Shown: piece by piece, positions 1-33,533 of the stretch | Layout: each line of letters opens with the position of its first letter | How positions within the stretch are numbered: the stretch's first letter is position 1 | Program-made: the position numbers and the translations under genes | Notes under the pieces: generated by a model | Seen by the model: the letters and a program-made list of their open reading frames with translations, nothing else | Database searches by the model: none | Told to the model about the DNA's origin: nothing | NCBI GenBank assembly: GCA_028278625.1 | Contig: JANQDY010000189.1 | Span: 1-33,533, forward strand | DNA length: 33,533 nt | Direction: 5' to 3' | From: Thermodesulfobacteriota bacterium | GTDB taxonomy: Bacteria > Desulfobacterota > DSM-4660 > Desulfatiglandales > Desulfatiglandaceae

Positions 1-173
1 ACACGACTGAGACCATAGCTCAAAATTCCTGACTCACACCCGCGAGCTTGCTTTTGCCAACGATGTTTTTCAATCAATCCTTATATCGGAATTCCAGAAG
101 GGAAGGCCGATATTTCTTGACCTCTACACACTTTGTAATTATCCTATTTGGGATCTGAAAATTTCAACCGAAA

Positions 174-201
174 TTGATTTCTCGGTACTAATTAATATTA
201 T
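174..201 (+). promoter_or_regulatory. Putative sigma-70 promoter of hflKC
   Basis: A TTGATT -35 element (174-179) is separated by 16 bases from a TATTAT -10 element (196-201). It lies about 70 bases upstream of the hflK start in an AT-rich leader. Nothing else was recognised in bases 1-269. The call is a consensus match only. Confidence 0.45.
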
Positions 202-269
202 ATCGACTGTTGCCGGCTGATTAACTCGCCGGTTTTGATTTTCAATTATTTGGATCAAGGAGGCTTTAC

Positions 270-1325
270 ATGGCCTGGGATTGGGACAAACTGCAGGAGA
301 AACAAAAAAGGCAATCGGGGGGTGGGCAATCCGCCGGCCCGCCGAAGATGGATGAAGTTTTCGAGAAGATCCGTGGCGCCAAGAAAAAATTCCCCGGCGG
401 CACCTGGATCATCGTCGTGATCATTGTGCTGCTCTTTTTTGGCTCCAGTTGCTTTTATACCGTTGCGGTGGACGAAGTGGGAGTGGTACAGCGGTTCGGC
501 AAATATGTGAGGACGGCCCAGCCGGGGCTCAATTTCAAGCTGCCCCGCGGCATTGAAGCGGTCACCAAGGTAAAGGTCCGTTACGTTTTCAAAGAGGAAT
601 TCGGCTTCCGAACCCTTCAGGCGGGAGTCAAAACCCGCTATGCCTCATCGAGCTCCTACCAGAATGAATCCCTCATGCTGACCGGGGATCTGAATGTTGC
701 GGTTGTTCCCTGGATTGTGCAATACCGAATCAACGATCCCTATAACTATCTTTTTAAGGTCCATGACGTGAGGGCCACCTTCAGGGACCTGGCGGAAGCG
801 AGCATGCGGCTGGTGGTGGGCGACAGTTCCATCAACGAAGTGATCACCAAGCGGGAAGAGATTGCCGGAAAAGCCAAAATTCTGCTGCAGCAGTATCTTA
901 ACGAGGCGGACACGGGGATCAAGGTGGTCACCGTGGAAATGAAAAAGACCAACGTTCCGGAGCCGGTGCAACCTTCCTTCAACGAAGTAAACCAGGCCAT
1001 CCAGGAAAAGGAACGCATGATTTACCAGGCCCGGGAAGCCTACAACAAAGTCATTCCCGCTGCCAAGGGTAATGCTGAAAAGACCATCAAAGCCGCGGAA
1101 GGTTACGCAATGGACCGGGTTAACCGGGCAAAAGGTGATGCAACGCGATTTCTCGACCTTTACCAGGCGTATGTGACATCTGAGGATGTCACCCGGCGGC
1201 GGCTCTATCTGGAGGCCATGCAAAACATCATGCCCAAACTGGAAAAGAAGTTTTTCGTGGATGATCAGCAGAACAATTTTCTTCCGCTGCTGAACCTTGA
1301 GACTTCGGAAGGAGTGAAAAAATGA
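270..1325 (+). CDS. hflK: HflK, membrane SPFH/prohibitin-family modulator of FtsH
   Basis: HflK pairs with HflC to form a large membrane-anchored assembly that encloses and modulates the AAA+ protease FtsH. The 351-residue protein has a short hydrophilic, Gly/Pro-rich N-terminus, one membrane helix at about residues 46-66, and an SPFH domain beginning at the VDEVGVVQRFGKYV segment. A long charged coiled-coil region follows, with the typical HflK stretch VPEPVQPSFNEVNQAIQEKE. An AAGGAGG ribosome site lies 7 bases before the ATG. The stop overlaps the hflC start (ATGA), so the two are translationally coupled. Length and layout are normal for the family. The identification is by motif recognition and by the adjacent hflC. 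Confidence 0.95.
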   Translation: MAWDWDKLQEKQKRQSGGGQSAGPPKMDEVFEKIRGAKKKFPGGTWIIVVIIVLLFFGSSCFYTVAVDEVGVVQRFGKYVRTAQPGLNFKLPRGIEAVTKVKVRYVFKEEFGFRTLQAGVKTRYASSSSYQNESLMLTGDLNVAVVPWIVQYRINDPYNYLFKVHDVRATFRDLAEASMRLVVGDSSINEVITKREEIAGKAKILLQQYLNEADTGIKVVTVEMKKTNVPEPVQPSFNEVNQAIQEKERMIYQAREAYNKVIPAAKGNAEKTIKAAEGYAMDRVNRAKGDATRFLDLYQAYVTSEDVTRRRLYLEAMQNIMPKLEKKFFVDDQQNNFLPLLNLETSEGVKK

Positions 1326-2293
1326 GAATAAAGGTACTTATCATACCCCTCATCATCATCGTGATCATCATCTTTACAGGGGCCTATGTCATTGATGAAA
1401 CCGAGCAGGTGGTCATTACCCAGTTCGGCAAAGCTATCGGAAAACCGAAAACAGCCCCTGGTCTCTATATTAAGATCCCTTTCATCCAGCAGGCCAACTT
1501 TTTTCCCAAGAACCTTCTGGAATGGGATGGAGACTCAGGCCAGGTGCCCACGCTGGACAAAACCTTCATATACGTGGACACATTTGCCCGATGGAAAATC
1601 GTGGACCCGCTGAAGTTCTTTCAAACCGTGAACAATGTCATGGGGGCCCAGGCCCGTCTGGACGACATTATCGACCCCGCCGTCCGGAACTTCATTACCT
1701 CCTACCCTTTGATCGAAACCGTCAGGGATACCAACCGTGAACTGGACACCTTTGAAGTGGGCGTGGGAGACGTGGGAGACACCAAGGAAGAGCGGCACTT
1801 GGGCACGATCACCACGGGAAGGGGCAAAATCACCAAGGGGATCATGGTCCAGGCCCAACCCAAACTAAAAGATTTCGGCATCGAACTGGTGGATGTGCAG
1901 ATCAAACGGCTCAATTACGTGGAGCAGGTGCGAAAATCCGTCTATGCGCGGATGATTGCCGAAAGAAAGCAGATTGCGGAGAAATTCCGTTCGGAAGGTG
2001 AAGGAGAAGCACGTGTCATCGAAGGTAACCGGGACAAGGAACTGAAGAAGATCACCTCCGAGGCCTACAAGACCGCCCAGGAAATCATGGGAAAGGCGGA
2101 TGCTCAGTCAACAATGATTTATGCAAAAGCGTATAACAAAGATCCCGATTTTTACTCTTTCATCAAGTCACTGGATGTGTACCAAAATACAATGGACAAT
2201 AAGAGCTTTCTCCTCCTTTCCACGGATTCAGACTTTCTGAAGTATTTCAAAGGCTATACTGCCGGCGCCGAGAGCGGCATGGGCAATGAATGA
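1322..2293 (+). CDS. hflC: HflC, partner of HflK in the FtsH-modulating complex
   Basis: The second SPFH/prohibitin protein of the HflKC complex, 323 residues. An N-terminal signal-anchor (residues 4-24, almost all Ile/Leu/Val) is followed by the conserved start of the SPFH domain, DETEQVVITQFGK, and by the NFFPKNLLEWDGD region typical of HflC. The C-terminal half is a charged helix (RMIAERKQIAEKFRSEGEGE) as in other HflC proteins. Its ATG overlaps the hflK stop by 4 bases. HflC shapes the cage around FtsH and limits access of membrane substrates to the protease. Nothing looks truncated. Confidence 0.95.
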   Translation: MRIKVLIIPLIIIVIIIFTGAYVIDETEQVVITQFGKAIGKPKTAPGLYIKIPFIQQANFFPKNLLEWDGDSGQVPTLDKTFIYVDTFARWKIVDPLKFFQTVNNVMGAQARLDDIIDPAVRNFITSYPLIETVRDTNRELDTFEVGVGDVGDTKEERHLGTITTGRGKITKGIMVQAQPKLKDFGIELVDVQIKRLNYVEQVRKSVYARMIAERKQIAEKFRSEGEGEARVIEGNRDKELKKITSEAYKTAQEIMGKADAQSTMIYAKAYNKDPDFYSFIKSLDVYQNTMDNKSFLLLSTDSDFLKYFKGYTAGAESGMGNE

Positions 2294-2326
2294 TGGAACA
2301 ACTCCTATGGATGAAGGAAATTCGTT

Positions 2327-2824
2327 ATGGTCAGAACAGAGATTTCGCTCTTCTTGAAAAACGCTCCCGGTGAACTGGCCAAACTGACGGCCATGCTTGA
2401 AGCTGCCGAGATGAACATCGACGCGCTCACGATTCAGGACGCATCCGAATATGTTCAGACCCTATTCAAGGCACGGGGCAAATCCCTTAAGCGCGTGGCC
2501 CCGGCCGCCAGTTACGGATCCATGAAAAAAGACTCGGCCGATTTTGCCCTGATTCGTTTGCTGGTGGAGAATACGGACAAGGTCATCGACCTGTTGTCGC
2601 GAAAAGGGTACATCTTTGACATTTTCCCGGTCATCGCCCTGGAGATTGAAAACCGACCGGGGAGCCTGGCCGAAATGGCAAGGAAATTCGGAGAGGAAGG
2701 GATCAATATCAACTACGTCTATGGTTCCGCCTTGGATGACAGCCGAAAGGCCCTCTTTGTTTTCAGTCCGGAAGACATTGAAGTGGCGGCGCGGATCTTT
2801 AATGACGAAGATCAACAATCTTGA
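2327..2824 (+). CDS. Tandem ACT-domain protein
   Basis: A 165-residue protein with no enzyme domain, made of two ACT-type ligand-binding repeats. The first starts at residues 3-20 (ISLFLKNAPGELAKLTAMLE) and the second near residue 100 (IALEIENRPGSLAEMARKFG). Both carry the N-x-P-G-x-L turn where ACT domains bind amino acids or similar small effectors. An AAGGA ribosome site lies 8 bases before the ATG. It follows hflC by 33 bases and may be co-transcribed. Its 3' end overlaps the 3' end of convergent recJ by 26 bases. Such stand-alone ACT proteins are thought to sense amino acids; the ligand and partner here are unknown. Confidence 0.85.
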   Translation: MVRTEISLFLKNAPGELAKLTAMLEAAEMNIDALTIQDASEYVQTLFKARGKSLKRVAPAASYGSMKKDSADFALIRLLVENTDKVIDLLSRKGYIFDIFPVIALEIENRPGSLAEMARKFGEEGININYVYGSALDDSRKALFVFSPEDIEVAARIFNDEDQQS

Positions 2825-4514
2825 GTTGAACGGTTTCGGTCCCTTGCCACCGGTTGATTTCCGGCGTAAAGAGAATGTCCACGGTGGTCCCTCTCAATGA
2901 ATGGCGGTCCCCCATGCCGAATCCAATGGCATCAAAGATATGATTCCCTTTTCCCAGCCGCAATTTGAGATGTCTTGCCCCCACAACCCTCGAATCAAGA
3001 ACAGCCACTTTGCCGGTCATGAAGACGGGTTCGGGATTCCCCTCCCCGTACGGTGCCAGGGCATTTATCTGTGACACCAATTTGGCGTTAATGCCGCCAA
3101 AGGGAAGCTCGAGATCGATACGGATACTTTGAACCAAATGGTCCGGTTGCAGAAGCCTGGCAGCCGCTGTTTCCAGATCTTCACCAAGCTTTTCCAGCCG
3201 GCCGGCTTTCAGCGTGAACCCCGCCGCATGATAATGCCCCCCGAATTTTTCAAAACAATCGGTCATTTCTTTCATGGCGCCATAGAGATCGAAACCGTCG
3301 ATACTCCTTCCGGAGCCAACGGCCAATCCGTCTCGAATGGTGGCCATCATGACGGGCCGGTGATAGCGGTCCACCAGGCGTGATGCAACAATACCCAGAA
3401 CGCCCGAGTGCCATTTTTCAGAAGCCAGCAGGAGGGTTTGTCTGCCCGCCATTCGGTCATCGATCATGGCAGTGGCCTCTGCCAGAATCTCCTGTTCCGT
3501 GATCTGACGGCGAGCATTGATGGCGTCGATTTTGGCGGCCATGACATCCGCTTCAAACTGTCTCTCCGCCATGAGCAACGCCAAACCCATCCGCGCATCT
3601 TCCATGCGACCCGGGGCATTGAGCCTGGGTGCAATCCTGTAAGAGAGGTCTTCGGAAGCAATGTTTTCCGGCCGGACGCCCGCCACGTTCATAATGGCGC
3701 GAATGCCCGGCCAGATGGAGTGGGCCATCCGCTCTACACCGGCCGAAACCAGCATTCGGTTCTGTCCCAGCAACGAAACACGGTCCGCCACCGTGCCAAG
3801 GGCCGCAAGATCGAGATAATCTCTCAAATCCGGTTCTTTTTTGAACCTGAACCATCCTGTTCTTCTCATTGCGGCACGGAGTCCCACCGCCAGGAAAAAA
3901 GAAACCCCCGCACCCGACAGATCCTTGAATGGAAAAGGGCATCCCGGCTGATGGGGATTTACAACGGGGCAGCAGGCCTTGAATCCGGGGGGCAGCTGGT
4001 GGTGATCGGTAATCACCACGTCCATTCCCAGGCGTTTCGCCAGCATCACCTCTTTCTCATTGGATATTCCGCAGTCAACGGTGATGATTAACCCCGTGCC
4101 GTTTTCCCTGATTCGTCTGACCGCCTTTTCATTCAGACCGTACCCCTCCTTCAAGCGGTCGGGAACATATGTTTTTACGGATATTCCCGAATGTGAAAGA
4201 AACGTGGCCAAAAGAGCGGTGGCGGTGAGCCCGTCCGCATCATAATCACCGTAAACGGTGACGATGCGGCGGTCCTCCATGGCCCGCAAGATGGTCTCAA
4301 CCGCATCATTCATCCCCTTCATTTCCCTGGGATCGCACATTTGCGACAGCACGGGATTCAAGAAGGATCTGATATGGGACGCATCTCTTAAGCCGCGGTT
4401 TATCAGGAGCTGCGCCTGAAGGGGGGTCACGCCGGTTTCCGCCGCGAGCCCCGAAACAAGGGATGATCGGGGTGTTAATTCCCACCGCTTGCCATTGGGT
4501 GAAAAGGCATTCAT
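2799..4514 (-). CDS. recJ: Single-stranded-DNA-specific exonuclease RecJ
   Basis: RecJ degrades single-stranded DNA 5'->3' in RecF-pathway recombination, mismatch repair and base-excision repair. The 571-residue length is usual for the family. The DHH-phosphoesterase signature is complete: VYGDYDADGLTATALL (first metal-binding motif), IITVDCGIS and VVITDHHQLPPG (the DHH motif). The later GGHYHAAGFTL stretch is the DHHA1 nucleic-acid-binding motif, followed by the C-terminal OB-like domain. The ATG overlaps the kdsB stop (ATGA), so the gene is the last member of the zinc-ribbon/queD/kdsB/recJ operon. Its 3' end overlaps the convergent ACT gene. Confidence 0.96.
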   Translation of the reverse strand: MNAFSPNGKRWELTPRSSLVSGLAAETGVTPLQAQLLINRGLRDASHIRSFLNPVLSQMCDPREMKGMNDAVETILRAMEDRRIVTVYGDYDADGLTATALLATFLSHSGISVKTYVPDRLKEGYGLNEKAVRRIRENGTGLIITVDCGISNEKEVMLAKRLGMDVVITDHHQLPPGFKACCPVVNPHQPGCPFPFKDLSGAGVSFFLAVGLRAAMRRTGWFRFKKEPDLRDYLDLAALGTVADRVSLLGQNRMLVSAGVERMAHSIWPGIRAIMNVAGVRPENIASEDLSYRIAPRLNAPGRMEDARMGLALLMAERQFEADVMAAKIDAINARRQITEQEILAEATAMIDDRMAGRQTLLLASEKWHSGVLGIVASRLVDRYHRPVMMATIRDGLAVGSGRSIDGFDLYGAMKEMTDCFEKFGGHYHAAGFTLKAGRLEKLGEDLETAAARLLQPDHLVQSIRIDLELPFGGINAKLVSQINALAPYGEGNPEPVFMTGKVAVLDSRVVGARHLKLRLGKGNHIFDAIGFGMGDRHSLRGTTVDILFTPEINRWQGTETVQLKIVDLRH

Positions 4515-5275
4515 TGGGAATCGCGGATGGGGGTTTGGGGGTTCTCTTTCAAGAGTGTTTCAATGGCCTCGATATCGGCCGGAACATCGACCTCAACGGA
4601 ATCATGGAGGCTTTCCGCCACACTGATACGGTATCCGTTTTCCAAAGCCCGCAACTGCTCCAGCTTTTCAAGGAATTCCAGTTTTCCTTCTTCGAGGGCC
4701 GTAAACACACGGAGGAAATGCATTCTGAAACAATAAAAGCCCAGGTGCTTGTAATGCACCCGGCCGGGATTTCCATCACGGCAGAAAGGTATGGGACAAC
4801 GGGAGAAATAGAGCGCCATCCCGGTGTTATCCGTCACCACTTTCACGTGGTTGGGGTTGGTGATATCCCTGTCATCCGAAATCATGCATTTCAGGGTACC
4901 CATGGAGATGGATGCATCTTCAATCAAGGGCTTGATCATTGAGGAGACCACATGAGGCTCGAAAGCCGGCTGGTCTCCCTGAATGTTGACCACCAGGTCT
5001 TGATCCGCCACACCGACGATGGTGGCTGCTTCCGCAATCCGGTCCGTTCCGGAAACGTGGTCATGACGGGTCATCAAGGCATTGCCGCCAAACCCTTCTA
5101 CACACTTAACGATCCGCTCATCGTCGGTGGCCACGAAGACCTCTGAAAGCTCGGGGCAGGCAAGGGCCCGTTCATAGGTGTGCTGAATCATGGGTTTGCC
5201 CGCAATCATCGCCAGGGGCTTTCCCGGGAAACGGCTGGACTGGTATCTTGCCGGTATAAATGCGTATGTTTTCAT
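4511..5275 (-). CDS. kdsB: 3-deoxy-manno-octulosonate cytidylyltransferase (CMP-KDO synthetase)
   Basis: KdsB activates KDO with CTP to CMP-KDO for the lipopolysaccharide inner core, which implies an outer membrane. The N-terminus from the chosen ATG, MKTYAFIPARYQSSRFPGKP, carries the nucleotide-binding signature. VNIQGDQPAFEP and the later YRISVAESLHDSVEVDVPAD region are also typical. An upstream GTG at 5308 in the same frame would add 11 residues but would overlap queD. The ATG at 5275 lies 8 bases after the queD stop and gives the family's normal N-terminus, so it is preferred, although the GGAG inside the end of queD is rather distant. About 254 residues. Confidence 0.95.
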   Translation of the reverse strand: MKTYAFIPARYQSSRFPGKPLAMIAGKPMIQHTYERALACPELSEVFVATDDERIVKCVEGFGGNALMTRHDHVSGTDRIAEAATIVGVADQDLVVNIQGDQPAFEPHVVSSMIKPLIEDASISMGTLKCMISDDRDITNPNHVKVVTDNTGMALYFSRCPIPFCRDGNPGRVHYKHLGFYCFRMHFLRVFTALEEGKLEFLEKLEQLRALENGYRISVAESLHDSVEVDVPADIEAIETLLKENPQTPIRDSQ

Positions 5276-5283
5276 TTCAGCGG

Positions 5284-5655
5284 TTACGTCTCCATGTAGC
5301 TGGCGCACGCCGACTCGGATTCCCAGGCGGTCACTTTGGTTACGCGAACACCATCCAGCCCCAGGCGATCCGAAAGGGTCTTGAAAATGTGACGGGCGAT
5401 GTTCTCCGAAGATGGTTCATCAGATTCAAAGGCACCGATTTCGTTTAAGAATTTGTGGTCCAGTGCATCAATGATCCCTTTGGTGTGATCCTTGATTTCT
5501 CTAAAGTCAACCAGCAATCCATCATCCCCCAGGCGGTCCCCCGAAACCACCACCTCCACTTTCCAGTTGTGGCCATGCAGGTTTTCACAGCCCCCTTTGA
5601 GGGCCCGCAACTGGTGAGCCGCCGCAAACCGGGTGACTATCTTCAGTTCATACAT
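5284..5655 (-). CDS. queD: 6-carboxytetrahydropterin synthase QueD (PTPS family)
   Basis: QueD converts 7,8-dihydroneopterin triphosphate to 6-carboxy-5,6,7,8-tetrahydropterin, the first committed step to preQ0/queuosine. The roughly 123-residue protein has the zinc histidines (FAAAHQL, and HGH in CENLHGHNW), the catalytic Cys four residues before HGH, the DHKFLN histidine, and the conserved Glu in the C-terminal WESESACASY segment. The ATG at 5655 is chosen because GAGGA lies 8 bases upstream; a TTG at 5670 is possible but overlaps the preceding gene. It sits between the zinc-ribbon gene and kdsB. No other queuosine gene is in the window. Confidence 0.94.
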   Translation of the reverse strand: MYELKIVTRFAAAHQLRALKGGCENLHGHNWKVEVVVSGDRLGDDGLLVDFREIKDHTKGIIDALDHKFLNEIGAFESDEPSSENIARHIFKTLSDRLGLDGVRVTKVTAWESESACASYMET

Positions 5656-5666
5656 CTGTTTTGTCC

Positions 5667-6029
5667 TCAAGCGTCTTTGTCCCTGGCGCTTTCCCCGTTC
5701 TCCGTTTCATCCTTGCTCTTAACGGCATCTTCTTTCGCCACATCCTTTTCCGGGGCAACCATCTCTCCCGGTTTCCGGCCGCATTCGGAGCATTTCCCGT
5801 CTACAATAATGCCGGTGCAGGTGCCGTCAGGACATAATTCCCGACTGTCAAAATCAATATCCTCTTCTTCATCATCAAAGATATCGTCGCTCCGGGAAAC
5901 CGGCGGCGCCGATTCTTTCAGAGCAATTCCGCACGCCATGCAATAGTTGGCATCCTCATCGATTACGGCCTCTCCGCAACCGGGGCAAGGGGTTCCCGCG
6001 ATTTCTTCTTCACAGTGTGGGCATTTCAT
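5667..6029 (-). CDS. Zinc-ribbon protein with acidic tail, function unknown
   Basis: A 120-residue protein starting MKCPHC. Three or four CxxC-type knuckles are visible: CPHC and CPGC near the N-terminus, CMAC around residue 30, and CPDGTC...CSEC around residues 66-83. Between and after them the chain is rich in Asp, Glu and Lys and probably disordered. This pattern suggests structural zinc binding and an adaptor role, not catalysis. It is the first gene of the minus-strand operon and ends just before queD, directly downstream of a consensus promoter. AAGGAG lies 10 bases before the ATG. I do not recognise a named family beyond zinc ribbon. Confidence 0.8.
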   Translation of the reverse strand: MKCPHCEEEIAGTPCPGCGEAVIDEDANYCMACGIALKESAPPVSRSDDIFDDEEEDIDFDSRELCPDGTCTGIIVDGKCSECGRKPGEMVAPEKDVAKEDAVKSKDETENGESARDKDA

Positions 6030-6079
6030 GACAGACCATCTCCTTTTCTGGGCGTTTCATATCAGAGTTTAAGAAGGGA

Positions 6080-6108
6080 ATTATAGGGCAAGGCATCTGT
6101 GCTGTCAA
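6080..6108 (-). promoter_or_regulatory. Perfect-consensus sigma-70 promoter of the zinc-ribbon/queD/kdsB/recJ operon
   Basis: On the minus strand, TTGACA (6103-6108) and TATAAT (6080-6085) are separated by exactly 17 bases. It sits about 50 bases upstream of the zinc-ribbon gene. Both hexamers match the consensus fully, which is rare and suggests strong constitutive expression. Confidence 0.85.
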
Positions 6109-6125
6109 AGGTCGCGAAACAAAAC

Positions 6126-6154
6126 TTGAAAATTTTTTCAGACGCCTGTATCAA
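6126..6154 (+). promoter_or_regulatory. Putative sigma-70 promoter of the histidine kinase
   Basis: TTGAAA (6126-6131), a 17-base spacer, then TATCAA (6149-6154), about 114 bases before the kinase start. It is divergent from the perfect promoter at 6080-6108. A small dyad, GAGAC-N4-GTCTC, lies at 6201-6214 in the leader and may or may not be regulatory. Confidence 0.4.
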
Positions 6155-6267
6155 GGGAGAAAACCAAAACGCCCTCAGAAAAAGGATGAAATCATTTATT
6201 GAGACCAATGTCTCATGACTTGTGCAATGGTTCTATCATTTTCTGAACATAGCGGAGGCTTATTTTG

Positions 6268-9141
6268 ATGATTGAAGACCGGCCCTTGAGTGATCAAGCG
6301 GAGAGGATACGTTACCTGGAAAGAGAATTGGACAAATACCGCAAGAGAGAAGGGAGACTCCGGCGGGAGAGAGAAGAACTGGGGCAGATTCTCCAAGAAA
6401 CCACCATTCCCACCTTTGTCATCGACAAAAACCACCTTCTGACGCACGTTAACAAGGCTTTCGAAAACCTGACCGGCATCCCTGCCTCGGAATTCATCGG
6501 CACGGACGGACATTGGCGCGCATTCTATCCCGAAAAACGGCCCACAATGGCTGATCTCATTGTGGACAACGCTCTCGAGGAGGAGATAAGCCGGAATTAT
6601 GCCGGCAATTACCGGAAATCGGCCGTTTCCGAATTCGGCTTTGAATCTGAACGGTTCTTCAAGAATCTGGGAGAAGAAGGCAAATGGCTCTTTTTTACCG
6701 CTTCACCCTTAAAGGATCCTGACGGAAATATCACAGGGGCCATCGAAACCCTTCAGGATATCACCGAACAGAAGAAAGCCCAAAAAGCGCTACGTGAATC
6801 CCGGAGGGGGATGCGGTCTCTCCTCGATTTTGTCCCCTACCCTATTGTCGTCTCCAATCTGGACGGCACCGTTAGCTACGTCACGCCAGCGTTTACGGAA
6901 ACCTTCGGCTGGACCCTGGATGAGCTGGAAGGGAAGACCATTCCCTACACGCCAAAGGGGCTGGAAGCGGAAACCCGGGAGATGCTGAAGGAATTACTGG
7001 ACAAAAAGCTGGTGCTGCGCCACATCACCAAACGGCTCACCAAGGACGGCCGCCTTTTGGATGTGGTCATGCGCGGTGTCATATATGCAAAAGAACCGGA
7101 CCAACCAGGGGGCGAACTGGTACTGTTAAGGGACATCACCCGTGAAAAACGAACGGCCATGAACAATCAGGCCATGTTGAGGATCAGCATGGCACTTCCC
7201 GAATATACGGACCTGGAAGACCTCCTGGACTATATCAGTCGGGAAATCAAAGATCTTTTGGGAACCGAGGGCGCCCTCGTGGTTTTGATCGATGAAGAGC
7301 GGCGGGAGCTTTTCTATAAAGGGGCCGCATACGACGACGACCTTACCCTTAAACGGATCAAGGAAGTCCGCTTTCCCATGGACAAGAGCGTTGCCGGAAA
7401 AGTCATTCGCACCGGTAAACCGATTATCGTGCCGGATACGGCCGAAGAACCGAGCTTCTATCCCGGGGTTGATGAAAAACTGGGGTACAATACCCGCAAC
7501 CTGCTGGAAGTGCCACTCAGAAGCGGTGACCGCATCATCGGCGCCCTTTGCGCCCGCAACAAAAAGGAAGGCGATTTTGAGGCATCGGACATGGAACTCC
7601 TCAACATGATCGCCGGTACGGTGGTCCTCTCCATTGAAAACGCCCGTTTCTCGGAGGAAATCCTCAATGCCTACAAGACCAATGAAGCGCTGTTAAGGAT
7701 CAGTATGGCGCTTCCCGAATACCCGGACCTGGGGGACCTTCTCGATTTTGTCACCAACGAGGTGAAACGGCTCATGGATTGTCAAGGGGCCCTGGTGGCC
7801 CTTTTGGATGAAGAGAACAAAGAGCTCTTTTTTATCGCCGCGGCCTATGATGACATTGCCACCAAACGGCGTGTTAAAGAAATCCGCTTTCCCATCGACA
7901 AACTCATTGCGGGCCAGGTCATCAAAACCGGCAAGCCGATGATCGTAAATGACATAGAGGAGGATACCAGCATCCACCGTGAGCGTGACCGTATCCTGGG
8001 ATATCAGACCCGCAATCTGCTCCTGGTCCCTTTACGGAGCAAAGACCGGATCATCGGTGTGCTTTGTGCCATCAACAAGAAGAAAGGCCGGTTCGATCAG
8101 GGAAACATGGAACTGCTGAGCCTGGTGGCATCAACCGTTGAGCTCTCCATTGAGAATGCCCGTTTTTCAGAGGAAGTGAAAAAGGCTTACAGGGAGGTAT
8201 CCAGCCTCAACCGGGCAAAGGACAAGGTCATCAACCATCTTTCCCATGAGCTGAAAACCCCTGTCTCCGTGCTCTCCGGGTCTCTGAACATCATTGCCAG
8301 GAAACTGGCCAGGCTTCCCGACGAAAACTGGAAAAACACCCTGGCCAGAGGTGAAAGGAATCTGGAGCGCATCATAGAAATCCAAAACCAGGTGGAAGAT
8401 ATCATGCGGGAGCGACATTTTGAATCGCACCATGTTCTGAGCCAGATGGTTGATCTGTGCGCGGACGAATTGGAGACCCTGGTTGCCGAAGAGGTGGGAG
8501 AGGGGAATGTTGTCAAAGCCATTCGAAAGCGCATCGACGATATCTTCGGCCCAAAAGAAATGACGTTCCAGATGCTCTCCCTGGACCAGGTTGTGAAAGA
8601 GAGGCTTTTGGCCCTGAAACCCCACTTCTCTCACCGCAAAGTTCGTATTATTGAAGACATCATTCCTGCCGGCACCATCAAGATCCCTTTTGAGCCCCTT
8701 CGGAAGGTCATTGACGGGTTGATCAAAAACGCCATCGAAAACACCCCTGACCAGGGGAAAATCGAGATCCATGTGGCGCAGACGGACGGAATGGCGGAAA
8801 TGAAAGTGCGGGATTACGGTGTGGGGATTATCGAAGATGCGCAACGAAGAATCTTTGAAGGCTTCTTCGCCACCCAGGACACACTGGCCTATTCCTCCAA
8901 AAGGGCCTTCGATTTCAACGCCGGCGGCAAGGGGGCCGATTTACTGCGCATGAAAATATTTGCTGAACGATACGGATTCAAAATCACCATGACGTCCACC
9001 CGCTGTCCCGTCATCCCCCTGGAGACGGATCTCTGCCCGGGCGTCATCAGTGAGTGCAACCACTGCAAAGGACCCGAGGATTGTTTTATCTCCGGCGGCA
9101 CCACCTTTACAATTCAGTTTCGCACGGAAAAAGAGAGCTAA
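6268..9141 (+). CDS. Soluble sensor histidine kinase, PAS-PAS-GAF-GAF-HisKA-HATPase
   Basis: A 957-residue orphan sensor kinase with no membrane segment. After a short N-terminal coiled coil come two PAS domains (about residues 45-170 and 180-300), then two GAF domains (about 300-465 and 472-635) that are near-duplicates of each other. The H-box SHELKTP has the phospho-accepting His at about residue 660. The ATPase domain shows the N-box LIKNAIENTP, the G1 box DYGVGI and a GGKGADLL G2 box. The last 50 residues hold five cysteines (C-x10-C-x7-C-x2-C-x5-C) placed inside the ATPase domain. GGAGG lies 9 bases before the chosen ATG; a TTG one codon upstream is less likely. No response regulator is adjacent. 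Confidence 0.9.
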   Translation: MIEDRPLSDQAERIRYLERELDKYRKREGRLRREREELGQILQETTIPTFVIDKNHLLTHVNKAFENLTGIPASEFIGTDGHWRAFYPEKRPTMADLIVDNALEEEISRNYAGNYRKSAVSEFGFESERFFKNLGEEGKWLFFTASPLKDPDGNITGAIETLQDITEQKKAQKALRESRRGMRSLLDFVPYPIVVSNLDGTVSYVTPAFTETFGWTLDELEGKTIPYTPKGLEAETREMLKELLDKKLVLRHITKRLTKDGRLLDVVMRGVIYAKEPDQPGGELVLLRDITREKRTAMNNQAMLRISMALPEYTDLEDLLDYISREIKDLLGTEGALVVLIDEERRELFYKGAAYDDDLTLKRIKEVRFPMDKSVAGKVIRTGKPIIVPDTAEEPSFYPGVDEKLGYNTRNLLEVPLRSGDRIIGALCARNKKEGDFEASDMELLNMIAGTVVLSIENARFSEEILNAYKTNEALLRISMALPEYPDLGDLLDFVTNEVKRLMDCQGALVALLDEENKELFFIAAAYDDIATKRRVKEIRFPIDKLIAGQVIKTGKPMIVNDIEEDTSIHRERDRILGYQTRNLLLVPLRSKDRIIGVLCAINKKKGRFDQGNMELLSLVASTVELSIENARFSEEVKKAYREVSSLNRAKDKVINHLSHELKTPVSVLSGSLNIIARKLARLPDENWKNTLARGERNLERIIEIQNQVEDIMRERHFESHHVLSQMVDLCADELETLVAEEVGEGNVVKAIRKRIDDIFGPKEMTFQMLSLDQVVKERLLALKPHFSHRKVRIIEDIIPAGTIKIPFEPLRKVIDGLIKNAIENTPDQGKIEIHVAQTDGMAEMKVRDYGVGIIEDAQRRIFEGFFATQDTLAYSSKRAFDFNAGGKGADLLRMKIFAERYGFKITMTSTRCPVIPLETDLCPGVISECNHCKGPEDCFISGGTTFTIQFRTEKES

Positions 9142-9179
9142 ATTCGTACGTGGCGTTTCTATTACAATTGGGGTGCATT

Positions 9180-9950
9180 ATGAAAAGAACGATTCTGCGA
9201 TTCATGGCGGCCCTTATGCTTTTCGTCCCGCCGGTATACGCCGGTGACGTGGTTCAAATATCCGGCCTGCCCAACTACCCTCCGGTATCATGGAAGGCCG
9301 AGGGGACCCTTTCGGGTGTGGGGGCCCGGCTGGCCAAGACCATTTGCACGGAACTGAAGGTACCCTTCAAGTTTGTACCCCTTCCCTGGGTGCGTGCCCT
9401 TTCCGATGCGGAGCATGGCAAGGTTGATATCATCGCGGGCGCATACATCAAGAAGGATCGACAGCAATATATGGATTACTCGGTCCCCTTCATGATAGAC
9501 CCCGGCGCCATTTTTGTGATGAAGGGGCACGCTTTTCCTTTCAAGGACCTGAAAGATCTCATTGGAAAGAAGGGCGTTACCATGCTGGGTTACAGTTGGG
9601 GAGAGGCGTTCGACCGCTTTTCAGAGGAGCATCTGGATGTGGCAACCGTGACCAAGCCGCTTCAGGCCCTCAAGATGCTGGAACGGGGCCGTGTGGACTA
9701 TTTTGTGTATGGCCTCTATTCGGGCGGTTTTGTGGCGGAAAAAGCGGGAATGGCTGATAAGGTTGAACCGTTGCCGAACCCTGTGAGCCAGGAAAACTTT
9801 TATATCACCTTTTCCAAGCAGTCCAGATTCAAGCATCTGCTGCCACGGGCCAATGACATCATCAACCGGCTCAAGGCGCAGGGCGTTATTGACAGATGGA
9901 TTGATCAATCCATCGAAAAGTATAAAGAGACCCTTTCAAAGCATCATTAA
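9180..9950 (+). CDS. Periplasmic solute-binding protein, family 3
   Basis: A 256-residue exported protein with a typical signal peptide: a basic MKRTILR start, a hydrophobic core, and probable cleavage after VYA near residue 21. The mature part follows the bacterial family-3 binding-protein fold: an NYPPVSW segment, GVGARLAKTICTEL, the GKVDIIAGAYIKKDR stretch where arginine usually contacts an amino-acid carboxylate, and GRVDYFVYG. The start at 9180 is chosen for this signal peptide; upstream in-frame codons would disrupt it. It begins 38 bases after the histidine kinase and may be co-transcribed. No ABC permease or ATPase is nearby, so transport of an amino-acid-like ligand cannot be assumed. 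Confidence 0.85.
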   Translation: MKRTILRFMAALMLFVPPVYAGDVVQISGLPNYPPVSWKAEGTLSGVGARLAKTICTELKVPFKFVPLPWVRALSDAEHGKVDIIAGAYIKKDRQQYMDYSVPFMIDPGAIFVMKGHAFPFKDLKDLIGKKGVTMLGYSWGEAFDRFSEEHLDVATVTKPLQALKMLERGRVDYFVYGLYSGGFVAEKAGMADKVEPLPNPVSQENFYITFSKQSRFKHLLPRANDIINRLKAQGVIDRWIDQSIEKYKETLSKHH

Positions 9951-9961
9951 TTTCTACCGCT

Positions 9962-11080
9962 TCACTTCAGCAAATGTCCCTCATTCTTTCCCTTCCGGCT
10001 GATGCCTTTATGAATCACAAGAGAATCTCCCACTTTCTCACCATCCTTTTTTACCTTTAGACTCTGGCGGAGCGGTTTTCCCCGGCCGCTTCTCTTGTAA
10101 GGGTAGTGGTAAGCAACGTATTCATTCAGCAGGGGGTCTCCCGCCTTGATCAAATCGTGACCCCTTTTTGAATGAAACCGGTGGGATTGGCGCTCCAGTT
10201 TTTGAGCAAATCCCTTCAAAACGCCCAGGGCGAAATCCGTCTTGCGATAGCGATTCAGCTCCAGGTCCCGATTGTAATCTCGCCACCTATCTTCAATGAA
10301 CCGGTTCACGAAGTCATAGACATAGGCGGCGATCTGAACGTTCTTCTCGGTTCCGCTGATCTCCAGTACACGTCCCATCTTTCCCTTTTCAAACACATAG
10401 GAACTAACCCAGATGCAGTAAACGAAATAGAATTTCTGAAGCAAAAGCGCCAGTTGATGTTCCTCCCTGAACCGCCTCAGCATGGCCTTTCCCAGGAAAA
10501 CGCTCACAAAATTCCGTTTCCGGTCAAGGCGCACCAGATCAATATTGTATTTCCCAACCAATTCGTGGGCCTTGGCCATGGCCGCTTCCGCTTCATGCTG
10601 GTTTCTGCTCTGGGCAAGGCTCATGAGCTTCTGAATACGCACCATCATCCTATCTTCCGGGGTCTCTTTGCTCGAAGGCACCGCATCATCCAGGAACCGG
10701 TAGTTTCCCGAAACACCCGGATCCGCCCTCAGGTGGCGGCAGGCTTCTTGAAATGTGGTGCCGTGGGGCGGCTCCTTCAGCGCACCCAGAACCTCGTCCG
10801 TAAACTGATGGGCCATTTCATGTCTTAAGACCTCCCTTACCGCTCTCCAGGAATGATTCATCACCAGCCGGCGACTGAGTACTATCTCCCGGTTTTTTCG
10901 GGACCAATACCCCCACCGGTGCTTCATGTCCGAAATGGCAAACACCGGCTTTTTCATCTTCTGCGCCAACGGGTGGGGCAAGACCCACAAGGCCGTATCC
11001 CATTCACAGGAAAGGCCGTGAAGGATCCGCCTTTCAAGGGTTTCCTGTAAGTATTGGGGCTGACGAAGATCATGTTCCAT
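9962..11080 (-). CDS. SprT-like zinc metallopeptidase domain fused to DUF2786
   Basis: A 372-residue cytoplasmic protein. The first part carries an HExxH zinc-protease signature (HEMAHQ, about residue 88) preceded by a KHRWGYWSRKN segment like that of SprT-type proteins. From about residue 148 follows a DUF2786 domain with its characteristic IQKLMSLAQS and EAEAAMAKAHELVGKYNID stretches. The C-terminus is strongly basic, which would suit nucleic-acid binding. SprT/Spartan relatives act on DNA-bound proteins; a similar role here is inference. It follows the LysR gene by 33 bases on the same strand and converges on the solute-binding protein gene with an 11-base gap and no clear terminator. Confidence 0.8.
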   Translation of the reverse strand: MEHDLRQPQYLQETLERRILHGLSCEWDTALWVLPHPLAQKMKKPVFAISDMKHRWGYWSRKNREIVLSRRLVMNHSWRAVREVLRHEMAHQFTDEVLGALKEPPHGTTFQEACRHLRADPGVSGNYRFLDDAVPSSKETPEDRMMVRIQKLMSLAQSRNQHEAEAAMAKAHELVGKYNIDLVRLDRKRNFVSVFLGKAMLRRFREEHQLALLLQKFYFVYCIWVSSYVFEKGKMGRVLEISGTEKNVQIAAYVYDFVNRFIEDRWRDYNRDLELNRYRKTDFALGVLKGFAQKLERQSHRFHSKRGHDLIKAGDPLLNEYVAYHYPYKRSGRGKPLRQSLKVKKDGEKVGDSLVIHKGISRKGKNEGHLLK

Positions 11081-11112
11081 GGTGCCAAACCGGCCGCGCC
11101 CGGCGCAGATTC

Positions 11113-12015
11113 TTACTTGTCAATGTCCGAAACTTTCATAACTTCTTTGATGGTTTCCATAAAAGCGCGCAACGTTGGAGAAATCCACTTGTCCTTGTGC
11201 CAGATCATTAATATGGCGATTTCCAGATTGTTTTCAGGCATGGGCAGAACCGACAGTCTATTTTCTGCTAATTCCTGCGAAACAGCCATCAAAGGAATCA
11301 TAGTCACCCCGACGCCTTTTAAAACGCACTGTTTGATGGCCTCAATGCTGTTTATTTCCATGAATGTGGCAGAATCAACCCTTTCTTCGGTCAGTATCTG
11401 CTCAAAAAGCATCTTATAACTGCAGTCGTGTTTCGGCAAAAGGATGGATTGTCCTGCCAGATCCTTTACGCGCATGGCCGTTTTTTCAGCCAGTGGGTGA
11501 TCCGGGCTCGAAACCATCACAAGAGACTCAATTCTCAATAGTTCCGTTTTCAGGTCAGAAAAGTGGACGGAATTCGCCAGAAGAAATGCCACATCGGTCA
11601 TACCGGTTTTGAGCTCATGCGGCAGCGTGTGGTAGGCGCAGGAGCCGATATCCAGGCCAACCCTTGGAAATCTGGCATGAAACTTGCTCAAAACCGATGG
11701 CAGAAGATACGTGGCAATGCTTTGTGGAATCCGAATTGATATTGACCCATGCGGCTCTTCCCAGCCCGACACTTTGGCCACGGTTTCTTTCTCAATATCA
11801 AGCATTTTCTGCGAATACCGCACCAGCATCTGCCCCGCTTCGGTGAGACGCACGTTCTTCCCAAGCCGATCAAAGAGCGGTACCCCCAAATCCTCCTCGA
11901 GAAGTTTGATCTGCACTGAAATTGCGGATTGAGAATAATTCAAGATTTCGGCCGAACGATTGAAATTCAGAACCCTGGCCAACGTGTTAAACGTCTTAAG
12001 CTGTCGTAATTCCAT
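11113..12015 (-). CDS. LysR-family transcriptional regulator
   Basis: A 300-residue LysR-type regulator. The N-terminal winged helix is clear (MELRQLKTFNTLARVLNFNR, then SQSAISVQIKLLEEDLG and a DRLGKNVRLTEAG wing), followed by a periplasmic-binding-protein-like effector domain. An upstream in-frame codon at 12102 would add 29 residues, but the ATG at 12015 gives the standard family N-terminus and has GGGG 6 bases upstream. It is divergent from the ATC-hydrolase-like gene; the 172-base space between them is AT-rich and is where such a regulator would be expected to bind. I could not single out one convincing T-N11-A box. It probably controls region 2. Confidence 0.9.
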   Translation of the reverse strand: MELRQLKTFNTLARVLNFNRSAEILNYSQSAISVQIKLLEEDLGVPLFDRLGKNVRLTEAGQMLVRYSQKMLDIEKETVAKVSGWEEPHGSISIRIPQSIATYLLPSVLSKFHARFPRVGLDIGSCAYHTLPHELKTGMTDVAFLLANSVHFSDLKTELLRIESLVMVSSPDHPLAEKTAMRVKDLAGQSILLPKHDCSYKMLFEQILTEERVDSATFMEINSIEAIKQCVLKGVGVTMIPLMAVSQELAENRLSVLPMPENNLEIAILMIWHKDKWISPTLRAFMETIKEVMKVSDIDK

Positions 12016-12187
12016 AGTTTTACCCCTATGAATTTTTTCGATTGGTACTATGAAATACTTTCGTTGGACACCCAAAATATGGCTGGCTATGGTGTATTTC
12101 AATCCTGATTGACTGTCAACCGATTAGTTTGGCGGGCCATAAGGGAAAAAGCAAGAACACTTAAATTTCAAGAAAAGGGAGGAAAAA

Positions 12188-12688
12188 ATGGAATTCAAAG
12201 CGGATCAAATACCCCTGGAAACAAGATGGGCCATGGCAACGAAGGATCTGATCGGTGCACTGTCCGCGCACCTCAACGCAATTTACAGCGTTGTGGGCAA
12301 AGAGAAGTATGCGGAGACGATTCGTGACATATGGACTCAGATCGGTCTCGGTTCCGCCGAAGAAATAAAAGCCCTGGGCATGAGAGGAGATAATGCCAAA
12401 TCGGCAGCTGAAGCAGGGGCAACCATGTGTTTGTGCGCAATGGGCCCGGAATACAAGATCGAGGAAATTGAAGCATCGGAAGACAGAACCGTTATGAAGA
12501 TAACCGAGTGTCCCTGGAACAATAGAATGAATGAATTCGGGATCACCCACGATCTCTTATCTGCTTGCGACCTCGTTTTTTGGGAGAACTTTGTAAAAGC
12601 CCTCAATCCGTCCATAAAAATGAGACACGGCAAACAAATGCATCGTGGCGACCCTCATTGTGAATGGATTTTTGAAACCATTAAGTAA
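12188..12688 (+). CDS. L-2-amino-thiazoline-4-carboxylate hydrolase-like protein (ATC_hydrolase family)
   Basis: A 166-residue soluble protein. The C-terminal half has the pattern ECPWNNR, then GITHDLLSACD, then HRGDPHCEW, which I recognise from the ATC_hydrolase-like family; that family contains one characterised enzyme that opens an aminothiazoline ring and many of unknown role. The Cys-His-Cys-His-Cys spacing suggests a metal or thiol site. A strong GGGAGG ribosome site lies 5 bases before the ATG. It is divergent from lysR and separated by 280 bases from the acyl-CoA dehydrogenase, with a possible terminator between, so it may be its own transcript. A distant relative lies at 24001. The real substrate is unknown. 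Confidence 0.6.
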   Translation: MEFKADQIPLETRWAMATKDLIGALSAHLNAIYSVVGKEKYAETIRDIWTQIGLGSAEEIKALGMRGDNAKSAAEAGATMCLCAMGPEYKIEEIEASEDRTVMKITECPWNNRMNEFGITHDLLSACDLVFWENFVKALNPSIKMRHGKQMHRGDPHCEWIFETIK

Positions 12689-12739
12689 TTTTATCAAGGG
12701 GCGCTTGCAGCGACTACAATCCGATTGAGATGAATCAAC

Positions 12740-12784
12740 CGGCCAAATTTCATCGGGCTGTTTATCCCGATCATGGGCCGTTTT
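12740..12784 (+). terminator. Possible intrinsic terminator after the ATC-hydrolase-like gene
   Basis: Two nested dyads can form: an outer stem CGGCC (12740-12744) with GGCCG (12776-12780) and an inner perfect stem ATCGGG (12752-12757) with CCCGAT (12766-12771). TTTT follows at 12781-12784. The T-run is short, so the call is tentative. Confidence 0.4.
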
Positions 12785-12840
12785 CCCAAGTCAATTCAAA
12801 GACCGGGTACCGGAAAAAAAGGGAGAATCAAAAAATGGGG

Positions 12841-12869
12841 TTGACAAGACAAACCGCTGGTTGTATATT
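12841..12869 (+). promoter_or_regulatory. Strong sigma-70 promoter of the catabolic operon
   Basis: TTGACA (12841-12846), a 17-base spacer, then TATATT (12864-12869). It is about 100 bases upstream of the acyl-CoA dehydrogenase. A perfect dyad begins at the last base of the -10 element, so the promoter is likely repressor-controlled. Confidence 0.8.
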
Positions 12870-12906
12870 GTGAAACATGAGTTTCACATTGTGAATTGGA
12901 TTTCAC
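12869..12906 (+). promoter_or_regulatory. Tandem GTGAA/TTCAC dyads, probable repressor operator
   Basis: A perfect inverted repeat, TGTGAAAC-N4-GTTTCACA (12869-12888), is followed by a second, looser dyad, GTGAA-N6-TTCAC (12891-12906). Together they cover the transcription start region just downstream of the -10 element. This is the usual position for a repressor. The IclR gene at 23009-23791 or the LysR gene at 11113-12015 are the candidate binders; the sequence does not tell which. Confidence 0.65.
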
Positions 12907-12968
12907 CCAGGCCCATTCACAAACAAACTTTGGCATGAAAGCGTAAATCAAAAGGAAAGGAGATGAAA

Positions 12969-14228
12969 ATGCCCGCAATTGATGATTTTTGTCGCCCAAA
13001 GGAGTGGGTCCCGGAGGATCTGTTGGCTTTGGGGCAATCCCTGAGGCGCTGGGGAAAAGAGAAGTACATCCCAATCAGGCAACAAATCGATGAGGATTGG
13101 GAGGAGCACAAACTGGTTGAGCCTTTGCTGAAAGAAGTTTTGGTGGATATGGGCATTAACAAGGCATTTTTTCCACCGGAGGTTGGCGGAATGGGGATCC
13201 CAATTCCCGCAACCGCAATAGCCGTGTTGTGCGATGAGTTGTCCAGGATTGATGCCGGTTTTTGCGTTTCCGCCTTGTGCGCCACATGGGGATTGGTTCC
13301 GATTCTGTTGGAACCCCACCGCAACATGGAACTGTGCGAGGAATTCGGCCCCTATTTTTGCGGCGACGAACTGTACATGAGCAGCCACGCAATGACTGAG
13401 CCTTCAGGGGGGTCGGATATCGAAAACGTCGGGAGGATACAAGGAAAAACCATTCAAACCACCGCCACCCTCGAAGGTGACGAATGGATCATAAACGGTC
13501 ACAAAATATGGTCCACCAACTCCGGTTCAAGGGGGGATCTTTACGTGGTCCTCTGTACCACACAAAAGGGATCAACCGACCCCAAAGATTTCGCCGAAAT
13601 CCTTGTGCCCACCGATACAAAGGGCGTTTCCGTTGGAAGGCCTTACCGAAAGTGCGGCATGTCCGCTGCCCACAATAGCGATGTCTGGTTCGACCATGTG
13701 CGCGTGCCCAAAAGATACAGGCTTCACGGTCCCGGCGATGACTTGAAGTATTTCTCAAGAACCATTTCTCTGGGCAATATTGCCTGCACCGCCATGTGCG
13801 TCGGGATAATGAAAGGCGTTTACGAGATCATCAAGAAGTGGACCAGCGAAAGGGTCGTTGCTGGGAAGATACTCAGGGAACACAGCATCTGCGCGGATAT
13901 GCTCACGGAAGTGACAACGCTGATCGAGTCCACTTCGGCATGGATGTGGCAATATGTAAGGGAGATGGACAACCCTCAGATTTACGGATGGGAACCATGG
14001 GATGAAAGATTCGTCCTTAAATCGCGCGGTCTTCAGCTTTATTCCAGCATCGCGGTGGAGCGCGCTTGCAGCCGGGCTATCGACTTTATGGGTTCTTACG
14101 GATACGCAAGAGAGTTTGACATCGAGAAATTCTATCGGGATCAAAAGATCACCAGTTTGTGGCAGGGGGGCAAGGTTCTGAAGATTCTGGAAAATGCCCG
14201 TTATTGGTTCGATTTGGAGACCCTTTGA
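12969..14228 (+). CDS. Acyl-CoA dehydrogenase family protein with atypical active site
   Basis: A 419-residue flavoprotein of the acyl-CoA dehydrogenase family. Typical segments are SSHAMTEPSGGSDIENV (the MTEP/SGSD flavin-binding loop), GDEWIINGHKIWSTNSG, FDHVRVPK, and the C-terminal MGSYGYAREFDIEKFYRDQKI. In the medium-chain enzymes the catalytic base is the Glu of the YEGT motif that follows; here that stretch reads LWQGG, with Gln at about residue 399. I see no Glu at the alternative helix-G site either (the segment reads SRTISLGNIACTAM). The chosen ATG has AAGGAG 6 bases upstream; the ATG at 12963 abuts the ribosome site. It heads the operon. Its acyl substrate and electron acceptor are unknown. 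Confidence 0.85.
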   Translation: MPAIDDFCRPKEWVPEDLLALGQSLRRWGKEKYIPIRQQIDEDWEEHKLVEPLLKEVLVDMGINKAFFPPEVGGMGIPIPATAIAVLCDELSRIDAGFCVSALCATWGLVPILLEPHRNMELCEEFGPYFCGDELYMSSHAMTEPSGGSDIENVGRIQGKTIQTTATLEGDEWIINGHKIWSTNSGSRGDLYVVLCTTQKGSTDPKDFAEILVPTDTKGVSVGRPYRKCGMSAAHNSDVWFDHVRVPKRYRLHGPGDDLKYFSRTISLGNIACTAMCVGIMKGVYEIIKKWTSERVVAGKILREHSICADMLTEVTTLIESTSAWMWQYVREMDNPQIYGWEPWDERFVLKSRGLQLYSSIAVERACSRAIDFMGSYGYAREFDIEKFYRDQKITSLWQGGKVLKILENARYWFDLETL

Positions 14229-14280
14229 ATCGAAAATAAAAGAAGTGTGAACCAAAAAGAGACTTTGAAAGGAGAGCGTC

Positions 14281-14592
14281 ATGAAAATGATCGTTTTGTA
14301 CAACCTGAAAGATTCCGTTTCAGACGAAGAATACAAGGCCTACACCGAAGCGAAGAAAGGGCCGTTTCTGGAAAGCCTACCCTCATGCAAGAGCTTTAAG
14401 TTGATCAAGAACGTGGCAACACAGACCGGAGAGATTCCCTATAAGTATGTGGGCATCTATGATTTTACCACGCCTGAAGAACTAAAAAAGGACGGGGACA
14501 GCGGGCCTTACCAGGAATTCCTGGAAGAATGGGCGGCCAAGGTCCAGGACGGTTTCCACATCGTGATCGGCGAGGAAGTATTCGGCGAGTGA
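14281..14592 (+). CDS. Small HapK/EthD-like (dimeric alpha-beta barrel) protein
   Basis: A 103-residue protein with the length and pattern of ferredoxin-like dimeric alpha-beta-barrel proteins: a first strand KMIVLYNLK, a helix VSDEEYKAYTEAKK, a central stretch CKSFKLIKNVATQTGEIPYK, the strand YVGIYDFTTPEEL, and a C-terminal helix ending in a short strand. It resembles the REDY/HapK group and, more loosely, EthD. AAAGGAG lies 6 bases before the ATG. It sits between the acyl-CoA dehydrogenase and the Fe-S protein in one transcription unit. Members of this fold range from small oxygenases and isomerases to proteins of no known activity, so I do not assign a reaction. Confidence 0.5.
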   Translation: MKMIVLYNLKDSVSDEEYKAYTEAKKGPFLESLPSCKSFKLIKNVATQTGEIPYKYVGIYDFTTPEELKKDGDSGPYQEFLEEWAAKVQDGFHIVIGEEVFGE

Positions 14593-14605
14593 TGGCATAT
14601 GCGGA

Positions 14606-14630
14606 TCCTGCCGGTTTCGTGCCGGCGGGA
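14606..14630 (+). other. Intercistronic hairpin
   Basis: TCCTGCCGG (14606-14614) can pair with CCGGCGGGA (14622-14630) around a 7-base loop, with one G-U pair. It lies between the HapK-like gene and the Fe-S gene and has no T-run, so it is more likely an mRNA processing or stability element than a terminator. Confidence 0.4.
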
Positions 14631-14657
14631 CCCGGACAACGCAAAAAAAGGTATAGC

Positions 14658-15278
14658 ATGAAAATCGTAGAGGTCCAACCAGAGGTCGACAGGCGCCGCT
14701 GCAACGGCTGTAAAACCTGTGAAATGGTCTGCCCCGTTTACGCGGTTTCCGTAAAACGGATCCGCAAGGAACCGGTAGTGAATATCGCGCCGGATATTTG
14801 TGTTGGTTGTTGGAGTTGCGAACAACGCTGTCCGGAGCATGCCATCACGATGGTGGCCTGCACCCCTTTTACACTGGCGGTAAATGTGGATGATTTCGAC
14901 TATGGCGACATCGAAACATTATGCCGGACGGCGCATGTTCATCCAAAGCAGTTGGTCTGCTACTGCACCGCTACCCGCGCGGAGGAAATCGCCGCCGCCG
15001 TGATCGGCGGCGCCCATACGCCGGAAAAGGTTGTACGGGCATGCGGCATCGGTGCCGGCTGCGGAATCGAATGCAACCAACCGATCCTTCGATTCCTAGA
15101 GGCGGCGGGGTGTTCTTTCAAACGGAAAAAGAACTCTTTTCAGTGGTATGGCCGAACGGTAACGGCATGGGATGTTTCCAAAGCGGTAAAGGAGACCCAT
15201 CCCACCTTTCGTTTTGATGACGACAGAGACCTTTTGGAGCATGTTGTCAATGCACCGGTCAAGGATCGAAAAAAGTAA
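14658..15278 (+). CDS. 2x[4Fe-4S] ferredoxin fused to a BFD-like [2Fe-2S] domain
   Basis: A 206-residue iron-sulfur protein. Residues 15-25 and 48-58 hold two classic [4Fe-4S] motifs, CNGCKTCEMVCP and CVGCWSCEQRCP. A BFD-like (bacterioferritin-associated-ferredoxin) [2Fe-2S] domain follows, with CYC at 101-103 and C-x3-C at 135-139 in GAGCGIEC. A longer reading frame from 14529 overlaps the upstream gene and has no family N-terminus; the ATG at 14658 is chosen. It has no membrane segment. Such proteins shuttle electrons in the cytoplasm; placed in this operon it could accept or donate electrons for the acyl-CoA dehydrogenase or for the unusual proteins downstream. The partner is inferred only. 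Confidence 0.85.
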   Translation: MKIVEVQPEVDRRRCNGCKTCEMVCPVYAVSVKRIRKEPVVNIAPDICVGCWSCEQRCPEHAITMVACTPFTLAVNVDDFDYGDIETLCRTAHVHPKQLVCYCTATRAEEIAAAVIGGAHTPEKVVRACGIGAGCGIECNQPILRFLEAAGCSFKRKKNSFQWYGRTVTAWDVSKAVKETHPTFRFDDDRDLLEHVVNAPVKDRKK

Positions 15279-15300
15279 TCATGCGAATCGGGGATCAGAC

Positions 15301-16746
15301 ATGGATTTAAAAGCCTTTGCACCCGCACTTACACGGGTATCCCAATACGGCGTAGACCCTGAAACCATCACCAAAAGGGGCGCAGAGTTACGTGATATCA
15401 CCGGAATCGGCCTATCCCAATTGTTAGGCGGGCAACCGAAAACCATATACCCTTCCCATAAGGGCAATCAGGCCGTTAGAGAAGCCACCATCAAAGCCCT
15501 TGAAAGTGTGGATTTTTCCATGATCACCGAGGGCAGCACAGTGAACATTTTGGCGAGCCACCATGGGTTTACATTCATGGGCGGCGAGCCTTACGCAGAG
15601 ATGCTGCGGACAATAAGAGACGTTGCGGAAGCGGAAACCGGGGCTAAAGAGATCCGTCTGAGGGCTGGCCTGGGAATGCGGTTCAGGGAGACCGAGGAAT
15701 ATATCAAGGCCTTGGGATTGGATGAGTCTTTCAACGGCAAAGCCATTGGCATTGCACCGATAGATGCGGGCGTTGCCATTGAAACGAAACTGGGGACCCT
15801 GTACGGTTTGAAGCGGGCCTACGATGCAGACTTTATCATTCACGCCCATAACAGCGACGTGCGTGAGGTGCATTTTCATCGTCAGGTTGACCGAGCCGTC
15901 AAACCCTTCGGAATGAGCTATGCGAGGTGTGAAACGCGATCCACCTACCATATGAACCTTGGCCCCCGAGCCGCCAATTTTGTTGCCCGTTCGATTTTCG
16001 AATCGGAATTCGTCCAAGAGAAATTCGCATTCGCATGTTTTCTGGTAATGTCTCCGGCCGGTGCCATTGATGTTGATGCCGACAACAACCTTTATGCTTT
16101 GAACGACCGGGTGACCGCCGGCGGAATGAAACACTATGGTAAAATCATTGAGTTGATGGGCGCCATAAAGGAGTGTATCGTCATCCTCGATTTTCCCTGC
16201 CCGGTGCCCTACGTATTTGCTTGCGGCGTCATCTATGCGAATATGCTAAGTGCCAATATCGACGTCTTCGACCTTGATAATCCGCTTCCCCCCTATACCT
16301 GGTACACTGAAACCTTTTATGATGACCAAGGACTTCCCCTGATTCCTGAGATTCCTGAAATCAACCCGGCCATTAAGACCGTTGTGCATAATTATGCGTG
16401 GATCGGATATCCATCAACTTTCTTTTCGGAGCATACGCCTACCATCATGGTGGGCTCGGCCCAGGCCGAACTCTTTAACCGCGACCCAATGAATCTTAAT
16501 TATATGAAACACGCACTTCTGGCCGACAGCCTGGATGGGGCAATGGGCTTCGCCAAAAAGACGTCGGGTACGGATAAGGTCATCATTTTTGACGGCGCAT
16601 CCGGTGGGCTGAATGTGAGCCGATCTCTTGCGGAAGATCTCATGGAGATCGCTCCTACCGTTTGCGCCAGAGTTGACCAAGAGCTGCTCCCCAAGTGGCT
16701 ATCCCAACGAGACGTTGACCCGGGCCTCCTACAGAGGGTTGCATGA
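15301..16746 (+). CDS. Uncharacterised protein, possible divergent lactate-racemase (LarA)-like fold
   Basis: A 481-residue soluble protein without signal or membrane segments that I do not recognise firmly. Read against LarA, the strand-helix-strand order is similar: VNILASHHGFTFMGG, then a helix, then IRLRAGLGMRFRETEEYIK. Further on, EVHFHRQVDRAVKP carries His191 and Lys201 exactly 10 apart, as in the LarA segment ESHFFAGFSGGRKS, whose His and Lys contact the nickel-pincer cofactor. The Asp and Arg of the LarA DHTRP segment are not conserved. The C-terminus IIFDGASGGLNVS resembles the last LarA strand. The ATG at 15301 follows GGGG by 8 bases. The stop overlaps the next start (ATGA). The assignment is a hypothesis for structure comparison. 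Confidence 0.4.
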   Translation: MDLKAFAPALTRVSQYGVDPETITKRGAELRDITGIGLSQLLGGQPKTIYPSHKGNQAVREATIKALESVDFSMITEGSTVNILASHHGFTFMGGEPYAEMLRTIRDVAEAETGAKEIRLRAGLGMRFRETEEYIKALGLDESFNGKAIGIAPIDAGVAIETKLGTLYGLKRAYDADFIIHAHNSDVREVHFHRQVDRAVKPFGMSYARCETRSTYHMNLGPRAANFVARSIFESEFVQEKFAFACFLVMSPAGAIDVDADNNLYALNDRVTAGGMKHYGKIIELMGAIKECIVILDFPCPVPYVFACGVIYANMLSANIDVFDLDNPLPPYTWYTETFYDDQGLPLIPEIPEINPAIKTVVHNYAWIGYPSTFFSEHTPTIMVGSAQAELFNRDPMNLNYMKHALLADSLDGAMGFAKKTSGTDKVIIFDGASGGLNVSRSLAEDLMEIAPTVCARVDQELLPKWLSQRDVDPGLLQRVA

Positions 16747-17615
16747 TGCGAAGCGCCAACCTCCATGCTTTTACCCCGATAAAGGAACGGGACCTCCGTT
16801 TGGACCTTTTTTGCGGAATTTTCAACAAGACGTATTGTGCCGTGGTGAGCGCTGAAGCGGATGGTATCATCAGCGGGCTTGAGCGTGCCCAAGCATTGGC
16901 CGAAAGTCTCCAACTCAGCTTCCAAGCGTTGAGGGGCGTAGGCGAGACTGTCGGCAAGGGAGAGGTTATTTGCCGCATGACCGGAAACCCTGTTTCCCTT
17001 ATTAAAGGGGAAGAGACCATTCTGGGGGCACTGGCCAAATCTTCCGGAATAGCAAGCGCTGCAAGTCTTGCCAAACAGACCGCATCAGGACATTTCCGCG
17101 TGGTTTGCGGGGCCACCAAAAAAATGCCCCATGATCTAAAACCGGCCATTCGAAAAGCCGTCACCGATGCGGGCATAGATGTGCGCATGGCGCACCAGCC
17201 TTTCGTATATCTGGATAAAAACTATGTTCGTATTTTTGGCTCCCTTAAAAAAGCTTTCAAAGCCGCAAACCCCTTGAATCGACCGATTGTCATTCAAATC
17301 CGGGGAGAAACCGGTCCCATTGATGAAGAGGCCGTGATGGTAGCGCAACAGGGGGCGGCCGTCGTTATGGTGGACACGGGAAGGGTCCAAGACATCGAGA
17401 TGGTATCGGTTGGATTGAGAAAGGCACGGCTGCGAGACCGGGTTGAACTCGCCTTTGCGGGAAATCTGAAACCGGACGATCTGGCTGGCCTCATTGGAAG
17501 AGATATAGACGCAGTCGACATCGGTTACGGAATCGTCGACGCACCCTGTCTTCAAATGCGGTTCGACATTCAAACTGATTTCCCGGATATTCGTGATGGA
17601 ATACCGGCTTCTTAA
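16743..17615 (+). CDS. Quinolinate phosphoribosyltransferase (NadC/ModD)-like protein with divergent active site
   Basis: A 290-residue protein with the QPRTase fold. DGIISGLERAQALAE and GEVICRMTGNPVSLIKGEETILGALAKSSGIAS match the N-terminal NadC domain, and GAAVVMVDTG, LAFAGNLKPDDLAGL and VDAVDIGYG-like segments match the barrel. The substrate-binding RKTTPG motif of true NadC is replaced by TKKMPHD (residues 125-131), and the GGG..HR segment is absent. It therefore probably does not make nicotinate mononucleotide from quinolinate in the usual way; it is closer in character to the uncharacterised ModD group. It is translationally coupled to the LarA-like gene upstream (ATGA) and overlaps the MoCF gene downstream. 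Actual reaction unknown. Confidence 0.65.
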   Translation: MMRSANLHAFTPIKERDLRLDLFCGIFNKTYCAVVSAEADGIISGLERAQALAESLQLSFQALRGVGETVGKGEVICRMTGNPVSLIKGEETILGALAKSSGIASAASLAKQTASGHFRVVCGATKKMPHDLKPAIRKAVTDAGIDVRMAHQPFVYLDKNYVRIFGSLKKAFKAANPLNRPIVIQIRGETGPIDEEAVMVAQQGAAVVMVDTGRVQDIEMVSVGLRKARLRDRVELAFAGNLKPDDLAGLIGRDIDAVDIGYGIVDAPCLQMRFDIQTDFPDIRDGIPAS

Positions 17616-18501
17616 CAAAACAGAGATCCGAGTCAAACCCGTGGATCTGTCAAACGCCGATCTGGGCCGATGTGCATCAGCCGTTGCCCGTGCCCTTGGC
17701 CTGCCCGACGAAACCGTCACCGTCACCGATGCACAAAAAGGCCTTCTGATATTTGACGTAATGCGTCACACGGTTAAGCCTGAGAATATTATTGCAAAAA
17801 GAGAAGCCTTGCTGTCAGCGCTGTCTGAAGTTACGGGCGTTTTGGTAACAGCCGCCACTGACATCCATTCGGATGGAATTCTCGGCCTGATCAATGCGTC
17901 GCCAGTTGATGGAGCGGACATTCTGCTGAGGTCCCGGTCTTTAGGCCGGGCCGTTGTTGACCGTATCTCCAAAAGGGCCATGATCTTCCCAACCGGGACG
18001 GAACTCATCCATCAATTGATCCGGGACACGAACACGCCCTTTCTCAAAAATCATTTGGAAGCGTCCGGATACGAAGTGTGCACATCCGCCCCCCTTCCCG
18101 ATGACACCGCCAAAATCTTCCGTTCCATTCGAACGGCTGTTGATGACCCCTTTGGGTTGATCATAACCACCGGCGGGGTGGGCGCGGAAGGAAAAGACAA
18201 GACCCTGGAAGCACTCGCGAAACTGGATCCCAATGCTTTGCTTCCCGTTGTTCTGAAGTTCAAAAAAGGGACGGGACGGCATGACAAGGAAGGCGTGCGA
18301 ATCGGTGTCGGCTCGGCGCAAAATTCCCTCATCGTGTGCTTGCCCGGACCAAACGATGAAGTACAACTGATGTGGCCGGTACTTCGGAAGGCGCTAATGG
18401 AAAAATGGGGTAAGGCGGCTCTTGCCGATGGTCTGCGCCGGGTATTGAGTGAAAAGTTTAGTCATTTTAACCCGTCCAGTGTTCATGCCAATCACTTTTA
18501 A
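17596..18501 (+). CDS. MoCF (molybdopterin-binding) domain protein
   Basis: A 301-residue protein. The second half is a MoCF_biosynth domain as in MoaB, Mog and CinA: TGTELIHQLIRDTNTPFLKN, a DDTAKIFRSIRTA stretch, and TTGGVGAEGKDKTLEAL (residues 191-207), the GG-x-G...D-x-T motif that binds molybdopterin. The segment VCLPGPNDEVQLMWPVL is also typical. The first 130 residues have no family I recognise. The start overlaps the upstream gene by 20 bases; GTG at 17593 is an alternative. With a QPRTase-like and a possible LarA-like gene upstream, a role in handling a pterin or nucleotide-type cofactor is possible, but is inference. Confidence 0.75.
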   Translation: MEYRLLNKTEIRVKPVDLSNADLGRCASAVARALGLPDETVTVTDAQKGLLIFDVMRHTVKPENIIAKREALLSALSEVTGVLVTAATDIHSDGILGLINASPVDGADILLRSRSLGRAVVDRISKRAMIFPTGTELIHQLIRDTNTPFLKNHLEASGYEVCTSAPLPDDTAKIFRSIRTAVDDPFGLIITTGGVGAEGKDKTLEALAKLDPNALLPVVLKFKKGTGRHDKEGVRIGVGSAQNSLIVCLPGPNDEVQLMWPVLRKALMEKWGKAALADGLRRVLSEKFSHFNPSSVHANHF

Positions 18502-18519
18502 ATTGAGGAGAGTAAACAA

Positions 18520-19308
18520 ATGACGTTGACCACAGAACAATTGTCCGGTGTATCCGAATCTCTGTTAAACGCTGCCGAAAACAAACAGCCCATTGCACCT
18601 CCAACAGAAATTTACCCGCAACTCGACATGGAAAATGCCTACAAAATTCAGCTTGATGTGGTAAGCCATCGCGTCGCGGGCGGAGCCAGAATCGTTGGAA
18701 AAAAAATCGGGCTCACAAGCCCTGCCATGCAGAAGATGTTAGGTGTGGATGAACCCGACTATGGTCACCTGCTTGATGACATGAGCGTTTTTCAGGGAGA
18801 AGGCATGGCCATGGGTCTCTTTATTCAGCCCCGCATCGAGGGTGAAATCGCTTTTGTTCTGGAAAAAGATCTCTCGGGGCCGGGACTGACAAGAGCGGAA
18901 GTGGCCAGCGCTGTGGCCGGAGCCATGCCGGCATTGGAGATTATCGACAGCCGCATCGCGGACTGGAACATCAAAATCCAAGATACCATCGCCGACAACG
19001 CGTCAAGTTCCCACTTCGTTTTGGGATCATCAATGATTTCCATCTCCAAGATAGACTTGCGATATGTCGGATACGTTTTGGTCAAAAACGGTCTCTTGGC
19101 AGGCACTGGCGCCGGAGCGGATGTTCTCGGCGATCCGCTTCAGTCGGTTACCTGGCTGGCAAACAAAATGGGAGAATTCGGTATTGGCCTAAAGGCCGGT
19201 GAGATCATCCTCTCGGGTGCGGCTTCCGCTGCTTTGCCAATCCAAGCCGGTGATTCCATACAACTGAATGTCGATCGGGTCGGACAGGTTGGGTGTTGTT
19301 TTATATAA
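18520..19308 (+). CDS. mhpD: 2-keto-4-pentenoate hydratase family protein (MhpD/DmpE type)
   Basis: A 262-residue member of the 2-oxopent-4-enoate hydratase / 2-oxohex-3-enedioate decarboxylase family. It is expected to hydrate 2-hydroxypenta-2,4-dienoate (or a homologue) to 4-hydroxy-2-oxovalerate. Visible family motifs: [17 protein letters not shown] with the conserved lysines, [13 protein letters not shown] with the metal-binding glutamates, [10 protein letters not shown], and the C-terminal [19 protein letters not shown]. The decarboxylase and hydratase branches look alike, but the adjacent MhpF and MhpE genes favour the hydratase. GAGGAG lies 9 bases before the ATG. It is the first of three genes in reaction order. 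Confidence 0.88.
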
Positions 19309-19327
19309 ATCCAAGGAAAGGAAAATA

Positions 19328-20215
19328 GTGGAAAATAAACTTAAAGTGGCGATTATCGGCCCGGGAAATATCGGTTCCGACCTCATGTACAAGGTCTTGA
19401 GGAGCGAGAAACTTGAGATGACCCTGATGGCCGGTATCATGGACAAAAGTGAAGGCTTGCGAAGGGCAAAAGATCTGGGAATCCAAACCACCGCCAAGGG
19501 AATCGGACCCATTCTTGAAAACGCTGAGATCCAACTGGTCTTTGATGCAACCGGCGCAAAGCCGCACACGGCCCACGCTCCCCTTCTGAAAAAGGCGGGA
19601 AAAATGGCGGTTGATCTGACACCGGCAGCCCTGGGGCCCTATGTCATACCGGCGGTCAATATGGAGACCCACCTGGAAGAGGAGAACATTAACCTCGTCA
19701 CCTGCGGTGGACAGGCAACCATACCCATCGTTGCCGCTGTCAGCCGCGTCCAGACAGTTGGCTACGGGGAGATCGTGGCCACCATATCCAGCAGGAGTGC
19801 CGGACCCGGTACTCGCCAGAATATTGATGAATTTACCGAGACCACCGCCAAAGGCGTTGAAATGGTCGGCGGGGCCAAGAAGGGAAAAGCCATCATTATT
19901 CTCAATCCTGCCGAACCGCCGATCATGATGAGGGATACGATTTATTGCCTGCTTGAGAAAGAAGGTAATCCGGGCGCCATTACCGCCAGCGTGACGGACA
20001 TGGTTTCAGTGGTGCAAACCTATGTTCCCGGTTACAAGCTCAAAGTACCGCCAATCATAGACGGGAAACAGGTTACGGTTATGGTTGAAGTGGAAGGTGC
20101 GGGTGATTTCCTGCCCAAATACGCCGGCAACCTGGATATTATGACTTCCGCCGCAGTCGGCGTCGCCGAGCGAATCTCAGATCATATCTATTCACTGACA
20201 AGGAGTCATCATTAG
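19328..20215 (+). CDS. mhpF: Acetaldehyde dehydrogenase (CoA-acetylating), MhpF/DmpF type
   Basis: A 295-residue NAD-dependent acylating aldehyde dehydrogenase that turns the acetaldehyde (or propanal) released by MhpE into acyl-CoA, normally by channelling within an MhpE-MhpF complex. [14 protein letters not shown] at the N-terminus is the nucleotide-binding loop, and [13 protein letters not shown] carries the catalytic Cys at about residue 126. GTG at 19328 is chosen: it follows AAGGAAAGG and gives the family N-terminus, while earlier in-frame codons overlap the hydratase gene. The stop abuts the MhpE ATG directly, fitting the strict co-expression of the two subunits. Confidence 0.95.
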
Positions 20216-21217
20216 ATGAGACAGATAAAAATCATTGACACCACATTGCGGGACGGCATGCACACCGTTTCACATCAATTCACAATTGGCCAGATGGAGA
20301 ATATCGCCAAGGCACTGGATGCGGCCGGCGTTTATGCCATCGAAGTCTGTCATGGCGATGGTTTGGGCGGATCAAGCATCCAATATGGGTTTTCCCGTCA
20401 TCCGGATGATGAGTACTTAAATGCCGTCTCAAAAACCCTTTGTCGCGCGAAACTGGCCATACTCCTCTTGCCGGGCATCGGTACCATGGAAGACCTGAAA
20501 ATTGCCAAGGCGGCCGGCGTTTCAATTGCAAGAGTCGCAACCCATATTACGGAAGCCGATATCGCTGAACAGCATATTGGATTGACCAAAGAATTCGGCA
20601 TGGAAAGCATCAATTTCCTCATGATGGCCCATATGGCGCCAATAGACGTAATGATAGAGAACGCCAGATTGATGGAAAGCTATGGTGCAGATGTCGTTTA
20701 TGTCGTTGATTCAGCCGGTTATATGCTCCCTGATGAGGTGGCGGCAAGGGTCAAGGCCATGAAGGACGCCATTGGCTGCAAAGTCGGCTTTCATGCCCAC
20801 AACAACATGGGTCTGGCGATGGCCAACGTCCTTGCCGCAGTAGACAGCGGCGCTGATTTTACGGACAGTTCCCTATGCGCCATGGGGGCCGGCGGCGGCA
20901 ATGCATCCACTGAAATGGTCGCCGCCGTGCTGGAAAGGTATGGGGTGGATTGTGGTTTGGACCTCTACAGTTCAATTGATGCCGCTGAGCTGGCATCAGC
21001 GATTAAGCCGAGTATGGACGAAGACCCTTCTTCTAAATTAATGCTGGGGTATGCAGGCGTTTATTCCAGTTTCATGCTTCACGCAGACCGGGCATCCAAG
21101 CGTTTTAATGTGGATGTTAGGGATATTTTGGTTGAGCTGGGCCGAAGAAAGGTTGTGGGCGGACAGGAAGATATGATCATCGATGTTGCTTACGAAATGG
21201 AAAAAAACAAGCCCTAG
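20216..21217 (+). CDS. mhpE: 4-hydroxy-2-oxovalerate aldolase, MhpE/DmpG type
   Basis: A 333-residue HMGL-like aldolase that cleaves 4-hydroxy-2-oxovalerate into pyruvate and acetaldehyde. Active-site features are complete: IDTTLRDGMH near residues 7-16 (catalytic Arg12 and metal Asp13), the base His20 in VSHQF, EVCHGDGLGGSS, and the metal-binding GFHAHNNMGLAMAN pair of histidines. The C-terminal LMLGYAGVYSSFMLHADRAS segment is the part that binds MhpF. It starts at the base after the MhpF stop. A 226-base space without a convincing gene separates it from the aldehyde dehydrogenase. Confidence 0.95.
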   Translation: MRQIKIIDTTLRDGMHTVSHQFTIGQMENIAKALDAAGVYAIEVCHGDGLGGSSIQYGFSRHPDDEYLNAVSKTLCRAKLAILLLPGIGTMEDLKIAKAAGVSIARVATHITEADIAEQHIGLTKEFGMESINFLMMAHMAPIDVMIENARLMESYGADVVYVVDSAGYMLPDEVAARVKAMKDAIGCKVGFHAHNNMGLAMANVLAAVDSGADFTDSSLCAMGAGGGNASTEMVAAVLERYGVDCGLDLYSSIDAAELASAIKPSMDEDPSSKLMLGYAGVYSSFMLHADRASKRFNVDVRDILVELGRRKVVGGQEDMIIDVAYEMEKNKP

Positions 21218-21443
21218 TGCTCCACAAAGCTCAATCTTCTTTGTTGCGAAACCGCGTTAAATGATACGGCTCCGATCACACTGGAACGTAAAAGAAACAA
21301 CCATGAGAGGAGGTTTGGAAAAATGGGACCGTGAACGTGCAAGTGGAAAAGGGTCAAAGATATCGGCTCTTTAATGCCGATCATTGCCGATGATGAATAT
21401 GTCATTATAGGGGAATATGGATAACTTGGAAGGAGTACACGTC

Positions 21444-22916
21444 ATGTCAAAAGCACCGGTTACATATGAATCTTGGAACGAACAGTATATTGGGGGAGAA
21501 TGGAAACAAGGGTCCAGCGACGAGATTCTAACGGTCAGGAATCCGTATAACGGTGAGGCGCTTGCCGAGATAAGACTTGCAGACAAACAGGATATTGATG
21601 ATGCCTACAACATAGCGAAACAACGGCAAAAAGACTGGGCGGATGTCCTCGCTTACGAAAAAATTGACCTCATGGAAAGAGCGGCGGCACTCTTTGCTGA
21701 ACGAAAAGAGGATCTTGTAAACCTGCTAATAGAAGAAACCGGGAGCTCACGCATCAAGGCTGGTGTTGAGGTGGATTGCGCCATTTCGGACATAAAGGAA
21801 GCAATGAAATACCCCTTGATGATGAATGCGAATATGTTCCCTTCTAACGTGCCGGGGAAGGAGAACAGAGTTTACCGTGTTCCGATCGGTGTCATGGGAA
21901 TGATCTCGCCGTGGAATTGGCCCCTCTATTTGAGTGTTCGCGGCATAGCAGCCGCTTTGGCGGCAGGAAATAGCGTCGTGCTGAAAGCTGCATCCCTTAC
22001 CCCTATCACAGGCGGACTCGTGATCGCCAAGATTTTTGAGGATGCGGGCCTTCCCAAGGGGGTCTTGAACGTGGTGGTGGCATCTCCTGGAGAAATCGGC
22101 GACTATATGGTTGAACATCCCATCCCAAGCGTTATTTCCTTTACCGGGTCCACGGAAGTGGGAAAGCGCATCGGTGAAATCGCCGGAAAAAACCTGAAGA
22201 AAGCGGCATTGGAACTGGGTGGAAACAATGCACTCATTGTTCTTGATGATGCCGACGTCGACCAAGCTGTTTCTGCGGCGGCATTTGGCAGATACTTCCA
22301 CCAAGGCCAGATTTGTATCGCGACAAACCGTATTATCGTTGACCGAAAGGTCTATACGGAATTCGTTCAACGGTTTAAGGAAGTTACCAAAAGGGTTAAA
22401 GTGGGGGATCCCTCAGATCCGGATACAATCATTGGACCGATGATCACCCGAGAGCCGGTGGACAAGCTGGAAAAATTATTGGACGATTGCGCCAGCGAAG
22501 GCGCAACGGTCATATTGCGCGGGAAAGTTGAAGGAAATCTCATGTGGCCATCCATTGTCGTCGATGTGACCAATGACATGGCAATCGCCCAAACGGAGCT
22601 TTTTGGTCCCGTTGCCGCGATCCTGCCGGTGGACAATGAGGAAGAGGCCATTGAGATTGCCAATGACAGCGATTTTGGACTGAGCGGCGCCGTGTTTTCC
22701 GGCTCCCTTGAGCGGGGAATTCGCGTTGCGGAACAAATCGAAACCGGCATGATTCATGTAAATGACCAAACCGTCAATGTTGACCCCGGCACGCCGTTCG
22801 GCGGGGAGAAAAACTCCGGTCTTGGCAGGTATTGCGGCGTAGAATGGGCGATTGACGATTTTACGACGGTAAAGTGGGTTTCAGTTCAGAACGAATATCG
22901 GGAATGGCCTTTTTAG
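21444..22916 (+). CDS. NAD(P)+-dependent aldehyde dehydrogenase
   Basis: A 490-residue aldehyde dehydrogenase superfamily enzyme that oxidises an aldehyde to its acid. The active site is complete: GMISPWNWPLYLS (with the conserved Asn), FTGSTEVGKRIGE, Glu257 in ALELGGNN, and nucleophile Cys291 in FHQGQICIATNR, spaced 34 apart as usual. PFGGEKNSGLGRYCG and the C-terminus look like the benzaldehyde/vanillin dehydrogenase branch, but substrate cannot be read from sequence. The ATG at 21444 follows GGAAGGAG by 9 bases; an upstream ATG at 21417 lacks a ribosome site. It is the last gene before a strong terminator. The 226 bases before it hold no gene I can support. Confidence 0.92.
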   Translation: MSKAPVTYESWNEQYIGGEWKQGSSDEILTVRNPYNGEALAEIRLADKQDIDDAYNIAKQRQKDWADVLAYEKIDLMERAAALFAERKEDLVNLLIEETGSSRIKAGVEVDCAISDIKEAMKYPLMMNANMFPSNVPGKENRVYRVPIGVMGMISPWNWPLYLSVRGIAAALAAGNSVVLKAASLTPITGGLVIAKIFEDAGLPKGVLNVVVASPGEIGDYMVEHPIPSVISFTGSTEVGKRIGEIAGKNLKKAALELGGNNALIVLDDADVDQAVSAAAFGRYFHQGQICIATNRIIVDRKVYTEFVQRFKEVTKRVKVGDPSDPDTIIGPMITREPVDKLEKLLDDCASEGATVILRGKVEGNLMWPSIVVDVTNDMAIAQTELFGPVAAILPVDNEEEAIEIANDSDFGLSGAVFSGSLERGIRVAEQIETGMIHVNDQTVNVDPGTPFGGEKNSGLGRYCGVEWAIDDFTTVKWVSVQNEYREWPF

Positions 22917-22929
22917 CGGCAATGCAACC

Positions 22930-22973
22930 AAAAACGCCGGCGTATTCTTTGCAAAGATACGCCGGCTTTTTTT
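22930..22973 (+). terminator. Strong bidirectional intrinsic terminator
   Basis: A 10-base perfect stem GCCGGCGTAT (22936-22945) with ATACGCCGGC (22957-22966) encloses a loop that can itself pair further. A run of seven T follows (22967-22973), and an A-run precedes at 22930-22934, so the element can also end transcription of the convergent IclR gene. Confidence 0.92.
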
Positions 22974-23008
22974 AACTCTGCCCCGGCAGGAGGCAATTGT
23001 TACGAACC

Positions 23009-23791
23009 CTAAAGCACTTCCGTGACGCCCTTTTGGTGAATGGCCCTTGATATTCTTGCGGCCGTTTTCCTTACCGCGGAAATGTATGCGTCGGATTCCT
23101 TGTTAAAACGTTCACTGGGAACCGATATGCTGATTGAGGCCAGTCCCTTCCCTTCTGAATTGGTCAAAAGAGCCGCCGCGCATTTCAACCCTCTTTCGAT
23201 CTCCTCATTGTCGATGGCATAGCCTTGCTGCCTGATCTTGGCCAATTCGGCCTTTAAACGGTCCAGGTCTTTAATGGTTTTATCCGTGAACTGCGGCAGG
23301 CCCTTTTCCCGGACGATCTTCTCGACTTCGTCTTCAGAAAGGTCGGCCAAGAGGACTTTGCCAACACCCGAGCAGTGGCATGGCAATTTTGAACCGATGC
23401 TTGATATGACCCGTATGGTTTTCTTCCCCTCAATCTTATCGAGATAGAGCGCTTCTCCTTGATGGAGAACGGCCAAATGGACTGTTTCCTGGCACTCTTC
23501 ATTCAATTCTTCTAAAAAGGGCCTTGTGATCCTTTTGATGGTCGTGTGGGGTTCGGCCAACAGCCCAAGATTGTAGATTTTCGAACCCAAATAGTACTTA
23601 TGTGTCAGAGGCTCCCTTTCCACATAACCGGCGTCTTCAAGATTCTTCAGGATACGAAAAGCGGACGCTTTGTTCATATCCAGGGATTCATGGACTTCCG
23701 TAACTGTCAGTTCCTTACCCCTTTCGTCGAAAAGATCCAGGATATCAAACGCTTTTTTAAGGACTTTGATTTTGTATTTGCCTTTTTCCAT
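23009..23791 (-). CDS. IclR-family transcriptional regulator
   Basis: A 260-residue IclR regulator. The N-terminal winged helix is KVLKKAFDILDLF, then ELTVTEVHESLDMNKASAFR and LKNLEDAGYVEREP; the effector-binding domain has the usual ETVHLAVLHQGEALYLDKIEG and LPCHCSGVGKVLLA stretches. GTG at 23800 would add three residues; the ATG at 23791 is preferred. It converges on the aldehyde dehydrogenase across a terminator and is divergent from the DUF6125-like gene. IclR proteins often repress aromatic or glyoxylate catabolism, so it is the first candidate for the dyads at 12869-12906 and 23877-23897. Confidence 0.92.
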   Translation of the reverse strand: MEKGKYKIKVLKKAFDILDLFDERGKELTVTEVHESLDMNKASAFRILKNLEDAGYVEREPLTHKYYLGSKIYNLGLLAEPHTTIKRITRPFLEELNEECQETVHLAVLHQGEALYLDKIEGKKTIRVISSIGSKLPCHCSGVGKVLLADLSEDEVEKIVREKGLPQFTDKTIKDLDRLKAELAKIRQQGYAIDNEEIERGLKCAAALLTNSEGKGLASISISVPSERFNKESDAYISAVRKTAARISRAIHQKGVTEVL

Positions 23792-23876
23792 TTTTCTCAC
23801 ATCATGAAGGACATGTTTCAGAACCTTAATCTTTCACCATTCCCATGTCAAGAGGATCAAGCGTTTGTGTGCTCCC

Positions 23877-23897
23877 TAACACACAGGCAATGTGTTA
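23877..23897 (+). promoter_or_regulatory. Perfect dyad TAACACA-N7-TGTGTTA, probable operator
   Basis: A perfect 7-base inverted repeat with a 7-base spacer lies between iclR (minus) and the DUF6125-like gene (plus). An overlapping GTGT-N8-ACAC dyad precedes it. A TATAAA -10-like element (23915-23920) lies 17 bases downstream, so the dyad covers the -35 region of the plus-strand gene. It is a likely IclR autoregulatory site, but its half-site differs from that at 12869-12906. Confidence 0.55.
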
Positions 23898-24000
23898 AGT
23901 TTTTGAGTAAAAGATATAAAATGATGTCACAAATGGTAACGAGAAACGTCTAGGAAGAAAGGGTAGAATGCTTCTGACTGCTAAAGAGGAGACGCGATAA

Positions 24001-24501
24001 ATGGAATCGTTTAAGGACAAAGAGTTGAAGGACCTGATCATCAAGAACTGGATGACCCATGACGCCATGTGGTTTTACCATTCCCTTATGGAATGCGGCA
24101 TTCATAAGACAAACAAAATAAACCGGGCGGCCGTGAGATCCATGGCCATGGTAGAGGTCAAACGGATCAAAAAGAAGTTTGACGTCGAGAGAATCGAGAC
24201 CTTTGAGCAGCTAAAGGGATTTTTGGAAAAAACCTATCGTATCGTCAAAGCGGATTTCATGAAATTCGGTTACACCTTTCCGTCTGAAAATGTCTGCCGT
24301 TTTGAAATGGCTGAATGCTTCGCCCATGAAGGCATAAAGAAGATGGGCGTCATTGAGCAATATGAATGCGGTATTTTTGAGCGAATTGAAGGATGGTTCG
24401 ACGGTTTGGGCATCCGTTATGACGTGAGCCCCAGGGTCGATGTCTGCATGATGCACACCGACGGCAGGTGCTACAGGGATTTTACGCTCAAATTTCCTTG
24501 A
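24001..24501 (+). CDS. DUF6125-like small Cys/His protein
   Basis: A 166-residue soluble protein. The start, LKNWMTHDAMWFYHSLMECG-like, and the later CRFEMAECFAHEG, YECGIFERIEGWF and CMMHTDGRCYRDF stretches match what I remember of DUF6125, a family of unknown function. The order Cys / His / Cys-Gly / Cys-x-x-His...Cys parallels that of the ATC-hydrolase-like protein at 12188, so both may share a fold and a metal or thiol site. AGAGGAG lies 9 bases before the ATG. It stands alone between the iclR operator region and the next cassette. No reaction is assigned. Confidence 0.6.
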   Translation: MESFKDKELKDLIIKNWMTHDAMWFYHSLMECGIHKTNKINRAAVRSMAMVEVKRIKKKFDVERIETFEQLKGFLEKTYRIVKADFMKFGYTFPSENVCRFEMAECFAHEGIKKMGVIEQYECGIFERIEGWFDGLGIRYDVSPRVDVCMMHTDGRCYRDFTLKFP

Positions 24502-24562
24502 TGTCCCAGGGCCCGGGCAGAGGCTTTCACCCCCCCCTCCTCCGTCGAATCGGCAAAACGCC

Positions 24563-24591
24563 TTGACATAAGCGCCATTTAAGAATAATTA
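24563..24591 (+). promoter_or_regulatory. Putative sigma-70 promoter of the membrane/metal cassette
   Basis: TTGACA (24563-24568), a 17-base spacer, then TAATTA (24586-24591), within a strongly AT-rich tract about 100 bases before the HMA2-PGPGW gene. The -35 element is perfect, the -10 partial. Confidence 0.6.
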
Positions 24592-24687
24592 TTTAAAAAT
24601 GGTATTTTAACCTACACCTAACCTGACCTTTACGATTCCTTGAAATGCTTTCATTGTGGATTATAGATGAGCTACAAAGGAGATCGC

Positions 24688-25608
24688 ATGCAACGTCCCT
24701 CAACTGGCTTTCAAACCATCGACATCACCAACGAAACACTCTTGAAATCACCCATTTCCTATCAAGTGGCCCATTCCCTAAGTGGCAGGCTTCGCATTAG
24801 AATTCCTTCCCTTACCCATTCAAAAGATCTGTCGCTTTGTGAGAAGCAGAGACTCGCCTCCCTCAGAGGAGTACGAAAAGTCTCATCAAATCATCATTGC
24901 GGCAGTTTCACGATTCACTACGATCCGAAAATCACGAAAGAGAAAGTTATTCTTGAAGACCTCGCATGTACCCGCGTCTCTGATCTGATGGACATAGGAA
25001 ACCGGACAATCACCCGAAAGAAAGGTATTTCCGGAAAAACCCGCTCCCGCCTTCGCTGGGCCGTCGCCACGGTGATTCTGACGGTCATATTTTCAGACAC
25101 TCTTTTTCCTTTGAGAATCCTTCTCTATGTCATGATTGTGTTCATCTCCATTCCCATTTATCAACGGGCCTACGAGACTGCTTTCAAAAACCGTCGTTTT
25201 GACCTTGATCTGCTCAACGCTTTTGCCATGACCCTCGGGTTGCTGGCGGATAACCTTGTGGTGACCGCCGTCATGGCCCTGCTCATATACCTGGGGGACT
25301 ATATCAATGAACGCATCGCCTCGGGCTCCAGCAAAACCCTCTGCATGCTGATGGGAGAGAACGAATCGGATGAAGCGGCCAACAATCCCAATAACCGGCA
25401 TCTCAGACTGGTTATTGGATTGGGCACACTGACGCTCGGGACCATCATGCTGCCGCTGCCAGGTCCCGGACTCGTTATCATCCCCATCGGTCTCGGCATG
25501 CTGGCAAAAGAGCGTGAATGGGCAAAACGGCTGAATGACTGGTTTAATGAAAAGCTCAACAAGACGCTACCGCAGGCAGAAGTTTCTCCCGCGGGAGCAA
25601 AATCATGA
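24688..25608 (+). CDS. HMA2 domain + P-type-ATPase N-terminal membrane half + PGPGW domain fusion
   Basis: A 306-residue membrane protein. Residues about 24-100 are an HMA2-like domain (HSLSGRLRIRIP, then HHCGSFTIHYDP). Residues about 115-220 match the first membrane segments of the P-type ATPase encoded at 28857: SIPIYQRAYETAFKNRRFDL and LLNAFAMTLGLLADNL, then LLIYLGDYINERIASGSSKT. The resemblance stops where the actuator domain would begin; there is no TGES, DKTG or GDGIND motif. In its place a PGPGW domain follows (LPLPGPGLVIIPIGLGMLAK, about residues 253-272, then REWAKRLNDW). The ATG at 24688 has AAAGGAG 5 bases upstream. No frame disruption is visible, so it looks like a made protein and not debris. 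Confidence 0.8.
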   Translation: MQRPSTGFQTIDITNETLLKSPISYQVAHSLSGRLRIRIPSLTHSKDLSLCEKQRLASLRGVRKVSSNHHCGSFTIHYDPKITKEKVILEDLACTRVSDLMDIGNRTITRKKGISGKTRSRLRWAVATVILTVIFSDTLFPLRILLYVMIVFISIPIYQRAYETAFKNRRFDLDLLNAFAMTLGLLADNLVVTAVMALLIYLGDYINERIASGSSKTLCMLMGENESDEAANNPNNRHLRLVIGLGTLTLGTIMLPLPGPGLVIIPIGLGMLAKEREWAKRLNDWFNEKLNKTLPQAEVSPAGAKS

Positions 25609-25680
25609 GGGTCAACACGGATATTTAGAAATCAGCCTGCAACACTTCCTTAATCAGCGTCTTTGTGGAACGGGACAGAT

Positions 25681-26796
25681 ATGGAAAAGATGATGAAACC
25701 CAACATATACTGGCTGACCGTATTCATTCCCATATCGATCCTCATCAATTACGTACCGGCGCTGAAAAATGACATCGCCCTTTTCGTCTGTTCCTGCCTG
25801 GCCATGGTGGTCTTGTCCAGCCTCATCAGTACCGCCACGGAACATCTGGCAGCCAGTATCGGGGCCAAAATCGGCGGTCTGCTGAATGCGTCTTTCAGCA
25901 ACCTGCCCGAAATCATTTTCGGGACCGTGGCCCTGTACCATGGCCTGGGTGATCTGGTGAAAGCCGCCATGACCGGCGCCATCATCGGCAACCTTCTGTT
26001 CGTTTTGGGACATGCCATGCTGGCCGGCGGGCTCAAAAACGGCGTTCAACGCTTTTCCGTATCCAGGGTCAGCGATTTTTCCACGGGTCTCATTATTGCG
26101 TCCATGGCGCTCTTCATTCCCACGGTATATCAGGAGGTGGCAATGGAGGCGGCAGACGGCTTTACTCACGATGAGACAATGGCCATCAGCCTTTTGATCG
26201 CCATCATGCTGCTGTTGAGCTATGTGGGGAGCCTCATCTACACGCTTTTTAGCAAGGAAAAAGACGAGGAGGAGGCATCAGACAGGGAAGAGGCTCAAAT
26301 CGGTAAACCGTGGAGCAAGAAGAAGGCCGGTATCGTCTTAGGCATATCCAGTTTCCTGATTGCCGTGATTTCAGATTACGTGGCCGGATCCATCAACGTC
26401 GTCGAAAAGGTTTTCGGCCTGACGCATCTCTTCATGGGCGTCGTTGTCATCGCCATTATCGGCAATGTGGCCGCCCAAACCACAGCCGTTCGCATGGCCA
26501 TGAAGAACAAAATGAATCTCTGTATCGAGGTGGCCGTCAACGCCAGTTCTCAGGTGGCCCTGCTGGTGGTGCCGCTCCTTGTTTTTGCGTCCTACATTTT
26601 CGGTCATCCCATCAATCTCCATTTCGGTTTCCATGAAATCGTCGCAGTGGCCGGTGCGGTGATACTGACAACCCAGATCTGTCTTGACGGAAAATCCAAC
26701 TGGCTCAATGGAATGCAGATGCTGGTCCTTTACACCATTATCGCGGTATTGTTCTTCTTCGCCCCTGAGATGGGTGCTGCGCAATCGTTCAAATGA
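25681..26796 (+). CDS. Ca2+/H+ antiporter-like cation exchanger (CaCA superfamily)
   Basis: A 371-residue inner-membrane protein with about ten or eleven hydrophobic helices. The two alpha-repeat signatures of CaCA exchangers are visible: NLPEIIFGTVALYHG with AAMTGAIIGNLLFVLGHAML in the first half, and IIGNVAAQTTAVRMAMKNKM with VAVNASSQVALLVVP in the second. An acidic linker (EKDEEEASDREE) separates the halves, as in CAX/ChaA. In the second repeat the common GNAAEH reads GNVAAQ, so one usual acidic residue is missing and the ion may differ. A TTG 18 bases upstream is an alternative start. The last 4 bases overlap the ClC gene. Confidence 0.85.
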   Translation: MEKMMKPNIYWLTVFIPISILINYVPALKNDIALFVCSCLAMVVLSSLISTATEHLAASIGAKIGGLLNASFSNLPEIIFGTVALYHGLGDLVKAAMTGAIIGNLLFVLGHAMLAGGLKNGVQRFSVSRVSDFSTGLIIASMALFIPTVYQEVAMEAADGFTHDETMAISLLIAIMLLLSYVGSLIYTLFSKEKDEEEASDREEAQIGKPWSKKKAGIVLGISSFLIAVISDYVAGSINVVEKVFGLTHLFMGVVVIAIIGNVAAQTTAVRMAMKNKMNLCIEVAVNASSQVALLVVPLLVFASYIFGHPINLHFGFHEIVAVAGAVILTTQICLDGKSNWLNGMQMLVLYTIIAVLFFFAPEMGAAQSFK

Positions 26797-28535
26797 CTTC
26801 TGACACAAGACAAAGGAATATGCCGGAACCGTTTTGGATTCCCCGCAACCTCCCTTTCATGTGTATCCTATCATTTTCGGTGGGCATCATTGCCGGCATC
26901 GGCGCCTGGGCCTTTCGAATGCTCATCGGCCTTTTCCATAACATCCTTTTTTTGGGCAAGTTCCAGTTTTACTATGACGCCAATTTGCATACGCCGCAAA
27001 ACCCCTGGGGACCCGGGGTAATTCTTGTTCCAGTCGTCGGTGCACTCATGGTCGCGTGGCTGGTAAGGACCTTCGCGCCGGAAGCCAAAGGGCACGGTGT
27101 TCCGGAGGTCATGGACGCCGTTCACTATAGTGACGCCAAGATCAGGCCCGTTGTTGGGCTGATCAAGGCCGTGGCATCGGCCGTTTGCATCGGCAGCGGC
27201 GGTTCCGTGGGGCGGGAAGGACCCATTATTCAGATCGGTGCGTCCTTCGGATCGACCCTTGGCCAGATCCTGAAACTCCCCGCCCGGCAGACCGTGACCC
27301 TGATCGCAGCTGGTGCCGGCGGCGGCATTGCCGCCACTTTTAACGCACCCCTGGGAGGGCTCGCCTTCGGCATTGAATTACTTCTGATATCCGTCAACGC
27401 CGCTAATATTCTGCCCGTCACCATTGCCACGGTAACCGCCACCTATATCGGGAGGGCGCTTCTTGGCGTTGAACCGTCATTCTATTTCGCACCGATCACC
27501 CATCTGGATCTGCATTTGTCATCCGGCTTCAGTCTGCTTCTGTTTGTACCTTTCGGCATCATCATGGGTTTTGTCTCGGTCCTTTTTGTCAGGGGCATCT
27601 ACTGGGCCGAGGACCGCTTTGACGCCATGCCGGGAAATAGCTATTCCCGACACCTCTCCGCCATGTGCGTTGTCGGCATAATGCTCTGGCTGGTCATGCG
27701 CCACACGGGATATTACTACATTCAGGGGGTCGGATACGCCACCATCATGGACATCTTACGAACGACACTTTTAAATCCCTGGCTGCTGCTCCTTCTCTTC
27801 TTTTTAAAGTTCATCGCCACCTGCCTCACACTCGGCTCCGGAGGCTCTGGCGGCGTTTTCTCCCCTTCCCTTTTCATGGGCGCCACCTTTGGGGCTTTCA
27901 CGGGCGTCATTTTTGCGAACCTCCTGCCCGGCGTGGGTGCTCACCCGGTAGCCTTTGCCATCGCGGGCATGGCGGCAGGCGTTGGAGCTTCTACCGGCGC
28001 CATCATCACCGGTACCGTCATGATACTTGAGATGACCCAGGATGCCAACGTGGTCCTCCCCATCATGATTACATCAGGCTTCGCCTACGGCATCCGCAAA
28101 TGGCTTTCACCCGGCAGTATCTACACGCTGAAGCTGCTTCGAAGGGGGCACATTGTCCCTGAAGGCCTGCAGGCGGCCATGTCCGAATCACTGAAGGTAA
28201 AAGATATCATGACAACAACCTTTGAGTGCATTGGCAGGGAAAAGCTGACCGACCCATTGCCCAAAACCGCCGTCGTCACTTCCGGCGATTCCATTTTGGG
28301 CTATGTACCCTCAAGTACATCGGGAAACCCGGCCGAAGCGATGGTCCGGGCAGAGCCCATTTTGGCGGCTGCACAAGACCCGGCAAATGACCTCATTCGG
28401 AAAATGGGATCAGCAGAATCCGCATTTGCCCTGGTGACCGCAGACGGGAAGCTGTCGGGAATTCAAGACGTTCTGGGTGTTGTTACCGAACGGGAAATGG
28501 CAGCCTGCCTAATGAAAGAAACAACGCTGAAGTAG
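26793..28535 (+). CDS. ClC-family chloride channel/antiporter with a degenerate CBS tail
   Basis: A 580-residue protein. The ClC filter segments are recognisable: KGHGVPEVMD (the GSGIP region, with His where Ser is usual), GSGGSVGREGPIIQIG (including the gating Glu of GREGP), and GSGGSGGVFSPSLFMGA. About ten to eleven further membrane helices fill residues 15-440. The last 120 residues begin VKDIMTTTFECI and look like a CBS pair that has partly decayed. The start overlaps the exchanger stop (ATGA), so the two are translationally coupled; a chloride path could balance charge for cation movement. A 320-base space follows before the ATPase gene. Confidence 0.92.
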   Translation: MTSDTRQRNMPEPFWIPRNLPFMCILSFSVGIIAGIGAWAFRMLIGLFHNILFLGKFQFYYDANLHTPQNPWGPGVILVPVVGALMVAWLVRTFAPEAKGHGVPEVMDAVHYSDAKIRPVVGLIKAVASAVCIGSGGSVGREGPIIQIGASFGSTLGQILKLPARQTVTLIAAGAGGGIAATFNAPLGGLAFGIELLLISVNAANILPVTIATVTATYIGRALLGVEPSFYFAPITHLDLHLSSGFSLLLFVPFGIIMGFVSVLFVRGIYWAEDRFDAMPGNSYSRHLSAMCVVGIMLWLVMRHTGYYYIQGVGYATIMDILRTTLLNPWLLLLLFFLKFIATCLTLGSGGSGGVFSPSLFMGATFGAFTGVIFANLLPGVGAHPVAFAIAGMAAGVGASTGAIITGTVMILEMTQDANVVLPIMITSGFAYGIRKWLSPGSIYTLKLLRRGHIVPEGLQAAMSESLKVKDIMTTTFECIGREKLTDPLPKTAVVTSGDSILGYVPSSTSGNPAEAMVRAEPILAAAQDPANDLIRKMGSAESAFALVTADGKLSGIQDVLGVVTEREMAACLMKETTLK

Positions 28536-28856
28536 CGGCAACGCATCGCTCCGAAACGCCAGGTAACCACCGCGCACAATCAGAATGCCTCAGAATTATG
28601 GTCGTCGCTTAACCGGTGTCAAGTTAGCATTCCATTAGAGTTCTGTAAGACCCCCTTTTGTTCTTGACCTGATGACACCACGACCTATGATTTTATTTTG
28701 TAGTTATCAAATGTACTTTTTTTTTGACAATGCCGATGCCATATGTTTTAAAGTTCACTGGTTCATATGGTCCCGTACTTTCGATCTGAGCTTTGGCCGG
28801 TATTGTATTTGATAAAGCCTTTAGCGTTGGTTGGTTTTCCATAGAGGAGGTTTTTT
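28536..28856 (+). other. Intergenic leader upstream of the P-type ATPase
   Basis: This 321-base stretch holds no gene I can support. It contains a 7-base dyad GGTGTCA (28615-28621) / TGACACC (28673-28679) with a 51-base interval, a poly-T tract, and a possible promoter described separately. I looked for a -24/-12 (sigma-54) element because an RpoN-box protein is encoded nearby; only a weak GG-N10-GC match (28615-28628) is present. Confidence 0.5.
28724..28752 (+). promoter_or_regulatory. Putative sigma-70 promoter of the P-type ATPase
   Basis: TTGACA (28724-28729), a 17-base spacer, then TTTAAA (28747-28752). The -35 element is perfect, the -10 matches at four positions. It lies about 105 bases before the ATPase start. 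Confidence 0.5.
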
Positions 28857-31244
28857 ATGTTGGCAGACGATTCCGGTCCGGAAATGCCCAGTCCCAATCC
28901 CATGCGGGTTGATCTTGAGATCATTGGCCATAAACCCGCTCCGGGTAAGGATCAATCTGATCCGTTGCACCGAAAACTATCATATCGTATCAAGCATGCC
29001 ATCCGCGGCCGGTTTCGTATCATCATCCCCATCTTGTCCCATCGAAAAGATCTCATCCGCTCTCTGGAATACCACGTGAAAGCCATTGACGCCGTCAAAA
29101 AGGTTGCGTCCAATTACCGTTGCGGGAGCCTGACGATCCAATACGATTTCCCGAGAATCAGGAAAGATAAGATTCTCAAAACCATTGAAGGGCTCACCAT
29201 CGGAGAGCTGAATCAGACGTTACCGGAAGTGCCACCGAAGGTTCGCGAGGAACACGAGGTATCACTTTCCTATCTCAGAAAAGCCGCCGGCGCCGTGGGA
29301 TTGAGTCTGATGCTGACGGGTGTTCCCGTCCTGGCACTTGCCATTGTATACCCTTTCCTGTTCTACATCTGCCTTCCCATCTACAAAAGAGCTTACCGCT
29401 GCATCCGTTACGAACGGCGATTGAATGTGGATTTTCTGGATGCCATGGCACTCAGCGTCGGCATGATGACCGGTGACGTGATCAACGCTTCCCTCATGGT
29501 CATGCTCATTCATCTGGGCGACTACATTCGGGATCTCACCGCCGCCAGCTCCCAGCGAACCATCCGTAAACTTTTGGATTTCCAGGATAACCATGCCTGG
29601 GTATTGCGCGAAGGCGTTGAAATCCAGATAAAAGTGAAAGATATTGTTGAAGGCGACGTGGTGGTTCTCAATACCGGTGATCTTATTCCCGTGGACGGTG
29701 AAGTGATCGAGGGAGAACTGATTGTCGATCAGCAGGTTCTGACCGGTGAGTCCATGCCCATTCACAAAGAAGCCGGCGATGATGTTTTCGCTTCGACGGT
29801 GATCCGGGACGGAAGCGCCTATGCCAAAGCCACCCGAATCGGTGAACGCACCAAGGTGGCCCAGGTGGTGCGTCTTGTGGAAGAAGCCCCCCTTTATGAA
29901 ACCAGGATTCAGAACCATGCGGAAAAATTCGCCGACCGACTGGTGGCACCGTCGCTTTTGACAACGGGCCTTCTGTTCGCGGGCACCATGAACCTGGCCC
30001 AGCTGGCAGCCCTTCTGACAGTCGATTTCGGGACCGGCGTCAGGGTTTCCGCACCCACCGCGGTACTCTCTTCCATGATTACTTCCGCTTCAAACGGCAT
30101 ACTCATAAAGGGCGGCAGCTATCTGGAGAAGCTGTGCCACACGGACACCATCATATTCGACAAAACCGGCACCCTTACCACGGGTGTCATTCACGTGGAA
30201 GATCTCATTTCCTTTAACGGCTACGGGAATTCGGAACTCCTCTCTTACGCCGCCACCGCCGAATTGCAGATGACCCACCCCATTGCCGAAGCAGTGGTCC
30301 GCCATGCCCAGGTTCATGAAATTCCGCTGAAGGAGCGAAAAGGCGTTAAATATGTCGTGGGCCGTGGTGTGTGGGCGGATATTCAAGGCAAGGAAACCCT
30401 TGTGGGAAGCCTTCGGCTCATGCGGGAAAACAACGTTGAGGTTGACCCAAGCGTGCTTGAAACCAGGGATAAGATGGTAGACTCGGGAAAGGCGTGCCTG
30501 TACGTTGCCATCGACAATGAATTCGGCGGCCTGATCTCTTTCAGAGACCAGATTCGCCAGGAATCCAAACAGATGATCGATGAACTTCACCGCGTGGGCG
30601 TCAAGCAAGTGGTCATGCTCACCGGAGATGTAAAGCAGGTGGCGGAACCTGTTGCCGAATCCTTGGGCATTGACAGATGCGTGGCGGAAATGCTGCCGGA
30701 GCAGAAAGCGGAAGTGGTGCGGGAACTCAAGGAGCAGGGTCACACGGTCGCATTTGTGGGAGATGGCATTAACGATTCCGTGGCACTCTCCTATGCTGAC
30801 ATCGGTTTCTCGGTCAAAGGCGGTGCGGATATCGCCAAGGAGACGGCCGGTGTTATTCTGCTGAACGAAAACCTCATGAACATTCCAAAAGCCTTTGAGA
30901 TCAGCCGGAACACCATCCGTCTCATTAAGGAAAGCTACTGGATCGTGGGAAGTTTCAATGTGGTTGCCTATGCTCTGGCCGCCATCGGCTTGGTATCTCC
31001 GGTCATCACCACATTAATCAGCAACGGTTCGGCGGTGGTTGCCTGTGTCAACGGCATGAAACCGATGATTAAAATGAAACTGAGCGGCTCACGAAGAAAA
31101 CCTGAAGGGCCTGTCATAAAACACAAGATCGGAAAACTGCAACTTTCAGGCGGCCCGCGCGTGGCGACTGAGGCGGTCCGGGCCCCACTGACGCCCGAAC
31201 AGGATCAAAATGCATATCAGGCCGAAACAAGCACAATCCATTAG
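28857..31244 (+). CDS. P1B-like cation-transporting P-type ATPase with HMA2 domain and no CPC motif
   Basis: A 795-residue ATPase. Residues about 40-120 are an HMA2 domain (HAIRGRFRIIIP, YRCGSLTIQYD). The catalytic set is complete: TGES at 296-299, phosphorylated Asp435 in FDKTGTLTTG, the P1B-specific HP in MTHPIAEAVV, MLTGD, and VGDGINDS around 634-641. In the metal-selecting membrane helix the usual CPC is replaced by GTG (FGTGVRVSAPTA, residues 391-402), and near the end ISNGSAVVACVNGMKP stands where LHN..S is usual. The ion is therefore not predictable as Cu, Zn or Cd. A GAGGAGG ribosome site precedes the ATG. The C-terminal 50 residues are basic and hydrophilic. It is followed 26 bases later by a PacL-like gene. 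Confidence 0.9.
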   Translation: MLADDSGPEMPSPNPMRVDLEIIGHKPAPGKDQSDPLHRKLSYRIKHAIRGRFRIIIPILSHRKDLIRSLEYHVKAIDAVKKVASNYRCGSLTIQYDFPRIRKDKILKTIEGLTIGELNQTLPEVPPKVREEHEVSLSYLRKAAGAVGLSLMLTGVPVLALAIVYPFLFYICLPIYKRAYRCIRYERRLNVDFLDAMALSVGMMTGDVINASLMVMLIHLGDYIRDLTAASSQRTIRKLLDFQDNHAWVLREGVEIQIKVKDIVEGDVVVLNTGDLIPVDGEVIEGELIVDQQVLTGESMPIHKEAGDDVFASTVIRDGSAYAKATRIGERTKVAQVVRLVEEAPLYETRIQNHAEKFADRLVAPSLLTTGLLFAGTMNLAQLAALLTVDFGTGVRVSAPTAVLSSMITSASNGILIKGGSYLEKLCHTDTIIFDKTGTLTTGVIHVEDLISFNGYGNSELLSYAATAELQMTHPIAEAVVRHAQVHEIPLKERKGVKYVVGRGVWADIQGKETLVGSLRLMRENNVEVDPSVLETRDKMVDSGKACLYVAIDNEFGGLISFRDQIRQESKQMIDELHRVGVKQVVMLTGDVKQVAEPVAESLGIDRCVAEMLPEQKAEVVRELKEQGHTVAFVGDGINDSVALSYADIGFSVKGGADIAKETAGVILLNENLMNIPKAFEISRNTIRLIKESYWIVGSFNVVAYALAAIGLVSPVITTLISNGSAVVACVNGMKPMIKMKLSGSRRKPEGPVIKHKIGKLQLSGGPRVATEAVRAPLTPEQDQNAYQAETSTIH

Positions 31245-31270
31245 ATGTAATCAATAGGGAGGAATTGAAT

Positions 31271-31516
31271 ATGGGGGCTTTTTTCTGGGGGATGCTGGGT
31301 GGCGTTATTGTACTGATGGCCAAAAGAAGCAAACGGATGTCCTCGGTGGCGGAATCGGCCGGCAAGGTGGATCAGGGAATCATCGGAAGAATGAAATTTT
31401 GTGCCTCTGAACTCGTGGAAGACTTTCGAGACCTGGTAGCCGAAAGCAAAATGGAACTTGAGGCTGAAAAAGCGGCACAGGCCGAGGTGGACTTGCATAA
31501 ACAAGATCAGCAATGA
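31271..31516 (+). CDS. PacL-like small membrane protein A
   Basis: An 81-residue protein: a glycine-containing membrane helix (residues 2-17, FFWGMLGGVIVLMA), a short basic turn (KRSKR), then a hydrophilic Glu/Ala-rich helix with ELVEDFRDLVAESKMELEAE and the tail AEVDLHKQDQQ. This order, N-terminal helix, Glu/Ala-rich region and a D-L-H tail, is like the mycobacterial PacL proteins that cluster and stabilise metal-efflux P-ATPases, although the His-rich end is reduced. GGAGG lies 8 bases before the ATG. It directly follows the ATPase gene. Homology to PacL is not proven; DUF5132 or another small-protein family is possible. Confidence 0.65.
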   Translation: MGAFFWGMLGGVIVLMAKRSKRMSSVAESAGKVDQGIIGRMKFCASELVEDFRDLVAESKMELEAEKAAQAEVDLHKQDQQ

Positions 31517-31651
31517 TATGCTTAATCAGTACATGGAGAGGGTTACATTTGATGCGCAGGCGCATGGTTTTTGCGGTTGTGATTAGGGCAGTAAAATCCA
31601 TCAACAATTTGGGTTAACCAAGGGAAACATTTCCAATAAGGAGGAGCAGTA

Positions 31652-31882
31652 ATGGAAGAGATTGCATTAGGAGTACTGGGCGGCATTGTCGTGGTTGCGG
31701 TGGTCACCAAAACGAAAATTCTTCGTGGGGCGGCCAAGAAAGTCATTAAAACGGGTTATGCCCTTTCAGGCGCCGTCGCTTCAGGCGGCGCATCGGCCCT
31801 CGATTCGGCAAAAGATCTCGTGGCCGAGAGCAAAGCGGAATATGAAGCCGCACAGGTTGCAAAGGCCGAAGCCGCTGCCTAA
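31652..31882 (+). CDS. PacL-like small membrane protein B
   Basis: A 76-residue relative of the proteins at 31271 and 32693: a membrane helix at residues 4-20 (IALGVLGGIVVVAVV), a basic stretch, a Gly/Ala/Ser-rich turn, and SAKDLVAESKAEYEAAQVAK near the end. It shares D-L-x-A-E-S-K-x-E with the other two but has no histidine and no metal-binding tail, so it may only scaffold. AAGGAGG lies 7 bases before the ATG. It is separated by 135 bases from gene A and followed by a structured intergenic region. Confidence 0.65.
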   Translation: MEEIALGVLGGIVVVAVVTKTKILRGAAKKVIKTGYALSGAVASGGASALDSAKDLVAESKAEYEAAQVAKAEAAA

Positions 31883-31897
31883 TTCAGACTGATAATA

Positions 31898-31978
31898 TCC
31901 CGATATTACGGGACTTTTGCCACCCGAAAACAGGCTTGACGCCCTGACGCTAGCGTTCCGTCTTCCTGCTTTCGGGTG
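31898..31978 (+). other. Two adjacent hairpins (possible terminator/attenuator)
   Basis: A first stem TCCCG (31898-31902) / CGGGA (31909-31913) is followed by CTTTT. A second, longer stem pairs CACCCGAAAACAGG (31921-31934) with CCTGCTTTCGGGTG (31965-31978), 14 positions with one mismatch, around a 30-base loop that itself contains GACGC/GCGTT. It lies between the PacL-like gene B and the HMA2-RpoN gene. The first may end transcription; the second may be an attenuator, a processing site or a non-coding RNA. No promoter for the next gene was clear. Confidence 0.5.
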
Positions 31979-32105
31979 CTTTGATTTTGATAAAAGCAAC
32001 AATTTTGGAAACGTCGAAACACCGCTTATTGTACATTTTCACCCGCTGGTGCGTTCAGTATTTTAATGGCGCCAAAGCATTACCAACAAGATATATGGGG
32101 GAAAA

Positions 32106-32642
32106 ATGGAAATAGCACATCAGCTTCCGGGAAGGATGCGAATCAGGATGCCCGCACTTGGGTCTGAAACCTATTGCCGACATTTAAAGGAATCGTTGTC
32201 AGAACATGACGGCATTACCGATTTTCGAATCAATACCGCCTGCAACAACGTGGTTGTATCATATGACCCGGTGCGCCTTGAAACCGAAGATCTTCTGGCC
32301 TTGCTCGAAAAACCCCATCAGTCGGAACCAAAGGCTCCGGCTTCAACCGATGCCAAGAAGGCTCCTGCCAAAGCAACCCAAAAAGCACCGACACGGAAAA
32401 AGGCCGCGGCAAAACCTCAGAAAGGGCCCGCTAAGGACCCGGCGTATTTCAAACCCGCCGTAACACCCGATGTTCAGGAGAGGATTCGCCAGATTATCGA
32501 AAATGAAGATCCCCAAAAGCCCATCAGCGATGGCAGGATCTCGGAAATGCTGAAAGCGGAAAAAATGGGCATCGCTCGGCGAACGGTTGCAAAGTATCGA
32601 GAGATACTTGGAATACCGCCTTCAAACCGGCGCAAGGAATAA
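32106..32642 (+). CDS. HMA2 domain fused to a sigma-54 (RpoN) C-terminal DNA-binding domain
   Basis: A 178-residue soluble protein in three parts. Residues 1-65 are an HMA2-like domain (HQLPGRMRIRMP, then ACNNVVVSYDP). Residues about 75-115 are a Lys/Ala/Pro-rich linker. Residues 119-178 match the C-terminal DNA-binding domain of sigma-54: VQERIRQIIENEDPQKPISD, then GRISEMLKAE, and the complete RpoN box ARRTVAKYRE (157-166) followed by LGIPPSNRRK, nearly the E. coli RpoN ending. The sigma-54 activator-interaction and core-binding regions are absent. It could bind -24 promoter elements without RNA polymerase and so block or modulate sigma-54 promoters. GGGGG precedes the ATG. This combination is not one I know. 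Confidence 0.9.
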   Translation: MEIAHQLPGRMRIRMPALGSETYCRHLKESLSEHDGITDFRINTACNNVVVSYDPVRLETEDLLALLEKPHQSEPKAPASTDAKKAPAKATQKAPTRKKAAAKPQKGPAKDPAYFKPAVTPDVQERIRQIIENEDPQKPISDGRISEMLKAEKMGIARRTVAKYREILGIPPSNRRKE

Positions 32643-32692
32643 GCGGGATATCGGTGAAGGGTGTTGGGTCAGAAGTAAGGAGATAACATTTT

Positions 32693-32923
32693 ATGGAATT
32701 GATTTTTGCAGGTATTATTGGAGGATTGATTGTCCTCATCGGAATGAAATTTGCGCCAAAAAAACCGATCCTCAAATTGCTTATGAGGATGTTTCTGGTG
32801 ATCAGGGATTATCTGCTGTCGGTTTTGGGCGAGGCCTTTGAAAAACTCAAGGACCTCTTTGCCGAAAGCAAGGCCGAGTACGAAAGGGAGAAAGAGGCGG
32901 AAAGAGAAGTGCATATGGATTAA
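32693..32923 (+). CDS. PacL-like small membrane protein C
   Basis: A 76-residue relative of the proteins at 31271 and 31652: a membrane helix (residues 2-19, IFAGIIGGLIVLIGM), a basic APKKP turn, a second amphipathic stretch, and KLKDLFAESKAEYEREKEAE with the tail EREVHMD. The tail has one His and one terminal Asp, compared with DLHKQDQQ in protein A. AAGGAG lies about 10 bases before the ATG. It lies 50 bases after the HMA2-RpoN gene and 100 bases before the last HMA2 gene. Function inferred only from its relatives. Confidence 0.65.
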   Translation: MELIFAGIIGGLIVLIGMKFAPKKPILKLLMRMFLVIRDYLLSVLGEAFEKLKDLFAESKAEYEREKEAEREVHMD

Positions 32924-33023
32924 TCCCTTTTGCCTTCCGAGGCCGTCAACCCTTTAGGTTCCTTTTGCGGCGTGCCATTATTGTCAATCCAACGGTGAAA
33001 TTCCTTTGATCGAAGTGAGGAAA

Positions 33024-33509
33024 ATGAAGAACATAAAAGTCAGGCTGAAGGTTGTCCATTCCATTCCCGGCAGGGCAAGGATTAAGATTGAATCGCAACT
33101 CGACCCAAAGGTCTTCTTTTTTGTGCTGGAAGCCGGTCTGAAAGAAGTGCAGGCCATCAAAAAGGCTGAACTCAACCCCCATTCGAAATCCATCACGGTT
33201 TTTTTCAGAAAAAATCTAGATGTGGCCGTCATTCTAACGGAATTGGAACAGGTGCTTTCGGAGGTCACGAATGATCCGGATTTTTTCAAACGGATCGAAG
33301 ACATCAGAGACATATTGGCCTATGGGAACAAAGACCACATGGAAGTGTCGGTTCGAAACAGCATCCTGACGGTATCCCACAATTTGGACAGGGCCGTTAA
33401 ACACATGACCGGAAACACCATGGATCTGAGAACCGCTGTCCCGATCAGCTTCGCCCTCTATTATCCGAATGTCAACCCTTTTACGATCAGCTTTTCCCTC
33501 TTGCCCTAA
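33024..33509 (+). CDS. HMA2-domain protein with hydrophobic C-terminal segment
   Basis: A 161-residue protein. Residues 4-75 are an HMA2-like domain starting RLKVVHSIPGRARIKIES; the Cys seen in the other HMA2 copies at the SNxxCGS position is replaced by a Pro-His (LNPHSKSITVFF). A linker follows, and the last 30 residues (MDLRTAVPISFALYYPN onward) are hydrophobic and could anchor the protein. TTG at 33006 is an alternative start; the ATG at 33024 has GAGG 4 bases upstream. It ends the cassette near the window edge, and no typical ATPase motor is present. What follows it is beyond the window. Confidence 0.7.
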   Translation: MKNIKVRLKVVHSIPGRARIKIESQLDPKVFFFVLEAGLKEVQAIKKAELNPHSKSITVFFRKNLDVAVILTELEQVLSEVTNDPDFFKRIEDIRDILAYGNKDHMEVSVRNSILTVSHNLDRAVKHMTGNTMDLRTAVPISFALYYPNVNPFTISFSLLP

Positions 33510-33533
33510 CTGGTCATTGAGGCTTGTACGTCA

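Follow-up and report, generated by a model that had tools for sequence, protein, structure and literature searches.

Organization of the gene cluster

The window, meaning the whole stretch of 33,533 nucleotides analysed here, comes from a Thermodesulfobacteriota bacterium and carries towards its end a set of genes read on the (+) strand. The ORF at 32106..32642, with an ATG start, codes for a 178-residue protein in which an HMA_2 domain is joined by a linker to an RpoN-box domain, as delineated from Pfam and homologs. It is preceded by the gene of a P-type ATPase with an N-terminal HMA_2 domain (28857..31244; Pfam, NCBIfam and motifs) and by ORFs for small proteins 1 (31271..31516, with a weak DUF5132 match below the Pfam cut-off) and 2 (31652..31882), and is followed by the ORF for small protein 3 (32693..32923); the segment scan gives each of these three polypeptides one hydrophobic segment. 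A second HMA_2 protein (33024..33509; Pfam and comparison) comes next. Its relatives in L001, the locus of Desulfobacteraceae bacterium BH30 (genome G001), and in L148, the locus of genome G045, run longer at the end. The early and divergent end of the window's copy lies close to where the contig stops and may be genuine or due to misassembly. Upstream of the ATPase are found an HMA_2-PGPGW gene (24667-25608; ORF and Pfam), a Na/Ca exchanger gene (25663-26796) and the gene of what we take, from sequence likeness, to be a ClC-like channel (26793-28535), the last two being present also in L001. Downstream of small protein 2 and ahead of the fusion gene lies a long predicted hairpin (31921-31978), behind which comes a T-rich stretch. 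The terminator scan did not call it, and the leader before the fusion gene is not unusually stable (z -0.54).

The ATPase has the motifs DKTGT, TGES, THP and GDGIND. In its fourth membrane segment, FGT at position 391 replaces the expected CPC, as in the L001 ortholog, and a motif search finds CxC and [S/A/T/C]PC nowhere in the window's ATPase. Despite the missing CPC the protein scores as P1B-type (TIGR01525, 489.6 for a cut-off of 346) and an HP motif is present. Small proteins 1 to 3 are paralogs, each pairwise score being reached by none of 500 shuffles, with a common AESK-type tail. They have no Pfam match over the cut-off, and DUF1490 and DUF6110 are not matched.

An HMA_2 domain joined to the RpoN-box domain of sigma-54

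Pfam assigns residues 1-74 of the fusion to HMA_2 (PF19991, 37.8 bits for a cut-off of 30, E 2.3e-9) and residues 123-177 to Sigma54_DBD (69.3 bits for a cut-off of 22.8, E 4.2e-19). Combined with the predicted model, this delimits an HMA_2 domain of residues 1-72 (32106..32321) with the motif HxLPGRxRxR and no CxxC. It is followed by a linker of residues 73-113 (32322..32444), predicted to be disordered from its pLDDT and basic according to the charge found across the family, and by an RpoN-box (-24) domain of residues 114-178 (32445..32639), recognised from Sigma54_DBD positions 105-159 of 160 and from structure 2o8k. The alignment places the RpoN box ARRTVAKYRE at residues 157-166 (32574..32603). 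In the PDB, the closest sequence match comes from the RpoN domain in 2o8k and 2o9l (residues 122-177, E 4.4e-13), the former entitled as an RpoN domain bound to the -24 promoter element. The model, predicted from 44 sequences with a mean pLDDT of 73.5, has two confident domains separated by a disordered linker (pLDDT below 50 at residues 72-111). RpoN structures come at the top of the Foldseek search with this model as the sole eight matches at E <= 0.001, 2o8k aligning to its C-terminal half with a TM of 0.74 of the target; HMA domains match the N-terminal half more weakly, with E from 2.2e-3 (8rnz 0.70, 1osd 0.75). Pfam, the PDB and the model agree with the first-pass annotation in reading here an HMA_2 N-terminus and an RpoN box, and confirm ORF 32106-32642 as a real HMA_2/RpoN-box fusion joined through a basic linker.

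The same annotation spoke of a complete sigma-54 DNA-binding domain. This holds for the RpoN-box domain, judged complete relative to the 63-residue NMR structure, but not for Sigma54_DBD as a whole: the fusion covers 55 of the 160 model positions (105-159), which correspond to the RpoN-box domain alone, and the match begins only at position 105, leaving out the -12-reading HTH. The proposed loss of the sigma-54 parts binding RNA polymerase and activators is borne out, the Pfam scan matching neither the core-binding domain (PF04963) nor region I, and the score against the NCBIfam RpoN model (TIGR02395) being 69 bits for a cut-off of 277.

The HMA_2 domain was initially described as the same as that of the ATPase. 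The two are of one Pfam family, but they have 26% identity over their aligned part; a common HxxxGRxR core is found in the fusion and in the other HMA_2 copies. The motif CxxC occurs in none of the 44 aligned fusions, which leaves metal sensing unsupported, nor in any of the 12 HMA_2 segments compared, and the match to the metal-binding HMA family PF00403 is below its cut-off (23.2 bits for 24.8). Classical metal sensing by HMA_2 was rejected on the count of CxxC and the PF00403 score. The initial label of a membrane/metal-sensing domain gains no support either from the segment scan, which finds no hydrophobic segment in the fusion protein, or from the neighbouring ATPase without CPC. We infer that a docking role is more likely for this HMA_2 domain than metal binding.

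Family of fusions, conservation and origin

Sought in other genomes, the same fusion is found in at least 43 relatives among the best 120 matches listed in a protein search, with 92-100% query coverage and 47-56% identity. Below them the score falls from 147 to 68 bits and RpoN pieces start. Precomputed Pfam assignments give both domains to 33 of these relatives and Sigma54_DBD alone to 10. A profile search that scored the 8000 candidates sharing most words, with the best 120 listed, adds at least five members (P0122-P0126), after which the score drops from 198 to 106 bits. The 49 members, the window's included, comprise 44 aligned ones; P0122-P0126 are outside alignment A1 and the tree. Named sources are Deltaproteobacteria, Desulfobacteraceae or Desulfobacterales, and most of the proteins bear the annotation hypothetical, while some are named for sigma-54.

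All 44 aligned fusions carry ARRTVAKYRE unchanged, as do 125 of 135 RpoN sequences in the alignment and 47 of the 49 members, P0122 having one change and P0126 no box. Outside the recognition helix, Q124 and S146 are invariant across the aligned fusions and variable in RpoN. The linker is 14-55 residues long. Its net charge ranges from -4 to +18 with a median of +13, and 39 of the 44 linkers are positively charged. In a midpoint-rooted tree built with 132 of the 135 RpoN segments, the other three being identical duplicates, the 44 fusion HTHs form one clade (support 0.976) with none of the 132 distinct RpoN inside, and this single clade points to a family that arose once.

The fastest-changing part of the fusion is the linker, both domains being slower. 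Non-synonymous differences per site for HMA_2, linker and HTH are 0.28, 0.49 and 0.18 against L001, and 0.28, 0.44 and 0.16 against L148; synonymous differences per site against the same two loci are 0.57-0.89, near saturation. Judging from these rates, both domains are kept under selection.

Gene neighbourhood and distribution

The order ATPase, two small membrane proteins, fusion, small membrane protein and HMA_2 protein is common to the window and to two other assemblies, those of L001 and L148; in G045 the ATPase is split in parts over two contigs. The window contig stops past the HMA_2 protein. In L001 and L148 there follow two T2SSE/PilT-like ATPases and then HMA_2-DUF454 proteins, Pfam having been run on L001 and on part of the L148 neighbours. 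The tandem ATPases adjoining the HMA_2 cluster are at L001:11746-13932 (Pfam) and L148:3051-5363 (by sequence). HMA_2 is joined to PGPGW or DUF454 membrane parts at 24667-25608, L001:13947-14687 and L148:5392-6550, so that the domain recurs on several proteins of one cluster.

The fusion is present in 2 of 85 genomes of the order; these two are also the ones with an ATPase ortholog, sought at E up to 1e-120. A fusion search among 395 genomes drawn from the phylum, evidently without G045, matched 285 of them, nearly all via RpoN. Among the matches listed, best first, only that of G001 covers the N-terminal half and the fusion is seen in G001 alone; the ATPase ortholog is also found in G001 alone among the same 395 genomes. 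As scoring took at most two candidates per genome, one genome in 395 does not prove absence elsewhere.

Four of 15 candidate proteins inspected are fusions and the other 11 have RpoN sequence upstream of the box. One of these 11, P0117, has a thioredoxin-like start and is encoded on a 1.3-kb contig. A scan of genome contigs for the best 80 of 590 relatives, a depth that does not bound the family, has L001 as its sole fusion and 78 loci with RpoN sequence upstream of the box; L055 lies at its contig edge and starts at the box region. All five viral loci carry RpoN-type sequence.

Sigma-54 in the host genomes and promoter search

A full-length rpoN is found elsewhere in both G001 and G045, read as 507 and 481 amino acids. 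Sigma-54-type sites of the form TGGCACGNNNNTTGCW number 6 and 2 in the two host genomes, for 0 and 0 in the backward control, and those of the form TGGCAYRNNNNTTGCW number 27 in G001 (control 1) and 19 in G045 (control 2), none of the latter form being on the cluster-bearing contigs. A promoter scan, using weights of our own, and the site search find no clear -24/-12 sigma-54 promoter between cluster genes, so that any sigma-54 target must lie elsewhere. The top-scoring site on a cluster contig (L148:3964) is inside a gene, and the best sigma-54-like site of the window (11673 (+), TGGCATGAAACTTGCT) falls within a gene of LysR type encoded on the opposite strand.

A word search reveals before the ATPase a TTGACA with GATGCCAT, which is TGGCAT on the other strand (28724..28742 (+)). 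TTGACA and this half-site are close together before the ATPase in the three loci, the half-site flanking TTGACA on the opposite side in the window compared with L001 and G045. Shuffling gives a P of 0.007 for the half-site, with 12 tests run and no correction applied, and a P of 0.077 when the word is shortened to TGGCA; the half-site is at most a hint of autoregulation.

Proposed function

A free-standing -24-reading domain encoded beside an HMA_2 P-type ATPase, as the first-pass annotation had it, is supported by the sequence. The fusion keeps the promoter-reading piece of sigma-54 while the parts that drive transcription are gone, and is therefore likely to sit on sigma-54 promoters and block them. 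We favour the hypothesis, with a probability of about 0.5, that the soluble fusion blocks -24 elements by occupying them in the absence of RNA polymerase, its HMA_2 domain likely docking to the pump. The analogy is with engineered RpoN*, reported to lower transcription and to be weakened by mutation Y48A in the box, in the article that also cites the 60-residue C-terminal piece of Aquifex RpoN as binding the -24 element with a Kd of about 109 nM (PMC5626770). A natural protein with the domain and helix of RpoN* is predicted to act as RpoN* does. The RpoN-box domain of the fusion would bind -24 DNA like its Aquifex homolog, a prediction that we consider highly probable, and the basic linker would contribute non-specific DNA affinity. 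Once bound, the fusion would block the sigma-54 holoenzyme, or a sigma-70 promoter overlapping a -24-like site, net repression being the probable outcome if -24 binding occurs. By the same analogy, the repression or tuning of sigma-54 promoters put forward at the outset is a fair inference. If HMA_2 docks to the ATPase and to the small membrane proteins, this would in turn alter the amount of free fusion available to DNA. This is the weakest step, and the chance that docking controls the fusion seems to us somewhat short of even. Docking to the pump is read from the gene neighbourhood, and the 26% identity between the HMA_2 copies of fusion and ATPase speaks against it. More tentative still is the complete scheme of a first natural class of free-standing -24 readers, one-component regulators in which a sigma-54 recognition domain docked via HMA_2 would block promoters according to the state of the platform.

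Several other explanations were weighed. The fusion could be a DNA tether, with HMA_2 holding a membrane pump platform while the HTH and basic linker hold the chromosome, thereby positioning the platform with no gene regulation. The HMA_2 domains on several cluster proteins, the basic character of the linker and the two T2SSE/PilT-like ATPases downstream in L001 and, by sequence, in L148 would fit such a role. However, a plain tether needs no specific site and the sequence-reading helix is exact in 44 of 44 fusions; moreover no positioning gene is recognised, and we regard the tether as unlikely. We consider equally unlikely a local autoregulator that would bind a half-site of -24 type overlapping the sigma-70-like promoter of the ATPase in its own cluster and report the state of the pump, leaving sigma-54 promoters unaffected. 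It draws on the TTGACA and half-site pair found before the ATPase in three of three loci and on the proposal by the RpoN* authors that a gene blocked by RpoN* is closed to other sigma factors as well (PMC5626770), and is weakened by the uncorrected shuffle P and by the change of side of the half-site between the window and the other two loci.

Coexistence of the fusion with full-length rpoN in both genomes would also suit a sigma-54 helper, which marks, pre-opens or hands over -24 elements to the holoenzyme and so activates rather than represses. This is improbable: the polymerase- and activator-binding parts are all missing from the fusion, and fusion and holoenzyme cannot occupy the same footprint at once. 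Least probable is an artefact: rpoN sequence brought in by an assembly join, a doubt already raised by the first-pass annotation, or the remains of a decaying rpoN. P0126, whose box is lost at its end, and P0122, with its one box change, could be cited in its favour, as could short RpoN-only frames elsewhere. Two of the latter were dismissed as free-standing readers: that of G200 is at a contig edge, and that of G065 (L149, G065:C1) belongs to an rpoN gene that a long masked stretch interrupts. G065 has a second rpoN copy besides the interrupted one. Against an artefact stand the recurrence of the fusion in 44 aligned members that form one clade, the box exact in 47 of 49 members, the gene order common to two other assemblies, domains that change more slowly than the linker and a GC content of 0.512 for both gene and window; with this recurrence and shared gene order we rule it out.

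Comparison with known systems

Blocking of -24 elements by the fusion remains our preferred reading, and several described systems share parts of the arrangement. The cluster resembles the PacL/CtpC efflux platforms, where a P-type ATPase is found beside one-helix small proteins with Glu/Ala-rich tails; the consulted parts of these reports make no mention of a DNA-binding partner of the fusion's kind (PMC9374683, PMC13043812). It differs from them in having no DUF1490 or DUF6110 match and an ATPase without CPC. In ferrosome systems FezB has an arginine-rich motif, and the DUF4405 family of FezC is not matched by Pfam among the cluster proteins scanned. Ferrosome (fez) clusters, reported from Desulfovibrio magneticus, are similar in combining a transporter ATPase with small membrane proteins (PMC10979944, PMC12574912).

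The fusion has in common with sigma-54 (RpoN) the RpoN-box domain, at Sigma54_DBD positions 105-159, and differs from it by the lack of region I, of the core-binding domain and of the -12 HTH. A natural protein with the box present and the -12 HTH missing is described in meningococci, where sigma-N has lost the HTH and kept the RpoN box in 269 of 290 isolates (PMC6755734). According to the same source, the protein went undetected and its deletion left growth unchanged, which means that keeping an RpoN box does not prove its use. This sigma-N is a reduced rpoN with upstream regions and without HMA_2, whereas the fusion has a gene to itself and retains the box in genomes that also hold a full-length rpoN.

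The open-access literature searched reports neither an HMA_2/RpoN-box fusion nor a free -24 reader of natural origin, in keeping with the first-pass remark that no described protein of such design is known. Regulators coupling a sensing or docking domain with an HTH are a known type; as far as this literature shows, an HTH taken from sigma-54 is new. The controls described for sigma-54 promoters are activators and, within the holoenzyme, autoinhibition (PMC7057263). If our reading is true, a natural competitor for the promoter would be a third control point, and sigma-54 regulation would be connected with an ATPase cluster of Desulfobacterales that is still uncharacterised. The closest counterpart is the RpoN* 'molecular roadblock', which is made of a Met and the 60 C-terminal residues of Aquifex RpoN and offers the same free domain with the same box (PMC5626770). 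RpoN* is man-made and stands alone, whereas the fusion is natural, carries HMA_2 and a basic linker and is encoded in a pump cluster; were it to act as proposed, an engineered inhibitor would have an evolved natural counterpart.
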